Both the position numbers and the translations under genes were made by a program. A DNA stretch of 64,000 nt, taken from positions 1-64,000 of the forward strand of contig JAIQGE010000004.1 in the NCBI GenBank assembly GCA_020072815.1, read 5' to 3'. This DNA is from Terriglobia bacterium (GTDB taxonomy: Bacteria; Acidobacteriota; Terriglobia; Terriglobales; Acidobacteriaceae). The notes under the pieces were generated by a model. The model was given only the letters and a program-made list of their open reading frames with translations, was not told the origin of the DNA and did no database searches. This document shows, piece by piece, positions 1-64,000 of the stretch (position 1 is the first letter of the stretch; each line of letters starts with the position of its first letter).

Positions 1-2
1 GC

Positions 3-1250
3 GGGATCGGTTCGCTCATCGGATTGTTTGGCGGCGGCTCCTCTCTCGGGTCGGCGAATGTAGCTGGAGCCAACGATGCTGGCGGCGGATTGTTCGGCGG
101 CCTGGGAGCGATGGCGCCGGCGGCCGGCATTCCCGGCGGAACTGCAAGCTTCGGAGCGGGCGGCGGCTTCACCGCTTCGTCGGCGTTGACCACGGCAAGC
201 CTGAGCAGCAGTGGACGCGTAGCTTTTGGGACGCCTTCATCGAATAAGAGTCCCATTCCGATTTTCGGCAGCGGTGCGACGCTGGGTCAAAGCATTGCTG
301 GATTCGGCGCACTGGGCCTCTCGATGGTTGGCGGTAAATTTGGCGGCGGCGTGGGGCAGGCCGGTGGAATCATCACTTCACTTGCGCTCATGGCGGCCAT
401 GAATCCCACTGGCCCGGCCGGAATGCTGCTGGGTCATCTCGGATTGATGGGCGGCGCCGGCGGCACGATGGGCACGCTTGGCGGCGCACTTCTTGGAGCA
501 ATAGGGCCAGGGCTTCTTGGATTCGGAGTTGGACAGAACTTCGGGCCAGTGGGCGGGACGCTGATTGGCGGCGGCCTTGGCGCGGGCGCGGGCGCGTTGT
601 TGGGACTTGCGGGCGCGCCATTCACGATGGGCGTAAGCATTCTTATCGGCGCGCTGGCGGGCGCGGTCGGTGGGCTACTGGGTGGACTCTTTGGCGCGGG
701 CAAACGCCGCAAGCAAGCGAACGCCTTCGCCGACACGCTGCTGCCGGAAGTAAAGAAAATCGAGGACGACTACAAGAGCTTTGGCCTTGACTCGGCCAGC
801 GCGATCTCGCAGTTGGAAGCGCTGCGCACGCAGGCCGAGCAGCAGATGAAAGCGCTGAAGGGCGAAGGCAGCTCGGTGCTGAACAACAAGATCGGGCCGA
901 CGATTGATGCGGCGGAGAAAGACATCAAAGGCTTCCAGGCGGACCGCGATCACCGCAGTTCGCTCACGTTCGGAGCGCCGGAATTCGCGCGCGGCGGATG
1001 GACAGGGAGCGCGCGAGGAGGATTTGCGGCCGTGCTTCACCCTGATGAGTTCGTAGTGAAAGCGCCCTACGCGGCCAAGAACCGAGGCGCGTTGGAGGCG
1101 ATGAATGCCGGCGGCAGCGCGGGGGGATTTAGCATGGGTGATCTACACATCCACACTCCAACATTTGATCGCAAGTATGTCCGCAGCTCTGAGTTCCGCG
1201 AGGACCTGAAGGCCGCCATCGGCGGGATGAGGAAGGAAGGGCAGTGGTGA
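3..1250 (+). CDS. Phage tail tape-measure-like protein, 3' part (5' end outside window)
   Basis: The frame is open to the left edge, so this is the C-terminal part of a longer gene; the TTG at 24 is not convincing as a real start. The readable part is extremely rich in glycine and alanine, with hydrophobic Gly-zipper-like stretches, then a short charged helical segment (about nt 700-950). It ends with ARGGW..ARGGF followed by LHPDEFVV, the pattern usual near the end of tape-measure and minor tail proteins of siphoviruses. Tape-measure proteins set tail length and help DNA pass through the membrane. The next small gene overlaps by 7 nt. It is probably the edge of a prophage or a remnant. It could instead be another Gly-rich phage structural protein. 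Confidence 0.6.
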   Translation, partial: GIGSLIGLFGGGSSLGSANVAGANDAGGGLFGGLGAMAPAAGIPGGTASFGAGGGFTASSALTTASLSSSGRVAFGTPSSNKSPIPIFGSGATLGQSIAGFGALGLSMVGGKFGGGVGQAGGIITSLALMAAMNPTGPAGMLLGHLGLMGGAGGTMGTLGGALLGAIGPGLLGFGVGQNFGPVGGTLIGGGLGAGAGALLGLAGAPFTMGVSILIGALAGAVGGLLGGLFGAGKRRKQANAFADTLLPEVKKIEDDYKSFGLDSASAISQLEALRTQAEQQMKALKGEGSSVLNNKIGPTIDAAEKDIKGFQADRDHRSSLTFGAPEFARGGWTGSARGGFAAVLHPDEFVVKAPYAAKNRGALEAMNAGGSAGGFSMGDLHIHTPTFDRKYVRSSEFREDLKAAIGGMRKEGQW

Positions 1251-1519
1251 AACAAATCGAGCCGGTGCGAGTGTCGGAACACGATGCGATAGAGGCGTGT
1301 ACGCAGGTTCTCGGATTCATCCTCTCGCACCTGGTGCTACTCGATCCTTACGCGAAGATAGAAGGGCGCAAGTCAACGCTTCTGCAAACTCTCAAAGCAG
1401 ACACAGAGAGCAGTGAGCTGCCGGATGACTCTAAAAAGTTGATCTATGGCATCATCCAAGGTGCTGAGTTGAGCCTAAAGGCAGCGGTCGAAGGGTATAA
1501 CAAAACGCATGAAGCGTAA
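1244..1519 (+). CDS. Small hypothetical phage-associated protein
   Basis: A 91-residue protein starts at GTG 1244 inside the end of the tape-measure-like gene, behind a purine-rich AGGAAGGAAGG ribosome site, so translation is probably coupled. The sequence is mostly helical and acidic, with no signal peptide and no motif I recognise. Position and overlap suggest a small tail or accessory gene of the same prophage segment. No function can be named. Confidence 0.55.
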   Translation: MVKQIEPVRVSEHDAIEACTQVLGFILSHLVLLDPYAKIEGRKSTLLQTLKADTESSELPDDSKKLIYGIIQGAELSLKAAVEGYNKTHEA

Positions 1520-1550
1520 GCCGCGCGGCCCCCTCTTCCCCCCCTGCCGC

Positions 1551-1612
1551 ACTGTCATATAAGTCCTGTTTTTGGGGTCTTACTGTCACGTAAAGTCTGT
1601 TTTACTGTCACG
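1551..1612. repeat. Short direct repeats with ACTGTCA core
   Basis: ACTGTCA occurs at 1551, 1582 and 1604. The first two copies extend to about 22 nt of close similarity (ACTGTCAyrTAA..CTGTTTT), and the third is only a 9-nt start. They lie exactly between the phage-like genes and lysS. Multiple terminal repeats of this kind occur at the ends of some insertion sequences, such as the IS21 family, and as arms of integrase sites, so this may be a recombination junction. No transposase or integrase is visible here. Confidence 0.4.
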
Positions 1613-1665
1613 GAGCGCCGGTAGCCCCACCGCGTCTCCGCGGTGAGTTCGCTCCCGGCAATGTT

Positions 1666-1671
1666 TATAAT
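1666..1671 (+). promoter_or_regulatory. Candidate -10 box upstream of lysS
   Basis: A perfect TATAAT lies 31 nt before the preferred GTG start of lysS at 1703. No good -35 hexamer is found at the usual distance. If it is used, the longer lysS readings starting at 1643 or 1661 would begin upstream of or inside the promoter, which favours 1703. Confidence 0.35.
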
Positions 1672-1702
1672 CGAACGTCGCATCACCGAGGCAAACCCAA
1701 CC

Positions 1703-3259
1703 GTGTCCTTCGAGAAAAGCACTTACGAACTGCGCCAGCAGAAGCTGCGCGAGATTGCTGCGCTGGGCCAGGAGGCCTATCCCCACAAGTTCGCGTTCAC
1801 CCACACTGTGCCAGAAATTCTGGCCGGCTTCAGCCACAACACGGCGGAAGAACTGGAACGCGGCCGCGTCAACGTGAAAGTTGCCGGACGGCTGATTTCC
1901 ATCCGGCTGCAGGGCAAAGCCGGGTTCGCCCACCTGCAGCAGGGCGGACAGCGCCTGCAGATCTACGTGAAGCTGGACTTCGTCGGCGAAAAGGGCTTTG
2001 CGCTGTACAAGCTTCTCGATTTGGGAGACCACGTCGGCGTGCGCGGCTATTTGTTCCGCACCCGCACCGGCGAGCTGACCATCCACGTGGAGGAGATCAC
2101 CTTCCTGAGTAAAGACCTGCTGCCGCTGCCGGAGAAATGGCACGGCCTGCAGGACGTGGAACTGCGCTATCGCCAGCGCTACGTGGACATGGTGATGAAC
2201 CAGGACGTGCGCGAAGTCTTCGTCAAGCGCAGCAAAGTGGTGCAATCCATGCGGCGTTTTTTTGACGCGCGCGGTTACGTGGAAGTGGAAACGCCCATGA
2301 TGCAGCCCATCGCCGGCGGCGCCACGGCGCGGCCGTTTGTTACCCACCACAACACGTTGGACATTGACCTTTATTTGCGCATCGCGCCGGAGCTGTATCT
2401 CAAACGGCTGGTCGTCGGCGGGTTGGACCGCGTGTATGAAATCAACCGCAACTTCCGCAATGAGGGCATTTCCACGCAGCACAACCCTGAGTTCACCATG
2501 CTGGAGTTCTACCAGGCCTACGCCGACTACAAAGACATGATGCAGATCACCGAAGACCTGCTGTCCCAGGTGGCGCAGGACGTGAACGGCTCTACCAAGG
2601 CAACATTCAACGACCACGAGATTAACTTCGCAAATTGGCAACGGCTCTCCATGCGCGAAGCCATCATTAAATACTGGCCGGAAGCCGCCGCACCAAAACC
2701 GGAGATGGCGGACTTTGCATCGAACGATTCCGTGGGCAAACTAGTGCAGCGGCTCAACGCGAAACACACGCCGCACATGCCTTACGATCCCAAAGACCCG
2801 GCGGGCAAGACCATTGCCGCCATGTTTGAGGCCGTGGCGGAAGAACACCTGATCCAGCCGACCATCCTGTATGACTTTCCTGTGGCCATTTCGCCGCTAT
2901 CGAAAAACAAGCGCGACGAGCCGGACTGGGTGGAGCGTTTTGAAGTGTTTGTCGGCGGGCTGGAAATCGGCAACGCCTTCAGCGAGCTCAACGATCCGGA
3001 AGAGCAGCGCCGCCGCTTTGAGCAGCAGCTCAAGGAAAAAGAGCGCGGCGACGAAGAAGCGCACGCCATGGATGAGGACTACATCCGCGCGCTGTCATAC
3101 GGCCTGCCGCCGACGGGCGGCGAGGGTATCGGCATTGATCGCGTGACCATGCTGCTCACGGGCTGCAAGTCCATCCGCGACGTGATCCTGTTCCCCCTGC
3201 TGCGTCCGCAGGCCCCGCAGGAGATTGTGGTGGAAGAGCCGGAAACCGGAAAAAAGTAG
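1703..3259 (+). CDS. lysS: Lysyl-tRNA synthetase (class II)
   Basis: The product charges tRNA-Lys with lysine using ATP in the cytoplasm. The N-terminal OB-fold anticodon-binding domain (about residues 30-150) is followed by the class II catalytic core. Motif 2 is visible as FRNEGIS and motif 3 as [13 protein letters not shown] near the C-terminus. The length of 518 residues from GTG 1703 is typical. The frame continues upstream to GTG 1643 and ATG 1661, but those add residues unlike the family, and a TATAAT lies at 1666. The gene appears monocistronic. A tRNA-Lys(TTT), one of its substrates, lies about 19 kb away on the other strand. Confidence 0.95.
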
Positions 3260-3345
3260 CTCAACCCTGCCCGCTCTGCTCTAGAATTCCATCGGCTGCG
3301 CGACTCTTGGCCGCTATCAGCCTTGGGTTGCCCGTAAGGAGAAAC

Positions 3346-3984
3346 ATGCGGAAGTGGGGCATTGTCGTCACCATCGCTTACCTGCTGGTCCTGTTGGGAC
3401 TGGTTGTCCCGTTCGCCGTTTCCCAATTCGGAGGTAGCAGCAGCATCGCGGAATCGTATACCAGCTGGTGGACGTGGATTCCCCTGGGGATCGCCGTGTT
3501 CAGCCAGGCCCTTCTCCTCTTTCTGTCCGTGGACACCTCCTGGCGGCGGCTCAAACCGCGGGCCCACGTTCTTGTTTCCTGCGTCTTCACGGCGGCGATG
3601 CTGGCCCTGCTCTCCAGTTGCGTCATTCTCTCCCTAGATGCTGCAACCAGAAACCACATTGCCGACGCACCGTACTTTTTTGGCGGGTTGGGCGTGCTCT
3701 GGGGGTTTTGGGCGATTCTGTTTTACCTTTATGCCCGCAATTCCAGCGACGTGATCACCCGCGCCACCTCCTGGCTGCTCAAAGGCAGCGTGCTGGAACT
3801 GCTGATCGCCGTGCCTTCGCACATCATCGTGCGGCGCCGTCATGATTGTTCAGCCCCGGTAGTGACCAGCTTCGGCATAGCCACCGGCATCGCCATCATG
3901 CTCATGTCGTTTGGTCCCAGCGTGCTTCTGCTTTACAAGAAACGCATGGACGAGTACGCGAACCGCGGCCCCGCGGCAAAATGA
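3346..3984 (+). CDS. Hypothetical polytopic membrane protein
   Basis: A 212-residue protein begins at ATG 3346 behind AAGGAG (3336-3341); the frame runs upstream to 3307 without a ribosome site. Five hydrophobic segments are visible, roughly residues 4-25, 43-64, 76-99, 112-131 and 165-195. A short Arg/His-rich cytoplasmic stretch (RRRHD) precedes the last one and a basic tail follows it. No catalytic motif or transporter signature is recognised. It stands between lysS and a secreted protein on the same strand with its own spacing, so there is no strong context. It is an inner-membrane protein of unknown function. Confidence 0.6.
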   Translation: MRKWGIVVTIAYLLVLLGLVVPFAVSQFGGSSSIAESYTSWWTWIPLGIAVFSQALLLFLSVDTSWRRLKPRAHVLVSCVFTAAMLALLSSCVILSLDAATRNHIADAPYFFGGLGVLWGFWAILFYLYARNSSDVITRATSWLLKGSVLELLIAVPSHIIVRRRHDCSAPVVTSFGIATGIAIMLMSFGPSVLLLYKKRMDEYANRGPAAK

Positions 3985-4027
3985 AGCCTGGAAGTTACCG
4001 CCGTACCTGCGTGGCGAACATTCACTC

Positions 4028-4055
4028 TTGATCTGCGTCCGCCTGCTGTTAACAT
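4028..4055 (+). promoter_or_regulatory. Sigma-70-like promoter for the secreted protein at 4097
   Basis: TTGATC (4028-4033) and TAACAT (4050-4055) are separated by 16 nt and lie about 40 nt before the ATG at 4097. Both hexamers resemble the consensus. The assignment is by eye only. Confidence 0.4.
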
Positions 4056-4096
4056 CAAGGCAAGCTGAATCTATTTGTTCACGCACAAGAGGGTCT

Positions 4097-4624
4097 ATGC
4101 GCCGTTTCTTCCTGATTCTCACCATCGTCGTGCTGGCTGTTGGGCTTGCTCAGCCGCAAACCCTGCCGGCCGGCTGGGTGAAATACTCTTCGGTGGAAGG
4201 AAAATTCACTGTCTTGTTGCCGGTGAATCCGCAACCCAGTGAGGACAAGAAGACCTATCCTGAAGGTGACGTGGTCACGCACATGTTCTTGGCCAAACCC
4301 AATGATTTGTGGCTTTGCGCCATTGGTTATACCGACTACCCGATGGACGTGAATGCAGAAAAGGAACTGGCCGCGGACCGCGACAATTTTGTAAAGGAAG
4401 TGGGCGCTACCATCTCCACCACGGAGCGGACAAATTACACGCGCGTGCCTGGCGACCTGCTCCCAGCGTTGCAGTTTGTCGCCACCAGCGACGCCGGAAC
4501 CTTCAAAGGGACCGTGGTTTTGGACAACCGCCGCGCCTACATCGCCGTCACCTTCAACCGCGCCGGCAGTGACCACACAGCGGACATCGAACGCTTTTTC
4601 TCTTCGTTTAAGCTCACGAAATAA
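4097..4624 (+). CDS. Hypothetical secreted protein
   Basis: The preferred start ATG 4097 gives 175 residues with a clear signal peptide: MRRFF, then a hydrophobic core, then a cleavage region near AQPQ at about residue 20. The frame is open upstream to 3911, but that part has no signal-like features. The mature part has a WVKY..EGKFTVLLP start and alternating strand-like segments, suggesting a small beta-rich periplasmic domain. No catalytic motif is recognised. It converges with the DUF4252 gene at 4651, with only 26 nt between the two stops. Confidence 0.65.
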   Translation: MRRFFLILTIVVLAVGLAQPQTLPAGWVKYSSVEGKFTVLLPVNPQPSEDKKTYPEGDVVTHMFLAKPNDLWLCAIGYTDYPMDVNAEKELAADRDNFVKEVGATISTTERTNYTRVPGDLLPALQFVATSDAGTFKGTVVLDNRRAYIAVTFNRAGSDHTADIERFFSSFKLTK

Positions 4625-4650
4625 TTTCGCGTGGAGCGGACCTCAGCTTT

Positions 4651-5307
4651 CTAGAGCCACAACGCTGGATCGCCGGAAAAGGGCAGGCACGTTCCATCCC
4701 AATCTGCTGGAGTTACTGACGCCAGTTCCGTTTCCGCGGGGCGGTCCTGCTGTGGCCTGCGGTCTTTCTTATGCCGTCTTCCGCTGGAGAATACGTTGTC
4801 GCCGTCAATCACCTGGAATAGTTTGTCGGGATTGACTTTTACCTGCACCACTACGGCCTCACTCGGCTGCACGCTCACCACCAGCAACTGCAGGTCTTCA
4901 TTCTTGCCCGCGCCTGTGTCTTTGGCGTAGATGAACGTATGTTCTCCGCTGCGCCGCGAATAGCTGCGCACCATGGGCTGCCAGCCGTTGCCGCCCGCGC
5001 GCTGCACGATCTCATCCAGTTCCTTGTCCATGCCGCTGTTGCGCAGGCGCTGATTTTCAAACAGAGCGATCTTTACGTTCTTCACGCCGGCTACATGCCA
5101 GACCTTCACTGCCAGGCCGGCAACGCCCAGGATGAAACGATGGTTGCGGTGCACCTGGTAGCGGGCCTCAATGTGGTGGACGATGTTGCCAAAATCGTCG
5201 CCGTACGCCCGGCCGCTGCCCAGACCTAGCATCGCGGACAAGGCGCTGACCAGCACGGTGGCCCGGCGAATGCTACTCGTCTTCATCGTCTTGGGCCAAG
5301 TTTTCAT
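4651..5307 (-). CDS. DUF4252-like secreted protein, downstream paralogue
   Basis: This is the last gene of the sigma-factor operon. The start at 5307 follows AAGGAG and overlaps the end of the upstream DUF4252 gene by 35 nt; ATG 5286 is an alternative. The first about 35 residues form a signal peptide. The body repeats the pattern of the upstream gene: GW.PMVRS..RR, a strand pair, then V.VNPDKLFQVI in place of V.FVDMDKIAVLG. The two are therefore tandem paralogues. A Lys/Arg/Pro-rich tail extends beyond the conserved domain. DUF4252 proteins are small exported proteins of unknown role found in Acidobacteria and Bacteroidetes. Confidence 0.7.
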   Translation of the reverse strand: MKTWPKTMKTSSIRRATVLVSALSAMLGLGSGRAYGDDFGNIVHHIEARYQVHRNHRFILGVAGLAVKVWHVAGVKNVKIALFENQRLRNSGMDKELDEIVQRAGGNGWQPMVRSYSRRSGEHTFIYAKDTGAGKNEDLQLLVVSVQPSEAVVVQVKVNPDKLFQVIDGDNVFSSGRRHKKDRRPQQDRPAETELASVTPADWDGTCLPFSGDPALWL

Positions 5308-5944
5308 GGGCGCTCTCCTTCTTGTCCTTGTCGGGCTTGTCGGATTTTTTCTGTGAGGCCGGTTTGTGCCGCGGCCGGTCGTCATCTTTGTCTTTGATGT
5401 CATCCGGGATGCCGAACTTGCCGCCCAGCACGGCGATCTTGTCCATATCCACAAAGCCGACGATGTTCACCACCGTCAACTCTTTCGGCCCGGTCACCAG
5501 GATGGCCAGTCCGGCAATCTTGTCGCCGTCCTTCAGCAGGTAGATCTCGCTGTGCTGGTGCTGTCGCTTGTTGACGCTTCTTACAATGGGGCTCCAGCCG
5601 GGACGCGCAAGCTGAGAACGGATGGCCTGCACGTCCGCCTGGTCATACTGGCCGGGTTCGTCAAACTCAAAGTTCTTGACGTAGATCCCTTTCACGCCCT
5701 TGATGGCGTCTTTGACGTCCTTGGCATCGGAGTCGCCTGACATCTCCAGGACCTTGCTGGCCAACGCCAGCAGCGGACCATCCAGCGTGATGTCATTGAC
5801 CACTGAGGCCTTGTTGCTCAGCTTCTCCAGGTTCGGCAACTCCAGCTTGCCCGGTTGCGCGAAGCCCGGCAGCGGCGCCAGCGCCATCGCCAATGCCAGC
5901 GCCAGAAAAATTCGCGGCAGGGTTTTTGTTTTCAAGGTTCTCAT
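5273..5944 (-). CDS. DUF4252 domain-containing secreted protein
   Basis: A 223-residue protein has a clean signal peptide ending near GFAQ at about residue 29. The DUF4252-like region spans roughly residues 35-170: helical start, then GIYVKNFEFD, GWSPIVRS and FVDMDKIAVLGGKFG. It ends in a highly charged Asp/Lys-rich tail of about 50 residues. Its start overlaps the anti-sigma gene by 4 nt and its end overlaps its paralogue by 35 nt, so all four genes form one tightly coupled operon. Family function is unknown. Context suggests an envelope protein made when the ECF sigma factor is active. Confidence 0.75.
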   Translation of the reverse strand: MRTLKTKTLPRIFLALALAMALAPLPGFAQPGKLELPNLEKLSNKASVVNDITLDGPLLALASKVLEMSGDSDAKDVKDAIKGVKGIYVKNFEFDEPGQYDQADVQAIRSQLARPGWSPIVRSVNKRQHQHSEIYLLKDGDKIAGLAILVTGPKELTVVNIVGFVDMDKIAVLGGKFGIPDDIKDKDDDRPRHKPASQKKSDKPDKDKKESAHENLAQDDEDE

Positions 5945-6366
5945 AAGCTCTGTCTCCTGATCTTTTGTTCTTGCCGGTTTTCCGGGGCAGCCGGTTCGTT
6001 CACCTGTTTGAATACCTGGTTCAGCTTCACATTGGTAATCCGCAGGGCCAGCATCACTTTCTGCTCAGCTTCCTTACCCGATTTGAGTTCCGCCAGGCGC
6101 TGCGCTTCTTTCGCTTGTTGTACATGCCTGTATTCGCCGTACCCCAAACCCAGGCCAATCGCCAGCGCCAGAGTCGCCACCGCGCCGGTCAGGGCCGGAC
6201 GCGCGGTCAGCCATCTTAGCCACGGTGACCGTTGCGTTTTCTGCCGCGATGCCGCGGCCTTGGCCTCCTGCTCCTGCCTGACGCGGGCCATCACCCTCTG
6301 GGTGAAAGCTGGGCCCGGGTCCTGTCGGCGCAGCGCTTTGCGCAAATCGTCTTCAGAAAATTGCAT
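5941..6366 (-). CDS. Putative anti-sigma factor, single-pass membrane protein
   Basis: The 141-residue protein begins inside the end of the sigma-factor gene (14-nt overlap). An N-terminal cytoplasmic helical part (residues 1-50: FSEDDLRKALRR..PAFTQRVMARVRQE) is followed by one transmembrane helix (about residues 57-76) and a periplasmic coiled-coil-like segment. That topology and the position immediately after an ECF sigma gene are typical of membrane anti-sigma factors, which hold the sigma factor inactive until an envelope signal arrives. No zinc-binding HxxxCxxC motif is present, so it is not a classical ZAS anti-sigma. Confidence 0.65.
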   Translation of the reverse strand: MQFSEDDLRKALRRQDPGPAFTQRVMARVRQEQEAKAAASRQKTQRSPWLRWLTARPALTGAVATLALAIGLGLGYGEYRHVQQAKEAQRLAELKSGKEAEQKVMLALRITNVKLNQVFKQVNEPAAPENRQEQKIRRQSL

Positions 6367-6931
6367 AACGTACCTCTCCCAGCTTGCGGCTGAGTTTCCT
6401 GCGTAATTCTTCCAGCGAGCGGTGCAGCGTGCTCTTCACCGTGTTGACCGGCACCTTCATCACTTCCGCGATCTCCGCCGGCCCCAGGCCTTCCTGGTAG
6501 CGCAGCACCACCATCATGCGCTGCCGGTCCGCCAGCGCGGCCAGCGAGTTCTGCAGGTTAGCGGTGAGCAGCGGGTCGGCATCCGGCTCTTGGTGGACCG
6601 GCTCCGGCGTATCGTCCAGGGCCAGTTCCTTGCGATGTTTGCGGCGGCGCGCCTGGTCAATGCAGCGGTTCACCGCCACGCGCCGCAGCCAGTACGTCAG
6701 ATGGGCCGCGGACTTGATGTCCGCCAACCTCTGGTACAGCTCCAGAAAGACTTCCTGCGCCAGGTCTTCCGACAAAGAGCGGTCCTGCAAGAAGTTCCAG
6801 GCAATGCTGAACACCATGGCCTGGTGGGCCTGGACAATCTCGGCGAAGGCCGACCCGTCGCCCCGCGGCGATTGCGCCTCTCGCAGGGCTGATTCCAGTC
6901 GGTCTTGCCGCGCCTGTTGTTCGACGTCCAA
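6353..6931 (-). CDS. ECF-type RNA polymerase sigma factor (sigma-70 family)
   Basis: The protein contains sigma region 2 (FAEIVQAHQAMVF...LAQEVFLELYQRL..., then AVNRCIDQARRRKH) and region 4 (LRYQEGLGPAEIAEVM followed by NTVKSTLHRSLEELR). These recognise the -10 and -35 of target promoters. I prefer the TTG at 6931, preceded by AGAGG, because it gives 192 residues, a normal ECF length. A GTG at 7000 behind AAAGGA adds 23 residues unlike the family. It is the first gene of a four-gene operon with an anti-sigma gene and two DUF4252 genes, so autoregulation is likely but no certain ECF promoter was seen. Confidence 0.85.
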   Translation of the reverse strand: MDVEQQARQDRLESALREAQSPRGDGSAFAEIVQAHQAMVFSIAWNFLQDRSLSEDLAQEVFLELYQRLADIKSAAHLTYWLRRVAVNRCIDQARRRKHRKELALDDTPEPVHQEPDADPLLTANLQNSLAALADRQRMMVVLRYQEGLGPAEIAEVMKVPVNTVKSTLHRSLEELRRKLSRKLGEVRYAIF

Positions 6932-7095
6932 AATTGGCCTCTTCTGGAGACTAATACGCAGTCCAGTCCCAAACGGGTGCAAAGAAAATAGTCGCCCCAC
7001 AAGTCCTTTTGCCTGAGTTCTCTAGCCTTCGCGGGGACCGTATTCAGCGGCTCATCGTCAACGCGACTTCTCGTCCGCATGACACCGCAGCCAGA

Positions 7096-7890
7096 TCACG
7101 GTGCGTCCGCCACCGGGTTCCGCAACGTGCCCAGTCCCCCGATGGTTACTTCCACCACATCACCGGCCACAACAGGACCGCCGCCGGCGGGAGCGCCGGT
7201 CAAGACCAGGTCGCCGCGATTCATGGTCATCCTGCGCGAGATGTAGCGCAGCAGCACGTCGAGCGGGAAGATGAAATCCACGGTGTCGGCCAGCTGCCTC
7301 TGCTTCCCATTCACACGGCTTTCCAAAGGGACGCCCCGCCAGGGGTCCAGGCCGTCATGCACCACAGGCCCGACGGGGCAGAAGGTGTCGAAGCTCCTGG
7401 CGCGGGTCCCCGGGTCGTCACTTTCCTCAAGATCGCGGGCGGTAACGTCGTTGGCGATGGTGTAGCCTGCAATGTAACCTCGCACGTCTTCGTCATCACG
7501 GAGATTGCTGCAGCGTTTGGCGATGACTACGGCCAGCTCGCCTCCGAATTCCACTTGCTGCGAAATCCTGGGGCGCAGAATGGTTTCGCCATGCGCGATG
7601 ATGGAAGACGGCGGCTTCATGAAAATCAGCGGCTCGGCCACTTTAAGAAACTGGGCGACGATGCCCCACTCCAGGTAGTTTCGTCCGCTACAAATGATCT
7701 GTGAGGGCTGCACGGGCGCGAGCAACGGGGCGGACGCCAGCGGTATGGCCGGGATTTTTTGGCCGCCTGCTGCATCCGGAACGCCTCCTTCGACTCTAGG
7801 AAGAATGTGGGTGATTTGTTCGTCTCCGGCGACAGTCTCCACCATCCCGTATTGCGGCCCCGCGGACGTGGAAAAACGGCAGTAGATCAT
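7096..7890 (-). CDS. Fumarylacetoacetate hydrolase (FAH)-fold protein with altered active-site motifs
   Basis: A 264-residue protein of the FAH/FAHD family, whose members cleave or decarboxylate beta-diketo acids and related compounds with Mg2+. The fold signatures are present: LIFMKPPSSI, GYTIANDVTARD, RSFDTFCPVGP, LVLTGAPAG and GDVVEVTIGGLGTL. Two usual functional motifs are changed. The metal-binding ExE reads GGE (EFGGELAVVI; the first Glu codon is GGA), and the NYxxH motif reads NYLEWG with no His. The protein may have altered or lost catalysis. A TACAAT lies only 7 nt before the ATG, suggesting a leaderless message. Confidence 0.8.
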   Translation of the reverse strand: MIYCRFSTSAGPQYGMVETVAGDEQITHILPRVEGGVPDAAGGQKIPAIPLASAPLLAPVQPSQIICSGRNYLEWGIVAQFLKVAEPLIFMKPPSSIIAHGETILRPRISQQVEFGGELAVVIAKRCSNLRDDEDVRGYIAGYTIANDVTARDLEESDDPGTRARSFDTFCPVGPVVHDGLDPWRGVPLESRVNGKQRQLADTVDFIFPLDVLLRYISRRMTMNRGDLVLTGAPAGGGPVVAGDVVEVTIGGLGTLRNPVADAP

Positions 7891-7897
7891 CGGCGCT

Positions 7898-7903
7898 ATT
7901 GTA
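7898..7903 (-). promoter_or_regulatory. Candidate -10 box for a leaderless FAH-like mRNA
   Basis: TACAAT on the minus strand ends 7 nt before the ATG at 7890. Transcription would then start at or within a few bases of the start codon, and no Shine-Dalgarno sequence is seen. No convincing -35 was found. Confidence 0.35.
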
Positions 7904-8026
7904 AAGCGCAGAGGGCGAACCGATGGCAGGCTACGCGCAGTCTCGCGCGTTCCTCAGCGGCGGCTCGAGGCGCTGCAGGTTTGATGGCCGAATTAGAAGA
8001 GAAATCGGAGACGTCGCGCAGGCACT

Positions 8027-8560
8027 TTACGGTGCTACTCGAGTTGTTTGAAAGACGACGAGTTTCCAGTTGCCGTTCTGTTTCACCCAAACCCGGGTGT
8101 TGCGCACGTCGCCACTGTATGGCTTCCCGTTGACGACCGTCTTGACAGAGGCCAGGGCGTTCACCACCGCCGTGTCTCCATAGACGCGTATCTTCGCTTC
8201 GCGCACAGTGATCGATTCGTACTTGGTAGTACCGGACCTGAAATTCTCGATCTCCTGAGCCTTCGTGGTCAGAATACCATCGCCGTGGATAGCCACGTAA
8301 TCATCGGCGTAATACTTCTCCATAACGCTGGTGTCGCTTTTCAAAATGGCCTGAAGAACCTGTCCTTGAAGCGCCTTGATTTCTTGCTGGGTATTGCCGT
8401 CTGCGGCCTTGGCGCCTTGTTGGACAGCAGTGCCGCTGCCCGCGGTCTGCCCACTTTCCTTGGGGCTGGCTGGTGGACTTCCGGTTTGGCTCGAAGCCAT
8501 CGGCGCCGCCAACAAGCAAAACGCAGCAGCGCTCAAAGTCAAAACTTTGACGTTTCTCAT
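8027..8560 (-). CDS. Secreted NTF2-like (DUF4440/SnoaL-type) protein
   Basis: A 177-residue protein has a signal peptide (MRNVKVLTLSAAAFCLLAA, cleavage near ASSQ). A low-complexity Gly/Ser/Gln linker (about residues 25-58) leads to a cone-shaped NTF2-like domain: ILKSDTSVMEKYYADDYVAIHGDG, then a beta sheet ending RVWVKQNGNWKLVVFQTT. This is the typical DUF4440 pattern. Such domains bind or transform small hydrophobic molecules, but the substrate cannot be told from sequence. It has no close operon partner; the next gene upstream is on the opposite strand. Confidence 0.75.
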   Translation of the reverse strand: MRNVKVLTLSAAAFCLLAAPMASSQTGSPPASPKESGQTAGSGTAVQQGAKAADGNTQQEIKALQGQVLQAILKSDTSVMEKYYADDYVAIHGDGILTTKAQEIENFRSGTTKYESITVREAKIRVYGDTAVVNALASVKTVVNGKPYSGDVRNTRVWVKQNGNWKLVVFQTTRVAP

Positions 8561-8751
8561 GGTGAAGCTCCTGTAAGGGGGATGCGAGCCGGTCTGGAAG
8601 TCGGCTGAGGATACGCTAGGCCTTCAGCACTGTCAAGAATACGGATCGCGTGAAACCATGACTCAGGTTCTTGCTTAGCCTCCGGCCCGCCCTCCCGCCC
8701 GCAACCTTGTTAAACTTGCTATTCGACTCCATCCTCAAGGAGAACACCCTC

Positions 8752-9321
8752 GTGGCTGATGACACTTCCCTTGCCGCCGCCATCCTGGATGAAGCCCGCC
8801 GCAGCTTTCGCGGCTACAAACGCCTGGCTGACGGCGCCCTGGCCCAGGTGGATGACCGCGGCTTCTTTTACGTGCCCGATCCGGAGTCCAACAGCATCGC
8901 CATCCTGGTAAAGCATATTTCCGGCAACCTGCGGTCGCGCTGGACGGACTTTCTGACCACTGACGGCGAAAAACCCGACCGCGATCGCGACCAGGAATTC
9001 ATCATCACGCCGGAAAATACCCGCCAGGACCTGATGCAGCGCTGGGAAGCCGCCTTTGAAACGACTTTCAACACGCTGCAGAGCCTTACGCCGGAGGATT
9101 TTTCGCGCACGGTGTACATCCGTGGCGACGCCCACACGATTCTGCAGGCCATCAACCGCAGCCTGAACCACATTGTCAGCCACATTGGGCAGATTCAATA
9201 CGTGGCCAAGCTGGTGCAAGGCACAAACTGGCAGACACTGAGCGTTCCTCGGGGAAAGTCCAAAGAATTTAATGCCATGAAGAAGGAAGACCGCAAAGGC
9301 ATCGCACCGACGAGGGGTTGA
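8752..9321 (+). CDS. DUF1572/DinB-like protein
   Basis: The start GTG 8752 follows AAGGAG (8738-8743); the frame is open upstream to 8671 without a start signal. The 189-residue product resembles DUF1572, a member of the DinB four-helix-bundle superfamily. It has LVKHISGNLRSRWTDFL..DGEKP and a C-terminal LNHIVSHIGQIQYVAKL, with His residues at the spacing used for metal binding in DinB-like proteins. Some relatives are thiol-dependent transferases, so a bacillithiol-type partner is possible given the YpdA-like reductase at 24891, but this is inference. It is cytoplasmic and monocistronic. Confidence 0.7.
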   Translation: MADDTSLAAAILDEARRSFRGYKRLADGALAQVDDRGFFYVPDPESNSIAILVKHISGNLRSRWTDFLTTDGEKPDRDRDQEFIITPENTRQDLMQRWEAAFETTFNTLQSLTPEDFSRTVYIRGDAHTILQAINRSLNHIVSHIGQIQYVAKLVQGTNWQTLSVPRGKSKEFNAMKKEDRKGIAPTRG

Positions 9322-9418
9322 AAGGTGTGAGTGAGAATCGGCAATCGATATTCATCAAAGTTCCCTCATCCCGGCGGCTGTGAGCAATCGTGCGGGTCTC
9401 AACGAAATATTTCAACCC

Positions 9419-9448
9419 TTGACTCCGCCTGCCGAAACAGGCTTATAT
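9419..9448 (+). promoter_or_regulatory. Sigma-70-like promoter for the APC permease
   Basis: TTGACT (9419-9424) and TTATAT (9443-9448) are separated by 18 nt, 34 nt before the TTG start at 9483. The spacer holds an inverted repeat, GCCTG..CAGGC, that could be an operator, but this is speculative. Confidence 0.4.
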
Positions 9449-9482
9449 CAATGCCACCCTAAGGCAAGCTGATCGGCACATA

Positions 9483-10919
9483 TTGGCCCAGCCAACCAAA
9501 CTCGTCCGCCGTCTCTCCCTCACTGATTCCGTCTTGTTGCTGGCCGGGGGCATCATCGGCTCTGGAATTTTCCTCACCGCCCAGGACATCGCTCTCAACA
9601 CGCGGCGGCCCTGGCTGTTTCTGGGAGTGTGGGCAATTGGCATGGTCATTACTCTGCTGGCGTGCTTTGCCTTTGCCGAGATGGGCGCCATGTTCCCCGA
9701 AGCCGGCGGGCAATACGTGTACATGCGCGAGGCTTACGGCGAATTTGTCGCCTTCCTCTACGGATGGATGATTTTTACCGTGAGCAACGGCGGGACCATC
9801 GCCGCGCTGGCCGCCGGCTTTGCTTTGTACGTGGGCAGCCTGCTCCCGTCGCTGGACATCAACCACGCCGTGCTGACCCTCGGCCCCATGGCCTACACCC
9901 AAGGACATCGCCTCATAACTCTGGGGCCTTTTGCGCTTACCCGCGGGCATCTGGTGGCGATCACCGCCATCGCTTTCCAGACGGCGATGAACGTTTTTGG
10001 TTTGCGATGGGGCGCGATCCTGCAGAACATCGCCACCTGGATGAAATTTGCCGCCATCGCTGCGTTTGTGGTGTTGGGTCTGGCCATCGGACACGGATCG
10101 TGGGGCCACTACTCGGCCACGCTTCCGGCGACGAGCGGCTCGCCTTCTCTGTTTGCTGGCGTGGGTGTGGCGCTGATTGCCGTTTTCTGGGCGTTTGATG
10201 GCTGGGTGTACATCACATGGATTTCCGGTGAGGTGAAAGACCCACAGCGCAACCTGCCGCGCTCGCTGGTGCTGGGCCTGCTGATTGTCGGGGTGATTTA
10301 CCTGGCCATCAATGCTGTTTATCTCTACGCGCTGCCCATGAGCGAAATTGGCGCGCAGACGGCGGTGGCCCAGGCCGCGGCGGTTTCCATGTTCTCGCCC
10401 GGCGCGGCGCGCTGGTTGTCATTCATGATCGCCGTCTCATGCTTCGGCGCAATGGCCAGTTGCGTCATGTCCGGCGCGCGCGTGTATTACGCCATGGCCG
10501 ACGACGGCGTCTTCTTCCGCACGCTGGCCAATGTGCATCCGCGATGGCGCACTCCGGTTTCCAGCCTGGTATTACAGGCGATCTGGGCCGCGGCCCTGAC
10601 GCTCAGCGGCAAGTATGACGAACTGTTCACCTACGTGATGTTCATGATGGTGCTCAGCTACATGCTCACCGTGGCTGCGCTGTTCGTGCTCCGCCGCAAG
10701 TTGCCCGACGCGGAGCGCCCTTACCGTTGCGCCGGCTATCCGTGGCTGCCCGGACTCTACATTCTGCTGGCCGGCGTCTGGGCCTGGTACGCGGTGGCTG
10801 AACGCCCCAAAGAAGCCATCGCCGGAGTGGTGATCGTGCTGGCGGGTGTACCATTTTATCTTTATTGGCGCTGGCGGAAGAAGAAGCATCCCGCGGCGGA
10901 GGCTCTTCCTCGCTTCTAA
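9483..10919 (+). CDS. APC-family amino acid permease
   Basis: A 478-residue membrane protein with about 12 hydrophobic segments has the APC signature at its start (LLLAGGIIGSGIFLT), including the GSGIF substrate-backbone motif of helix 1. FAEMGAMFPEAGGQYVYMREAYG follows in helices 2-3, and FWAFDGWVYITWISGEVKDPQRNLPRS in helices 6-7. It likely takes up or exchanges an amino acid across the inner membrane. Substrate is not predictable. The aminotransferase gene follows after 18 nt on the same strand, suggesting co-transcription and amino acid uptake plus catabolism. The start is TTG with only a weak upstream AAGG. Confidence 0.85.
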   Translation: MAQPTKLVRRLSLTDSVLLLAGGIIGSGIFLTAQDIALNTRRPWLFLGVWAIGMVITLLACFAFAEMGAMFPEAGGQYVYMREAYGEFVAFLYGWMIFTVSNGGTIAALAAGFALYVGSLLPSLDINHAVLTLGPMAYTQGHRLITLGPFALTRGHLVAITAIAFQTAMNVFGLRWGAILQNIATWMKFAAIAAFVVLGLAIGHGSWGHYSATLPATSGSPSLFAGVGVALIAVFWAFDGWVYITWISGEVKDPQRNLPRSLVLGLLIVGVIYLAINAVYLYALPMSEIGAQTAVAQAAAVSMFSPGAARWLSFMIAVSCFGAMASCVMSGARVYYAMADDGVFFRTLANVHPRWRTPVSSLVLQAIWAAALTLSGKYDELFTYVMFMMVLSYMLTVAALFVLRRKLPDAERPYRCAGYPWLPGLYILLAGVWAWYAVAERPKEAIAGVVIVLAGVPFYLYWRWRKKKHPAAEALPRF

Positions 10920-10937
10920 GATTGAACGGCGTGCTTT

Positions 10938-12065
10938 ATGAATTTCCAGAACTTCGAACTCGAACACTTCCAGTCGCTTTACGAACGCACTGTGGACATC
11001 AACCTGGCGGACAGCTCGGTGAAATGCGCCGGCGTCCGCGACCTGCTGGGCGACGATGCCACCTCGCTGACGGACCTTCCTCTTTATTACCCGGAAGTCA
11101 ACGGCACAATGCTCCTGCGTGAACGCATCGCTGCCCTTTATCCCGGCTGCAACCCCAACAACGTTCTGGTCACCGTGGGCGCGGCCCAAGCCAACTGGAT
11201 GGCCTGCGAGACGCTCCTGGAGCCGAGCGATGAAGTTATTGTCGTCTCACCTGGGTACCGTCAGGTGTGGGGATTGGCGAAAAACCTGGGCTGCGTGGTC
11301 AAGGAAGCGCGTCTGCGTCCGGAAAACAATTGGAAACTCGATCTGGACGAACTGGAGTTGCTCACCGGCAGCAAGACCAAGCTGGTCGCCGTGGTGAATC
11401 CCAACAATCCTACGGGAAGCATTCTTAGCAAAGACGAAATGCAACGCATCGTGAAGATCTGCGCCAAGCACGGCGCGTGGCTCCACGCCGACGAAGTCTA
11501 TCGCGGGACTGAGCTGCAATCACCCGAATCGCCGAGTTTCTGGGGCATGTATGACAAGCTGATCTGCGTCAACAGTCTGTCGAAGGCTTACGGCCTGGCG
11601 GGGCTGCGCATTGGCTGGGCTGTGGCTTCATCGCAGATCGTTGAAGACTTGTGGCGTCGCCACGAATATGCCGTCATCGCCGCCGCCGGACCGAGCATGA
11701 AGCTGGCGGAGATCGCGCTGGCGCCGGAAAAGCGCCAGATGCTGCTCGACCGCCAGAGAAATCTCTCGCGCGAAGGACACGCGGTTCTGTCCAACTGGGT
11801 AAGCCAACAGCAAGGCCGCTTCTCCGTGCACAAAGCCGTCGCCACTTCGATTGCGTTTGTGGGCTATAACTTCGGCATGCCGTCGGTCGAACTGGCCAAC
11901 CACATTCGCGAAAAAGCTTCCGTGCTGGTGGCGCCCGGCGCGTACCTGGGAACGGAACACCACCTGCGCATCACCGTGGGCTACGAGCCGGAGAAGATCA
12001 GAACAGCGCTGGGAAGAATCCGCGCCGCTGTGGCTGAGTTGCAACTGGCATCGTCAGTACAATAA
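10938..12065 (+). CDS. PLP-dependent aminotransferase, class I/II
   Basis: The 375-residue enzyme has fold-type I features: YYPEVNGTMLLRERIAALYP in the N-terminal region, NPNNPTGSILSKDEM for the substrate carboxylate and PLP phosphate pocket, and ADEVYRG with the Asp that contacts the pyridine nitrogen. SLSKAYGLAGLRIGW carries the Schiff-base Lys, and the C-terminal Arg of HHLRITVGY binds substrate. It would transfer amino groups between an amino acid and a 2-oxo acid. Overall it resembles the branch that includes capreomycidine synthase-like and aspartate aminotransferase-like enzymes. The adjacent APC permease may supply its substrate. Confidence 0.85.
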   Translation: MNFQNFELEHFQSLYERTVDINLADSSVKCAGVRDLLGDDATSLTDLPLYYPEVNGTMLLRERIAALYPGCNPNNVLVTVGAAQANWMACETLLEPSDEVIVVSPGYRQVWGLAKNLGCVVKEARLRPENNWKLDLDELELLTGSKTKLVAVVNPNNPTGSILSKDEMQRIVKICAKHGAWLHADEVYRGTELQSPESPSFWGMYDKLICVNSLSKAYGLAGLRIGWAVASSQIVEDLWRRHEYAVIAAAGPSMKLAEIALAPEKRQMLLDRQRNLSREGHAVLSNWVSQQQGRFSVHKAVATSIAFVGYNFGMPSVELANHIREKASVLVAPGAYLGTEHHLRITVGYEPEKIRTALGRIRAAVAELQLASSVQ

Positions 12066-12115
12066 GGACTGGCCTACGGGCGCACCCAGCGCGTAGCGCC
12101 AATGGGAGAGCAGTC

Positions 12116-12652
12116 GTGAAGTTTCTTGGCCTGATAGCTTCCCTTTTTGCCACGGCAAGTTTGCATGCGAGCGCAGCACAAGGTGGCACCCCTCCGCCGT
12201 TGGTGCCCGTCAACCACGTGGACCTGCAGCGCTATGCCGGTAAATGGTTTGAAATTGCCCGCTATCCCAACCGTTTCCAACGCGCTTGCCAGTCTGACGC
12301 CACAGCCGTGTACACGTTGCTCAAGAACGGCAAAGTCCAGGTGGTGAACGCTTGCCGCAAATCGAATGGAAGCACAAAAGATGTCAGGGGCACGGCCAAA
12401 GCCGTCGATGCAAGCAACGCGCGTCTGAAGGTCACTTTTTTCTGGCCGTTTTACGGCGACTACTGGATCATCGCTCTGGATCCCGACTACTCCTGGGCTG
12501 TGGTGGGCGAGCCGGGGCGCAAGTATCTCTGGATCCTGAGCCGCACTCCACAGATGACCGAGGCAGACTACCTCAAGGCGCTGGACGAGGTGCGCCGGAC
12601 AAGTTACGATCCGGCGCGGTTAATAAAGACGCCCCAGTCCGGCCATGAATAG
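12116..12652 (+). CDS. Bacterial lipocalin (Blc-like)
   Basis: The 178-residue protein starts at GTG 12116 after GGGAGAG. It has a signal peptide (cleavage near ASAAQG) without a lipobox, so a soluble periplasmic form is likely rather than the lipoprotein form of E. coli Blc. Lipocalin marks are present: DLQRYAGKWFEIARYPNRFQ (structurally conserved region 1 with GxW), a TAVYTL strand, FWPFYGDYWIIALDPDYSWAVVGEP and LWILSRTP. Blc-type lipocalins bind lysophospholipids or fatty acids and act in envelope maintenance. It sits 50 nt after the aminotransferase gene. Confidence 0.85.
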   Translation: MKFLGLIASLFATASLHASAAQGGTPPPLVPVNHVDLQRYAGKWFEIARYPNRFQRACQSDATAVYTLLKNGKVQVVNACRKSNGSTKDVRGTAKAVDASNARLKVTFFWPFYGDYWIIALDPDYSWAVVGEPGRKYLWILSRTPQMTEADYLKALDEVRRTSYDPARLIKTPQSGHE

Positions 12653-12746
12653 GGGCCTGTCGCGGTCTGGCTATCCTTGATGGTTGCATCGGCGCCAACG
12701 GAGTCACGGTTTGCGTGGACGACCTCATTTGCGGAAAAAGGAAGCT

Positions 12747-13535
12747 ATGCAACAAGAATCGGCTTCTGTAGAGCTCAAACGCGACGGCGACGTCCTGATC
12801 GTCACCATCAACCGTCCGCAGGCGCGCAACGCGGTTGACTCCGCCACCGCGAGCAAACTCGCCGACGCCTTCCAGGCTTTTGACCACGATGCCAACGTGC
12901 ACGTCGCCATTCTCACCGGCGCAGGCGGGACATTCTGCGCGGGAGCCGATCTGCGCGAAATCGCCGAGGGCCGCCGTCCTCCGGTGGACCCTGCGGGCAC
13001 GGGCCCCATGGGTCCGACGTGGCTGCAGATGAGCAAGCCGGTGATCGCCGCCATCGAAGGCCACGCCGTAGCCGGCGGACTGGAACTTGCCGTGTGGTGC
13101 GATCTGCGCATCGCCGCACGCGATGCCGTGCTGGGCGTCTTCAACCGCCGCTTTGGCGTACCCCTGATTGATCTGGGCACAGTGCGGCTGCCGCGCATGA
13201 TCGGCCACAGCCGGGCGTTGGACCTGATTCTCACCGGCCGCGCAGTGCCTGCTGACGAAGCTTTGCAGATGGGGCTAGTCAATCGCGTGGTGGAAAAAGG
13301 TAAGTCGCTGGAAGCGGCGGTGGAACTGGCCCGCACGCTGGCGGAATTCCCCCAGCAAGGGCTACGCGGCGATCGCCTGTCCGCGATCGAACAATGGTCG
13401 CTTTCCTGGGACGAGGCCCGCCGCAACGAACTCAAGCGCGGACTAGAAACGCTGAACTCCGGCGAGGCGCACACCGGCGCGGAGAAATTCTCTTCCGGCG
13501 CCGGCAGGCACGGACGCTCCACCGTTGACAAATAG
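12747..13535 (+). CDS. Enoyl-CoA hydratase/isomerase (crotonase) family protein
   Basis: The start ATG 12747 behind AGGAAG gives 262 residues. The crotonase fold shows VTINRPQARNAVDSAT, the oxyanion-hole segment GGTFCAGADLREIAEG, the second oxyanion region AIEGHAVAGGLELAVWCDLRIA, and FGVPLIDLGTVRLPRMIG. Hydratase catalysis needs two Glu residues; the positions around the VPLIDLGTVRLP loop hold Asp and Thr, so this may be an isomerase or another acyl-CoA lyase instead. It is cytoplasmic and probably works in fatty acid or aromatic catabolism. It is a single gene between lipocalin and permease. Confidence 0.85.
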   Translation: MQQESASVELKRDGDVLIVTINRPQARNAVDSATASKLADAFQAFDHDANVHVAILTGAGGTFCAGADLREIAEGRRPPVDPAGTGPMGPTWLQMSKPVIAAIEGHAVAGGLELAVWCDLRIAARDAVLGVFNRRFGVPLIDLGTVRLPRMIGHSRALDLILTGRAVPADEALQMGLVNRVVEKGKSLEAAVELARTLAEFPQQGLRGDRLSAIEQWSLSWDEARRNELKRGLETLNSGEAHTGAEKFSSGAGRHGRSTVDK

Positions 13536-13609
13536 GCGGCTTGGCCGTCCTATGTTAGCCTGGGCCGTTTGCAAGATTGTCCCAGCACCCGGCCGTACGG
13601 AAATTGTTG

Positions 13610-16078
13610 ATGAACACGTTGCTCAAAGACCTCACCTACGCTTTCCGCGGCCTCGCCAAGAACCCGGGGTTCGCCCTTGCAGCGGTGTTGTCCTTGATGA
13701 TCGGCATTGGCGCCAACACCACTATCTTCAGCGTGACCAGCGCGCTCTTCCTGAATCCCCTGCCCTACAAAGATGCCGGCCGCCTGACGATCCTCTGGAA
13801 CCGCTCGCCCGGCCTGAACATTACGCAGGACTGGTTCTCCACCGCGCAATATTTTGACGTCAAGAATACGAGCAAGAGCTTTGAGGACGTGGCCATCGCC
13901 ATCGGCGGCGTGCAGAACCTCACCGGTAACGGCGAACCGGAGCGAGTCGGCGCCATCCTGGTGTCATCCAACTTGTTGCCGATGCTGGGCGCGCACGCTG
14001 AGCACGGCCGGCTGTTCAATGCGCAGGATGACGTCCCCGGCGGCGCGGGCGTGGCGATTCTGGGCCACGGCACGTGGCTGCGGCGTTACGGCGCGGACCC
14101 GCGGGTGATTGGCAAGTCGCTCACCATGAACGGCAAGACCTACCAGATTGTGGGCGTGCTGCCGGGATCTTTTTCTCTGCCGCGCGAAGTCATGCCCACG
14201 CTGGACGGCGCGGAAGATGCCGAAGTCCTTCTGCCTTTGCCGATGGCCGCCGACGCGGCGTCCAATCGCGGGCACGAAGATTACAACATCGTCGCCAAGT
14301 TGAGGCCCGGAGTCACCGCGCGCCAGGCGCAAGCGGAAATGGACACGCTGACCGCGCGCCTGCGCCATGACTTCCCCGACCTCTATCCGCCCAACGGCGG
14401 GTTGACCTTTGGCGTGGTGCCGCTGCTCGAGCAAGTGGTGGGCGACGTCCGCATGCCGCTGCGCCTGATGTCCGGCGCGGTGGGCCTGGTGCTGCTGATC
14501 GCGTGCGTCAACGTGGCCAACCTTCTGCTTTCGCGCGCGCTCGCCCGGCAAAAGGAAATTGCCATCCGCGCTGCGCTGGGCGCCAGCCGCAAACGGCTCT
14601 TGCGCCAACTGCTTACGGAGAGCGTGGCGCTCGCGCTGCTAGGCGGCGTGCTGGGCGTGCTGTTCTCCGCCCTCAGCCTGCAACTGGTGCGCGTGCTCGG
14701 CGCGAAACGCATTCCCCGGCTGCATGAGATCGCCATTAACGGCGAAGTTCTGCTGTTCACGCTGGGCCTGTCCATCTTGGCGGGAATCATTTTTGGCCTG
14801 GCGCCGGCGTTGCGCGTCTGCCGTCGCGACGTCCAATCCAATTTGCAGGACGCCTCGCGCGGCTCTTCAGGCGCCAGCGCCGTCTGGGGACGCGGCAACA
14901 ACCTGCGCCGGCTGCTGGTGATCGCCGAACTGGCGCTTTCCGTAGTCGTGCTGGTGGCCGCCGGACTGTTGATTCGCAGCTTCGCGCGCCTGCAAAACGT
15001 TTCACCGGGATTCAACTCGAACGGCGTGCTCACTCTCGAGCTCACCATGAGCGGACGCCGCTACGGCGACAAGCAAGCCGTGCTGCAAACCTATCATCAA
15101 CTCTGGGAGCGGCTGGAACGGCTGCCCGGCGTCAGCTCTGCCGGCGCTGTATCTCACCTGCCGCTCAGCCAGATGTTTGCCTGGGGACCCATCACTGTGG
15201 AAGGCCGCGCTCCCGCGCCGGGTGAGAACTTTATCAACGCCGATATTCGCATTGCCGCCGGACATTATTTTGAGGCCATGCAGATTCCGCTGCTCAAAGG
15301 CCGCCTGCTCAACGACCAGGACACGCCGGATTCGCCGCGCGTGGCGGTGGTGGACGAATACATGGCGCAGCAGATGTGGCCGGGACAGGACGCGCTGGGC
15401 AAGCGCTTCCACTTCGGCGGCCTGAATGACAAAGCGAACTGGATCATCGTGGTGGGCATTGTGGGCCGCATCAAGCAGTACACGCTGGACGCCGACTCGC
15501 GCATCGCCTATTACGTCCCGCAGACGCAGTATCCGGTGCGGGCGATGAATGTGGTACTGCGCAGCGGCTCAGCCCCGGCGGCGCTGACCTCCGCCGTGCG
15601 AAGTGAAATCCATGAGCTCGACTCCGACTTGCCGCTCTACAACGTGCTCACCATGCAGCAGCGCGTGGCGGCGTCGCTGGCGGAGCGCCGCTTCTCCATG
15701 ACGCTGCTCTCCATGTTCGCGCTGTTTGCCCTGGGACTGGCCAGCGTCGGCACCTACAGCGTGATCTCTTACCTGGTAAACCAGGGAACGCGTGAGATTG
15801 GGATCCGCATGGCGCTGGGGGCAACGCCGCGAAGCATTCTCAACCTGGTCTTGCAGCGCGGCATGTTGATGACCTTGATCGGCGTGGGCGCCGGAGCCTT
15901 GCTGGCGCTAGCGGCTGCCCGCTTCATGCGGAGCTTGCTGTTCGGCATCGGCGTGGCCGACCCGCTGACGTTTGCCGCCATCACCGGACTGCTGGCTTTC
16001 GTCACCCTGCTGGCTATTTTCTTTCCTGCACGCCGCGCAGCGCGCACCGACCCGATGATTTCGCTACGCTGTGAGTAG
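13610..16078 (+). CDS. ADOP-type ABC transporter permease (duplicated FtsX/MacB)
   Basis: The 822-residue protein shows the acidobacterial duplicated orphan permease layout. An N-terminal helix (about 27-47) is followed by a MacB-type periplasmic domain (50-270) and three helices of an FtsX domain. A second anchor helix, a second periplasmic domain (about 450-680) and three final helices complete it. Signatures are QKEIAIRAALGASR and TREIGIRMALGATPRSI, and the end IFFPARRAARTDPM. Each half resembles one MacB permease without an ATPase. No ATPase is adjacent, so its partner is unknown. Such proteins are greatly expanded in Acidobacteria and may move lipids or peptides or transmit force. TTG 13577 is an alternative start. 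Confidence 0.85.
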   Translation: MNTLLKDLTYAFRGLAKNPGFALAAVLSLMIGIGANTTIFSVTSALFLNPLPYKDAGRLTILWNRSPGLNITQDWFSTAQYFDVKNTSKSFEDVAIAIGGVQNLTGNGEPERVGAILVSSNLLPMLGAHAEHGRLFNAQDDVPGGAGVAILGHGTWLRRYGADPRVIGKSLTMNGKTYQIVGVLPGSFSLPREVMPTLDGAEDAEVLLPLPMAADAASNRGHEDYNIVAKLRPGVTARQAQAEMDTLTARLRHDFPDLYPPNGGLTFGVVPLLEQVVGDVRMPLRLMSGAVGLVLLIACVNVANLLLSRALARQKEIAIRAALGASRKRLLRQLLTESVALALLGGVLGVLFSALSLQLVRVLGAKRIPRLHEIAINGEVLLFTLGLSILAGIIFGLAPALRVCRRDVQSNLQDASRGSSGASAVWGRGNNLRRLLVIAELALSVVVLVAAGLLIRSFARLQNVSPGFNSNGVLTLELTMSGRRYGDKQAVLQTYHQLWERLERLPGVSSAGAVSHLPLSQMFAWGPITVEGRAPAPGENFINADIRIAAGHYFEAMQIPLLKGRLLNDQDTPDSPRVAVVDEYMAQQMWPGQDALGKRFHFGGLNDKANWIIVVGIVGRIKQYTLDADSRIAYYVPQTQYPVRAMNVVLRSGSAPAALTSAVRSEIHELDSDLPLYNVLTMQQRVAASLAERRFSMTLLSMFALFALGLASVGTYSVISYLVNQGTREIGIRMALGATPRSILNLVLQRGMLMTLIGVGAGALLALAAARFMRSLLFGIGVADPLTFAAITGLLAFVTLLAIFFPARRAARTDPMISLRCE

Positions 16079-16226
16079 GCCCGGCTGTGAGCGAACCCGG
16101 CGCGCATAAGCAGTGCGGGTAATCAGGCAACCCCAAAATAGAGCAAGCCATCCTTGTATGAGGTATCTAAGGGACAAGCACTTCTTTGTTCCTGTAAACA
16201 TCCTGCGCCGCGATAGACTGGAAGAC

Positions 16227-16715
16227 GTGAAGAAAACCCTGAGAAGTTTGCTCGTTGTGATTGCCCTTGCGTCTGTGGCCCTGGCCGTTGCCCAGCAAGT
16301 GAAGTTGTCTGAACCGTTCTCTAAGGCGTCGCTGGCGGCGCTGAAGGCCATCAATGCGGGAAGCTGGGAGTTCCCTTCGTCGGTTGAAACGTTGCAGGCC
16401 CAGCAGGCTGACGTGAAAGTGAAGATGGCAGCCTGCCATGACGCTGCCCAGTCCGAAGACGACGCCGATGCCTTCATCTTCCTGCAGCGATATCAGCTCA
16501 AGCACAGCCAGAATTTCAACGACTACACCCGCGCCATCTCCGAAGCCGCCAGCAAGCGGACGGGGAAAGACACCTTGCCGCGGGCGATTGCCCAGGTCTC
16601 CGCCAACCCCAGGTTCGTGGCCCGCAAGAAACAAGAGTTGGCTTGCTCCGCCGCCTTGGAAAAGGCGCTGCAATCGCGCCTATTCGCCCCGCCGGCAGCG
16701 TGCGACCTGTATTAG
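16227..16715 (+). CDS. Hypothetical secreted protein
   Basis: GTG 16227 gives 162 residues beginning with a signal peptide (VKKTLRSLLVVIALASVALAVAQQ). The frame runs upstream to 16113, but that stretch lacks signal-peptide character. The mature protein is helical, with two or three Cys residues (ACHDAAQ, LACSAAL, AACDLY) that could form disulfides. It has no known domain in my reading. The MacA-like operon begins 109 nt downstream, but the gap makes a link uncertain. Confidence 0.55.
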   Translation: MKKTLRSLLVVIALASVALAVAQQVKLSEPFSKASLAALKAINAGSWEFPSSVETLQAQQADVKVKMAACHDAAQSEDDADAFIFLQRYQLKHSQNFNDYTRAISEAASKRTGKDTLPRAIAQVSANPRFVARKKQELACSAALEKALQSRLFAPPAACDLY

Positions 16716-16824
16716 CGCGCATCCGCAACTTATCGAGTTGTCTCTGAGCCGCAGTCCCAATCCGCCGTGGGATTAGTTATGATGGTGGGTTAAGACCCAT
16801 CTCTCTCAGGGAAACAACGAACCA

Positions 16825-18207
16825 GTGAAGCTCACAAAGAGCAGAATTCTGATTGCCGTCCTGCTGCTGGCGGGCGTGGCCACAGTTGCCGCTTTCATGC
16901 TGCGCGGCAAGGCGCCGGTGCAGTACTACACCGCGCGCGTCGAACAGGGCGACATCAAGCAAGTGGTGGAGGCCACCGGCACCATCAATGCGGTGATCAC
17001 CGTGCAGGTGGGGTCGCAGGTTTCCGGGACCATCGCCAAGCTGTATGCGGACTTCAACTCGCACGTGAAGAAGGGCCAACTGGTGGCGCAGATTGATCCG
17101 GCGCTGTTTGAAGGGGCCATCGCGCAAGCCAAAGCCGACTTGGAAAATGCCAAGGCCAATTTGGCGGTGGCCGTGGCCAATACCGTCAAGGCCCGGGCCA
17201 ACGCCGTCCAGACCAAAGCGGATTATGCGCGCGGATTGGGGTTGGCCCAGCAAGGCGTGATCAGCCCGCAGGCCCTGGACCTGGCCAAGGCCAACGCCGA
17301 AAGCGCGGAAGCCCAGGTGGCAGCGGCCCTGGCATCAGAGCAGCAAGCGCGCGCGCAGGTCCTGCAGAAGCAGGCCGCGGTGCAAGTTTCGCAGACCAAC
17401 CTGGATTACACCACCATCCACGCGCCGATTGACGGCACCGTGGTGGCGCGCAACGTGGACGTAGGCCAAACGGTGGCCGCTTCACTGCAAGCTCCCACGC
17501 TGTTCACCATCGCACAAGACCTCACCAAGATGCAGGTCTACGCCAAGACCGATGAATCCGACGTCGGGCAGATTCGCGCCGGCCAGAAAGTCTCTTTCAA
17601 AGTAGACGCCTACCCGCGCGACACATTCTCCGGCGTGGTTTCCCAGGTGCGCATGAACTCCACCGTGGTGCAGAACGTGGTGACCTATGACACCATCATT
17701 GACTTCAACAATCCTGACCTGAAACTGTTTCCCGGCATGACCGCTTACGTGACCATCCCGGTGGCGACTGTGGCCAATGTCGCGAAGATTCCCAACGGCG
17801 CTTTGCGTTACAAGCCGGACTTGTCGCCTGAAGAAATCCGCGCGCTCTACCAGAAATACGGAATTCCCGAGAGCATCGGCCCGCGACCGCAGCCAGCCAA
17901 GGGAGACAACGCGCCGGCAGCCAAAGGCCGGCCGGGAAGCGTGGCTGTCGCGAAGCCTCCGGCCCCAATTGGCGAGGGCCAGGGTGCGCGCAGTGAAACC
18001 CAGGTGGTGTGGAAGCTGCTTCCTGACCAGACCCTGGCGCCGGTGCGCATCAAGACCGGCATCACCGACCACACTTTCACCGAGTTGGTCCAGGAATTGA
18101 ACGGCGCGTTGAAGGACGGGGATGAGCTGGTCACCGGCGTCGCCCAAGGACGCAGCTCCGGCAGCGCTCCGCGCATGGGCGGGCCCGGCGCGCCGCGTGG
18201 ACGCTAA
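16825..18207 (+). CDS. MacA-like periplasmic adaptor (HlyD/RND membrane fusion family)
   Basis: The 460-residue protein has one N-terminal transmembrane segment (about 8-26). A barrel-sandwich half (TINAVITVQVGSQVSGTIAKLYADFNS), a long alpha-helical hairpin (about 90-190, Ala/Lys/Gln-rich), and the second lipoyl half (LDYTTIHAPIDGTVVARNVDVGQTV) follow. It would bridge the inner-membrane permease and an outer-membrane channel. An insert of Pro/Ala-rich residues (about 355-395) interrupts the membrane-proximal domain. The ATPase gene follows after 3 nt and two permeases come next, so this is the first gene of a MacAB-like export operon. No TolC-type gene is present here. Confidence 0.85.
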   Translation: MKLTKSRILIAVLLLAGVATVAAFMLRGKAPVQYYTARVEQGDIKQVVEATGTINAVITVQVGSQVSGTIAKLYADFNSHVKKGQLVAQIDPALFEGAIAQAKADLENAKANLAVAVANTVKARANAVQTKADYARGLGLAQQGVISPQALDLAKANAESAEAQVAAALASEQQARAQVLQKQAAVQVSQTNLDYTTIHAPIDGTVVARNVDVGQTVAASLQAPTLFTIAQDLTKMQVYAKTDESDVGQIRAGQKVSFKVDAYPRDTFSGVVSQVRMNSTVVQNVVTYDTIIDFNNPDLKLFPGMTAYVTIPVATVANVAKIPNGALRYKPDLSPEEIRALYQKYGIPESIGPRPQPAKGDNAPAAKGRPGSVAVAKPPAPIGEGQGARSETQVVWKLLPDQTLAPVRIKTGITDHTFTELVQELNGALKDGDELVTGVAQGRSSGSAPRMGGPGAPRGR

Positions 18208-18210
18208 CGT

Positions 18211-19017
18211 GTGGGCATGAGCGCACCCGCACCCAACTCGCCCAGCGCTACGCAAGTTCTCCCCACTGCACCGGCGACAGGACAAGTGGTCATTGACGTG
18301 GCCGACCTGCACAAGACCTACCAGTTGGGCGAAACCCAGGTGCACGCTCTGCGCGGCATCAACCTCCAGATCCGCCAAGGGGAATTTGTGGCCATCATGG
18401 GCGCCAGCGGCAGCGGCAAATCCACTTTTATGAACATTGTCGGATGCCTGGATAAGCCCAGTTCCGGAAAGTATCTGCTGGAAGGCATTGACGTGGCCGG
18501 GCTGGAAAAGCGCGAGCTGGCCGGCATTCGCAACCGTAAAATCGGCTTCGTATTTCAGGGATTCAACTTGCTGGCCCGCACCACGGCGCTGGAAAACACC
18601 GAACTGCCCACGCTCTACGCGCGCATTGACAAGACGGAACGCCACCAACGCGCCGTGGACGCGCTGAAGATGGTCGGCCTGGCGGAGCGCATGGACCATT
18701 ACCCTTCGCAGCTCTCCGGCGGCCAGCAACAACGCGTGGCTATTGCCCGCGCACTGGTCAACCGCCCTTCGATCCTGCTGGCGGACGAGCCCACGGGCAA
18801 CCTGGACAGCCGGACGTCGGTGGAAGTCATGGAGATTTTTCAGTCGCTCAACCAGCGCGGCTTGACCATCATCCTGGTGACGCACGAGCACGATATCGCG
18901 CAGTTCGCCAAGCGGAGCATTGTCTTTCGCGACGGCAAGATCCGGCGGGATGAGACCATCGCCAACCAGGCGGTGGCGTCCGACGTGCTGAAGACCATGC
19001 CGGCGGTGGAAGAGTAG
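18211..19017 (+). CDS. ABC transporter ATP-binding protein (MacB/LolD type)
   Basis: A 268-residue stand-alone nucleotide-binding domain carries Walker [10 protein letters not shown]-loop FVFQGFNLL, signature [15 protein letters not shown], Walker [11 protein letters not shown]-loop GNLDS and H-loop VTHEHD. It belongs to the LolD/MacB/FtsE group that powers FtsX-type permeases. In E. coli MacB this domain is fused to the permease; here it is separate and followed by two permeases. Starts at GTG 18211 and ATG 18217 are both possible. Its 5' neighbour is the adaptor gene with a 3-nt gap, so it is co-transcribed. Confidence 0.9.
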
Positions 19018-19024
19018 AAAGTTT

Positions 19025-20245
19025 ATGGATTTGCTTTCCACAATCCGCACAGCATTCCGCGCTCTCACGCGCAACAAGATGCGCTCCGTCCTCACCATGC
19101 TGGGGATCATCATCGGCGTGGGCGCGGTGATCGCGCTGGTGGGGATTGGCCAGGGCGCGGACCAGACCATGCAAAAGCAGATCGCCAACCTGGGATCCAA
19201 CATGCTGTTTGTCAGCTCCGGTTCCAGGAACCTGGGCGGCTTGCGGCTGGGCTGGGGAGCCACCAAAACCCTGGTGCGCGACGACGTCACCGCCATGGTG
19301 AAGGAGTGCCACGCCGTGGAGTCGGCTGCGCCGGGCACGCAAACCACCGCGCAGGTAGTCTACGGCAACGACAATTGGGGCACGCGCATTACCGGCACCA
19401 CGCCGGAGTATTTTGACATTCGCACATGGCCGTTCCAGAACGGCGCCAGCTTCACCGCGGACGACGTCACCACCGCGGCCAACGTGGCGGTGATTGGCGA
19501 TACGGTGCGCAAGAACCTTTTTGCCGTGACCGATCCCGTGGGCAAGACCATCCGCATCGGGAATTTGCCGTTCCTGGTGGTGGGCGTGCTGGTGGCCAAG
19601 GGACAATCGCCGGCCATGAGTGAGGACCAGGACGACACCATCATTGTCCCCATCACCACTCTGCAAAAGAAGATTACGGGACAGACCTGGCTGCGCTTTG
19701 TGATGGTGTCTGCCAAGTCGCGCGGGGCCAGCTACGCGGCGCAACAGCAGATTGAATCGCTGCTGCGTGACCGTCACCGCATTCGCGAAGGCGAGCCCAA
19801 TGACTTTACCGTGCGCAACCTGGCCGAGTTTGCCGAAGCGGCGTCGGAGACCAGCAGCGTGATGACGCTGCTGCTCGGCTCCATCGCCGGCATCTCGTTG
19901 CTGGTGGGCGGAGTGATGATCATGAACATCATGCTGGTTTCGGTCACCGAGCGCACGCGGGAGATCGGCATCCGCCTGGCGATTGGCGCGACGGAGAGTG
20001 ACGTCCAGTGGCAATTCCTGACCGAAGCCGTGGTGATCAGCTTGATTGGCGGCGCGATTGGCATTGTCCTGGGCGTGAGCGCCTCGTTTGCCATTTCCAC
20101 CACCGTGGGATGGCCCATCCTGGTTTCCCCCACGGCCATTGCCGCAGCCGTGGGCGTGGCCATGGCGGTGGGAATTTTCTTTGGCTTTTATCCGGCGCAG
20201 AAAGCGGCCCAACTGGACCCCATTGAGGCGCTGCGCTACGAATAA
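19025..20245 (+). CDS. MacB-like FtsX permease, first of tandem pair
   Basis: The 406-residue permease has an N-terminal helix after RNKMRSVLTMLGIIIGVGAVIALVGIG, a large periplasmic MacB_PCD domain (about 50-270), and three C-terminal helices of the FtsX domain with TERTREIGIRLAIGAT. It ends in QKAAQLDPIEALRYE, the usual MacB terminus. It starts 7 nt after the ATPase gene. With its downstream paralogue it probably forms a heterodimer driven by that ATPase. Substrate is unknown; macrolide, peptide or lipoprotein-like cargo are known in the family. Confidence 0.88.
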   Translation: MDLLSTIRTAFRALTRNKMRSVLTMLGIIIGVGAVIALVGIGQGADQTMQKQIANLGSNMLFVSSGSRNLGGLRLGWGATKTLVRDDVTAMVKECHAVESAAPGTQTTAQVVYGNDNWGTRITGTTPEYFDIRTWPFQNGASFTADDVTTAANVAVIGDTVRKNLFAVTDPVGKTIRIGNLPFLVVGVLVAKGQSPAMSEDQDDTIIVPITTLQKKITGQTWLRFVMVSAKSRGASYAAQQQIESLLRDRHRIREGEPNDFTVRNLAEFAEAASETSSVMTLLLGSIAGISLLVGGVMIMNIMLVSVTERTREIGIRLAIGATESDVQWQFLTEAVVISLIGGAIGIVLGVSASFAISTTVGWPILVSPTAIAAAVGVAMAVGIFFGFYPAQKAAQLDPIEALRYE

Positions 20246-20270
20246 GCGCTTGCCTTAGAGTGACAACAGA

Positions 20271-21488
20271 ATGTTTTTTGAGACCATCATCCGCGAAGTG
20301 TTCAAGGCGCTGGTCCGCAACCGCGTCCGCAGCCTGCTGACCATGCTGGGAATCATTATGGGCGTGGGCTCGTTCATTTGCGTGGTGGCGGTGGGCAACG
20401 CAGGGTCCAGCCGCGTGGAAGAGCAACTCCACAACGTCGGCGACAACCTGATCTGGGTGGAAGCCGGCAGCCGCGCGCGCAGCGGAGTCCGCGTTGGCAG
20501 CAGGGGGACCAAGACGTTGATTGCGGGAGATGCGCGGGCCGTGCTGGAGCAGATTCCGGGCATCAAGAGCGCGTCTCCGAACGTTGACGGCCACCTCCAG
20601 GTCATCTATGGAAACTTGAACTGGGGCACGCAGTATCGCGGCGTGAGTCCCGACTACTTTGACATTCGCAAGTGGGAGATCCAGTACGGCAGCGCTTTCA
20701 CCCAGGAAGATATGGACCAGAACTCGGCGGTCTGCGTGCTGGGTTACACCGTGGCGACAAACCTGTTCGGCGAAGATGACCCCATCAGCAAGACCGTCAA
20801 CGCCAAAGGCGTTCCCTTCAAAGTGATCGGCGTGCTTAAACCCAAAGGGTTCTCCGCCACGGGCCAGGACCAGGACGATTTCGTCGTCATGCCGATGACT
20901 ACGGCGCAAAAACGAATCACCGGAGTGGAGTGGCTAGACGACATCTACTTCTCCGCCACTTCGCGCGAGACCATTCCCGAAACCACCAAGCAGATCATCG
21001 CTCTGATGCGGGAACGCCATCACCTGCGTGCGGGCGACGACGATGACTTCAACATCCGCACACCGGAAGAACTCATCCGCGCGCAACTGGCCGCGGCCAA
21101 CATCTTTACCTGGCTGCTGGGCAGCGCGGCGTCATTGTCGCTGCTGGTGGGGGGCATCGGCATCATGAACATCATGCTGGTCTCGGTCACGCAGCGCACG
21201 CGGGAGATCGGCATACGCCTGGCCGTCGGCGCCACGGAGCAGGACATTCAAGCGCAATTCCTGAGCGAAGCCGTGGTCATGAGCCTGATCGGCGGCGTCA
21301 TGGGCGTGGTCGCCGGCATCGCCGGGGCGTTTCTGCTGAAGACGACGCTGCACTGGGAAATGCAACTGTCTTCACAAGTCATGGTGATTGCCGGCGTGTT
21401 CTCAGCTGCTGTAGGAATCTTCTTCGGCTACTACCCGGCAAGAAAAGCGGCGCAGCTGGATCCGATTGAGGGGCTGCGGTACGAGTAG
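20271..21488 (+). CDS. MacB-like FtsX permease, second of tandem pair
   Basis: The 405-residue permease has the same domain order as the gene upstream and shares its main motifs: VRSLLTMLGIIMGVG, a periplasmic domain with DYFDIRKWEIQYG, TQRTREIGIRLAVGATE, and the end RKAAQLDPIEGLRYE. Similarity between the two is plain but far from identity, so the duplication is old. The gap to the preceding gene is 25 nt. This closes the operon; the truncated antitoxin that follows begins 10 nt after the stop and is not likely a functional part of it. Confidence 0.88.
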   Translation: MFFETIIREVFKALVRNRVRSLLTMLGIIMGVGSFICVVAVGNAGSSRVEEQLHNVGDNLIWVEAGSRARSGVRVGSRGTKTLIAGDARAVLEQIPGIKSASPNVDGHLQVIYGNLNWGTQYRGVSPDYFDIRKWEIQYGSAFTQEDMDQNSAVCVLGYTVATNLFGEDDPISKTVNAKGVPFKVIGVLKPKGFSATGQDQDDFVVMPMTTAQKRITGVEWLDDIYFSATSRETIPETTKQIIALMRERHHLRAGDDDDFNIRTPEELIRAQLAAANIFTWLLGSAASLSLLVGGIGIMNIMLVSVTQRTREIGIRLAVGATEQDIQAQFLSEAVVMSLIGGVMGVVAGIAGAFLLKTTLHWEMQLSSQVMVIAGVFSAAVGIFFGYYPARKAAQLDPIEGLRYE

Positions 21489-21497
21489 AGCGACTTT

Positions 21498-21722
21498 ATG
21501 AAGCAACTGAAGAAAAGCAAACGACCTGTCGTGCTTACGGTGAAGGGGAAGGCGGCAGCCATTGTGCAGGACGCCGAGGCCTACCAGCGTCTGCTCGATA
21601 TCGCCGCCCAAGCTGATCCACGGGAAGGCATCCGCCAGGGCCTGGAGCAGGCGAAAAGAGAGGTCCGGCCGGTCAGAGAATTTTTTGACGAGTTCGAAGC
21701 CACCCATGGCATACCTGGTTAA
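21498..21722 (+). CDS. N-terminally truncated Phd/YefM-type antitoxin
   Basis: The 74-residue reading matches the middle and C-terminal part of Phd/YefM antitoxins (LKKSKRPVVLTVKGKAAAIVQDAEAYQRLL), then the toxin-binding tail with REGIRQGLEQAKR..VREFFDEFEATHGIPG. The family normally has about 20-25 more residues at the N-terminus that start the DNA-binding fold. Here the permease stop lies in the same frame only four codons upstream, so that part is missing. The following toxin is also broken. The gene is probably non-functional or only a residual toxin-binding fragment. Confidence 0.6.
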   Translation: MKQLKKSKRPVVLTVKGKAAAIVQDAEAYQRLLDIAAQADPREGIRQGLEQAKREVRPVREFFDEFEATHGIPG

Positions 21723-21807
21723 CATGGGTGAGAGGATTTATTGGAATTCCTTGGGGAGAAGTTCTTTTCGAACGAGCTTTAGGCCTTTTCCTTCGACCAT
21801 CACGTAG
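21706..21807 (+). pseudogene. Remnant of a ParE/RelE-type toxin gene
   Basis: An ATG at 21706 overlaps the end of the antitoxin in another frame, the usual gene order of such modules. Its first ten codons read MAYLVNMGER, the start of many toxins paired with this antitoxin type. After about 21735 the similarity stops and the frame reads into the end of the convergent gene at 21738, ending at 21807. The toxin is therefore truncated after about ten residues. The assignment rests on this short N-terminal match plus gene order. Confidence 0.45.
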
Positions 21808-22226
21808 TCGTAAAACCCGCAATTCTGTTCGCCCGGGCAGCCATTGATCTTGATCAGCCGGCTGTTGGGATGGAACTCCATGCGCAAGAGCTCTTCGTGT
21901 TTTTCCATCCACGCGAGGGGAAGGTCTGCAACCGCAAAGCCGTCGTAAACCATTCCGGTGATTGAGTCCACAACTACAAATGTGCTGCATCCGGCTCCGC
22001 AGCCCCATCGTGGAACAGTGCAGTGACCGGCAAACTCCACCGGCGACTTCGCCCCTTCACGAATCACGGTGCGAAACCTTCGCCAATCTCCGCGGAGTTT
22101 TGGCGCAACCGGAACGCCGGTGTACACCGGTTCAACCGCGTAGTCTTTGAAATCAGGGCGGGAGGCGGTACGCTGCTGCGCCCAGCCCGCGGCGCCAATC
22201 ATCAGGAGCAAACATATTGCTTTCAT
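21738..22226 (-). CDS. Hypothetical secreted protein
   Basis: The start at 22226 gives 162 residues with a short signal peptide (MKAICLLLMIGAAGWAQQ). The frame extends upstream to 22403 through the repeat next to tRNA-Lys, which should not be counted. The mature part has four Cys residues in a cluster (GHCTVPRWGCGAGC and GCPGEQNCGFYDY) that probably form disulfides, and VVVDSITGMVYDGFAV. I do not recognise a named family; similar Cys-containing periplasmic proteins of unknown role occur in Gram-negative genomes. It ends inside the broken toxin remnant. Confidence 0.65.
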   Translation of the reverse strand: MKAICLLLMIGAAGWAQQRTASRPDFKDYAVEPVYTGVPVAPKLRGDWRRFRTVIREGAKSPVEFAGHCTVPRWGCGAGCSTFVVVDSITGMVYDGFAVADLPLAWMEKHEELLRMEFHPNSRLIKINGCPGEQNCGFYDYVMVEGKGLKLVRKELLPKEFQ

Positions 22227-22257
22227 GAGCAGCTCAAGGAGACTAGGAACCTTAAAC

Positions 22258-22278
22258 GGTGAGCGCGGCTGGATTCGA
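22258..22278 (-). repeat. 21-bp duplicate of the tRNA-Lys 3' end (att-like)
   Basis: These 21 bases are identical to 22405-22425, which cover the tRNA-Lys from its CC end through the acceptor strand and T arm to the T loop. Direct duplication of a tRNA 3' end is the mark left by integrases. The two copies are 126 bp apart, far too close for a normal island. Confidence 0.6.
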
Positions 22279-22295
22279 TCTTGAGCCGTGCAAGA

Positions 22296-22395
22296 CCTCA
22301 GCGGGGAGGCCGACTTGCGCGCCGAGCCGCTTGCGTCAAGCGCAGAAAAATGTCCGCAAGCATCTAAGCCCGCGAGCGGTTTGGAGCGTAGCGAC
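22296..22395. repeat. ncRNA-adjacent repeat, copy A (downstream of tRNA-Lys)
   Basis: This stretch is clearly similar to 33185-33287, which lies directly 3' of the SRP RNA gene. The best part is AGGCCGrCTTGCGCGCCGAG followed by a matching TCAAGCGCAGAA; the end GCGnAGCGrCArAAA is also shared. In copy A a CGCTTG-CGT-CAAGCG hairpin is perfect. It fills nearly all the space between the tRNA and its duplicated 3' end. Confidence 0.6.
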
Positions 22396-22403
22396 AGAAA
22401 CAA

Positions 22404-22479
22404 TGGTGAGCGCGGCTGGATTCGAACCAGCGACCCACGCCTTAAAAGGGCGTTGCTCTACCAACTGAGCTACGCGCCC
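22404..22479 (-). tRNA. tRNA-Lys (anticodon TTT)
   Basis: The reverse strand folds into a complete 76-nt cloverleaf. The acceptor is GGGCGCG/CGCGCTC with one G-U pair, the D arm is GCTC/GAGC, and the anticodon stem is ACGCC/GGCGT with loop CTTTTAA giving anticodon TTT. The T arm is GCTGG-TTCGAAT-CCAGC and CCA is encoded. It reads AAA and AAG lysine codons and is charged by the lysS product. The 3' end is duplicated downstream at 22258-22278. Confidence 0.97.
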
Positions 22480-22573
22480 ACACTCTTTCTAATTTATCAC
22501 AGCCGCGGTTTCGCGCCGGGCTGCGGCCCGTCGTGATTTCCACAGTTCTGCCGCGCCCTATTCAATCCGTCGC

Positions 22574-22600
22574 GAAAAAAAGCAGCCCGCAGGCTGCTTT
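22574..22600 (-). terminator. Intrinsic terminator of the outer-membrane barrel gene
   Basis: On the minus strand AAAGCAGCC-TGCG-GGCTGCTTT is followed by a run of T. The perfect 9-bp stem sits 24 nt after the stop codon of the gene ending at 22624 and separates it from tRNA-Lys. Confidence 0.8.
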
Positions 22601-22623
22601 CGTGATCGGCGATGCTGCTGGCT

Positions 22624-23211
22624 TTAGAAACGGATCTGCGGACCGGCAGTTACGCGAATATTGTGGTGCGTGCCGCTGGCGAAGTAAATTTCGTCGCCAA
22701 CTTCCGCGCGGAAGCTGAGCTTGTGTCCAAACTCGATCCCGCCGCCGGGATAAAGGACTCCCTTGGTGACACCGTCATTGATGTTCCCGATCTGGGTGCT
22801 GATGGCGCCGGCCGTGACTGGCCCGCCCACGCCAAAGTTCAACAGTCCGGCCTTGGCCATCACGAAGATGCGAACGTCGCCGGTGCTTTGGAACTTGAGA
22901 CCGGCCACGCCGTGAAGCAGCCTCAGAGTGGACCGCGTAGTGGTGGTCAAAGTGCCCACGGTGACGGTCTGGGTCTTGGTCTTTTCAAAGTCGTACGCCA
23001 TCTCAGCTTCCAGGACTACGTTCGGCGACGCGTTGATGCCAACCCGAGCGCCCACGCCGAGCATGTTAACGTCGGCTCCCCCCTGGCGGGTGAAGTTAAG
23101 AAAAGCACCCAGGTTGCCGCGGTTGTAATCGCTGGTGGACTGGGCCCATGCGCCAGGCGCCAGACAGGCAAAAAACAGAGCAAGTGCACCTAAGATTGCT
23201 AAACGTTTCAT
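22624..23211 (-). CDS. Outer-membrane beta-barrel protein, paralogue 1
   Basis: The start ATG 23211, behind GGGAGGAA, gives 195 residues with signal peptide (cleavage near AWAQ). The mature part is a series of alternating strands (NLGAFLNFTRQ, VGARVGINASPNVVLEAEMAYDFEK, STLRLLHGVAGLKFQ, IFVMAKAGLLNFGVGG, IEFGHKLSFRAEVGDEIYF). It ends in Phe (HHNIRVTAGPQIRF), the usual signal for the BAM complex, and looks like an eight-stranded OmpA/OmpW-type barrel. A tandem paralogue lies 430 bp upstream. The longer reading to 23334 lacks support. Role unknown. Confidence 0.75.
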   Translation of the reverse strand: MKRLAILGALALFFACLAPGAWAQSTSDYNRGNLGAFLNFTRQGGADVNMLGVGARVGINASPNVVLEAEMAYDFEKTKTQTVTVGTLTTTTRSTLRLLHGVAGLKFQSTGDVRIFVMAKAGLLNFGVGGPVTAGAISTQIGNINDGVTKGVLYPGGGIEFGHKLSFRAEVGDEIYFASGTHHNIRVTAGPQIRF

Positions 23212-23640
23212 ACTTGTGCGTTCCTCCCGCAGTAGGTTCAAGAAACTCCCAACGGCACCCGAGTCCGTTTGACTCGCCAGTCTGAATTGCAGGTGCGTTG
23301 CGTTTCTCATGTCAGTCTGATGCCGCGGAGGCAATTTAGGTAGCCTGCGGCGAACAACCTGCCTTCCCGCGATTCGGGGCGTCAGGCAGCTTTATCACGG
23401 CCCTTGTGTAATGCACGGGCGAGTGCCGGAACGAGCCCGCGGAGGGCGTGTGCGACTCAGGGGACACTAAGACTTCATGAAGCTGGGCGGCCCAGTCTTT
23501 GACTGGCTCATGTTTGAGAAAAATGCGGGCGACCCAGCCGCAACGCGGTTGGATTGAAGAAGAATTTGCTTCGCTCACGCACGACTAAGCATTGAGGCTG
23601 GGCCCCCGCTGCTTTCGAAGCCAAATCGATGATATGCGTT
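23212..23640. other. Intergenic region between the two barrel genes
   Basis: This 429-bp stretch should hold the leader of the downstream barrel gene and the end of the upstream one. A minus frame of 80 codons exists but has no signal, domain or ribosome site. I see no RNA gene, strong hairpin or known repeat. Confidence 0.4.
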
Positions 23641-24246
23641 TCAGAAACGGAACTGCGGGCCCACGGTCACGCGGATGTTGTGGTGCAGGCCGTTGGCGGA
23701 GTAAATCTCGTCGCCGATCTCCGCGCGCACGCTGAGCCACGTGCGTCCCCACTCAACGCCGCCGCCGGGGTAGTAAATCATCTTGGTGTCACCATCAGTA
23801 ATATTTCCGATCTGGCTGCCGATGGCGCCGGCGGTGGCTGGACCACCCAGGCCAAAGTTCAGCAGTCCGGCTTTGGCCAGGGCGAAGTAGCGGAAGTTGC
23901 CGGTGGTTTGCACCTTGGCGCCGAACACCGCATGCAGCAAGCGCAGGCTGGACCGCGTGGTATTGGTCACGCCGCCGGCCGTCACCGTCTGGGTCTTGGT
24001 TTTTTCAAAGTCATACGCCATCTCCGCTTCCAGCACCACGTGCCGGTGGACGTTGAAGCCGATCCGTCCGCCCGCGCCCAGCAGGTTAAAGCCCGCTCCC
24101 TGCTGCCGGGTGAAATCAACAAAACCACCCAGCGCGCCGTGGTTGTATGGATTTTTGTCAGCGGTATCAGGCATCTGGGCCGCAGCGCGCGGCGCCAGCC
24201 AGGCAAGAGACAGAGCAAGAATAAGTAAGATTGCTGAACGTTTCAT
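23641..24246 (-). CDS. Outer-membrane beta-barrel protein, paralogue 2
   Basis: The ATG at 24246 gives 201 residues: signal peptide (MKRSAILLILALSLAWLAP, cleavage near AAAQ) and a barrel-like strand pattern that matches the gene downstream nearly strand for strand. Shared segments include VVLEAEMAYDFEKTKTQTVT, ALAKAGLLNFGLGGP and GDEIYSANGLHHNIRVT, and the last residue is Phe. Conservation is highest in the strands and weakest in loops, as expected for diverged surface barrels. It is a separate transcription unit by spacing. Confidence 0.75.
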   Translation of the reverse strand: MKRSAILLILALSLAWLAPRAAAQMPDTADKNPYNHGALGGFVDFTRQQGAGFNLLGAGGRIGFNVHRHVVLEAEMAYDFEKTKTQTVTAGGVTNTTRSSLRLLHAVFGAKVQTTGNFRYFALAKAGLLNFGLGGPATAGAIGSQIGNITDGDTKMIYYPGGGVEWGRTWLSVRAEIGDEIYSANGLHHNIRVTVGPQFRF

Positions 24247-24443
24247 GTGTATGCTTTTCTCCCGAAATTTGATGTCGCGACGGCAACCTGGGCTGTCTGC
24301 GGACAAAAGATCCGCTCGACGTCCCGCAAGCTCCCCCTTGACGTTTGCACCGCTTGAACCCAAAATTGAACTTTGATTCTATATGCTACCTTACTCCTGC
24401 GCGCGAAGACCACGCGCCGGAACACGCAAGCGGAGGGACGTAT

Positions 24444-24716
24444 ATGCCCCAAGGGACCCTGGACATCATGAAGCTGGACGGCCAGCCGGTGACCTACCAA
24501 GTCATGTTCGAACAAAACCCCGGCGGAACATTCGTGGCCCGCGTGGACGGCGACGAGCTGGTGCCGTTCATGCATGAAGAAATGCGCGTCGCGCTTCCCA
24601 CCGCCCAGACCGCCGCGCAACGCGTGGAGAAGGAAGGCCGGGTGCGCGTCCCCGGCGTGTTCCTGGAAGAAAACAATCTGCACGCGGTCATGGAGTATTT
24701 GGAAGAAGACATATAA
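24444..24716 (+). CDS. Small conserved hypothetical protein
   Basis: A 90-residue cytoplasmic protein starts at ATG 24444 after GGAGGG; the frame is open to 24345 but the ribosome site fixes the start. The first half is strand-rich (GTLDIMKLDGQPVTYQVMFEQN), the second helical with a conserved-looking VRVPGVFLEENNLHAVMEYLEED end. There are no Cys residues and no known motif in my reading. It stands alone between the barrel gene and the YpdA-like reductase. Confidence 0.6.
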   Translation: MPQGTLDIMKLDGQPVTYQVMFEQNPGGTFVARVDGDELVPFMHEEMRVALPTAQTAAQRVEKEGRVRVPGVFLEENNLHAVMEYLEEDI

Positions 24717-24890
24717 GAATCGCCGGGATCGCCGGGATCGCCGTGATCGGAAAGCAAAGAATTACGGCGGAGGCGCGGAGAGACAAATCTACCGCGCGGC
24801 GCGGAGAAGAATCAGAAACATCCACCACGGAGACACCGAGGCACGGAGAAATTCGATTTGCGGGATTTTCGATTCCGGCGATGTCGGCGA
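24717..24890. repeat. Intergenic repeats: GATCGCCGG tandem and 'caccacggagacaccgaggcacggag' type
   Basis: The segment starts with three near-tandem GATCGCCGG units, then holds a Chi-like purine-rich repeat (ACCACGGAGACACCGAGGCACGGAG), and ends with the same GATCGCCGG type in inverse orientation running into the stop of the gene at 24891. Related copies lie near 28880-28960, 48700-48880, 58265-58340 and 63780-63960, always between genes. Confidence 0.55.
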
Positions 24891-25886
24891 TCACGCGCGA
24901 TCCCGGCGATTCTTCAGGTCTTCAGCAATCTGCTTCCCGTGAAACCGTCCGTTCTCGATAAAAATCTCGCTGGTCTTGGCCCCGGACACCACCACCCCCG
25001 CCACATAAATCCCCGGCACATTGCTCTCGAAGGTCTGGGGATCGCACACCGGTCGCATTTCCGGACGCGTCAGTTCAATGCCCAGCGACTCCAGAAACTC
25101 GTAGTCCGGATGATATCCGGTCAAGGCAAACACAAAATCGTTCTTGAGCACGCGCTCGCCTTCGGGCGTCTTGATGCGCACCGCGTCCGCCGTGATCTCC
25201 AGCACACTGGAATTGAAATAAGCCGCCACCTCGCCGGCCTTGATGCGGTTTTCAATGTCCGGTTTGATCCAGTACTTCACGTTCTTGTGGATCTCCGGCC
25301 CGTGATGCACCATGGTCACGCGCGACCCGCGCCGCCACAGCTCCAGCGCGGCAATGGCCGCTGAGTTCTTCCCGCCGACGATCAGCACGTCCATGTCGTA
25401 ATACGGGTGCGGCTCCTTGTAGTAGTGCATCACCTTGGGCAGTTGCTCGCCGGGAATGCCCATGTAGTTGGGACGGTCGTAATACCCGGTGGCGACCACA
25501 ATCTTCTTCGCCCCATACTCATGCTCCCGGCCGTTGCGGTCGCGCGCGGTCACCTTGAATGCCCCGTCATAGCCGGTGACCGCCAGCACCTGCTGGTACT
25601 GGTGGACGCGCAGCTTGTAGTGCTGGGCCACGTTGCGGTAATACTCCAGCGCTTCATGGCGCGTGGGCTTCTGGTTGGCGCTGCTGAAAGGCAGATCGCC
25701 AATCTCCAGCAGCTCGGGCGTGGTGAAGAACGTCATGTTCGCGGGATAGTTGAACAGCGAGTTCACCAGGCAGCCTTTGTCCACCATCACGGCCGAAAAA
25801 CCAGCGCGCTGCGCTTCAATAGCCGACGCCATGCCCGTGGGTCCGGCGCCGATGACCAGAACGTCAAAATGATTGTCGTACGGCAT
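24891..25886 (-). CDS. ypdA: YpdA-like FAD/NAD(P)H disulfide reductase (putative bacillithiol system)
   Basis: The 331-residue protein has an FAD-binding GAGPTGMASAIEAQRAGF at the N-terminus, a second dinucleotide site IVGGKNSAAIAALELWRRG, VATGYYDRPNYMGIPGE, and a C-terminal GIYVAGVVVSGAKTSEIFIENGRFHG. It resembles thioredoxin reductases but has no CxxC pair, which is characteristic of YpdA, the NADPH-dependent reductase of bacillithiol disulfide. This suggests the organism uses bacillithiol, which needs bshA-C elsewhere. The start ATG 25886 is chosen because the nucleotide-binding fold begins there; the longer reading to 26057 runs into the divergent ABC gene region. Confidence 0.8.
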   Translation of the reverse strand: MPYDNHFDVLVIGAGPTGMASAIEAQRAGFSAVMVDKGCLVNSLFNYPANMTFFTTPELLEIGDLPFSSANQKPTRHEALEYYRNVAQHYKLRVHQYQQVLAVTGYDGAFKVTARDRNGREHEYGAKKIVVATGYYDRPNYMGIPGEQLPKVMHYYKEPHPYYDMDVLIVGGKNSAAIAALELWRRGSRVTMVHHGPEIHKNVKYWIKPDIENRIKAGEVAAYFNSSVLEITADAVRIKTPEGERVLKNDFVFALTGYHPDYEFLESLGIELTRPEMRPVCDPQTFESNVPGIYVAGVVVSGAKTSEIFIENGRFHGKQIAEDLKNRRDRA

Positions 25887-26030
25887 AATGAGTTCATATT
25901 CTACCTGTCGCCTGCGCAGGGCACTCAGCAAGCAGCAATTAGAACTATGCGATACGACCAGTTCCCTTTTCTCAAACACGCGTGCGCTCGGGCCGAGTGC
26001 GCTATCCTTGAGTCGCCCATTACGCGACCA

Positions 26031-26822
26031 ATGCCAGCTCCCGCCCCAGACCCGCAAACGTCTCCGCCATCGAGTGTGCTCTCGGTGTCAGCGCTGTGCA
26101 AGACCTACGGGACCACAGTTGCCGTGGACAACATTTCTTTTCAGGTGGGCCGCAATGAGATCGTCGGGCTGCTGGGGCCCAACGGCGCGGGCAAGACGAC
26201 CACCATCAACATGGTGCTGGGCGTGTTGCAGCCGACTTCCGGCAGCATAGAGATTGAAGGCCTGGACCTGGCGGCACACCGCTCGCGGGCGCTGGAGTAC
26301 ACGAACTTTGCGGCGGTGTACGCTCCCGTCCCCGGCAATCTGACCGTGCAGCAGAACCTGCGCATCTTCGGCATGATCTACGGCGTTAAAGACTTGTCGC
26401 ATCGCATTGCTGAGCTGCTGCGGCAGTTTGATCTGGAGAAGTTTCGCGACGTGAAGTCCGGCGTGCTCTCTTCCGGGGAGCAGACGCGTGTGAGCTTGGC
26501 CAAGGCCATGCTCAACCGGCCGCGGCTTCTGCTGCTGGATGAACCCACGGCCTCGCTCGATCCCTCGGTGGCGCAGGAGGTCCGCACCAAGATCCGCGAA
26601 TTTGCCGGCCTGGGCCAGGGCGGCGTGCTGTGGACGTCGCACAACATGTACGAAGTGGAGGAAGTCTGCCACCGCGTGCTGTTTCTCTCGCACGGAAAAA
26701 TCCTGCTGGAAGGCGATCCCCGCACCCTGCCGCGCGAGCACGGCAAGCAGACGCTGGAGGAACTGTTCATCGCCCTGGCGCGCGAGCCGCTCGCCACCAT
26801 GGAGGCCAGACTGTTGCCATGA
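26031..26822 (+). CDS. ABC-2 type transporter ATP-binding protein
   Basis: The ATG 26031 gives 263 residues; the frame is open far upstream through the divergent ypdA gene and that part is a shadow. Walker A GPNGAGKTTTINM, signature LSSGEQTRVSLAKAML, Walker B LLLLDEPTASLDPS and an H-loop TSHNMYEVEE are present. The signature LSSGEQ is a variant of LSGGQ. It belongs to the NodI/CcmA-like group that drives ABC-2 exporters. The stop overlaps the permease start as ATGA, so the two are translationally coupled. Confidence 0.88.
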   Translation: MPAPAPDPQTSPPSSVLSVSALCKTYGTTVAVDNISFQVGRNEIVGLLGPNGAGKTTTINMVLGVLQPTSGSIEIEGLDLAAHRSRALEYTNFAAVYAPVPGNLTVQQNLRIFGMIYGVKDLSHRIAELLRQFDLEKFRDVKSGVLSSGEQTRVSLAKAMLNRPRLLLLDEPTASLDPSVAQEVRTKIREFAGLGQGGVLWTSHNMYEVEEVCHRVLFLSHGKILLEGDPRTLPREHGKQTLEELFIALAREPLATMEARLLP

Positions 26823-27622
26823 AATTCACGCGCACTGCAGCCATCGTCCTGCGGCAGTTCTACCTGTTCCGCGGAAGCATCTCGCGCCTGGTGCCGCTGT
26901 TCGCCTGGGTGGGCATTGACATGGTGCTGTGGGGATTCATCACCCGCTATCTCAACAGCGTGGCTGCGCCGGGCTTCAACTTTGTGGCCACCATGCTGGG
27001 CGCCGTGCTGCTGTGGGACTTCTTTATCCGCGTGATGCAGGGCATCACCATGGCGTTCTTTGAGGACGTGTGGTCGCGCAACTTCCTCAACTTTTTCGCT
27101 ACGCCGCTGCTCATCTCCGAGTACCTGAGCGGACTGGTGCTCTCCAGCATCGCCACCAGTTCGGTTGGCCTGGTGGTGATGATCGTGCTGGCCACCACGG
27201 CGTTCGGGCTGTCGTTCTTTGTTTACGGCGTGATGCTGGCGCCGTTTGTGCTGGTGCTGTTTCTTTTCGGGATTGCGCTGGGCATCTTCGCCATCGCCCT
27301 GGTGCTGCGGATGGGGCCGGCATCAGAATGGTTCGTCTGGCCGATTCCCGCGCTGCTCTCTCCCTTTGCCGGCGTGTTCTACCCGCTGGCCACGCTGCCC
27401 CACTGGATGCGCTTGATCGCCTACGCGCTGCCGCCCTCGTACGTGTTTGAAGGCATGCGGACGATCGTGGCCGGCGGTCCGATGGCGATTTCTACGCTGC
27501 TGTGGGGCGGGTGCCTGGCCGTGCTTTACATCCTGGTGGCCTGCTGGGTGTTCAAAGCGACCTACCAGCACGCCGTCCGGACGGGATTGATCGCGAGGTA
27601 TAGCGCGGAGACGGTGAGCTAG
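26819..27622 (+). CDS. ABC-2 type transporter permease
   Basis: The 267-residue membrane protein overlaps the ATPase gene by 4 nt. Six hydrophobic helices are visible; a short amphipathic stretch (EDVWSRNFLNFFATPLLISEYLSG) sits after the second, and IPALLSPFAGVFYPLATLPHWMRLIAYALPPSYVFEG marks the ABC-2 membrane domain. Together with the ATPase it forms a two-gene exporter for a polysaccharide, drug or lipid; cargo is not predictable. A REP/RAYT unit begins 76 nt after the stop. Confidence 0.85.
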   Translation: MKFTRTAAIVLRQFYLFRGSISRLVPLFAWVGIDMVLWGFITRYLNSVAAPGFNFVATMLGAVLLWDFFIRVMQGITMAFFEDVWSRNFLNFFATPLLISEYLSGLVLSSIATSSVGLVVMIVLATTAFGLSFFVYGVMLAPFVLVLFLFGIALGIFAIALVLRMGPASEWFVWPIPALLSPFAGVFYPLATLPHWMRLIAYALPPSYVFEGMRTIVAGGPMAISTLLWGGCLAVLYILVACWVFKATYQHAVRTGLIARYSAETVS

Positions 27623-27697
27623 GGGGCGGAACGCGTGGCCGTACGGTGTTGGCGTGTGCAAGTATGGAAGGGATGAGGTAGCGAACCCCATGCGCCA

Positions 27698-27786
27698 GCC
27701 CCAGCGGGGCGAACGAGCCTAGCCCGGGCGCGGAAGCCCCGGGTAACGGTGGCCGTTAGAGGCAGGAGCCCCGTAGGTGGCGACAC
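27698..27786. repeat. REP element, left inverted flank of RAYT unit 1
   Basis: This 89-nt element is the inverse of 28274-28362 with about a dozen mismatches. It contains internal palindromes (GCCCC-AGC-GGGGC and CCCGGGCGCGGAAGCCCCGGG). The pair frames the RAYT gene, forming a transposase-plus-REP cassette. Confidence 0.75.
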
Positions 27787-27830
27787 GCCTCCACCAGGTT
27801 GTAAGATTACCGGCCTGCAAGAGAGGACAC

Positions 27831-28274
27831 ATGTCTCACAGCTACGCACAGAACCATATCCATCTGGTGTTCAGCACGAAAAATCGCGAGAAGCTCCTGG
27901 CCAGGGACTTTCTGCCGCGCCTGTGGGCTTACACAGCGGCCGTCTGCAAGAACCATGACCTGCTGACGTTTGCCGTAGGCGGCATGGAAGACCACATCCA
28001 TCTCCTCTTCCGTTTGCCTCCCACCATGACGTTGGCCAACGCCGTGACCCTCATCAAATCCAATTCTTCAAAATGGATCGGGGAACAAGGCAAGAGCTTT
28101 GCGTGGCAGGAAGGATACGGGGCCTTCGCCGTGAGTTCCTCCAATGTTGCGGCCGTGATCAAGTACATTGATAACCAGGAAGCACATCACCGCAAGCTCA
28201 GTTTTGAAGATGAATTCATATCGTTGTTGAAAAAACACGGCGTGCCGTTTGATCCGAAATATGTATTTGGTTAG
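27831..28274 (+). CDS. REP-associated tyrosine transposase (RAYT, Y1_Tnp), copy 1
   Basis: The 147-residue protein belongs to the IS200-like HUH transposases. The HUH motif is EDHIHLLF (His55, His57) and the probable nucleophile is Tyr112 in VIKYIDNQEAHH; NHIHLVFSTKNRE at the N-terminus is also typical. RAYTs process the REP palindromes around them and are thought to be domesticated transposases. The ATG 27831 follows GAGAGGA. The stop codon abuts the right REP flank. A second copy at 59660-60103 differs at about 11 of 147 residues. The earlier frame start at 27777 lies in the REP and is not used. Confidence 0.9.
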   Translation: MSHSYAQNHIHLVFSTKNREKLLARDFLPRLWAYTAAVCKNHDLLTFAVGGMEDHIHLLFRLPPTMTLANAVTLIKSNSSKWIGEQGKSFAWQEGYGAFAVSSSNVAAVIKYIDNQEAHHRKLSFEDEFISLLKKHGVPFDPKYVFG

Positions 28275-28362
28275 TGTCGCCGCCTACGGGGCTCCTCTTT
28301 CTTACGACCACGATTACCCAGGGCTTCCGCGCCTGGGCTAGGCTCGTTCGCCCCGCCGGGGC
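28274..28362. repeat. REP element, right inverted flank of RAYT unit 1
   Basis: It begins at the last base of the RAYT stop codon and mirrors 27698-27786 over 89 nt. It includes the strong hairpin CCCAGG..CCTGGG and ends GCCCCGCCGGGGC. Confidence 0.75.
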
Positions 28363-28516
28363 TGGTGCATGGTGGGTCAGCCAGCGTAGTGCCCTTGACA
28401 ATTGTGTTTCGCATTTGCGAATGGGAAAGAGATGCCGTCTGGAAGCCCGCGTTGGCCCGAAGCTGGAAACCAAAACCAGGTTCTTAGCGACGACGGGCAG
28501 CCGCGCAAATACAATG

Positions 28517-28540
28517 GGCACAGGCAGGAGTGCCTGTGCC
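28517..28540. repeat. Palindrome GGCACAGGCA-n4-TGCCTGTGCC, copy 1
   Basis: A perfect 10-bp inverted repeat with loop GGAG. It is shared, with flanking CAyACG, with copies at 28759 and 60817. Confidence 0.7.
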
Positions 28541-28758
28541 ACACGGGTTTTCAAAAGTCTGCGATCCACAAATCTTCTTCAAAACCACAAAATGTGGGGA
28601 TGATCTAAGGTGAGGCACAACTACATATTGTGGAGAGCTTATTTTCGACTGGCTTTCGATAGTGAGAGCCCGATTTTGCTTGCGTTCTAGGGTGATTTGT
28701 GATATGTTAAGTCATTTTAATACATAGAGTTATGCGGATATTGCGGATGGCGGAGAGA

Positions 28759-28780
28759 GCACAGGCAGAAGTGCCTGTGC
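28759..28780. repeat. Palindrome GCACAGGCA-n4-TGCCTGTGC, copy 2
   Basis: A perfect 9-bp inverted repeat with loop GAAG, in the leader region of the aspartase gene. It is the same family as 28517 and 60817. Confidence 0.7.
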
Positions 28781-29048
28781 CATACGTTTTTCGAGCGTCA
28801 TCGCCGGGGATGACACGAGTTAAGTCCTTATTTTCCGGGGATGAAGGGGGAGGGGGTGGCGCGCAACGCGCGCCTGATCGCCGACATCGCCCGGAATCGC
28901 AACGTGATCGCCGGGATCGGAAACCCTGGACCGCAGAGGACGCGAAAGTCGCAAAGGAAGAGATTCTCAAAACCGGAATCTATCCGCAGATGAACGCGAT
29001 ACCGCAGATCGTGAAAGGGCAAATCGGGGAAGAGACCGACTGGGACGC

Positions 29049-29054
29049 TATAAT
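29049..29054 (+). promoter_or_regulatory. Candidate -10 box of the aspartase gene
   Basis: A perfect TATAAT 58 nt before the ATG at 29113, just after the repeat-rich region. No good -35 is seen. Confidence 0.35.
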
Positions 29055-29112
29055 TTCCAGTTTCGCTCAGCGCAACGGCGCTACCAGTCATTACTCTGAA
29101 TTTGAGGACATC

Positions 29113-30552
29113 ATGGCTACCCAGAACTTCCGCCAGGAAAAAGATTCCATCGGCATCAAAGAGATCCCCGCTGACGTTTACTACGGCGTGCAGACCGCGC
29201 GCGCGGTGGAGAACTATCCCATCTCCGGGATGCGGGCGCATCCTTCGCTGATCCGCGCCATCGGCATGGTGAAGTATGCCGCCGCCGAAGCCAACAAGTC
29301 GCTCGACCTTGTGGACTCCAAGCGCGCGGACGCCATCATGTCCGCCGCCAAGGAAGTCATGGACGGCAAGTGGAACGCTTCCTTCGTGGTGGACGTGTTC
29401 CAGGCCGGCGCCGGCGTCAGCTTCCACATGAATTCCAACGAGGTCATCGCCAACCGCGCCACGGAGTTGATGGGCGGTAAGCTGGGCGAATACACCGTCC
29501 ATCCCAATGACCACGTGAATTACGGCCAATCCACCAATGACGTGTTTCCCACCAGCATGCGCGTAGCCACGCTGCTGGAGCTGGAAAAACTTTATCCCGT
29601 GCTGGACGCCCTGGCCGCAGCGCTCGAAGCCAAGGGAAACTCATTCCACAGCATCATGAAGTCGGGCCGCACGCACATGCAGGACGCGGTGCCCATTCGC
29701 CTGGGCCAGGAATTCGCCGCCTACGCGGTGGCGATGCGCAAAGCTCTGGGCGATATTCGCCATGCGTCGGATTCTCTGCGTGAACTGGGCCTGGGCGGAT
29801 CGGCCGTGGGCACCGGCATCAACACCCATCCTGACTATCGCGCCAAGGCCGTTGCCAACTTGGCGAAACTCTCCGGCCAGAAACTTACGCCGGCCGACGA
29901 CATGCGCTGGGCCATGCAATCGAATGCCTGCATGGCGCAGGTTTCATCGTCGCTGAGGAACCTGGCGCTGGAGATCATCCGCATCTCCAACGACCTGCGT
30001 TTGATTTCCTCCGGCCCCAACACCGGCTTTGCTGAAGTCAACCTGCCCGGGCTGCAGCCCGGCTCTTCCATCATGCCGGGCAAGATCAATCCCGTGATGC
30101 CGGAACTGGCGGCTATGGTGTCATTTCAGGTGGTCGGCAACGATGCGGCCGTGGCAATGGCGGTGCAGGCGGGTCAGCTCGAACTGAACGTGATGATGCC
30201 GACCATGGCTTACAACGTCCTGCAGTCCATCACCATCCTGACAAACATGTTGCACGTGTTCACCGAGAAGTGCATCAAGGGCCTTACCGCCAACGAAAAG
30301 CGCAACAACTTTTACGCGCAGAGCACCGTGTCGCTGGCCACGGCGCTGAATCCGTATATCGGATACCAGAAAGCGGCGGAGATTGTGAAGGAGTCCGTCG
30401 CCACGGGCCGCTCCATCATTGACATTGCCCGCGACAAGAAGCTGCTCAGCGAAAAGGAGATTGAAGAAATCCTTGATCCGGTAAGCATGACCGAACCGCA
30501 ATATCCGAAAGAGGCGGCGAAGCATCGAGAAGAGGTGAAGGCGAAGAAGTAG
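29113..30552 (+). CDS. aspA: Aspartate ammonia-lyase (aspartase/fumarase superfamily)
   Basis: The 479-residue enzyme would reversibly split aspartate to fumarate and ammonia. Family regions are NYGQSTNDVFPTSMRVA, SGRTHMQDAVPIRLGQEF, GTGINTHPDY and the catalytic flexible loop GSSIMPGKINPVMPE. The residues NPVMPE and GQLELNVMMPTMAYN after it favour aspartase; fumarases usually read NPTQ.E and NVFKP there. ATG 29113 is chosen because the conserved part begins at once; the frame is open to 28732 through repeats. It could link to the amino acid permease and aminotransferase genes in nitrogen use, but it is not adjacent to them. Confidence 0.85.
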   Translation: MATQNFRQEKDSIGIKEIPADVYYGVQTARAVENYPISGMRAHPSLIRAIGMVKYAAAEANKSLDLVDSKRADAIMSAAKEVMDGKWNASFVVDVFQAGAGVSFHMNSNEVIANRATELMGGKLGEYTVHPNDHVNYGQSTNDVFPTSMRVATLLELEKLYPVLDALAAALEAKGNSFHSIMKSGRTHMQDAVPIRLGQEFAAYAVAMRKALGDIRHASDSLRELGLGGSAVGTGINTHPDYRAKAVANLAKLSGQKLTPADDMRWAMQSNACMAQVSSSLRNLALEIIRISNDLRLISSGPNTGFAEVNLPGLQPGSSIMPGKINPVMPELAAMVSFQVVGNDAAVAMAVQAGQLELNVMMPTMAYNVLQSITILTNMLHVFTEKCIKGLTANEKRNNFYAQSTVSLATALNPYIGYQKAAEIVKESVATGRSIIDIARDKKLLSEKEIEEILDPVSMTEPQYPKEAAKHREEVKAKK

Positions 30553-30558
30553 CCTTCA

Positions 30559-30580
30559 GCGGTCAGCAGTCAGCATTCAG
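30559..30580. repeat. TCAGCAGTCAGCATTCAG repeat, left of S23 gene
   Basis: This short repeat lies 15 nt after the end of the S23 gene (minus strand) and is inverted relative to 30980-31030 on the other side. A related copy in the same orientation lies at 60773-60797. Confidence 0.6.
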
Positions 30581-30594
30581 TAAACAAGATTTGA

Positions 30595-30957
30595 TCACAC
30601 GCGTTCCGAATCGATTTTCCGAAGAAGGGAAGCCAGCATTCGTTTTACTTCTTCGACCTGAGGTTGCATTCGTTCGTAGACGTCATTCTTGAGATATGTC
30701 AAATCTCTGGACAACATTAAGTGGTATTCGAGCTCACTCGCAGAACCCATTGCAATCTGTAGAAAGCGGTGGAGCTCTGCGTTTCCTGGGCGGCCACAAC
30801 CTTCAGCAATATTGGCCGGGATGGACGAACCAGATCGGCGGATTTGTGAGACCAGTCCGAAAATCTCTTCTCGCGGAAAGGGCTTTGTGGCTTCATAGCA
30901 CGCAAGCGCCAATACATGCGCCTTTTCCCAAACTTTCAAATCTCGAAAATCTTTCAT
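30595..30957 (-). CDS. Four-helix bundle protein (S23/IVP family)
   Basis: The 120-residue protein has the full family pattern: FRDLKVWEKAHVLALACYEATKPFP, then EIFGLVSQIRRSGSSIPANIAEG, ELHRFLQIAMGSASELEYHL and a final helix. The family was first seen in intervening sequences of 23S rRNA and is related to the Avd protein of diversity-generating retroelements; it pentamerises and binds nucleic acid. Function of free-standing copies is unknown. The gene is framed on both sides by inverted TCAGCAGTCAGCA-type repeats, suggesting a mobile cassette. Confidence 0.88.
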   Translation of the reverse strand: MKDFRDLKVWEKAHVLALACYEATKPFPREEIFGLVSQIRRSGSSIPANIAEGCGRPGNAELHRFLQIAMGSASELEYHLMLSRDLTYLKNDVYERMQPQVEEVKRMLASLLRKIDSERV

Positions 30958-30979
30958 TCTGCTTACCGTGCGTAGCTTT

Positions 30980-31030
30980 ATTGCTGGATTGCTGGTTTGC
31001 TGATTGCTGACTGCTGAGTGCTGAGTGCTC
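30980..31030. repeat. TGCTGATTGCTGACTGCTGAG repeat, right of S23 gene
   Basis: Repeated GCTGA/TTGCTG units upstream of the S23 gene, inverse to 30559-30580. It runs up to the end of fabH at 31034. Confidence 0.6.
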
Positions 31031-31033
31031 TCT

Positions 31034-32017
31034 TCAACACGCCCAGCGGAACAGAGTCGCGCCCACGGTGAATCCGGCGCCTACGGCGGCCACCAGCACC
31101 AGGTCGCCTTTTTTCAAACGGCCTTGCTGGCGCGCCGACTCCAGGGCCAGCGGGATGGTCCCCGCCGTGGTGTTGCCGTACTCGCCGATGTTGATGATGA
31201 TCTTATCTTCTTTCAGTCCCATGCGGTCGGCGGCGGACATGATGATGCGACGGTTGGCCTGATGCGGAACAAACAGGCCCAGGTCGGCGGCGGTGAAGCC
31301 GTTGCGTTCCAGAAGTGCGGCGGAAGACTCTGCCATTTTGCGGACGGCGTACTTGAACACCGCCTGGCCGTCCTGATGGACGAAGTGCATCTTCTTCTGC
31401 ACGGTTTCGCAGGTTGCGGGATTCAAGCTGCCGCCGCCGGGCATGTTGAGCGAGCACGCGCCGGAACCGTCCACCTCATGGATGAAGTCAATGCAATAGT
31501 TGTCGTCGGTGGCCGGCTCAATCACCACCGCGCCCGCGCCGTCGCCAAAGATCACGCAGGTTGCGCGGTCGGTATAATCAATGATGGAGGACATCACGTC
31601 CGCGCCAATCACCAGAACCCGCTTATGCGCGCCGCTTTCCACAAACTTGATTCCGGTTTGCAGCGCGTACACGAACCCGGAACAGGCCGCGGAAATATCA
31701 AAACCCCAGGCGCCTTTGGCGCCCAGGCGGTCCTGCACCAGGCAAGCGGTGGCGGGGAAGAGCATGTCCGGCGTGACCGTGCCGATGAAAATGGCTTCAA
31801 TTTCGCTGGCGGACATGCCTCGTTCAGCCAGGGCCTTGCGGGCGGCTTCCGTCGCCAGATGCGACGTGGCCACGCCTTTGTCCACAATGTGACGTTGCTT
31901 GATGCCGGTGCGCTCTTCAATCCACTGGCTGTTGGTGTCTACCATTTTTTCCAGGTCGGCGTTGGTCAACAATCGCGGAGGTACGTACGTTCCCAGGGCC
32001 GAGATTTTTGCGCGCAC
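31034..32017 (-). CDS. fabH: 3-oxoacyl-[acyl-carrier-protein] synthase III
   Basis: FabH starts fatty acid synthesis by condensing acetyl-CoA, or a branched acyl-CoA, with malonyl-ACP. The preferred GTG start at 32017 gives 327 residues, the normal length, and places the catalytic triad at Cys112 (DISAACSGF), His252 (VPHQANRR) and Asn282 ([11 protein letters not shown]). The frame continues upstream to 32086, but that part is unlike the family. A TACAAT on the minus strand at 32064-32069 could be its -10. It is separated from other fab genes; the pgpA-plsY-gpsA cluster downstream consumes its end products. Confidence 0.93.
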
Positions 32018-32190
32018 AAGGTTTCCCAATAGAGTTCTCCGGAGCGATGGAAATGAAACAGTTATTGTAAGCGGTTTAGGAAGCAAACGGTAGAAAGTTC
32101 AGGCGCCGAAGGCTTTCAGCCGCGCCTGTTTCATTCGGACCGAGCCAAGAGTCTCATTGCCGTCCCTATGATTCCGTTTAAGTACTGTGG

Positions 32191-33153
32191 CTAGCGACAC
32201 TTTGCTTCTTTGACGGTGGTGCTCACCCAGGCTACTTGATCCGACTTCGCATAAAAAGATAGCCAATAAGGCCGGACAACCACCACTGTGATGACGGTTT
32301 TGCTTGCTGGTTTCCATCGGTAAACGTGCCGTGCTGGACTTTTTCTAACCTCGCGCAACACAGGAGTCTCATTCGAATAGAGCGATTTCAGCGATTCCAT
32401 TGCGACACGTTGAGTATCGGTGAATGCCCAGGCGCGCTCTCCGCCGTCAGCCAGCTTTTGTTCAGCGATAACCTGCTTTGCAGGTTCGGTGTCAAAGCTA
32501 CTGATGGAGATATGCCTTGCGTATCTGAGACTTTGAGACTTGCATCCCTCATTCTCATACCACCCAGACTCCGCCGAATAATCCAAATCGGATCTGGTAT
32601 GTGGGGCAAACGCTTCCACGCGTTGAATGGCGAACAGACTGCAGCAACCCATGTGTCCGTAGCCTCGCAACGACTCGCCAGCCTCACCTTTTCCCGCAAA
32701 AAATGTGCCCGTCAAAGTAACCCTTACCGTAGTGTCACGTTCGCGTTTCAGTAACTCGGTAAACTGCTGGAATACCTGATCCCTCAGCAGCGGAATCTTG
32801 ACTCCCTCAACGGTCAGCGTGTCCGAACGCGTATCCCGTCCGCCTTCACCTGGACAGCAGTACATTGTGCCCGATTCGACCGTACCTCCATACATGAGCC
32901 ACAGCCAAAACCTAGTAGGCGTCGCAGGACAGTTCGGATCAGACAGAGCGAAGTCTTCAAATCCGTGCGTCACAAACCCAGACAATCGAATCAGTTGACG
33001 GTTGTAGGCGGCCGGGTCTTTTGCCAATTCGCAAAATGTTACCGTTCGCGGCTCTTGAGTAGCATCTGCAGAAGGTTGGGCAGACTGAGCAGACATTCCC
33101 GCTACGCCCATGAGCATTGCGAGCAACAGCTTTAAACTCAATTGCATAATCAC
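32191..33153 (-). CDS. Hypothetical secreted Cys-containing protein
   Basis: The 320-residue protein has a signal peptide (MQLSLKLLLAMLMGVAGMSAQSA; ATG 33153 or 33147). The first half starts with TVTFCELAKDPAAYNRQLIRLSGFV, an OB-like beta pattern that recalls 'amino acid position, stretch-of-strand' modules in other secreted acidobacterial proteins. CC pairs (MYCCPGE, MGCCSLF) suggest disulfides or metal binding. The second half has no recognised domain. It is convergent with nothing and lies between fabH and the SRP RNA gene, all on the minus strand. Confidence 0.65.
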   Translation of the reverse strand: MIMQLSLKLLLAMLMGVAGMSAQSAQPSADATQEPRTVTFCELAKDPAAYNRQLIRLSGFVTHGFEDFALSDPNCPATPTRFWLWLMYGGTVESGTMYCCPGEGGRDTRSDTLTVEGVKIPLLRDQVFQQFTELLKRERDTTVRVTLTGTFFAGKGEAGESLRGYGHMGCCSLFAIQRVEAFAPHTRSDLDYSAESGWYENEGCKSQSLRYARHISISSFDTEPAKQVIAEQKLADGGERAWAFTDTQRVAMESLKSLYSNETPVLREVRKSPARHVYRWKPASKTVITVVVVRPYWLSFYAKSDQVAWVSTTVKEAKCR

Positions 33154-33184
33154 TCTATATCTGAAACGAATCTGCGTTTTTATG

Positions 33185-33287
33185 AGGCTAGCCGCGAGGC
33201 CGGCTTGCGCGCCGAGCGGCCTGCATCAAGCGCAGAAGACCCTCAGCAAGTTGAACCCACGTTGGCGGTTTGCCGCGCAGCGGCAAA
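33185..33287. repeat. ncRNA-adjacent repeat, copy B (downstream of SRP RNA)
   Basis: It is similar to 22296-22395 downstream of tRNA-Lys, in the same orientation relative to the RNA gene. The end holds a perfect hairpin TTTGCCGC-GCA-GCGGCAAA directly next to the SRP RNA 3' end. No duplicate of the ffs 3' end is found at the far side. Confidence 0.6.
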
Positions 33288-33290
33288 AAA

Positions 33291-33376
33291 GGATGTCCCG
33301 CAGCACACGCACTAGCCCGTTACCGTTGCTTCCTTCCGGACCTGGCGGGGTTGGCGGGATTACGTCGCGCGGGACC
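33291..33376 (-). ncRNA. ffs: Signal recognition particle RNA, small bacterial type (4.5S)
   Basis: The minus strand carries the invariant SRP domain IV core: GTCCGGAAGGAAGCA flanked by CCAG and CGGTAAC. Closing strands GGTCCCGC (5') and GCGGGAC (3') pair to give a single long hairpin of about 86 nt, followed by T6. It binds Ffh to target membrane proteins; the receptor gene ftsY is at 46241. The ends are estimated from the closing stem and may shift by a few bases. It is transcribed divergently from the transglutaminase gene. Confidence 0.92.
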
Positions 33377-33467
33377 TATTGATTCTAGCACCTTCGCCAC
33401 CTACCTCCGTTCGGCCGGCGCGCGCTTTCCGCTTTGCTCCCGCCGCGAATTCAAGCAGAATAACAGT

Positions 33468-35699
33468 GTGTCTTCCACTCCAGCAGCGCCGTCCTCTGCC
33501 GCGGTAGTCCCCAACCGCTTCGGCAGTGCCGACCGGTTCTTCCAGTGGTCGCTCTACCTGCTGCTGGCCACCGGGTTTGTGGCCCTCATGGGTACCAGCA
33601 AGCTGGACGCGCCCTCCCTGGCCCTGGTGATTCCGGCCCTGCTGTTTCGCGGCTACCTGCTGCTGATGCGGAAGTCGTTCAACATTTCCGAACGCTGGAC
33701 CAGTTATCTGACTCTGGCCTATTTCGTTTTTTACGTCGCGGACTATTTCTACTTCTCCCAAAGTTTCGTGAACGCCACCGTGCACATGGTGCTGTTCAGC
33801 ATGGTGATCAAGATCTTTTCCGTGCGCCGTGACCGTGATCTGATCTACCTGGCGATTCTGTCGTTCATGATGGTCTTGGCGGCCGCCGTGCTCACCGTGG
33901 ACACGCTCTTCCTGCTGACGTTTTCCCTGTTCATCGTGGTGGCCATTGCCACGTTCGTCAGCCTGGAGATGCGCCGCTCAGAGGTTGAGGGCGTGGCGGC
34001 CGGGGTGCCTCCGCAACAGGATGGCCGTTTCCATCGCTCACTCGCCGGCGGCGCGGCGCTCCTGGGGCTGCTCACGCTGGGCGGCGCTGGATTGATCTTC
34101 CTTATCTTGCCCCGCGTCAGCTCCGCCGGATACCTGCATACCTTCACCAGCGAAGGCAGCATTGTCAGCGGCTTCAGCCAGGACGTTCGCCTGGGCGGCA
34201 TCGGCACCATCCAGCAGTCCGCCGCGGTGGTGATGCACGTGCAAGTCACCTACGGCAAACTTCCGGCGGACGTGAAATGGCGCGGCACGGCCCTGGCTAA
34301 TTTTGACGGACAGCGCTGGTGGAACGCCGCCGAGATCCCCGCCTACCGCGGCTTGAACAATGCTCCGCTGGACATTTCCCGCGTCGCCCCGGGAGCGTTT
34401 TACTCCGGAGCGGTCAGGCCGTCTCCGGTGCCGACGTTCCGCTATCGCGTGGTGATGGAGCCCATGGGGCTCAACTTGTTTTTCCTGGCCCCGGTGCCGA
34501 CCAAGATCAGCGGCGACTACCGCGTAGTCGGCATCCTCTCGAACGGGACGGTCGCCGTGGGCCCGCCGGCCCCTGACGTACTGGTTAGCGCGGAACCGGA
34601 GACGGTGCAGACCATCGGCATCTACTCCGCGGAAGCCGACGCGCGCGATCCCCTGCCTTTCGTGCGCAATTCGGTGTCCAACGTCTATCCCGCGGCCATC
34701 GCCAACAGTTACCGCCAGTTGCCTTCGCGCCTGGACCCTCGCATTCCCGATCTGGCGCGCCAGGTCACCGCGGACGCTGATTCGAACTACGCTCGCGCCC
34801 GGGCCATCCAGGCTTACCTCAAGACCAATTATTCATACACGCTGGAGTTGCCGGGAGTGAACGCCCCAGATCAACTGGCGTACTTCCTTTTTGACCGCAA
34901 GAAAGGCCACTGCGAGTACTTTGCCACCTCCATGGCCATCATGCTGCGCACGCTGGGCATTCCCACGCGCGTGGTCAACGGCTTCCGCGGCGGAGAATAC
35001 AACGACTTGATCGGCAGTTACATCGTCCGCGAGCAGGACGCGCATTCCTGGGTGGAAGTTTACTTCCCCGAATTCGGCTGGGTAACGTTCGACCCCACGC
35101 CTTCGCGTCCGGCGACGGCCCGGGTTGACCGTTGGGCGCGGCTGGGCCTCTACGCGGACGCGATGCGCGAGATGTGGCGCGAGTGGGTCGTAAACTACGA
35201 CTTCAGCCACCAGATGAAGCTCAGCTCTGAACTCAGCGCCACCACGGGCAAGGCCCAGTCCTCATTCCGCGTCTGGCTGTGGCGCAAGTACCGCACTATG
35301 GTCCGCGCAGTTGCCGGCTGGCAGCGCCGCCTGGAAGCCATGACGCCGGGCGAAATGGCCTTCTGGTGCGTATTGCTGGCCCTGGCTCTGGCCATGCCGT
35401 TCTCTCCGCTGTTATGGCGAATGTTTCAACGCCGCCGCTCTTTGCGCAACCCGCAGCGCGCGCCGCGCACTTCCGCCAGCTTCTGGTACCTGCGCCTGCT
35501 CAAAAAACTTTCCCGCCGCGGCCTGCACAAGGAGCCCGCACAGACCGCCGAAGAATTTGCCGCGACCATCCCTGACCCGGCGCTGCGCGAAAACGTGGTC
35601 GTGTTTACCGCCCATTACGAGCGTGCCCGCTTTGACGAATCGGTGGACGACGCGGTGAAATTGCCGGAGTTGTATGAAGTGATCGCGGCGAAAAAATAG
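33468..35699 (+). CDS. TgpA-like membrane protein with transglutaminase domain
   Basis: The GTG 33468 gives 743 residues; the frame upstream crosses the SRP RNA and is not coding. The N-terminal part has about six helices in the DUF3488 region (residues 20-215). A periplasmic part follows, then the transglutaminase core: GHCEYFATSMAIMLRTLGIP (Cys), DAHSWVEVYF (His) and VTFDPTPS (Asp). One more helix (about 625-645) and a DUF4129-like cytoplasmic C-terminus finish it. Relatives are TgpA-type cysteine proteases or transglutaminases at the inner membrane. No MoxR-DUF58 genes are next to it. Confidence 0.85.
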   Translation: MSSTPAAPSSAAVVPNRFGSADRFFQWSLYLLLATGFVALMGTSKLDAPSLALVIPALLFRGYLLLMRKSFNISERWTSYLTLAYFVFYVADYFYFSQSFVNATVHMVLFSMVIKIFSVRRDRDLIYLAILSFMMVLAAAVLTVDTLFLLTFSLFIVVAIATFVSLEMRRSEVEGVAAGVPPQQDGRFHRSLAGGAALLGLLTLGGAGLIFLILPRVSSAGYLHTFTSEGSIVSGFSQDVRLGGIGTIQQSAAVVMHVQVTYGKLPADVKWRGTALANFDGQRWWNAAEIPAYRGLNNAPLDISRVAPGAFYSGAVRPSPVPTFRYRVVMEPMGLNLFFLAPVPTKISGDYRVVGILSNGTVAVGPPAPDVLVSAEPETVQTIGIYSAEADARDPLPFVRNSVSNVYPAAIANSYRQLPSRLDPRIPDLARQVTADADSNYARARAIQAYLKTNYSYTLELPGVNAPDQLAYFLFDRKKGHCEYFATSMAIMLRTLGIPTRVVNGFRGGEYNDLIGSYIVREQDAHSWVEVYFPEFGWVTFDPTPSRPATARVDRWARLGLYADAMREMWREWVVNYDFSHQMKLSSELSATTGKAQSSFRVWLWRKYRTMVRAVAGWQRRLEAMTPGEMAFWCVLLALALAMPFSPLLWRMFQRRRSLRNPQRAPRTSASFWYLRLLKKLSRRGLHKEPAQTAEEFAATIPDPALRENVVVFTAHYERARFDESVDDAVKLPELYEVIAAKK

Positions 35700-35724
35700 C
35701 CATGCCCCGCGAGAGAGCATGGCT
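35691..35724. terminator. Bidirectional terminator between transglutaminase gene and sodC
   Basis: AGCCATGC (35698-35705) pairs with GCATGGCT (35717-35724). On the minus strand the stem is followed by ATTTTTTC, ideal for sodC; on the plus strand TCCTTCC follows. The stem overlaps the stop codon of the plus-strand gene. Confidence 0.75.
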
Positions 35725-35747
35725 TCCTTCCGATATCAAAGCTACTT

Positions 35748-36290
35748 CTACTTGGTAATCACTCCGCAGGCCACGCGGTCGCCGGCCGTGGCCGGATCGC
35801 TCTTCTGGTCGTCGGCCTTGGCGTGGATTACCAGCGCGGTACCGGCGCCGGTGAAGACCGAGTGCGCGTCGCTGCCCATGTTCACGCCCGGCGCCACAAT
35901 CGTAGCCTTGGACTTGCCGTTGGCGTCCACGTTGAAGTCCGGCATGTCGCCGGCGTGCGGCCCGTCAGGGTTCTGCAGGCCATGCTTCTTGTTGTCAGGA
36001 TTCAGGTGCCCGCCCGCGGACATGAACCCCGGGCCTTCACACTTGGGTGTGCCGTGAATGTGGATGGCGTGCTCGCCCGGCGTCAGGCCGTGGACGTTCA
36101 GCTTGATGGAAACCCCACTAGCCGCCGGCGACAGCGTGGCGGTGCCTACGCTCTTGCCATTCGCGTCGTGCAGTTGCACGACGATGGCTTTCGGCTTGGC
36201 GTCCTTGGCCAGCGCCGGCAGGACGAACAGCATCGCGGCCACGGCCAGCCCGGTCATGGCGACTGCGCTCAATTTAATCTTGGATTGCAT
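35748..36290 (-). CDS. sodC: Superoxide dismutase [Cu-Zn], periplasmic
   Basis: SodC converts superoxide to hydrogen peroxide and oxygen in the periplasm. ATG 36290, six bases after GAGGAG, gives 180 residues with a signal peptide ending near ALAKDAK. Metal ligands are readable: HIHG (two Cu His), GGHLNP (bridging His), PHAGDMPDF with the following Asp (Zn site), and LVIHAKADD (Cu His). The disulfide Cys pair is TPKCEG and RVACGVI. All catalytic residues are present. It is divergent from rimO with 94 bp between. Confidence 0.94.
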   Translation of the reverse strand: MQSKIKLSAVAMTGLAVAAMLFVLPALAKDAKPKAIVVQLHDANGKSVGTATLSPAASGVSIKLNVHGLTPGEHAIHIHGTPKCEGPGFMSAGGHLNPDNKKHGLQNPDGPHAGDMPDFNVDANGKSKATIVAPGVNMGSDAHSVFTGAGTALVIHAKADDQKSDPATAGDRVACGVITK

Positions 36291-36365
36291 AAGCATCTCC
36301 TCTTCAACCCGCCGATTGTACCTGAAACCGGCGGCATGGCCGGCAAACGGCCTGCCGTTTCGCAA

Positions 36366-36374
36366 TGCTAAAAT
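36366..36374 (+). promoter_or_regulatory. Extended -10 promoter of rimO
   Basis: TGC-TAAAAT is an extended -10 ending 10 nt before the ATG 36385, so the message would be nearly leaderless. An inverted repeat AAACGG-CCTG-CCGTTT lies just upstream (36347-36362) between the divergent sodC and rimO starts. Confidence 0.4.
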
Positions 36375-36384
36375 AGGGTATCGC

Positions 36385-37932
36385 ATGCCGCCAGAGAACC
36401 TCACAGTAGCGCCTCCGCAGGAGCAGACTGCACATCGCAAAGCACCGTTGAAGGTGGGCTTTGTCAGCCTGGGCTGTCCCAAAAACCTGGTGGACAGCGA
36501 AGTCATGATGGGCCTGCTGCAATCCAGTGGCGGCGCGCAGATCACCACGCGCGCGGAAGATGCTGACGTGATCGTGGTAAACACGTGCTCGTTCATTGAC
36601 ACCGCCAAGCAGGAGTCGGTCAACACCATCCTGGAGATGGCCCAGCACAAAATCAGCGGACGGGCGCAGAAGTTGATCGTCGCCGGCTGCCTGGTGGAGC
36701 GGTATCGCGACGAAATCCAGAAAAACATTCCCGAAGTTGACGCCGTGGTCGGCACCGGTGAGCTGGAACAGATTCTGGCCGCTGCCGGAGTGGAGGTCAG
36801 CGGCGACTCCGCGGAAAGCGACTCTCCCTTTGTGATCCTGAATTCGATGCCGCAATCGGCCAGCTCCGCCAGCCAGGCGCTCAAATCTGGTATGCGTTCG
36901 CGGCCCGAAGGCGAAGCGCGCGAGCAGAGCGGGCGTTTCTCACGCGCCGAATGGGACGGCGCCATCGCCAGCCTGCCCAACTATCTCTACGACGAACACA
37001 CGCCCCGCGTGCTGGCCACCCCGCGCGCGTCGGCGTACATCAAGATTGCCGAAGGCTGCGACCATCCTTGCGGCTTCTGCATCATCCCGCAGTTGCGCGG
37101 CAAGTTTCGCTCGCGGCATTTTGAGTCGGTCATCGCCGAAGCCGAGCGCCTGGTCGCCGGCGGCGTCCGCGAAATCACCCTCATCGGCCAGGACACCACC
37201 TGCTACGGCGAAGACCTGGGCCTGAAAGACGGCCTGCCCCTTCTGCTGCAGCGGCTGGCCGAGATCGAAGACCTGCGCTGGGTGCGCTTCCTCTACGCCT
37301 ATCCCAACAAGATCACCGGACGGCTGCTGGAAACCATCGCGGCCAACGAAAAGATTTGCAGCTACATTGACGTGCCCTTGCAGCACGCGTCGGCGGACGT
37401 GTTGAAGCGCATGAAGCGCGGCGCAGGCGCGGAGATTTTCCTGAAGTCAGTGGAGAAGATGCGGCGCACGATTCCCGACCTCACTCTGCGAACGTCGTTC
37501 ATCGTTGGCTTCCCTGGCGAAACGGGAAAAGATTTCGAAGAGCTGTGCGGCTTCGTCAAGGATGCCCAGTTTGACTGGCTGGGCGTGTTCAGCTATTCCG
37601 ACGAAGAAGGTTCCGAGGCCTACCATCTGGAGAACAAGGTTCCGCCGCGCACGATTGAAGCGCGCCGCCGCAAGCTGATGCAGATCCAAAAGCAGATCAG
37701 CAAGAAGGCCAAACGCAAACTGATCGGCCGGCAACTGGACGTGCTGGCGCTAGGGCCGTCCGAGGAAACCGAGTTGCTGTGGGAAGGCCGCAGCCAGATG
37801 CACGCTCCGGAAATTGACGGTAAATTGTTCATCAACGACTTTGGCGACGCCGAAGCCGCCGAAGGCAAGTTCTATCGCTGCGAGATCACCGAAGCGCATG
37901 AATACGACCTGGTGGCGCGGGTGATTGAATAG
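36385..37932 (+). CDS. rimO: Ribosomal protein S12 methylthiotransferase
   Basis: RimO is a radical SAM enzyme that methylthiolates an Asp of ribosomal protein S12. The MTTase N-terminal domain (residues 24-135) has Cys31, Cys68 and Cys102 (GFVSLGCPKN, NTCSFID, VAGCLVE) for one 4Fe-4S cluster. The radical SAM domain has GCDHPCGFC (Cys225, 229, 232) for the other, and a TRAM domain ends the protein. NYLYDEHTPR and CIIPQLRGKFRSR favour RimO over MiaB. At 515 residues it is longer than usual because of an insert of about 45 Ser/Arg-rich residues (about 140-190) between the two domains. The start ATG 36385 is close to an extended -10. Confidence 0.92.
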   Translation: MPPENLTVAPPQEQTAHRKAPLKVGFVSLGCPKNLVDSEVMMGLLQSSGGAQITTRAEDADVIVVNTCSFIDTAKQESVNTILEMAQHKISGRAQKLIVAGCLVERYRDEIQKNIPEVDAVVGTGELEQILAAAGVEVSGDSAESDSPFVILNSMPQSASSASQALKSGMRSRPEGEAREQSGRFSRAEWDGAIASLPNYLYDEHTPRVLATPRASAYIKIAEGCDHPCGFCIIPQLRGKFRSRHFESVIAEAERLVAGGVREITLIGQDTTCYGEDLGLKDGLPLLLQRLAEIEDLRWVRFLYAYPNKITGRLLETIAANEKICSYIDVPLQHASADVLKRMKRGAGAEIFLKSVEKMRRTIPDLTLRTSFIVGFPGETGKDFEELCGFVKDAQFDWLGVFSYSDEEGSEAYHLENKVPPRTIEARRRKLMQIQKQISKKAKRKLIGRQLDVLALGPSEETELLWEGRSQMHAPEIDGKLFINDFGDAEAAEGKFYRCEITEAHEYDLVARVIE

Positions 37933-37941
37933 AATTCTTGC

Positions 37942-38005
37942 GTGTCGCCCCGCAGGGGCTTGGCTGTTTTTTGCAACTTTCCCAGGCCTCACGGCCTGGG
38001 CTACC
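37942..38005. repeat. REP-like element after rimO
   Basis: GTGTCGCCCC-GCA-GGGGC, then CCCAGGCC-TCA-CGGCCTGGG and CTACCGT, matches the core of the REP flanks at 27698 and 28274 with a different spacer. It is a solitary copy between rimO and yacG. Confidence 0.55.
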
Positions 38006-38013
38006 GTTATGAC

Positions 38014-38032
38014 GCGCCTTGCGGCGCTTTTT
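38014..38032 (+). terminator. Intrinsic terminator downstream of rimO
   Basis: GCGCC-TTGC-GGCGC followed by TTTTT, about 80 nt after the rimO stop and just past a REP-like element. Confidence 0.6.
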
Positions 38033-38100
38033 GTGATCATGCCCTCTACGCTTAGAGGTTGCGTCGACAAAAAAGCCGTATTCTGCTTGAAGCTTTGTGT

Positions 38101-38337
38101 ATGCCGAAGAAGAAGGTACGTTCGCTGCGTTGTCCTATCTGCCGCACCCTGGTGCTGGCCAGCGAAGAAAACTTCCCTTTCTGCAGTGACCGCTGCCGCA
38201 TGATTGATCTGGGCAAATGGGCCAGCGGCGGCTACGTGATCTCCACCAAGATCAACGATCCGGAAGAACTGGAGAGCATCGCGGAGGAGCAGGCCAGACG
38301 GAAAGCTGAACCGGACGACGACTCGCACGAGTATTAG
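38101..38337 (+). CDS. yacG: DNA gyrase inhibitor YacG-like zinc protein
   Basis: The 78-residue protein has the YacG zinc knuckle: RCPICRTLV then FPFCSDRCRMIDLGKWASGGY (Cys-x2-Cys and Cys-x3-Cys). In E. coli YacG binds GyrB and inhibits gyrase. The acidic tail after YVIS is normal. The frame is open upstream to 38059 but ATG 38101 matches the family start. It is preceded by a terminator, so it has its own promoter. Confidence 0.88.
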   Translation: MPKKKVRSLRCPICRTLVLASEENFPFCSDRCRMIDLGKWASGGYVISTKINDPEELESIAEEQARRKAEPDDDSHEY

Positions 38338-38387
38338 CCAGCCTTCACTTCTTACCCGGCCCACTTCTTGTGTATCCTTGACCCACC

Positions 38388-38606
38388 ATGAAACGTATCA
38401 CGTTGAGCGCTGACGGAAACCTGATCACTGAGGCTCGATCTGTCGCTCGGGCTCAAGGCAAAACCCTGAGTGCGGCGTTTCGCGAATGGCTTATCGAATA
38501 CACGGAACAGCCTGCTTCGGCCTCTGAGGTCATGGGACTATACCGGCGATTGACGCATGTCAAAGCAGGCCGCCATTTCACCCGCCAACAAATGAACGAA
38601 AGATGA
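38388..38606 (+). CDS. Orphan ribbon-helix-helix antitoxin-like protein
   Basis: The 72-residue protein starts MKRITLSADGNLITEARSVARAQGKTLSAAFREWL, a ribbon-helix-helix pattern of VapB-like antitoxins. These bind operator DNA as dimers, and the tail normally wraps a PIN-domain toxin. No toxin follows: the stop TGA overlaps an ATG reading MIY, as many VapC toxins begin, but the frame continues directly into pgpA. The toxin may have been deleted. A TATCCT lies 9 nt before the ATG. Confidence 0.65.
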   Translation: MKRITLSADGNLITEARSVARAQGKTLSAAFREWLIEYTEQPASASEVMGLYRRLTHVKAGRHFTRQQMNER

Positions 38607-39118
38607 TCTATCCTGAAGCCATGGGAACTTCCCTCACGCCCAAGGTTTCCAAATCGCGCGTCTCCTGGCTGGTCGCCACGTTCTTCGGCATCGGATATCT
38701 GCAGCCGGGTTCGGGGACGTGGGCGTCCGCCGTCACGCTCCTGCTGTGGTGGGCGGCGGCGCGGCTCATGGCTCCAAGCTGGGTGCTGCCGGCGGCGATT
38801 CTGCTTGCGGCGGCCATCACTCTGATCGGCATCCCGCCTTCCACCACGGTCGCGCGCGAAAGCGGGCGCAAAGACCCAGGCTTTGTGGTGATTGATGAAG
38901 TGGCTGGGCAGATGATCGCCATGATCGGCGCTCCCCTGAATTGGAAATACCTTCTGGCCAGCTTTATACTTTTTCGTAGCTTTGACATTGTGAAACCGTT
39001 CCCTCTGCGCCGGCTGGAACACCTGCCGGAGGGCACAGGGATTATGATGGATGATGTGGGTGCGGGACTCTACGCGCTGGTCCTGGTGCAGGCATTGCAT
39101 TACTTTTTTGCGCGCTAG
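38603..39118 (+). CDS. pgpA: Phosphatidylglycerophosphatase A
   Basis: PgpA removes phosphate from phosphatidylglycerophosphate to form phosphatidylglycerol at the inner membrane. Family marks are FGIGYLQPGSGTWASA, VVIDEVAGQMIAM, LFRSFDIVKPFPLRRLE and GIMMDDVGAGLYALV, with Asp residues of the active site. There are about four transmembrane helices. The frame starts at ATG 38603 overlapping the antitoxin stop; ATG 38621 (MGTSLTPK) is likely the true start, with the first six codons a leftover of a toxin gene. It is first of a run of same-strand genes to gpsA. Confidence 0.88.
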   Translation: MIYPEAMGTSLTPKVSKSRVSWLVATFFGIGYLQPGSGTWASAVTLLLWWAAARLMAPSWVLPAAILLAAAITLIGIPPSTTVARESGRKDPGFVVIDEVAGQMIAMIGAPLNWKYLLASFILFRSFDIVKPFPLRRLEHLPEGTGIMMDDVGAGLYALVLVQALHYFFAR

Positions 39119-39127
39119 GTTATTTTC

Positions 39128-40201
39128 ATGGGCATCTCTGATACTTTGCTGGGCAGAAAAAGCGCGGACGGCAATCCTTATATTGAGGCCATTGAGCCCG
39201 CAGCGGCGCTGCCCGGCGGCGAAGTCCGCATCCAGGGCAAGGCCCTGAAGCCTCCGCAACTGGAGCGCCCGGAAGTAAACTTCAGCGGCGTGCGCGGCTC
39301 CATCGTGATTGGCTCAGAGGAGTTCATCATCGCCCGCGTGCCCCACAAGGCGCTGTCCGGGCAGGTCACCATCCGCACCAACGGCCACGTGAGCAACTCG
39401 CGCGAGATCAGCATCGCCCAGCCGCTGGCGGAGAACCTGCATCCCGTATCAAACCCCGCGGTGGACGCCGACGGCAACATTTACGCCACTTACTCCGGCG
39501 GGCGCGGCCAGAAAGTCCCGGTAGCGATTTACAAAATTGACACCAATCACACCGTGCGCCCCTTCCTGACCGAGCTGATGAATGCTACCGGACTGGCTTT
39601 TGATAAACAGGGCCAGTTGTATGTTTCGTCGCGTTATGACGGCACGGTCTATCGCGTCACGCCCGGCGGCGCCATGAGCACCTACGCGGAAGGCATGGGC
39701 GTGGCCACCGGAATTGCCTTTGATCGCGAAGGCAGCCTCTATGTGGGCGACCGCACGGGGACCATCTGGCGCATCGCTCAAGACCGCCAGATTTTTGTGT
39801 TTGCCACGCTGGAACCCAGCGTCTCGGCGTATCATCTGGCGTTTTCGCCCAACGGGACGCTCTACGTCTGCGGCCCCACCACCGCCAGTTTTGACAGCAT
39901 TCACACCGTGGACAACCACGGCACAGTCACCACCTTCTATCGCGGACTGGGCCGCCCGCAGGGCATGGCCTTTGACGCACAGGGCAATCTGTACGTCGCC
40001 GCTTCTCTCGCCGGCAAGCGCGGCATCGTGCGCATCACGCCGGACAAGAAAGCTTCTCTGGTCATCGCCGGATACAACCTGGTTGGGCTGGCCTTTACCC
40101 GCAGCGGCGGCGTGGTGCTGGCCACCAACACTCCCAACCAGAACGGCGAGGTCTACTATCTCTCGCTTTCTCCCGCCGTGCATCCGCTGTCGCTCATTTG
40201 A
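39128..40201 (+). CDS. IPT/TIG plus NHL-type beta-propeller protein
   Basis: The 357-residue protein has an N-terminal IPT/TIG-like Ig domain (residues 18-105: IEAIEPAAALPGGEVRIQGKAL). A six-bladed NHL/SMP-30-like propeller follows (about 110-350) with repeats such as NPAVDADGNIYATYSG, GLAFDKQGQLYVSSR, GIAFDREGSLYVGDR and GMAFDAQGNLYVAA. No signal peptide is seen, which is odd for this type, so it may be cytoplasmic. It starts 10 nt after pgpA and is probably in the same operon. Ligand or enzyme activity is unknown; strictosidine synthase- and gluconolactonase-like proteins share the fold. Confidence 0.75.
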   Translation: MGISDTLLGRKSADGNPYIEAIEPAAALPGGEVRIQGKALKPPQLERPEVNFSGVRGSIVIGSEEFIIARVPHKALSGQVTIRTNGHVSNSREISIAQPLAENLHPVSNPAVDADGNIYATYSGGRGQKVPVAIYKIDTNHTVRPFLTELMNATGLAFDKQGQLYVSSRYDGTVYRVTPGGAMSTYAEGMGVATGIAFDREGSLYVGDRTGTIWRIAQDRQIFVFATLEPSVSAYHLAFSPNGTLYVCGPTTASFDSIHTVDNHGTVTTFYRGLGRPQGMAFDAQGNLYVAASLAGKRGIVRITPDKKASLVIAGYNLVGLAFTRSGGVVLATNTPNQNGEVYYLSLSPAVHPLSLI

Positions 40202-40228
40202 TCTGCCTTCTCATTTAGACTGCTTGCT

Positions 40229-41476
40229 GTGAACGCCGAGATCATTGCCATTGGGTCAGAACTGCTCACGCCCTATCGGCAAGACACCAACTCGCTTTAC
40301 CTTACGGACAAGCTCAACCAACTGGGCGTGGAAGTAAGTTTCAAGACCATCGTGGGCGACCGCCGCGCCGACCTGGTGTGCGCGGCGCGGACGGCGCTTT
40401 CCCGCGCTGACATTGTTCTGTTCATGGGCGGCCTGGGGCCGACGGAAGACGACCTCACGCGCGAGTGCGTAGCGGAAGTGCTGGGACGCAGACTGGTCCG
40501 CGACCAGCAGATTGTGGACTGGCTGCGCGCCCGCTTTGCCGAACGCGGCTGGAAGATGGCCGAGAACAACGAGCGCCAGGGCGACGTCATCGAAGGCGCG
40601 GAAATGCTTCCCAACAAGCGCGGTAGCGCTCCGGGGCAGTTTCTTCACCTGAAAGACTCGGGTGGCGAAGCCATCATCATTCTGCTGCCCGGCCCGCCGG
40701 GCGAGCTAACGTCACTTTATGAAGACCAATGCGTGGAGCGCCTGCGGAAGCTGGTGCCCTCGCGCAATATCGCCGTGCGCGAGCTCAAAATTGCCATGAT
40801 CGGCGAATCCGCCGCCGACAAGCGCGCCGCGGCCATCTACACGCAATATAAAGATGTTGAGACCACCATCCTGGCCGGCTCACCGGGTGAAGTGCAGCTC
40901 CATCTGCGCGCCCAGGCCGACTCTCCGGAAACCGCGCGGCAACGCGTGGACGCGCTGGCGGCAGCGCTCGAAGACGAATTTGAAGACGCCGTCTACTCCA
41001 CCCACGGTGAAAGCATGGAGCAGATCGTGGGCTACTACCTGGACATGCGATCGGCCACGCTGGCCGTGGCGGAATCTTGCACCGGAGGCATGCTGGCGGA
41101 GCGTATCACCTCCGTGCCGGGAAGCTCGCGATATTTTCTGGGAGGAGCCGTGGTGTATGACAACTCGCTGAAAACCGGCCTGGCCGATGTTCCGCCGCTG
41201 CTCATCGCCGAGCACGGCGCGGTCAGCAGCCAGGTGGCTATCGCGCTGGCGGAAGGCATCCGCGCGCGCTGCAAGGCGACGCTGGGCGTGGGCATCACCG
41301 GCATTGCCGGACCGGGCGGCGGGACGGAAGAAAAGCCCGTGGGCCTGGTCTATGCCGCGCTGGCCGACGGCGCCAAAACTGAAGTCGTCGAGCGCAAATT
41401 CTTTGGCGACCGCGAACGCATCCGAATGTGGGCCACGCAGCAAGCCATGGACCTGGTCCGCCGCAAATTGATGTGA
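40229..41476 (+). CDS. cinA: CinA-like protein (NMN deamidase / ADP-ribose pyrophosphatase type)
   Basis: The 415-residue protein has both CinA domains. The N-terminal MoaB/MogA-like COG1058 domain (1-170; IIAIGSELLTPYRQDTNS, FMGGLGPTEDDLTR) acts on ADP-ribose in homologues. The C-terminal PncC domain (about 265-415; VAESCTGGMLAERITSVPGSS and GIAGPGGGTEEKPVGLVYAAL) deamidates nicotinamide mononucleotide for NAD recycling. The start is GTG 40229, chosen by family match. The thpR gene begins 2 nt after the stop. Confidence 0.92.
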   Translation: MNAEIIAIGSELLTPYRQDTNSLYLTDKLNQLGVEVSFKTIVGDRRADLVCAARTALSRADIVLFMGGLGPTEDDLTRECVAEVLGRRLVRDQQIVDWLRARFAERGWKMAENNERQGDVIEGAEMLPNKRGSAPGQFLHLKDSGGEAIIILLPGPPGELTSLYEDQCVERLRKLVPSRNIAVRELKIAMIGESAADKRAAAIYTQYKDVETTILAGSPGEVQLHLRAQADSPETARQRVDALAAALEDEFEDAVYSTHGESMEQIVGYYLDMRSATLAVAESCTGGMLAERITSVPGSSRYFLGGAVVYDNSLKTGLADVPPLLIAEHGAVSSQVAIALAEGIRARCKATLGVGITGIAGPGGGTEEKPVGLVYAALADGAKTEVVERKFFGDRERIRMWATQQAMDLVRRKLM

Positions 41477-41478
41477 CC

Positions 41479-42039
41479 ATGCGCATCTTCATCGCACTGG
41501 ACATCCCCGGAGAAATCCGCGCCCGCATGACCGAATACATGGAGCGAGCGCGAGGTTATGCTCCTGGCGCGCGCTGGGCCCGGGCGGAAGGCCTGCACGT
41601 GACGCTCAAGTTTATCGGCCACGTGGGCGACGACAAGGTGGCGGAGATGAAGACGGCGCTTGCGGCAGTGAAGGCCGCGCCGTTTGAAGTTCGTTTTGAA
41701 GATGTGGGCTTCTTCCCCAGTCCCAATTCGCCGCGCGTGTTCTGGATCGGCGTACACTCCAGCGACGCTTTGCCTCAACTAGCCGCCGCGATTGACCAGG
41801 CCGTGGCCGAGCTCGGCGTTACTCGTGAAGAAAAACCATATCGTCCGCACCTGACGCTGGCGCGCGCGGGATCGGCTCAAGGCGCGAATCAGGAGCTGAA
41901 ACAGTTGCAGATCTTTCTGCAGAAGGAAGCGGCGGCGCAATTCGGTACAATGACGGCGCGAGAATTCTGGATGTACCAGAGCCAGCCGCAAAAAGGCGGA
42001 TCAAAGTACACCAAGCTGCAGAGGTTCGCGCTGGAATAG
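41479..42039 (+). CDS. thpR: RNA 2',3'-cyclic phosphodiesterase
   Basis: The 186-residue protein belongs to the 2H phosphoesterases. Its two catalytic motifs are HVTLKF and HLTLAR, separated by about 80 residues, and the start MRIFIALDIP is typical of LigT/ThpR. It hydrolyses 2',3'-cyclic phosphates at RNA ends and can act as a ligase in vitro. The ATG 41479 follows the cinA stop by 2 nt, so coupling is likely; plsY follows after 6 nt. Confidence 0.9.
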   Translation: MRIFIALDIPGEIRARMTEYMERARGYAPGARWARAEGLHVTLKFIGHVGDDKVAEMKTALAAVKAAPFEVRFEDVGFFPSPNSPRVFWIGVHSSDALPQLAAAIDQAVAELGVTREEKPYRPHLTLARAGSAQGANQELKQLQIFLQKEAAAQFGTMTAREFWMYQSQPQKGGSKYTKLQRFALE

Positions 42040-42045
42040 CATCGG

Positions 42046-42684
42046 ATGGCAATCCTGTACATCATCGTCGCCGTCGGCGCCTACCTGCTGGGGTCCATTC
42101 CCTTTGGCTACCTGCTGGTGAAAGTTTTTCGCGGGCAGGACATACGGGACACCGGCAGCGGGAACATCGGCGCAACCAACGTGGCTCGTTCCGGCGCGAA
42201 AGGTCTGGGCGCGGCTACGCTGGTTCTGGACGCGCTCAAAGGAACGCTGGCGGTGTGGATTGCCGGACTTCTCGCGCCTTCCAGCGACTCCGCGGCCATG
42301 CTCGCGGCTGTAGCGGCTCTGGCCGCGGTTCTTGGACATGTCTTCCCCGTCTGGCTGAAGTTCAAAGGCGGTAAAGGCGTGGCCACTGCCCTGGGCGTGT
42401 TCGTCATGCTCTTTCCCTGGGCCGTGCTGGTTTCGCTGGGAGTTTTTATTTTGATCGTACTGACCACGCGATATGTTTCCCTGGGATCGGTGCTGGCGGC
42501 CATCGCCTTTCCCATCGCCGCGTACTTGCTCGGCGCCAAAGACTGGCTGGCGCTGCTGCCGGTCTGCGCCGTGAGTTTGATCATTGTGATCAAGCATCAT
42601 GAGAACATCCGCCGTCTGCTGAGCGGGACGGAGAGCCGCTTTGCTGTGGGCAAACCGGCTTCGGCCGGGGAGAAGACATCGTGA
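42046..42684 (+). CDS. plsY: Acyl-phosphate:glycerol-3-phosphate acyltransferase
   Basis: PlsY transfers an acyl group from acyl-phosphate to glycerol-3-phosphate to make lysophosphatidate. The 212-residue membrane protein has the motifs GSIPFGYLL, the DIRDTGSGNIGATNVAR loop and the GHVFPVWLKFKGGKGVATALG loop of the active site, with about seven helices. Its gene overlaps gpsA by 4 nt (GTGA), so the enzyme that makes glycerol-3-phosphate is co-translated. PlsX is not in this window. Confidence 0.94.
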   Translation: MAILYIIVAVGAYLLGSIPFGYLLVKVFRGQDIRDTGSGNIGATNVARSGAKGLGAATLVLDALKGTLAVWIAGLLAPSSDSAAMLAAVAALAAVLGHVFPVWLKFKGGKGVATALGVFVMLFPWAVLVSLGVFILIVLTTRYVSLGSVLAAIAFPIAAYLLGAKDWLALLPVCAVSLIIVIKHHENIRRLLSGTESRFAVGKPASAGEKTS

Positions 42685-43700
42685 GCCGGATTGCCGTTAT
42701 CGGCGCGGGAGCCTGGGGGACGGCGCTGGCCATCGTCGCGGGCCGGCGCGGCGACCATGAAGTCCGCCTGTGGGCCTTTGAGAAGGAAGTTTGCGAGTCC
42801 ATCGCGCTGTCGCGCACCAACGCCGTATTCCTGCCCGGTTGCCCTTTGCCGCCGAGCGTCACCGCCACCAATGATTTGAAAGAAGCGCTCTCCGCGGCCG
42901 AAATCGTCGTCAGCGTGATGCCCTCGCACCATTGCCGGCGGACGTTTGAGCACATGGCGCAATGGCTGCTACCGCAGATGCTGTTTGTCAGCGCCACCAA
43001 GGGCCTGGAGAATGACACGCTGCTGCGCATGACCCAGGTGATCCAGGAAGTGGTGGGACGTTTTTGCAACTTTTCGCCCAGGATCGCCGCGCTGAGCGGG
43101 CCGTCATTTGCCAAAGAAGTTGCGGAGGGCAAGCCGACGGCGGTCACCGTGGCCTCCACCGACTATGCTCTGGCTGCGCGCGTGCAAAAAGAATTTAGCG
43201 ATCCGCGCTTCCGCATTTACGTGAATGACGACCTCATCGGCGTGGAGTTGGGTGGCGCGCTCAAGAACGTGATCGCCATTGCCGCCGGCGTCTGCTACGG
43301 CCTGGGTACCGGGCACAACTCGGTGGCGGCGCTGATTACCCGCGGGCTGGTGGAGATCACGCGGCTGGCCGTGGCCTGCGGCGCCGAGCCCCAGACCATG
43401 TCTGGACTGGCCGGCATGGGCGATCTGGTGCTCACCTGCACCGGAGGGCTCTCTCGCAACCGCAGCGTGGGCGCTGCCCTGGGCGAAGGCAAGCGCCTGG
43501 AGGAAATCATGCGCGGCATGCACGGCATGGTGGCCGAAGGCGTACTGACTACCAATGCCGCCATTGGCTTGGCGAAAAAGTACGGCGTGGAGATGCCCAT
43601 CACCGAACAGATGTATGCCATCCTGCACGACGGCAAATCCGCGCATGACGCCATCCGCGAACTGATGACCCGGCCGGGGAAAGCGGAAGACCGGTTCTAG
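42681..43700 (+). CDS. gpsA: Glycerol-3-phosphate dehydrogenase [NAD(P)+]
   Basis: GpsA reduces dihydroxyacetone phosphate to sn-glycerol-3-phosphate for phospholipids. The 339-residue protein starts with the Rossmann motif AVIGAGAWGTALAIVAGRRG, then shows VSATKGLEN, the catalytic Lys region ALSGPSFAKEVAEGKPTAV, and LGGALKNVIAIAAGVCYGLGTGHNS, the substrate-binding C-terminal domain. GTG start at 42681 overlaps plsY. It ends the operon; about 80 nt separate it from the toxin-antitoxin pair. Confidence 0.95.
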   Translation: MSRIAVIGAGAWGTALAIVAGRRGDHEVRLWAFEKEVCESIALSRTNAVFLPGCPLPPSVTATNDLKEALSAAEIVVSVMPSHHCRRTFEHMAQWLLPQMLFVSATKGLENDTLLRMTQVIQEVVGRFCNFSPRIAALSGPSFAKEVAEGKPTAVTVASTDYALAARVQKEFSDPRFRIYVNDDLIGVELGGALKNVIAIAAGVCYGLGTGHNSVAALITRGLVEITRLAVACGAEPQTMSGLAGMGDLVLTCTGGLSRNRSVGAALGEGKRLEEIMRGMHGMVAEGVLTTNAAIGLAKKYGVEMPITEQMYAILHDGKSAHDAIRELMTRPGKAEDRF

Positions 43701-43779
43701 AGACCGGATGTGGCGTACGCTTGCCAGTCAAAAATGGCGCTCATCGGCCCTAGTTGAGTGCTATTCTTAGAGTCAATCA

Positions 43780-43965
43780 ATGACTGCCAAACAAGAAGTC
43801 CGATCCCTGCTAGAAAAGTTGCCTGACGACTGTTCTCTCGAGGACATCCAGTATCATCTCTACGTGCTGGAGAAGGTCCGTCGTGGACTTGATGACGCGC
43901 AGGAGCACGGTACCATTCCGCAAGAAGAAGTTGAATCTCGCTTGAGCAAATGGCTCACAGAGTAG
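43780..43965 (+). CDS. Putative antitoxin of a ParE-type module
   Basis: The 61-residue acidic protein (MTAKQEVRSLLEKLPDD, then ILQYHLYVLEKV-like helix and a PQEEVESRLSKWL tail) overlaps the downstream toxin by 16 nt, antitoxin first, the usual order. The sequence 'LPDDCSLEDIQYHLY' and short length match small antitoxins that accompany RelE/ParE toxins. It lacks a clear ribbon-helix-helix, so its DNA binding is uncertain. Confidence 0.7.
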   Translation: MTAKQEVRSLLEKLPDDCSLEDIQYHLYVLEKVRRGLDDAQEHGTIPQEEVESRLSKWLTE

Positions 43966-44234
43966 TCTGGTCTTCCCGCGCGGTTGCTGATGTAGAAGCA
44001 ATTGCTACGTACATAGCCCTCGATTCTGCTGCATACGCAAGAGCTGTTGTCAAACGTATCGTCAACGCAACACGCAATCTTTCCAGGTTTCCCAAGGTGG
44101 GCCGCGAGGTGCCCGAATTCCATGACCCCAAGGTCCGTGAGGTGTTCGCCTACAGCTACCGCATTATTTACGAGGTCGGTGATCGTGAAGTTGTGATCGC
44201 TGCAGTAATTCACGGGAAACGTGATTTGGGTTAA
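43950..44234 (+). CDS. RelE/ParE family toxin
   Basis: The 94-residue protein has the RelE/ParE fold pattern: HRVVWSSRAVADVEAIATYIA, VNATRNLSRFPKVGREVPE, and the C-terminal strands VREVFAYSYRIIYEVGDREVVIAAVIHGKRDL. ParE members poison gyrase, RelE members cleave mRNA; the helix hairpin and RIIYEV strand lean to ParE-type. It appears complete. Together with the upstream gene this is the only intact toxin-antitoxin pair in the window. Confidence 0.82.
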   Translation: MAHRVVWSSRAVADVEAIATYIALDSAAYARAVVKRIVNATRNLSRFPKVGREVPEFHDPKVREVFAYSYRIIYEVGDREVVIAAVIHGKRDLG

Positions 44235-44364
44235 GAGCCGACCCGTCTGTGCCCAGCTAACTCTCAAGGTACTTTTGTAACCGCACATCGGTCCATTTTT
44301 GCGTCATTTTTCAGCTGATTTCAGCATACAATTCAAGGATAATTCCAGAGCACAGCCTGGCCGT

Positions 44365-46167
<1,803 letters not shown>

Positions 46168-46190
46168 GCCTGGCCCAAGGCCCCACCCGC

Positions 46191-46196
46191 TATAAT
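46191..46196 (+). promoter_or_regulatory. Candidate -10 box of ftsY
   Basis: A perfect TATAAT lies 44 nt before the ATG of ftsY. No clear -35 at 17 bp. Confidence 0.4.
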
Positions 46197-46240
46197 CAAA
46201 GGTTCAGCAGAAGCTTCTGCGCCGGACCACATATAACCAC

Positions 46241-47191
46241 ATGATCCAGACCCTTTTTGGAGGCTCCGAGCCCTCGTTTCTTGACCGCATGAAGCAGGCG
46301 GTCACGCGCACGCGCGAGAACCTGAGCGAACGCATTGATGAAGCGCTGGCTTTCACCAAGGAAATTGACCGCAGCACGCTGGACGAACTGGAAGCCATCC
46401 TGATCACCGCCGACCTGGGCAGCAAGACCACGCAGGAAATCCTGGGCAAGCTGCGGGAAAAAGCCGATCGCAAACAGATCAAAGACGCCGGCGAGCTGAA
46501 GCGGCTGATCAAAGAACAGATTCTGGCCATCCTGAACGCCACGCCGGCCCGCGAAGGCCTAGCAGCCGTTGGCGAGACACAAGTGATCATGGTGGTGGGC
46601 GTGAACGGCACCGGCAAGACCACCACCATCGGCAAGCTGGCGCATGCTCTGCGCGCCGAGGGCAAGAGCGTGCTGCTGTGCGCGGCGGACACATTTCGCG
46701 CCGCGGCCATTGAACAACTTGAAGTCTGGGGGTCGCGCACCGGAGTGGAGGTCATCAAGACCAAGGCTGGGGGCGATCCTTCCGCCGTACTGTTCGACGC
46801 GCTGAGCGCGGCCAAGGAACGCAAGATGGACTATGTGATCGTAGATACGGCGGGACGCCTGCACACCAAGACCAGCCTGATGGCCGAACTGGAAAAGATG
46901 AAGCGCACCGCGCAACGCATCATCCCCGGAGCACCGCACGAAGTGCTGTTGGTGATGGACGCGACGACGGGCCAAAACGGTTTGCAGCAAGCCCGCCTGT
47001 TCACCGAGTCCGTGGGCGTGACCGGAATCGTGCTGACCAAGCTGGACGGCACGGCCAAAGGCGGCGTGGTGGTGGCCATCTCGCGCGAACTGGGCATGCC
47101 CGTCCGCTGGGTGGGCGTGGGAGAAAAAGTGGGCGACCTGCTGCCTTTCAACGCCGAAAGTTTTGCGGAGTCGTTGTTTGCAACTGTGTAA
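46241..47191 (+). CDS. ftsY: Signal recognition particle receptor FtsY
   Basis: FtsY docks ribosome-SRP complexes at the membrane. The 316-residue GTPase has the NG domain only: a short N helix region (1-100), then G1 GVNGTGKTTTIGKLA, the closing loop DTFRAAAIEQLEVW, G3 DTAGRLHTK, G4 TKLDGTAKGGV and the end GEKVGDLLPFNAESF. It lacks the long acidic A domain of E. coli FtsY, as usual outside enterics. The partner RNA gene ffs is at 33291. It has its own promoter candidate. Confidence 0.95.
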   Translation: MIQTLFGGSEPSFLDRMKQAVTRTRENLSERIDEALAFTKEIDRSTLDELEAILITADLGSKTTQEILGKLREKADRKQIKDAGELKRLIKEQILAILNATPAREGLAAVGETQVIMVVGVNGTGKTTTIGKLAHALRAEGKSVLLCAADTFRAAAIEQLEVWGSRTGVEVIKTKAGGDPSAVLFDALSAAKERKMDYVIVDTAGRLHTKTSLMAELEKMKRTAQRIIPGAPHEVLLVMDATTGQNGLQQARLFTESVGVTGIVLTKLDGTAKGGVVVAISRELGMPVRWVGVGEKVGDLLPFNAESFAESLFATV

Positions 47192-47345
47192 ATGATAAAT
47201 GTTTAGGGCGCCAGGATATTGGATTGGCCGCTAGTGATCCACACGAGACTTTAGTCGCAGGTCGACACGATAACGCGACGAAGACCGAAGATTGAATGTC
47301 GTCGTGAAAACGCTCTGACACAGCATTGACAGCAGAAACATTCTC

Positions 47346-47406
47346 GGGGTCCTTCGACTCGCCTTTTATCCCGCGCTGCGGGACTCAGGCTCGCTCAGAA
47401 TGACAG
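47346..47406. repeat. Intergenic 'GTCCTTCGACTCG...CTCAGGCTCGCTCAGAATGACA' element
   Basis: The stretch upstream of ribD is a known-looking dispersed intergenic sequence with a GCG/CGC hairpin core (CCCGCGCTGCGGG). I see only this one copy in the window, plus a distant echo (CGGAATGACA) at 60905. Confidence 0.35.
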
Positions 47407-47466
47407 AGTGGGGTGGGAATTGGGGAACAGGGCAGTCCAGTACCGGGAAGCGCATTTTCCCGAGCT

Positions 47467-48702
47467 ATGAACTTCACCGAAAAAGACGAACACTTCATGC
47501 GCCAGGCGCTGCTGCTGGCGCGCCAGGGCGTGGCGCTGGCTTCGCCCAACCCGCGCGTGGGCGCGGTGGTGGTCAGCGGCAGTGGTGAAGTCGCTGGCTC
47601 CGGCTTTCATACCTATGACGGCGTGAAGCATGCAGAGGTAATCGCCCTTGAACAAGCCGGCGCCAAGGCGCGCGGGGGCACACTGTATCTGAACCTTGAG
47701 CCGTGCAGCCATCAGGGACGCACGCCTCCTTGCGCGGACGCGGTGATCGCCGCAGGAATCAGCCGCGTGGTCGCGGCCATGGCCGATCCTAATCCGCAAG
47801 TCGCCGGCCAGGGGTTCGCCAAGCTGATCAATGCCGGCATTCAGCTTGAAGTTGGACTGATGGAAGGCGAAGCCCGCAAATTGAACGAGGCCTTCGCCAA
47901 ATACATTCTCACGCGGCTGCCGCTGGTCACGCTGAAGTCCGGCATGACGCTGGACGGCAAGATTGCGGGGCCGCAAGGCAGCTCGGTGAACTCACCCCAA
48001 CACGCGAAGCGCGTGCCGGGGACCCCGGTGAACGCGCCAATGCATGAACCCAGCGGCGCGATCGCTTGGATCACCAGCGAACAGGCGCGGGCCCACGTGC
48101 AGGAACTGCGCCACGAGTCGGACGCGATCATGGTGGGCGTGGGCACAGTAATCGCCGACGATCCCCTGCTCACCGACCGCACCGGGCTGCCCCGGCGGCG
48201 CGGGCTGCGGCGCGTGGTCCTGGATTCGCGGCTGCGTTTGCCGCTCGACTCGCGCGTGGTCAAGACGGTGAAAGATGACGTGCTGGTCTTGTGTTCTTTC
48301 GCGGAAGAAAAGAAGAAGCGTGAACTGGAAGCGCGCGGGGTCCGCGTGGAGCAGGTAGCGCTGGGAGGCGCCGATGGCCGGCCCGACCTCCACAAGGCGA
48401 TGGCGCGGCTGGGTGAACTGGAAATCACCAGCGTGCTGGTGGAAGGCGGCGCGTTGCTAAACTGGGCAGCGCTGGCTGCGGGAGTCGTGGACAAGGTGTT
48501 CTTCTACTACGCACCCAAGATTCTGGGAGGCCCGGGCTCAGTTCCTTTCGCCACCGGAGCTGGGTTCCGCCACCTGAGCGAAGCCGCGCTGGTGAAAAAC
48601 ATTGTGTTGCACCGCTTTGGCGAGGACTTTGCGGTGGAAGGGTATCTGCGCGATCCTTACTCCGCGGCATTGACCTCAACGGACGCAAAGGACGCGAAGT
48701 AA
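47467..48702 (+). CDS. ribD: Bifunctional riboflavin biosynthesis deaminase/reductase
   Basis: RibD carries out deamination of the GTP cyclohydrolase II product and then reduces its ribosyl chain. The deaminase domain (1-145) has zinc ligands HAEVIAL and EPCSHQGRTPPC, and SPNPRVGAVVV. The reductase domain (150-400) has TLKSGMTLDGKIA, ESDAIMVGVGTVIADDPLL and VEGGALLN. An insert of about 25 residues (HAKRVPGTPVNAP...) follows the DGKIA motif. The last residues TSTDAKDAK are encoded by an intergenic repeat that is present again downstream. No FMN riboswitch is visible upstream. Confidence 0.93.
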   Translation: MNFTEKDEHFMRQALLLARQGVALASPNPRVGAVVVSGSGEVAGSGFHTYDGVKHAEVIALEQAGAKARGGTLYLNLEPCSHQGRTPPCADAVIAAGISRVVAAMADPNPQVAGQGFAKLINAGIQLEVGLMEGEARKLNEAFAKYILTRLPLVTLKSGMTLDGKIAGPQGSSVNSPQHAKRVPGTPVNAPMHEPSGAIAWITSEQARAHVQELRHESDAIMVGVGTVIADDPLLTDRTGLPRRRGLRRVVLDSRLRLPLDSRVVKTVKDDVLVLCSFAEEKKKRELEARGVRVEQVALGGADGRPDLHKAMARLGELEITSVLVEGGALLNWAALAAGVVDKVFFYYAPKILGGPGSVPFATGAGFRHLSEAALVKNIVLHRFGEDFAVEGYLRDPYSAALTSTDAKDAK

Positions 48703-48745
48703 CAAAAGATTCACCGCAGAGAACGCAGAGAGAATTGGCTGTCGT
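48668..48745. repeat. Repeat copy at ribD 3' end (ACGGACGCAAAGGACGCGAAGT...CACCGCAGAG)
   Basis: It starts inside the last codons of ribD and is repeated at 48781-48880 with few changes. It belongs to the dispersed ACCGCAGAGrACGCAGAG family. Confidence 0.6.
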
Positions 48746-49006
48746 GCAGATAAAGCGCAGATTGTAACAATTTGAAAAAGCATTGACCGCAACGGACGCA
48801 AAGGGCGCGAAGTAGCAAAGGATTCACCGCGGCAGAAGATTCACAGCGGCAAGATTCACCGCAGAGAGCGCAGAGCGAATGGGCTGTCAGGATCGCGATG
48901 CATCGTCAATAATTGGTGACCGGCAATCGGCGACAGGCGACCGCTCGGCACTTTCTTGAGAGTACGAGCGAGCTGATAGTGCTAGCGAACTTTTTGAGGC
49001 GACCAG
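48703..49006. other. Intergenic region between ribD and ribE
   Basis: Mostly made of the CACCGCAGAG/ACGGACGCAAAGG repeats. There is no sign of an FMN riboswitch or another gene. The last 50 nt hold a plausible ribE leader but no clear promoter. Confidence 0.45.
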
Positions 49007-49663
49007 ATGTTTACAGGTCTGATCCAGGAAACCGGACGCATTGCCGGCATTGAGCAGGCGCCGGTCAGGGGTGGCGGCTCGCTCACGCGCATCAACGTCA
49101 TTGCTTCGAGCGTGCCGGGCGAACTCAAGAAAGGTGACAGCGTTGCCGTAAGCGGAGTATGCCTGACCGCGGTGGAAATTCGCGGCAATGGATTTTCCGC
49201 CGACCTGGCGCAGGAGACCGTGCAGCGCACCTCGCTGGGCAATTTGCAGCAAGGCTCGCTGGTCAACTTGGAGTTGCCCGCGCGCGCCCAGGACAGGATG
49301 GGCGGCCATGTTGTCCAGGGACACGTGGACGGCGTGGGCCGGCTCATCGGCCTGGAAAAGATCCGTGATCGCGAAGACTGGCGGCTGGTGGTGGAGATTC
49401 CGCAGGAGTTGGCGCGCTACGTCGTGCCGCAAGGGTCCATCACTATCGAAGGCATCAGCTTGACGGTGGCAGCGATCCACGCCGGGAAAGTGGAGATCGC
49501 CATCATCCCGCACACCTACCAGGCAACCAACCTGCACGCGTTGCGCGTGGGCGATCCGCTGAACGTGGAAGTGGACGTCCTGGCGAAATACGCCGAGAAG
49601 ATGATGCGGACGAGCGCGGGCGGAAAGCTCACCGTCGCGGAGTTGATCAAGCAGGGCTTCTAA
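49007..49663 (+). CDS. ribE: Riboflavin synthase (alpha subunit)
   Basis: The enzyme dismutates two molecules of dimethyl-ribityllumazine to riboflavin. It is built of two similar lumazine-binding barrels: MFTGLIQETGRIAGIEQ at the N-terminus and DRMGGHVVQGHVDGVGRL at the second. ISLTVAAIHAGKVEIAIIPHT follows in the second barrel. The 218-residue length is normal. It lies 304 bp after ribD, with repeats in between, so co-transcription is possible but not certain. A strong terminator follows at 49697. Confidence 0.95.
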   Translation: MFTGLIQETGRIAGIEQAPVRGGGSLTRINVIASSVPGELKKGDSVAVSGVCLTAVEIRGNGFSADLAQETVQRTSLGNLQQGSLVNLELPARAQDRMGGHVVQGHVDGVGRLIGLEKIRDREDWRLVVEIPQELARYVVPQGSITIEGISLTVAAIHAGKVEIAIIPHTYQATNLHALRVGDPLNVEVDVLAKYAEKMMRTSAGGKLTVAELIKQGF

Positions 49664-49696
49664 AAAAACTTCTTCTAAGAAAAGCTGTTCCAATAA

Positions 49697-49732
49697 AAAT
49701 CAGCACAGCCAGGTTCGACTGTGCTGATTTTG
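49697..49732 (+). terminator. Intrinsic terminator of ribE
   Basis: A perfect 13-bp stem AAAATCAGCACAG / CTGTGCTGATTTT with a 10-nt loop, 33 nt after the ribE stop. The T4 tail is inside the stem, so it may work in both directions. Confidence 0.85.
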
Positions 49733-49909
49733 GGGGTTGGCTGCGTCCCCGAGTGAAGCAGGCCCGCGTGGGACAATCACGCCGGGTCTCACAAAAATCC
49801 ATGGCTCCTATTCAGCAGCCTGATGATTCGGCAAGCCTATTGGCTTAATCTGGCAGCAACCGCCTGCCGCGGCGGCACGCTGCGGAGCGTTTCGATTGCC
49901 CGGCGCCGG

Positions 49910-50023
49910 TTAGACACTCGCGTTCGCCAAGAACGCATAGAGCAGGGCCACACCCACTGCGGCCAGGATCCTCATCCAGCCGGCTGCCGCATTCTTGTTC
50001 TCGATATACCTCATGTCCTGCAT
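49910..50023 (-). CDS. Small single-pass membrane protein (37 aa)
   Basis: A short minus-strand frame starts at ATG 50023 seven bases after AAGGGG and ends TAA at 49910. The product MQDMRYIENKNAAAGWMRIL continues as one hydrophobic helix (AAVGVALLYAFLA) and ends NASV. The ribosome site, the polar N-terminus and the membrane helix all fit a real small protein. No function known; the neighbours on both sides are on the other strand. Confidence 0.5.
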   Translation of the reverse strand: MQDMRYIENKNAAAGWMRILAAVGVALLYAFLANASV

Positions 50024-50543
50024 AACATTCCCCTTCCATCCGGAAGTAATTTGCCCTTGGGGGAAAGGTCCTCACTTGTCAACCAAGCTTGAACCAGGGC
50101 CATCATGTCGCCCGATTTCGCAGAAAAGGATTAGAGGGGAGTTAAATTCCTTAATGAACTCCAGAGATTCACCGGACTGGGGTGATGTCCGGAGGGAGTT
50201 CTGCTATGCGGGTCCAACATCGCACGGCGATATACCTTTGATCGCTAAAAACTCTAAGTGCGATTGTTAGAAACTTTAATGCCAGTTTAATCACATTCCA
50301 AGTCAGCGGACGCACACTGGCCACGAATCGACGGGTGGATGCTTCCGGATCACCCCGCGCGAGATCCTATCTCCACGGATTGTTCCCGGCCAGGCATCAC
50401 ACAAAAATTTTAGGACTCCCCCGCGCGTCGTTGATGAGCGGCGTGTGGATTGGCGACGAAAGCCACGAGCAAGACTGGTACCGGGCCCCGCAGTATACGT
50501 GTGTTTAAGGTAAGACCAGTTTTCTTCCTGGCTCCTGTGCAAA
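50024..50543. other. Intergenic region upstream of the MauG-like lipoprotein gene
   Basis: About 500 bp without a supported gene. Minus frames of 106-113 codons overlap here but have no start signal or motif. The stretch 50230-50300 is AT-rich and may hold promoters (TTGTTA..TTAATC). Upstream elements of the small membrane protein gene should lie at its left end. Confidence 0.35.
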
Positions 50544-50586
50544 GGGCCGTTTGGCGGCAATGGAACCGCCATCCGGGAAAAGGCCC
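50544..50586 (+). other. Possible structured leader of the MauG-like gene
   Basis: GGGCC (50544) pairs with GGCCC (50582), and inside it GGCGG (50553) with CCGCC (50566), giving two nested stems 42 nt before the start codon. It does not match a riboswitch consensus that I know. It may act on translation or only on mRNA stability. Confidence 0.3.
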
Positions 50587-50627
50587 AGCAAGGTGCGCCG
50601 ATCGTGGAGCACTTAGGAGCGACACAA

Positions 50628-53033
50628 ATGATGTCCCAAGGCAACTTGAGAAAACTGTTCTTCCTGGTTTTCGCAAGCTACACAATCGCGATGGTCGGCT
50701 GCGGTTTCCAGCCTTCTTCTTCCAACTCAAAAACTGTTACAGCCTCAACCGGTAGCGGGAATTCTGCGATAGCTCCTGGCAACCCCAGTGGCAGCTCCAA
50801 TGCGGGCGGCAACCAGCACACCGGCAATAACGGCGGCGGTGGCAACTCTGGTGACGACAACGGCGGCGGCAACGCTGGCGGCGGCAACGCTGGTGGCGGT
50901 AACGCTGGCGGTGGCAACGGCGGCGGCGGTAACGCTGGTGGCGGCAACGGCGGAGGTAATGCCGGTGGTGGTAACGCTGGTGGTGGTAACGCTGGTGGCG
51001 GTAACGCTGGCGGCGGCGACAACGGCGGTGGTAACGCTAGCGGCGGCTCTGGCTCCGGCGGAAATGGAGGAGGCGGCAATGCAAGTGGCGGCAATGGCGG
51101 TGGTGGTAACGCTGGCGGCGGCAATGGTGGCGGCGGCGACGACAATGGTGGTGGCGGCGGCGGCGGCAAAGGAAAAGGCGGCAACGGCGGCGGCGGCGAA
51201 GGAGGCGGTGGCGGCGAACGCAAACTGGCTTCGCTGAAGACCATCTCCGTTCCCGGCCCCACGGCCAGCGAATTGAGCAACGTGGTCTTTGACAAGCAGG
51301 CGACGATTGCTCTGGGCAAGGCGTTCTTCTGGGATATGCAGTTCGGCAGCGACGGCATGACGGCATGCGCAACCTGCCATTACGGCGCCGGCGCCGATTC
51401 GCGCTGGCAGAACCAAATTGATCCCGGACTGCGGCGCGTGGACGGAAACGGCAACTCTTCGCCGGATTCCACGACCTTCAGCTCGCTCACTCCTCCAAAT
51501 CACGCTCTGAAGGCTTCGGATTTCCCCTTCCACAAGCTCTCTGACATCAGCAACTCTGGTTCCGCGGTGCTGTCTGACAACAACAACATCGCCGGATCGC
51601 AGGGCGTGTACGACTACAAATTCAACGACGTCATTCTCGGCCAGGGAGCGGAGGATGAGACAGATGTCCCGGATGCCGTGTGGAACATCAGTTCCGGCGG
51701 CGCGCCGATGAACGTGCGGCGCAGCACGCCGCGCAACGCTCCTTCGGCCATCAACGCGGTGTTCAACTACCGCAACTTCTGGGACGGACGCGCGCAAGGC
51801 ACTTTCAACGGCGTCAATCCCTTTGGCCTGGGAGACCCCAATGCCCGCGTTCTGCAGACAGACTCCGGCGCTGCCAACGGCTTCAGCCCGGTGGCCCTGC
51901 GTTTGTCGAACTCAGCCCTGGCTTCACAGGCAGTTGGACCTCCGGGAAGCGACGTGGAAATGTCGGCGACCGGGCGTCCGTTCGTGAAGATGGGCAAGAA
52001 GATGCTTTCGCTTCAGCCCCTGGCCCACCAGACAGTCGCAGCCGATGACAGCGTCCTATCGAGTCTGAGCGCTGCTCCCGGCCTGGGTCTGAGCACGACT
52101 TACGTGGACATGGTGAAAGCTGCCTTCCAGCCCAAATGGTGGGACTCCAACGCGGTGGTGGACGCCAGCGGCAACTTCCTGCACACCGGAACGCCGCAGA
52201 ACACCAGCGAGTTCTCTCTGATGGAATACAACTTCTCCATGTTCTGGGGAGTTGCCGTCCAGATGTATGAAGCTACCCTGGTTTCCGACAATTCACGCTT
52301 TGACCAGTTCATGGAAGGACGCTCTAGCGCTCTCAACGCTCTGGAACAACGCGGGTTGAATCGCTTCACCGGCAAAGGCGGCTGCAGCAACTGCCATAAC
52401 GGCGCTGAGCTGACTGATGCCACCGTCTCCAACGTGCTCTCCCACGGCAGCGTGGTTGAGAAACTGCCCGGCGGCACCTGGCATGACATTGGGTTCCACA
52501 ACATTGGACTGCGGCCGACCACGGACGACATGGGTCTGGCTGCCGGCGATCCTTCCGGATTGGCTTCCCTCTCTGTGGCTGCCATGGCTTCCCAGGGACT
52601 GGTCTCCGGGACGCCGGTGCCTCAAGGTGCGGCGGTGAGCGTGCGCGGCGCGGTCAAGACGCCCGGGCTGCGTAACATCGAACTCACTGGCCCGTTTTTC
52701 CTGAACGGCGGCCAGGCAACTTTGACCCAGGTGGTGGAGTTCTACAGCCGCGGCGGGGACTTCCCTTCCGCTGATGTGGACCCCAATCTGGAACGGGCAG
52801 GCTTTAGCGCAGACGATATGGCTGCGGTGGTGGCCTTCCTGAAGTCTCTGACGGATGAGCGCGTACGTGCCCAAAGCGCGCCATTTGATCACCCATCGCT
52901 GGTCGTACCCAACGGCATGGTGATGGTGAATGGCGCGATGACGGAACAGACGATCACGATTCCGGCCACAGGCGCCAGCGGCGGCACCGCCCTGCCCAAG
53001 TTCTGCCAGAACATTGGAGCTGCCTGCGACTAA
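50628..53033 (+). CDS. MauG/cytochrome c peroxidase-like di-heme lipoprotein with Gly/Asn-rich linker
   Basis: The ATG 50628, eight bases after AGGAG, gives 801 residues. A lipoprotein signal peptide ends in MVGC (Cys25). Residues about 60-200 are a low-complexity linker of NAGGG-type repeats. The catalytic part follows (about 205-790) with two heme c sites, CATCHYG and CSNCHNG, and MauG/CCP features: ALGKAFFWDMQFGSDGMTACATC, RSTPRNAPSAINAVFNYRNFWDGRA, KTPGLRNIELTGPFFLNG and LTQVVEFYSRGGDF. It would reduce peroxide or oxidise a partner at the outer face of a membrane. The end has a two-Cys tail (FCQNIGAACD). A terminator follows. Confidence 0.85.
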   Translation: MMSQGNLRKLFFLVFASYTIAMVGCGFQPSSSNSKTVTASTGSGNSAIAPGNPSGSSNAGGNQHTGNNGGGGNSGDDNGGGNAGGGNAGGGNAGGGNGGGGNAGGGNGGGNAGGGNAGGGNAGGGNAGGGDNGGGNASGGSGSGGNGGGGNASGGNGGGGNAGGGNGGGGDDNGGGGGGGKGKGGNGGGGEGGGGGERKLASLKTISVPGPTASELSNVVFDKQATIALGKAFFWDMQFGSDGMTACATCHYGAGADSRWQNQIDPGLRRVDGNGNSSPDSTTFSSLTPPNHALKASDFPFHKLSDISNSGSAVLSDNNNIAGSQGVYDYKFNDVILGQGAEDETDVPDAVWNISSGGAPMNVRRSTPRNAPSAINAVFNYRNFWDGRAQGTFNGVNPFGLGDPNARVLQTDSGAANGFSPVALRLSNSALASQAVGPPGSDVEMSATGRPFVKMGKKMLSLQPLAHQTVAADDSVLSSLSAAPGLGLSTTYVDMVKAAFQPKWWDSNAVVDASGNFLHTGTPQNTSEFSLMEYNFSMFWGVAVQMYEATLVSDNSRFDQFMEGRSSALNALEQRGLNRFTGKGGCSNCHNGAELTDATVSNVLSHGSVVEKLPGGTWHDIGFHNIGLRPTTDDMGLAAGDPSGLASLSVAAMASQGLVSGTPVPQGAAVSVRGAVKTPGLRNIELTGPFFLNGGQATLTQVVEFYSRGGDFPSADVDPNLERAGFSADDMAAVVAFLKSLTDERVRAQSAPFDHPSLVVPNGMVMVNGAMTEQTITIPATGASGGTALPKFCQNIGAACD
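50830..51216. repeat. Coding minisatellite (AACGCyGGyGGyGGy units)
   Basis: Runs of a 15-bp unit coding NAGGG, and variants NGGGG and ASGG, make up the linker of the MauG-like protein. Tandem units can change number by slippage, so length may vary between strains. The opposite strand is open too, but only because of this composition. Confidence 0.8.
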
Positions 53034-53100
53034 GAGAAGAGAAGCGACTCGACACGCGACTCAAACAAGTTTGTACCACTTGTTGTATTTGAACACTTGG

Positions 53101-53126
53101 AAAGGCCGCCGCAAGGCGGCCTTTTT
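53101..53126 (+). terminator. Intrinsic terminator of the MauG-like gene
   Basis: AAAGGCCGCC-GCAA-GGCGGCCTTT followed by TTCTC: a perfect 10-bp stem with a short T run, about 70 nt after the stop. A weaker hairpin (AACAAGT..ACTTGTT) precedes it at 53064-53084. Confidence 0.85.
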
Positions 53127-53275
53127 CTCGGTGGAGTCCAATTCCAGGGAAGTTGGCTTTTAGACGAACGTAACATGCAGGCCGATGTCGTCTCTTGCCA
53201 GTTTCTGTCGTTTCGGGCCAGTTGAATGATGGCAGGTTTCGCAGTAGGATCACGATCTTTTCAAGGAAAGTCAGC

Positions 53276-55516
53276 GTGTTTAACGTTCTCGCACGAGCAT
53301 CTTCTTCGCAGTCCTGGACAAACCTGCAGCACCAGCGGGCAACAAAGGTCGTAAACGTTGCCGCCCACTCGTCGGCTGCGCATTGGGCCGCGCGTATGTT
53401 GCTCGCCTTTGTTGTAGTCGCTGGACCAGTCACCCCCGTCGACACACAGGAAGCCCCACAGACATTCCGGCTGGCGTCGGGCCAGGAAACCGGAAATTAC
53501 TACCGGCTCAGCCGCGCATTCCGCGAACGGGCGCTGGAGCACAACCTGGACGTTCAAGTTCTGCTCACCGGCGGGTCCCTGGACAACGTGAAGCTGTTGG
53601 AGAACGGGCAAGCTGACTTTGCCCTGGTTCAAAGCGATATTGCTTTGCGCGCGCTCAAAGGCCACAAGCCGTTCGACTTGCCGGTAGAGCACCTGCGGCT
53701 GGTGACACCGCTTTCTACCGAGGCGGTGCAGATTCTGGTTCGCTCTGATCTTTACATTTTCACCACAGCCGAGCTACGAGGAAAGACTGTCTCCCTGGGG
53801 CCGAAAGGCAGTGGCACGGAGCTCACGGCGCGGGCGATTCTGGAAGCTTCAGGCGTTGGCGTGGAAGAAGCCAAGACCAAGTATTCGCCAACGGACAAAG
53901 TCAACGACGAACTCAAGGAAGAAGAAATTGACGTGGCCTTTCTCAGCAGCTCAGTGCCGACTCCTGCGGTGGCCCAGGCGTTGCGCGAGCGCGAGGGGCG
54001 CCTGCTCGTTCTGGAAAGCCGGGTGATTGAACGGCTCGCCAGCAGCGGCAGCTACTTTGAAACGGTGATTCCCAAGCACACCTATCCCAACCAAATGGAA
54101 GAGTTGCCCACCATCGGTGTGCAGGCCCTGGTGCTCACTCGCGATGACGTTGACCCTGCGCTGGTGTCCCGTGTGCTGCAAACACTGCAGTCAGAAAGAA
54201 AAGAGATTGAACGCAGCGCTGGGGTGCGGATGGATCTGATCGGGATCCTGCCGCTCAGCCAAAGTTTTCCCATTCACCCGGGCAGCCGCCCATGGTTGCG
54301 GAACGCCGGCAATAACCAGGCCCTGGTCCTGATCACCATTGCTCTGGCGTTTGCTTTCTGCGTGGTGGTTTTCATCAAACAACGCCACATTCGCCGCTCC
54401 ATGGCGGTCCACGGCGAACTCCTCCTGGGCGTTCTCACTCTGGCGCTAGTGTGGTTGCTCAGTTCCACGGGACTCTACTACTTTGAACGCAATTTCAATG
54501 AGAACTTTTCAACTTTCCCCAAGGCGGTGTGGTCCATGCTGGTGTACGTCTCCGGGGGATTTCAGTCGCGAAGCCCGGTGACGCACGGCGGAGAAGTAGT
54601 TTCGGTGTTTGCCATCGTGGTGGGCGTGGGGGTGGTCGCCTGGTTCACCGCGCAACTCGCCGGGCATTTTGTGACCGCCAAGCTGGAAGGACTGGAGAAT
54701 TTTCTGTTAGGGAGAAATCGCGTGCCTGCAAACCTTGAGAACCACATCGTCATCATCAACTGGGACCATCGCATTGAGAGCATGGTGGAACAGCTCCACG
54801 GTCCCGACTTCAAGGACAAAAAGAAAATCATTGTGATTGCGGAAGAGCGAGTCAGCCTTCCTGACCGGCCTGAATTTGAGTCCTGCATCCTGACCGTGGG
54901 AAACCCCATGGATAAGCGGGTCCTCACCGATGCGCGAGTGCAACGGGCCCATTCCGTCACAATTCTGTCTTCCTGGCCCAACCTGGACGCGGCGGAAAGA
55001 CGAAGGATGCTGGACCCTGACGCGGCGGACGCGCGCACTGTCCTGACCATTCTTGCCATCAGGACCTTAGACGGGCAGCTCCCCTCCAACGCGGCGGTTC
55101 CCATCACGGCGGAGATCCGTTGCAGCAAGAATTCTGATGCCGCCGAGAGCGCCGGACGGGGCGGCCCAACTGAGATCATCTGTGTGGAAAGATTCGGAGC
55201 CAATCTTCTGACGCAGTGCGCCCTGACTCCCGGTCTGGTTTCTTTGTATGAGGACTTGCTGAGTTTTGCCCCGGGCACTGACGAGATCTACAAAATCCAG
55301 TTGCCTGAATGTTGCGTAGGGATGAGTTTCAGCCAGGTGCTGCGTTATTTTTCTGACCGGAGATCTTCCAAGGGCCACGCCGTAATTCCCATCGGCATTG
55401 CGCGGGAGGGCAAAGTGTACCTCAACCCGGGAGAATCCGACAGCGGCATTGGCAGCCTGCGTAACCAAGATTCATTGTTTGTGATTTCAGACCACGAGCA
55501 CAGCCACAGCGATTGA
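53276..55516 (+). CDS. TAXI-type ligand-binding domain fused to ion channel and RCK-like domain
   Basis: Start GTG 53276 (AAGGA upstream) gives 746 residues. After a signal or anchor helix (about 41-53) comes a TAXI-family solute-binding domain (about 62-325): LASGQETGNYYRLSRAF, LTGGSLDNVKLLENGQADFALVQSDIA and GSGTELTARAILEASG. Then helix 350-368, helix 381-400, a pore-helix-like stretch FPKAVWSMLVYVSGGF (414-429), and helix 440-461. The rest (487-746) resembles an RCK/TrkA-N module, HIVIINWDHRIESMVEQL, with FESCILTVGNPMDKRVLTDA, TVLTILAIRTLDG and VPITAEIR. The position of the TVGYG filter reads VSGGFQ, so it is not a standard potassium channel; CASTOR/POLLUX-like channels also lack TVGYG. 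I infer a ligand-gated channel with ligand binding in the periplasm. Confidence 0.75.
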   Translation: MFNVLARASSSQSWTNLQHQRATKVVNVAAHSSAAHWAARMLLAFVVVAGPVTPVDTQEAPQTFRLASGQETGNYYRLSRAFRERALEHNLDVQVLLTGGSLDNVKLLENGQADFALVQSDIALRALKGHKPFDLPVEHLRLVTPLSTEAVQILVRSDLYIFTTAELRGKTVSLGPKGSGTELTARAILEASGVGVEEAKTKYSPTDKVNDELKEEEIDVAFLSSSVPTPAVAQALREREGRLLVLESRVIERLASSGSYFETVIPKHTYPNQMEELPTIGVQALVLTRDDVDPALVSRVLQTLQSERKEIERSAGVRMDLIGILPLSQSFPIHPGSRPWLRNAGNNQALVLITIALAFAFCVVVFIKQRHIRRSMAVHGELLLGVLTLALVWLLSSTGLYYFERNFNENFSTFPKAVWSMLVYVSGGFQSRSPVTHGGEVVSVFAIVVGVGVVAWFTAQLAGHFVTAKLEGLENFLLGRNRVPANLENHIVIINWDHRIESMVEQLHGPDFKDKKKIIVIAEERVSLPDRPEFESCILTVGNPMDKRVLTDARVQRAHSVTILSSWPNLDAAERRRMLDPDAADARTVLTILAIRTLDGQLPSNAAVPITAEIRCSKNSDAAESAGRGGPTEIICVERFGANLLTQCALTPGLVSLYEDLLSFAPGTDEIYKIQLPECCVGMSFSQVLRYFSDRRSSKGHAVIPIGIAREGKVYLNPGESDSGIGSLRNQDSLFVISDHEHSHSD

Positions 55517-55590
55517 GCAGCCCCGGAGCGCAGTCCAGCTTCCGGCTGATGGCCAAGTCAGCGGCTAGGCAGAATGGCCCGGCGGCAGCG

Positions 55591-55800
55591 CTAGAGGATG
55601 TTGAACAGTGCTTCGTCCACGGCTTTTTCTTCAGGACGGCACTCGTGCCCGTCAAAGTCAGCCTGAAGCTGCGCTTTGGCACGGTCAGAATCGTGCAGGT
55701 TTTCCGTGCGGGTACGGAACGCCAGCTTGCAGACGTCACAATACGCCGTGCTGGGCGTGGCGCCGATAAAGCGTACGATCTTGAGGTTGCGCTCGGGCAT
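55591..55800 (-). CDS. Small Cys/His protein, possible zinc binder
   Basis: The ATG at 55800 gives 69 residues: MPERNLKIVRFIGATPSTAY then CDVCKLAFRT and GHECRPEEKAVDEALF. The CxxC and HxC pairs are spaced like a small zinc ribbon. The reading extends to 55836 with another ATG. It is the only open frame with coding character between the channel gene and the peptidase. It is convergent with the channel gene. No family name can be given. Confidence 0.5.
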   Translation of the reverse strand: MPERNLKIVRFIGATPSTAYCDVCKLAFRTRTENLHDSDRAKAQLQADFDGHECRPEEKAVDEALFNIL

Positions 55801-55920
55801 CACTCCATGATTGCAGGCGCTGATTGTCGCCGTCAAATCATTTCGTCAGCCGCGGGTTGTACTGGCAGGTTGGCTGAACGCTTCGCCGATGTAAAATAGC
55901 CGCCTCAGCAAGCCACACGA

Positions 55921-56805
55921 ATGAGTGGAGGGCGCATGAAGTGGACACCAGGCGGGACCAGTGAGGATGTAGAGGATCGCCGTGATGAAGGCTCCGGCGG
56001 CGGAGGCGGCGGCTTCGGTGGGTTCGGCATGCCCCACATCGGCATTGGCGGCATCATCATCCTGCTGATCCTCAGTTTCATCTTCAAACGCAACTTGTTC
56101 ACGCTTTTGGGCAGTGGCGGCCCAGCTCCCAGCGCCGCGGTCAACCGGCCGGTCCCTGACCCGCAACGCAATGCGGCCCAGCAGCCCACGGTCCAGTTTG
56201 TTTCATTCGTCCTGGATGACGCACAAAAAACCTGGACACAGATTCTCTCCAGCCAGGGTCTTCCCTATCGCCACGCCAAGCTGGTTCTTTTCCGCAACGC
56301 CACCTACTCAGGATGCGGCTCAGCCCGCGCTTCCACCGGGCCGTTCTATTGTCCGGCCGACGAGAAGATCTACATTGACCTGGATTTTTACGACGAACTC
56401 AAAAGCCGCTTCGGCGCTCCAGGACAGTTCGCCCAGGCTTACGTGCTGGCCCACGAGCTGGGCCATCACATCCAGAAGCTGACCGGCGTGGAAAGCAAAG
56501 TCCAGCATTTACAAGAGCAGAACCCGGGTTCGAAAAACACTCTTTCCGTGCGCCTGGAGTTGCAGGCTGATTGCCTGGCGGGGGTCTGGGCGCACTCCAC
56601 CGAGCAGCGCAACCTGCTGGAACGCGGTGACGTGGATAGCGCCATCGGCGCTGCTGCGGCCGTGGGTGACGATCGCTTGCAAAGCCAGGCCACCGGCCAT
56701 GTCAGCCCGGAGACCTTCACGCACGGCAGTTCGGCGCAGCGGACGCAGTGGTTCAAACGCGGCATGGATGGGGGCACCATCCAAGCCTGCAACACGTTCC
56801 AGTAA
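55921..56805 (+). CDS. Neutral zinc metallopeptidase (YpfJ family)
   Basis: The 294-residue protein starts with the family's 'VEDRR'-type N-terminus and a Gly-rich stretch, followed by a single membrane helix (about 42-60). A metallopeptidase-like domain follows with ACGSA-like CGSARASTGPFYCPADEKIYIDLDFYDEL and the zinc motif LAHELGHHIQ. RLELQADCLAGVWAH supplies the third ligand, and SHGSSAQR-type (THGSSAQRTQWFKRG) closes the family pattern. Starts ATG 55921 and 55936 are both possible, the second with GGAGGG just before it. Role unknown; homologues are inner-membrane proteins facing the periplasm. Confidence 0.88.
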   Translation: MSGGRMKWTPGGTSEDVEDRRDEGSGGGGGGFGGFGMPHIGIGGIIILLILSFIFKRNLFTLLGSGGPAPSAAVNRPVPDPQRNAAQQPTVQFVSFVLDDAQKTWTQILSSQGLPYRHAKLVLFRNATYSGCGSARASTGPFYCPADEKIYIDLDFYDELKSRFGAPGQFAQAYVLAHELGHHIQKLTGVESKVQHLQEQNPGSKNTLSVRLELQADCLAGVWAHSTEQRNLLERGDVDSAIGAAAAVGDDRLQSQATGHVSPETFTHGSSAQRTQWFKRGMDGGTIQACNTFQ

Positions 56806-56944
56806 GCCCGACCCAACGCTGGTTTCGTCGGCCAACGGGCGGACGAGGCTGAACGCTGCCGGTGATCCAGGTCACAGTCACGCAGTCGCCCAAAATGAGA
56901 TAAGATCGGGAGCCAGGAAGTGCTGTGACGGCTGAGGTGGTGCT

Positions 56945-57580
56945 ATGAATCTCCGTCGATTTAACGCTGCATTGGTTTTTGTTGCGCTCGCCCTGACATC
57001 ATGTTCCCAACCGTCGCAACCCAGCGGCGAAACCAAGACATCCACTCCCGCCAAAGAGGCCGCGTCGCCCGCAGGTCCGGTGACGGGCAAGGCCGCCTTT
57101 TGGGAGATTGCAAAGTCTGCCCACAACTGGGCCCGGGACATGACTCCCCTGGCTCTGAAGAGCGGCACAGTTCCGGACATGAAAAACGATGGCGGCAAGG
57201 CGGCGATGTGGACCGCCACTTTAGCTTCGCCCAGCAAGCATGAGGCCCGTATCTTCACTTACTCGGCGGCCAGCCACGCGCCGGACATTTACAAGGGCGT
57301 CACCATCGGCAACCCAATTCCCTGGAGCGGTCCGACCAGCGCAGCCCTGCCTTTCCAGACCTCTGACGCTGATCTTGCCGTGGACTCTGACGCAGCGTAC
57401 AAAACAGCGTCCGAACATGCGGCCAAATGGCTGAAGCAACATCCCGACCAGGAGTTGACCATCGCCCTGGGCAATTCTTCGCGTTTTTCGGGTGCGGTGT
57501 GGTACATGCAGTGGGGCGACAAGAAAACTGGCTACGCCGTCTATGTGAATGCCAAGACCGGCGCAGTGGAGAATAAATAG
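56945..57580 (+). CDS. Hypothetical lipoprotein
   Basis: The 211-residue protein has a lipoprotein signal peptide (MNLRRFNAALVFVALALTSC, Cys20) and a Ser/Thr/Pro-rich linker (21-45). A globular domain (50-205) with GKAAFWEIAKSAHNWARDM and a C-terminal WYMQWGDKKTGYAVYVNAKTG follows, as in PepSY-like 'dehydrin' folds that end in strands. It should be tethered to a membrane in the periplasm. No enzyme motif is seen. It is 139 bp after the peptidase gene. Confidence 0.7.
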   Translation: MNLRRFNAALVFVALALTSCSQPSQPSGETKTSTPAKEAASPAGPVTGKAAFWEIAKSAHNWARDMTPLALKSGTVPDMKNDGGKAAMWTATLASPSKHEARIFTYSAASHAPDIYKGVTIGNPIPWSGPTSAALPFQTSDADLAVDSDAAYKTASEHAAKWLKQHPDQELTIALGNSSRFSGAVWYMQWGDKKTGYAVYVNAKTGAVENK

Positions 57581-57792
57581 ACGAGGGTTAAGAACCGAGT
57601 CTGCGGCGGATGTTCAGGCGTCCCGGCGAAGCACCGATGGTCGCAAAACAGAAGGCACAGCGGGGACCCGTGCCATCGCCTCTGACTGTCGGCGATGATG
57701 TCCGCTCCGTGCCTCTGGAGTGATTCTGGTATTCGGCGGAAAACTGTTGGCCGTAAGACTGCGCTTATTTCGAGCTGCTTATTTCAAGCTGT

Positions 57793-58113
57793 TTACTTCA
57801 ACGTCCGGATGTATTTGATCAAGTCCTTGATCTGGTCGGCGGTAAGCTTCTTGTCGAAAGCCGGCATCTTGTTCTTGCCCTTGGTGGTGACTTCAATCCA
57901 ATCGGCGTCTTTTTGCTTGGCAACGTCCGGAGACTGGAAGTCTTTCGCGCCCATGGTGGCTCCGGCTTTCGAGGCCTTGCCGTCGGCGCCGTGACACATG
58001 GCGCACTTGGATTTGTACAGAGCGGCCGCGTCGTCGGCGTGGGCGGGCATGGCCGCACCGGCTACCAGCGCGGCGGCGGCGATCATCATGGCAAATTGGG
58101 AAACTTTCTTCAT
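57793..58113 (-). CDS. Monoheme cytochrome c (class I, c6-like)
   Basis: The 106-residue protein has a signal peptide (cleavage near AHADDA), the heme c motif KCAMCHGADGKA and the Met ligand in KGKNKMPAFDKKL; it ends with the typical C-terminal helix DLIKYIRTLK. It carries electrons in the periplasm, perhaps to the MauG-like peroxidase, but the genes are 5 kb apart. A strong AGGAGG precedes the ATG. No partner oxidase is near. Confidence 0.9.
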   Translation of the reverse strand: MKKVSQFAMMIAAAALVAGAAMPAHADDAAALYKSKCAMCHGADGKASKAGATMGAKDFQSPDVAKQKDADWIEVTTKGKNKMPAFDKKLTADQIKDLIKYIRTLK

Positions 58114-58264
58114 TGATTCCTCCTGTAAGGATCTCTCTTGTACGTCATGTTTCCTTTGCGTCGTTTTTCTGTGCTTTATCGGATCCTATATAGAATAACG
58201 CAGGAATTGAAAGAAAGTTGTGTGATGGGAATCACAAGGGCGTGATCGGAAAACCAAGGGCAGG

Positions 58265-58340
58265 GGATTTCACCGCAGAGGACGCAGAGGTCGCAAAGGA
58301 GGACACGGCCAAAGGCAACGCTGGAGGTGCGACGTAGGCG
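58265..58340. repeat. ACCGCAGAGGACGCAGAGG and CGATGTCGGCGATT repeats
   Basis: A copy of the dispersed purine-rich repeat and, next to it, a GATCGCC-type unit, between the cytochrome and TIR genes (both minus strand). It matches the elements near 24720, 28925 and 48700. Confidence 0.5.
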
Positions 58341-58354
58341 ATGTCGGCGATTCT

Positions 58355-59461
58355 TCACAGCTTCCCCTTCGGAGGCTTTTCCCGCGCGCCCTCATCCGCC
58401 CGCAGCGCCCTGATCAACTTTTCTACCTGCGCATCGAACTTCCCGCCCGTGCCGCTCTCCGCGAAATCCGCAGCCAGCCGACGCCGGATCTGCGCCTGAT
58501 AGCCGGGCTTCGAGTTGCACTTGTCGCTGAAGAGATAGCCGTCCAGGTTGAGCGGAACCAGCACCTGCACCTTGGCACCGCGTTCTTTCATGAGTTGCTG
58601 TTCTTTCTCAAAGGCCGTCCCAATTTCGTTGTCCACCCACCAACTGGTGAGGGAATGCTCTGAGCAACACAGCAGCATCTTGTCCCACAGCCGGATGCCC
58701 CGGTCAACTTCGTGGTAAATGTCATCGCCGGGCAGGAGTTGGTGTTCGTCCAGCCAGCAGCGGACGCCCTGCCCCTGAAGAGTGTCATGGAGTTGCCGGG
58801 CAAAGGCCTTGTCTGCGTGGCTGTAGCTGATAAAGCACGAGTAAAACTCAATGGGCGACATGGCCGCCACAAGCGACTTGATCTGGGCGATGAAAGGCTC
58901 TGGAACGCCAGCCCCGCGCAGGAAGACTTCCGGGATATTTCCGCCGGAACGGTAGATTGTGTCAATGCCGATGGTGGATGGGCCAAGATGGGCGACAGTC
59001 TCTAAGCCCTTACATCGACTCAAATCGACGTTTCCGAGCTGAGTCGTTTCCATCCTGCAATTGCTAAAGTCCGCCTCGCCGAGCTCTGCCCCGGTGAGAT
59101 TTGCCGCACGGAGGTCTGCTTTGTTGAGGTTCGCCCCGTGGAGGTCTGCAAAATTGAGGTTCGCCGCGCTGAGTTGGGCTCCGCAGAGTTTCGCACGGCT
59201 GAGGTCCGCCCTGAAGAGAATTGCCCCTTGAAGTTCCGCCCCACTGAGGTTCGCCCGGCTGAGACCCGCTCCACGGAAGTGCGCCCAGGGAAAGTACGAT
59301 TGTTGATAGCTCGTCGCGCTGAGATTCGCTCCGCTGAGGTCCGCCCAGTCGAGATCTGCATGGCTGAGATCCAGCCAAGTCTCAGGGTTCGCCTTGCGCC
59401 ACTCGTTCCAGGCTTTGACTCCCTGCTCTCTGAGAATCTTGACTTGAGCTTCGTCGGCCAC
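58355..59461 (-). CDS. TIR-domain protein with pentapeptide repeats
   Basis: The 368-residue protein has a short helix (1-30) and about 22 pentapeptide repeats A(D/N)LxX (31-150), as in [20 protein letters not shown] linker [20 protein letters not shown] (163-182) leads to a TIR domain (206-345): [40 protein letters not shown], and [21 protein letters not shown], whose Glu279 is a candidate NADase residue. Bacterial TIR proteins often cut NAD+ or make signal nucleotides in phage defence; here no partner effector is adjacent. The architecture is known from other bacteria, function unknown. No membrane segment. Confidence 0.88.
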
Positions 59462-59583
59462 AGCTTCACCCCCTTGACGCTTTCAGTGGTACCCGGCTGC
59501 CAGAACATACTGTCGTTCTATTGTATTTGCTACATCTCCGAATCGACCTTCGGCGAACCACCATGCTTCAGCGCCGGAGAGCG

Positions 59584-59660
59584 CGAACGAGCCTAGCCCA
59601 GGTGCGGAAGCCCTGGGTAACGGTGGCACCAAAAGGCTCGAGCCCCGTAGGGCGCGACAC
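59584..59660. repeat. REP element, left flank of RAYT unit 2
   Basis: It matches the REP flanks of unit 1 (GAACGAGCCTAGCCCAGG..GGAAGCCCTGGG..CCCCGTAGGGCGCGACAC). It abuts the stop of the minus-strand RAYT gene, just as in unit 1. Confidence 0.7.
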
Positions 59661-60103
59661 TACCCAAATACGTACTTCGGATCAAACGGCACACCATGCT
59701 TTTTCAACAAAGAGATAAATTCGTCTTCAAAACTGATCTTGCGATGATGTGCTTCCTGGTTGTCAATGTACTTGATCACCGCTGCAACATTGGATGAACT
59801 CACCGCGAAGGCACCATATCCTTCCTGCCATGCAAAGCCCTTATTTTGATGCCTAATCCATTTTGAAGTATTGGACTTCACAAGAGTCACGGCGTTGGCC
59901 AACGTTACCGTAGGAGGCAATCGAAACAGCAGGTGGATGTGGTCTTCCATGCCGCCTACGGCAAACGTTAATAAATCATGGTTCTTGCACACCGCCGCCG
60001 TGTAGGCCCATAGTCGGGGTAGAAAGTCCCTAGGTAGGACTTTCTCGCGGTGCTTTGTGCTGAACACCAGGTGGATATGGTTTTGTGCGTAGCTGTGAGA
60101 CAT
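59660..60103 (-). CDS. REP-associated tyrosine transposase (RAYT), copy 2
   Basis: The 147-residue protein differs from the copy at 27831 at about 11 positions, keeping EDHIHLLF (HUH) and the Tyr of YIDNQEAHH, so it is probably also active. The stop abuts the left REP. The ATG 60103 directly follows the right REP, whose GGAGGGG supplies the ribosome site, so the REP hairpin may influence translation of its own transposase. The two copies are in opposite orientation, 32 kb apart. Confidence 0.9.
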   Translation of the reverse strand: MSHSYAQNHIHLVFSTKHREKVLPRDFLPRLWAYTAAVCKNHDLLTFAVGGMEDHIHLLFRLPPTVTLANAVTLVKSNTSKWIRHQNKGFAWQEGYGAFAVSSSNVAAVIKYIDNQEAHHRKISFEDEFISLLKKHGVPFDPKYVFG

Positions 60104-60237
60104 GTGTCGCCCCTCCGGGGCTCGTCATGTTACAACACGCTTACCCAGGGCTTGACCACCCCAGCAAGCCAAAACCGGGCTTGCCGGGGGCCCCGGTCCG
60201 CACCTGGGCTAGGCTCGTTCGCCCCGCCGGGGCTTCA
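60104..60237. repeat. REP element, right flank of RAYT unit 2
   Basis: It begins GTGTCGCCCCTCCGGGGCTC directly at the RAYT start codon and ends GCCCCGCCGGGGC. A stretch of about 45 nt (GACCACCCCAGC..GGCCCCGG) interrupts the core relative to unit 1. Confidence 0.65.
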
Positions 60238-60390
60238 ATCACGCCGCTCACCCGCTCCCGCAAAGTGCCGGTGCCCCATTCTTGCTGAGAAGCCGGCTGT
60301 TGGTCTTGGCTTCGGCAGCAAGGGTAGGATTCGATAGCACATCCCGCAGCAGGCCAGCGCGCAGCGAAGCGGAGCGCGCACGATAATTCT
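60238..60390. other. Spacer between REP copies
   Basis: About 150 bp without coding character. A short shadow frame from the REP continues into it. Nothing else recognised. Confidence 0.3.
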
Positions 60391-60480
60391 GTGCCGCCCC
60401 TCCGGGGCTCGTCATTCTTTTGCACGCCTACCCAGGGCTCCCGCACCTGGGCTAGACTCGTTCGCCCTTTCAGGGCTGGC
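60391..60480. repeat. Solitary REP element
   Basis: GTGCCGCCCCTCCGGGGCTCGT .. CCCAGG..CCTGGG..GACTCGTTCGCCC repeats the unit-2 flank in the same orientation, without a RAYT gene. Confidence 0.65.
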
Positions 60481-60521
60481 ATGTCCTCGTTAAGATATTT
60501 GTTTTTCCTGTGAGATTATTC

Positions 60522-60549
60522 TTGACATTTCTCTAACTATCTCTAGCAT
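60522..60549 (+). promoter_or_regulatory. Promoter of the HTH gene
   Basis: TTGACA (60522-60527), perfect, and TAGCAT (60544-60549) 16 nt apart. The ATG follows 9 nt after the -10, behind AGGGA, so the leader is almost absent. Confidence 0.5.
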
Positions 60550-60558
60550 TGATAGGGA

Positions 60559-60870
60559 ATGAAGACCTATTCAACACGGCAGGCAGCTAAGATGCTCGGG
60601 CTCTCCGGAGTCGCGCTTGCGCATTACATTAAGGTCAAGAAGATTCCTGCCCCGCAAATACTGAGTATTGGAGGCAGAAACATCCACGCCTGGACTGAGG
60701 CCCAAATCGAACACGTCCGCAAGCTCCTGCCGAAGATCGCCAACGGCAGGAAAACCCGATACAAGAAGCAATCGGCAGTCAGCACTCAGCAGTCAGCCAA
60801 AACAAAAAAACAAAGAGCACAGGCAAGAGTGCCTGTGCCACACAAGCCTCGTAAAAAGAGGAAGAAGTAA
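60559..60870 (+). CDS. Small helix-turn-helix protein with repeat-encoded tail
   Basis: The 103-residue protein begins TYSTRQAAKMLGLSGVALAHYI, an excisionase/MerR-like winged-helix HTH, then IGGRNIHAWTEAQIEHVRKLLP; this domain spans about residues 1-62. The rest is basic and low-complexity (ending PRKKRKK) and is encoded by intergenic repeats: TCAGCACTCAGCAGTCAG at 60778 and the CACAGGCA palindrome at 60817. The tail is thus likely a late addition. It may bind DNA, perhaps as a small regulator or recombination directionality factor. Confidence 0.7.
   Translation: MKTYSTRQAAKMLGLSGVALAHYIKVKKIPAPQILSIGGRNIHAWTEAQIEHVRKLLPKIANGRKTRYKKQSAVSTQQSAKTKKQRAQARVPVPHKPRKKRKK
60773..60797. repeat. Repeat CGGCAGTCAGCACTCAGCAGTCAG
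   Basis: It resembles the repeats around the S23 gene at 30559 and 30980. Here it lies within the coding frame of the HTH protein's tail. Confidence 0.55.
60817..60838. repeat. Palindrome GCACAGGCA-n4-TGCCTGTGC, copy 3
   Basis: A perfect 9-bp inverted repeat with loop AGAG, inside the coding frame of the HTH protein (residues about 87-93). Same family as 28517 and 28759. Confidence 0.7.
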
Positions 60871-60990
60871 AACACAAAAGCAGATTCCTCACCGCGAAAG
60901 CGGTTCGGAATGACAATTCACGCGGGCGGCGCCCGGTGCTTCTAACACCGAACGCGCCCTAACCAAAGTCGCCTACCGAAGGAGGCAACC

Positions 60991-61392
60991 ATGGCTGTTC
61001 ATAAAGCTAAACGCTCCAATCCTTTGGCGCAACCTCCGCGCCGCCGCCCGCCACACAGATCGGCCAAGCGCAAAACCAGAAAGCCCAAGCGCCGCTTCCC
61101 GGCCCTGCCCAAGCCCATCATCACCAAACGGGGCAAGACCACCATTCGCCGCTATGACAGCCGGCGCTTCTACCGCTTTGAAGAAGCCAAGGGCAAACCC
61201 GTGGACTACATTGAAGTATTCACCTGCGGTGAATACCATTCCCTCGACGTCCGTTTCCAGGACAAGACCACCATGCACTTTGTGATCGAGCCTTGCTTCA
61301 TCCTGGAGACCGAGTATTCTGACTGGAAGACCGGCAACTGGCGTCCCATCAAGAAATGGCCGCTCATCCGCAGCGCGTCTTTCAATTCCTGA
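60991..61392 (+). CDS. Hypothetical basic protein
   Basis: The 133-residue protein starts at ATG 60991 behind GAAGGAGG. The first 45 residues are very rich in Lys, Arg and Pro (RRRPPHRSAKRKTRKPKRR). The rest is a strand-rich domain (TTIRRYDSRRFYRFEEAKGKPVDYIEVF, FQDKTTMHFVIEPCFILETEYSDWKTGNW). The basic tail suggests nucleic-acid or polyphosphate binding, the second part looks like a compact beta fold. I do not recognise the family. No coupling to neighbours. Confidence 0.65.
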   Translation: MAVHKAKRSNPLAQPPRRRPPHRSAKRKTRKPKRRFPALPKPIITKRGKTTIRRYDSRRFYRFEEAKGKPVDYIEVFTCGEYHSLDVRFQDKTTMHFVIEPCFILETEYSDWKTGNWRPIKKWPLIRSASFNS

Positions 61393-61472
61393 ATTTCAAC
61401 AATCCGCCGGGCGCGGCGCCTGCCCAGCACGCGAGGCGCGCAAGGTATTTAGGACGATGAACTATTTCGCAC

Positions 61473-61501
61473 TTGATAAAGCGAATAAAATACGATATAC
61501 T
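61473..61501 (+). promoter_or_regulatory. Strong sigma-70-like promoter with no gene behind it
   Basis: TTGATA (61473-61478), 17-bp spacer, TATACT (61496-61501): the best promoter match I found in the window. The predicted start is near 61508. No protein gene with a ribosome site follows before the terminator candidate at 61658. Confidence 0.5.
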
Positions 61502-61507
61502 AGCGCC

Positions 61508-61684
61508 TAGCTTCTAGCCACTGGCAACTAGCTTAAAGGCAAGTCGCAAGAATCCGACCGCCCAGGCGGAATGTGATCTCAGATCCTTGACAATCGAAAT
61601 ACCAAAACAATGCAGATGCAGAGAATTGCGTTTTCAGGCAAACGACGTTAAGGTTTGCCAGACCAACGGGTTGGCTGGATTTTT
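61508..61684 (+). ncRNA. Candidate small RNA (about 177 nt)
   Basis: The segment lies between a good promoter (61473-61501) and a hairpin followed by T5 (61658-61684). Short hairpins inside it include CCGC-CCAG-GCGG (near 61560). A TTG-started frame of 72 codons (61587-61805) begins within it but runs past the terminator and has no ribosome site or recognisable domain, so I favour an RNA gene. It resembles no RNA family that I know. Confidence 0.35.
61658..61684 (+). terminator. Candidate intrinsic terminator of the small RNA
   Basis: CCA-GA-CCAA-(CGGG)-TTGG-C-TGG followed by ATTTTT. The stem has a small internal loop, so it is moderate in strength. Confidence 0.45.
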
Positions 61685-61825
61685 ACTCATCAGTAAACAG
61701 TTGGGTCACCGTTGGGTCGAATGGAATAAACCCTGTATTTGCAACACGCACCTTAGGGGAGGGGTGGGGGGTGGGATAATCAAGTGGTTATCGGCTCGGC
61801 GGTGAATACGTGGATGCACAGCCGC
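61685..61825. other. Intergenic region downstream of the candidate small RNA
   Basis: It has a G-rich run (GGGGAGGGGTGGGGGGTGGG, 61752-61774) that could form a quadruplex on the plus strand. No gene is supported. Confidence 0.3.
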
Positions 61826-61858
61826 GGGCTAGGCTCGTTCGCCCCGCCGGGGCTCCCC
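61826..61858. repeat. Partial REP element at the end of uvrC
   Basis: GGGCTAGGCTCGTTCGCCCCGCCGGGGCT matches the right end of the RAYT flanks and ends exactly at the uvrC stop codon. Confidence 0.6.
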
Positions 61859-63769
61859 TCACGCCCTCTCCCCCGCTTTTGCAAAGTGCTTCAACACCGC
61901 CTCCGCCTGCGCCTTGTTGAGCACTGCTCCCAACGCAGCCGCGCTGGCCTGTTGCACCGCGCGGACGCTCCCGAAATGTTGCAGCAGGCGCTGGCGGGTG
62001 CGTTCGCCGATGCCGGGGATGTCCAGCAGTTCTGATGCCCGGTCGCGCATCTGGCGGCGCTTGCGATGGAAGGTAACGGCGAAGCGGTGCGACTCGTCGC
62101 GCACCATCTGCACCAGGTGCAGCACGGGCGAGTGGCGGTCCAGCACCACCGGTTCGTCCTCCTGGCCGTACACGTAGATGACCTCCTCCTTCTTGGCGAT
62201 GGACGCCAGCGGCTGGTTGGTAATCTCCAAGGACTCCAGCGCCGCAGCCGCGGCATGAAGCTGGCCCAGTCCGCCGTCAACCAGCACTAAGGACGGAAAC
62301 GGCTTCTCTTCGTCACGCAGGCGCTTGTACCGGCGCGCGACCACTTCACGCATGGAGGCAAAGTCGTCCACGCCTTCCACCGTTTTGACGATGAACTTGC
62401 GGTACTCCTGCTTGTTCATCTTGCCGTCTTCCCAGACGACCATGGAAGCCACGGTCTCCGCGCCCTGTATGTGCGAGATGTCAAAGCACTCGATGCGCTT
62501 GGGAAGCTCGGGCAGGCCGAGCGCGTCCTGAAGGGCTTCCTGCGTGGCTTTGGCCGCGGGCTTCATCACGCGGAAACGCTGGTCATACGACTGCTTGGCG
62601 TTTTGCGCGGCCAGATCAATGAGCGACCGTTTTTCGCCACGCTGCGGGACCAGTATCTCAACCTTGCTGCCGCGCTTTTCCGTGAGCAGTTCTTCCAGTT
62701 CCGCGCGGTCTTCAAAGTCCACGGGGACGATGATGTCCCGCGGGACATATTGCTGGTCAATGTAAACCTGCTTGACCAGCGCGGAGAAGAATATGCCGGG
62801 CTGGAAGGAAGGACCTTGTGGAGCGTGGCCGCCCTCGGCCGCGCTAGGTGCATCTGCCGCAGGCGAGGGCGCCTGCGCTCCAATGCTCTCCGGTATCGCC
62901 AATTCCGGCAAATCTTCCCAGAAGAACTCTCGCCGATCGAGAATTTTCCCGCCGCGCAGATGGAACACGTTCACGGCCAGCATGTGGTTTTCAAAATGGT
63001 AGCCAAAGACGTCCTGATCGTCGCCTTCAACGGCAGCCATGCGCTGCTTTTCCTGAAGCTGTTCGACCGTGGAGATCAAATCGCGATAGCGCGCGGCCCG
63101 TTCATACTCCTGGTCTTGCGCGGCACGCTCCATGCGCCCGCGCAGCCCGCGCGAAAGATCGGTCTGGCGGCCTTCCAGCAACAGCTTCACGTCGCGCACC
63201 GCTTCGCTGTACAGCTCCGGCGTGGTCAGGTCTTTCACGCACGGCCCCAGGCAGCGCTTGATGTAGTACTGCAGGCACGGCCGCGGATGATAGCGCGTGA
63301 GATCAACTTTGCACGATGGCACCAGAAAATGGCGATGGATGAGATCAACAATGCGGTATGCCAGATTGCCGGGAAAATACGGCCCGTAATATTCGCTGCC
63401 GTCTTTCCGCAGGCGGCGCGTGACGTACACGCGCGGATAGCGCTCAGCCAGGGTGAGCTTGATGTAGGGATAAGTCTTGTCGTCGCGAAGCAGGATGTTG
63501 AAGCGCGGCTTCTTCTGCTTGATCAGATTGTTTTCGAGGGCCAGCGCTTCCTTGTTGTTGGCAACGACGATGTAGTCCACGTCCACGGCTTCGCGCAGCA
63601 GCGAACCGGTCTTGGCGTTGGCTTCGCCCACGCCTTCAGCAAAGTACGACCGGACGCGCGCGCGCAGGCTCTGGGCCTTGCCCACGTAGATGACCTCGCC
63701 CTCAGCGTTCTTGTAGAGATACACCCCGGGCTGTGTGGGGATGGTCCGGATTTTTGCCAGCAGATCCAT
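61859..63769 (-). CDS. uvrC: UvrABC system protein C (excinuclease subunit)
   Basis: UvrC makes the two incisions in nucleotide excision repair. The 636-residue protein has the N-terminal GIY-YIG nuclease (residues 12-90: PGVYLYKNAEGEVIYVGKAQSLRARVRSYF), a Cys cluster (CLQYYIKRCLGPCV) and the UVR domain that binds UvrB (about 205-240). The RNase H-like C-terminal nuclease (about 390-550) includes RIECFDISHIQG, SLVLVDGGLGQLHAA and RDESHRFAVTFHRKRR. A helix-hairpin-helix tail follows (IPGIGERTRQRLLQHFGS). An Ala/Pro-rich insert (about 297-320) precedes the second nuclease. The gene is complete; a partial REP abuts its stop. Confidence 0.96.
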   Translation of the reverse strand: MDLLAKIRTIPTQPGVYLYKNAEGEVIYVGKAQSLRARVRSYFAEGVGEANAKTGSLLREAVDVDYIVVANNKEALALENNLIKQKKPRFNILLRDDKTYPYIKLTLAERYPRVYVTRRLRKDGSEYYGPYFPGNLAYRIVDLIHRHFLVPSCKVDLTRYHPRPCLQYYIKRCLGPCVKDLTTPELYSEAVRDVKLLLEGRQTDLSRGLRGRMERAAQDQEYERAARYRDLISTVEQLQEKQRMAAVEGDDQDVFGYHFENHMLAVNVFHLRGGKILDRREFFWEDLPELAIPESIGAQAPSPAADAPSAAEGGHAPQGPSFQPGIFFSALVKQVYIDQQYVPRDIIVPVDFEDRAELEELLTEKRGSKVEILVPQRGEKRSLIDLAAQNAKQSYDQRFRVMKPAAKATQEALQDALGLPELPKRIECFDISHIQGAETVASMVVWEDGKMNKQEYRKFIVKTVEGVDDFASMREVVARRYKRLRDEEKPFPSLVLVDGGLGQLHAAAAALESLEITNQPLASIAKKEEVIYVYGQEDEPVVLDRHSPVLHLVQMVRDESHRFAVTFHRKRRQMRDRASELLDIPGIGERTRQRLLQHFGSVRAVQQASAAALGAVLNKAQAEAVLKHFAKAGERA

Positions 63770-64000
63770 GAAGTTCTATTTCACCACGGAGGCACGGAGA
63801 CACGGAGAAGAATTAGGAATTGCCAAAATATCCAGGATCGAAAATTGCCGATTCTAAAGCCTTACTGCACCACTGATGAAAAGCGGCCTTGACAGCGTAT
63901 TTCAATTTCGGCGATCTTTGGTAATCTTGGCAGTTATGGCAATCTTTATGGCCGGTTTTGGCAATTGGCCCTTCGGGTGAGTAAAATTTCCCTGGTTAGG
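63770..64000. other. uvrC upstream region with repeats
   Basis: It contains ACCACGGAGGCACGGAGACACGGAG at 63783-63808 (dispersed purine-rich family) and degenerate GGCAAT/GGTAAT units at 63920-63965 that on the minus strand resemble diverged GATCGCC repeats. The uvrC promoter should lie here, but no clear pair of hexamers was found on the minus strand. Confidence 0.4.

Follow-up and report, generated by a model that had tools for sequence, protein, structure and literature searches.

Among channels with RCK domains, MthK is K-selective and has two transmembrane (2-TM) helices and no known outside domain, and the plant nuclear channel CASTOR likewise has no known outside ligand domain. Each MthK chain carries one RCK domain, and a soluble RCK protein is made from an in-frame internal start at Met107 (PMC2920069, PMC9440719). 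CASTOR has two tandem RCK domains and an AD(S/A)GNHA filter (PMC6697748). Prokaryotic ionotropic glutamate receptors, including GluR0, place an outside solute-binding fold on a 2-TM pore and take a glutamate-type ligand (PMC2950845). Their family-3 binding domain is divided into two sections flanking the pore helices, Group 1 has a K-type filter, and the main text of that survey mentions neither TAXI nor NMT1 (PMC2950845). Binding domains of the TAXI family feed transporters in TAXI-TRAP and TAXI-GltS systems (PMC11574862, PMC12344293), and a term search of the accessible text of the TAXI-GltS paper (PMC12344293) did not find the word "channel".

The present study describes a gene in the window (the whole 64,000-nt stretch of DNA analyzed) that joins a TAXI domain to a channel pore instead of a transporter. 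The encoded protein shares its binding-domain family with TAXI-TRAP and TAXI-GltS and its glutamate-contact residues with VcGluP. In contrast to GluR0, its TAXI domain is uncut and N-terminal to the pore rather than split around it, an extra helix follows this domain, its filter differs from TVGYG, and the chain includes an RCK domain. Similar to CASTOR, POLLUX, and DMI1 of plant nuclei, it lacks TVGYG, and among solved structures its RCK domain is nearest to theirs by sequence; however, it has a single RCK domain and the filter SGGFQS. In common with MthK, the top fold match of its channel part, it has one RCK domain per chain; an internal start before this domain is predicted. The first-pass annotation of this locus had proposed a ligand-gated channel made of TAXI, pore, and RCK modules; that reading was supported overall, and its structural claims held. 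No TAXI-channel fusion appeared among the papers listed in literature searches, for which most subscription journals were out of reach. This family seems to represent a type of ligand-gated channel not previously described in bacteria.

Gene and genomic context

The gene (Table 1) is a single frame of 746 codons without a stop, as had been annotated, and lies on a 240-kb contig. Its start codon is GTG, with AAGGAAAG ending 5 nt upstream; this start is not certain because the longest listed form begins at TTG 53195, and ATG 53396 is a further possible start. No sigma-70-like promoter was found in window 53030–55700.

The sister genome G002 has the flanks in the same order and a clean empty site at the position of the gene: its left flank aligns to 53126, its right flank picks up at 55597, and 16 nt lie between them. 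The block missing there has a GC content of 0.580 (0.599 for the window) and was either gained by transfer or lost in the sister. None of 99 other genomes, from genus to class, encodes a protein covering both the TAXI and channel parts, and this lack of a complete copy among relatives would suit a chimeric assembly or a frameshift joining two genes, for which the annotation had singled out 54290–54330. However, the frame is unbroken there, the flanks are syntenic to G002, and the same domain order, which the annotation had named as a sign of a real family, recurs in 16 other proteins from several phyla. Homologues with this order and the syntenic empty site refute an assembly chimera, and we regard the chance of an artefact of either kind as negligible.

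The neighbours of the gene encode a di-haem peroxidase and a zinc metallopeptidase (Pfam), and they are silent on its function. The di-haem peroxidase family protein at 50604–53033 has a long Gly/Asn-rich N-terminal stretch. Elsewhere in the window, a TIR domain is joined to pentapeptide repeats (58355–59461, minus strand), and an IS200-like (Y1) transposase is encoded at 59660–60103 (minus strand).

Table 1. Positions in the window of the TAXI-channel gene and its predicted parts (residue numbers in parentheses).
Feature	Position	Strand	Basis
Whole gene (746 aa): TAXI, three membrane helices plus pore loop, RCK	53276–55516	+	Translation, Pfam, NCBIfam
Block missing from sister genome G002	53127–55596	+	Flank alignment
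Hydrophobic N-terminal stretch (36–59), likely signal sequence or anchor	53381–53452	+	Sequence; model helix 33–49
TAXI ligand-binding domain (62–344), predicted extracellular	53459–54307	+	Pfam, NCBIfam, VcGluP alignment, AlphaFold2, Foldseek
Span with putative glutamate-contact residues	53498–53722	+	Alignment to VcGluP
Y75 (VcGluP Y45)	53498–53500	+	Alignment
S101 (VcGluP S75)	53576–53578	+	Alignment
Q119 (VcGluP Q93)	53630–53632	+	Alignment
E149 (VcGluP E125)	53720–53722	+	Alignment
Membrane helix TM0 (347–370), then KQRHIRR, consistent with cytoplasmic side	54314–54385	+	Sequence, model
TM1, outer pore helix (379–404)	54410–54487	+	Model
Pore helix and filter loop (414–434)	54515–54577	+	Alignment, model
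Filter SGGFQS in place of TVGYGD	54551–54568	+	Ungapped loop alignment
TM2, inner pore helix (437–477)	54584–54706	+	Models
Predicted internal start: AGGGAG 54709–54714, GTG 54722–54724 (Val483)	54709–54724	+	SD and start-codon analysis
RCK domain, CASTOR/DMI1-type (490–738), predicted cytoplasmic	54743–55489	+	Pfam, model, fold match, sequence search

Domain architecture

The TAXI domain was identified by Pfam NMT1_3, which is the TAXI family (residues 67–342, E 9e-48), and by NCBIfam TRAP_TAXI (residues 40–342, E 3e-53; 180.9 bits vs a cut-off of 84.35). Ion_trans_2 matched residues 390–462 with 22.3 bits, just under its cut-off of 22.5. Slo-like_RCK (residues 487–605, E 1e-8) and Castor_Poll_mid (residues 643–743, E 5e-12) were both over their cut-offs, and Pfam thereby places a single RCK region after the inner helix, without a tandem pair.

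The AlphaFold2 model of the full chain (alignment of 30 sequences) had a mean pLDDT of 80.4 and a pTM of 0.51; since the latter is low, the relative placement of the domains is unreliable. The TAXI fold spans approximately residues 62–344, with pLDDT mostly >90, and is followed by helices 347–370 and 379–404, a pore helix at 414–427, a helix at 437–477, and an RCK fold at approximately 490–738. The outer helix, pore helix, and inner helix of a 2-TM channel are all present, and the three membrane helices with a pore-helix stretch of the first-pass annotation are recovered. The charge pattern fits a TAXI domain outside and both KQRHIRR and the RCK domain inside. In Foldseek searches with the full model, VcGluP and other TAXI proteins came first (TMt 0.85), followed by Slo channels, other binding proteins, and GsuK. 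The channel part modelled alone (pLDDT 83.9, pTM 0.58) matched MthK first and then Slo and GsuK, with the ring of CASTOR also among the matches; the TM-scores of these matches were modest (TMq up to 0.41). A membrane part without a pore fold, which the annotation had considered damaging, was not seen.

The RCK domain had been described as MthK-type with an NAD-binding look. An RCK fold with MthK as its first match stands; by sequence, however, the domain is of the CASTOR/DMI1 type and not a typical NAD-binding one. Against solved structures, only DMI1 and CASTOR were found with the RCK part at E ≤ 0.01, the closest match having E 3e-7. The first RCK strand, HIVIINW, lacks the glycine-rich NAD motif.

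The fused family and its distribution

A search of 396 genomes of the phylum (E ≤ 1e-8, up to two candidates per genome scored) revealed at least three fused proteins besides that of the window (G131, G106, and G418). A scan of genome contigs with the channel part yielded 47 loci; the same contigs scanned with the whole window protein, and a scan of viral contigs, returned no relative. When every frame of at least 80 residues in these loci was searched with a TAXI profile, 14 of the 47 were positive; the TAXI and channel matches share a frame at 13, and at L098 TAXI lies in the preceding frame. The fused proteins therefore number 17 (the window, these 14 loci, G106, and G418), with G131 and L062 sharing a frame. 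They occur in Acidobacteriota, Planctomycetota including Uabimicrobium, Myxococcota, and one unplaced bacterium (L098). Four of them (L062, L077, L088, and L093) are cut by contig ends.

In Pfam searches, TAXI was over cut-off in 17/17 and at least one RCK-region profile in 16/17, with L098 narrowly short. Ion_trans_2 was under cut-off in all 17 and listed in 11; for L083, L085, L087, L098, G106, and G418, which lack a pore-profile match, the pore rests on alignment. The domain facts are firm, the pore being the least so in these six proteins.

At least 2 of 294 sampled genomes in the phylum of L069 (Planctomycetota; up to three candidates per genome scored) encode a fused protein, namely, L069's own and Uabimicrobium, as do at least 2 of 5 in the phylum of L083; all of these were already known, and the family is therefore considered to be rare. 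None of 331 plasmid records with a match covers 80% of the window protein, and the matches listed are to TAXI only. L073 was not counted as fused: its N-terminal extension of ~470 residues has no Pfam match and looks like a frame open by chance in GC-rich DNA.

In the TAXI tree, the fused rows require three changes, with which a single origin of the fused TAXI domains is possibly compatible. In the channel tree, which was built quickly, has several long branches, contains L098 by its second RCK frame only, and includes G353 and L080 as identical rows, they require at least five changes; since starred branches force only two of these, both gain and loss of the TAXI domain are possible. Neither tree establishes the fused rows as a single clade.

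G106 is a fused protein with two RCK domains. At L098 (3739–6870), a separate RCK-only frame lies directly behind the TAXI-channel frame, similar to a split version of this tandem form. The channel-only loci within L061–L107 form a wide set of CASTOR-like bacterial channels that lack both TVGYG and an outside domain; they mostly have an FSGLD-type filter and carry strong internal start signals before the RCK domain.

Putative ligand site

In VcGluP, Y45, S75, Q93, and E125 contact glutamate; Y45A and Q93A lower affinity 213- and 990-fold, respectively, and Y45 and Q93 occur in 78% and 54% of the TAXI sequences of that study (PMC11574862). We aligned the window protein to VcGluP structure 8s4j, with the numbering derived from its letters. 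The annotation had suggested a small carboxylate, such as glutamate, and retention of the main glutamate-contact residues (Table 1) sharpens this guess. Equivalents of Y45, Q93, and E125 were all present in 15/15 fused domains vs 2/29 unfused TAXI domains (28 from Acidobacteriota; no channel match in any of their frames). L062 was left out of this comparison because it is cut, and L098, read by eye, has Y, Q, and E. At the S75 position, six of the 15 carry Ser, seven Thr, and two Ala. The two unfused domains with Y, Q, and E are L114/L129, which closes a long repeat-rich frame of the Uabimicrobium genome, and L005, from a protein with a C-terminal hydrophobic stretch in the window's own family.

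Of the VcGluP residues that hold water around the glutamate side chain, the window protein has Y46 and E125. S40, H123, Y200, and G203 are not kept; therefore, the ligand could be another amino acid. Judged from the contact residues, the ligand is likely an amino acid, with glutamate as the best guess.

These residues also bear on the role of the domain. Channel-only relatives that share the pore and RCK domain but have no TAXI domain are numerous, indicating that the pore can work without one; the TAXI domain may bind a ligand and yet merely modulate, anchor, or localize an RCK-gated channel whose main gate is the cytoplasmic ring. However, an anchor alone would not need the three main ligand residues found in every fused domain compared, and we consider this explanation to be rather unlikely.

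Profile searches detected one TAXI domain in the genome of the window, the fused one. A profile search of the whole genome found no match to DctM, the TRAP permease (7/14 control genomes positive), in agreement with the annotation's report of no TRAP permease, and none to GltS (PF03616; 2/14 control genomes positive). This TAXI domain is thus without a known transporter partner. TAXI proteins normally serve transporters and TAXI-GltS fusions exist, for which movement of the ligand by the membrane part has been proposed (PMC12344293). A comparable binding-protein dependent uptake system is nevertheless very improbable here, because the membrane part has the build of a 2-TM pore followed by an RCK domain and not that of an elevator transporter; we rejected it based on this fold and the lack of DctM and GltS matches.

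Pore and selectivity filter

The annotation had read VSGGFQ rather than TVGYG at the filter position. The departure from TVGYG was confirmed, and the ungapped loop alignment sets SGGFQS exactly against TVGYGD. In 48 pore-bearing rows, TVG[YF]G was present in 11 and absent in 37, among them all 16 aligned fused rows; L098, read by eye, has no TVGYG either. The pore loops of G418 and L062 align poorly. In KcsA numbering, the filter glycine Gly77 is kept in 14 of the 16 fused rows, and position 79, as aligned, is Glu in 13 and Gly in 2, with Gln in the window protein alone. The TVG[YF]G rows lie on one side of a branch of the channel tree (SH-aLRT 99), apart from the fused pores. K-channel selectivity was rejected because TVGYG is absent from the 16 aligned pores and L098, and the pore is likely not K-selective, since its filter is without the second glycine of TVGYG. 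Filters vary among fused Acidobacteriota (SGGFQS, SGLESK, LNFGSK, and KAGELF); therefore, selectivity need not be common to the fused proteins.

This degeneracy may also indicate a non-conducting sensor that relays a signal from the TAXI domain across the membrane part to the RCK domain, with the latter acting on another protein. We regard such a sensor as improbable because the pore helix, the filter glycine (14/16), and the inner helix are kept and the fold matches MthK and Slo. The TAXI-channel protein is likely a channel.

Clostridial tandem-RCK channels at L103 (5944–7998) and L107 (3133–5250) have LDAGN/LDAGC filters resembling that of plant CASTOR, and are possibly a bacterial sister group.

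Predicted internal translation start before the RCK domain

Initiation at GTG 54722 is predicted from the sequence and would yield a soluble RCK protein of 264 residues. An ATG or GTG lies 7–9 codons upstream of the first RCK strand in 30/30 aligned rows. Anti-SD pairing in these rows averaged -8.95 vs -6.02 under synonymous resampling (0/300 sums as low), where the better of two start codons in range was taken, which favours the signal; the mean at 222 other internal ATGs was -3.24. For the window alone, the values were -8.9 vs -4.1, a level reached in 2% of resamplings. Among 14 fused rows, the share was 0.02 for the window, 0.09 for L094, and between 0.20 and 0.92 for the other 12, and the SD of the 13 rows other than the window is thus explicable by protein sequence alone.

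We then counted ATG, GTG, or TTG within 4–10 codons before the RCK domain with a pairing of -5 or better, a cut and range chosen after the result of a narrower rule had been seen (ATG or GTG at 7–9 codons: 32/51 rows vs a background of 12%). Such a start was present in 41/43 single-RCK channels vs 0/5 tandem-RCK channels, with a background of 9.9% in equal stretches. The Fisher value of 1e-5 for single- vs tandem-RCK channels is overstated because the rows are related. The two single-RCK misses, L083 and L085, have a weak SD only. The tandem set consisted of L090, L095, L103, L107, and G106; L090 and L095 have two RCK domains by Pfam, and the first was scored. L077, L088, L093, and L097 are cut or broken before the RCK end, so their RCK number is not known; without these four, the count is 37/39. 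Poreless frames (L082, L086, L091, L092, and the second frame of L098) were excluded. This pattern is new here and would make the MthK feature a wider one, shared by many CASTOR-like channels of bacteria. In Paenibacillaceae, the TVGYG channels L100–L102 and L104–L106 have TTG with a strong SD just before the RCK domain (6/6).

Proposed mechanism

We consider it reasonably probable that the gene encodes a ligand-gated cation channel in which an outside amino acid gates a tetrameric pore with a ring of eight RCK domains. The TAXI domain would lie outside the inner membrane and shut around an alpha-amino acid in the manner of a flytrap; glutamate or a close relative is the most likely ligand. 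Closure may tug on TM0 and the pore. Homology and the fold matches of single chains suggest that four subunits would form the 2-TM pore, which, without the second TVGYG glycine, would probably not select K. Four tethered RCK domains and four soluble ones from the internal GTG, the signal for which is present, may assemble into an eight-member gating ring. By analogy with GluR0, we infer that the ligand opens the pore and lets ions pass. With an outside TAXI sensor and an inside RCK gating ring, the channel would respond jointly to an amino acid outside the cell and to some signal within it.

More tentatively, we speculate that these proteins may represent a distinct class of glutamate receptor channel in bacteria, independent of GluR0 and animal glutamate receptors, whose non-K-selective pore (perhaps for Na+/Ca2+) would be gated by an uncut TAXI domain and would have an eight-part RCK ring made from two starts in one gene. 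If true, amino-acid gated channels arose more than once in bacteria, here with another binding domain and topology than GluR0, and an outside ligand sensor and an RCK domain are united in one chain. The ligand guess, the binding residues, the filter outside the K-channel rule, and the predicted second product are all testable.

In six planctomycete loci (L069, L070, L072, L074, L076, and L094), a conserved gene cluster lies near the TAXI-channel gene. Pfam analysis, which covered L070 and L094, assigned the neighbours as an MscS-like channel, a secretin-domain protein, and an SdiA-regulated family protein. The MscS-like and secretin neighbours hint at a possible osmotic or envelope role, where glutamate is a common solute. 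The gene for the SdiA-regulated family protein is on the other strand in 5/6 of these loci.
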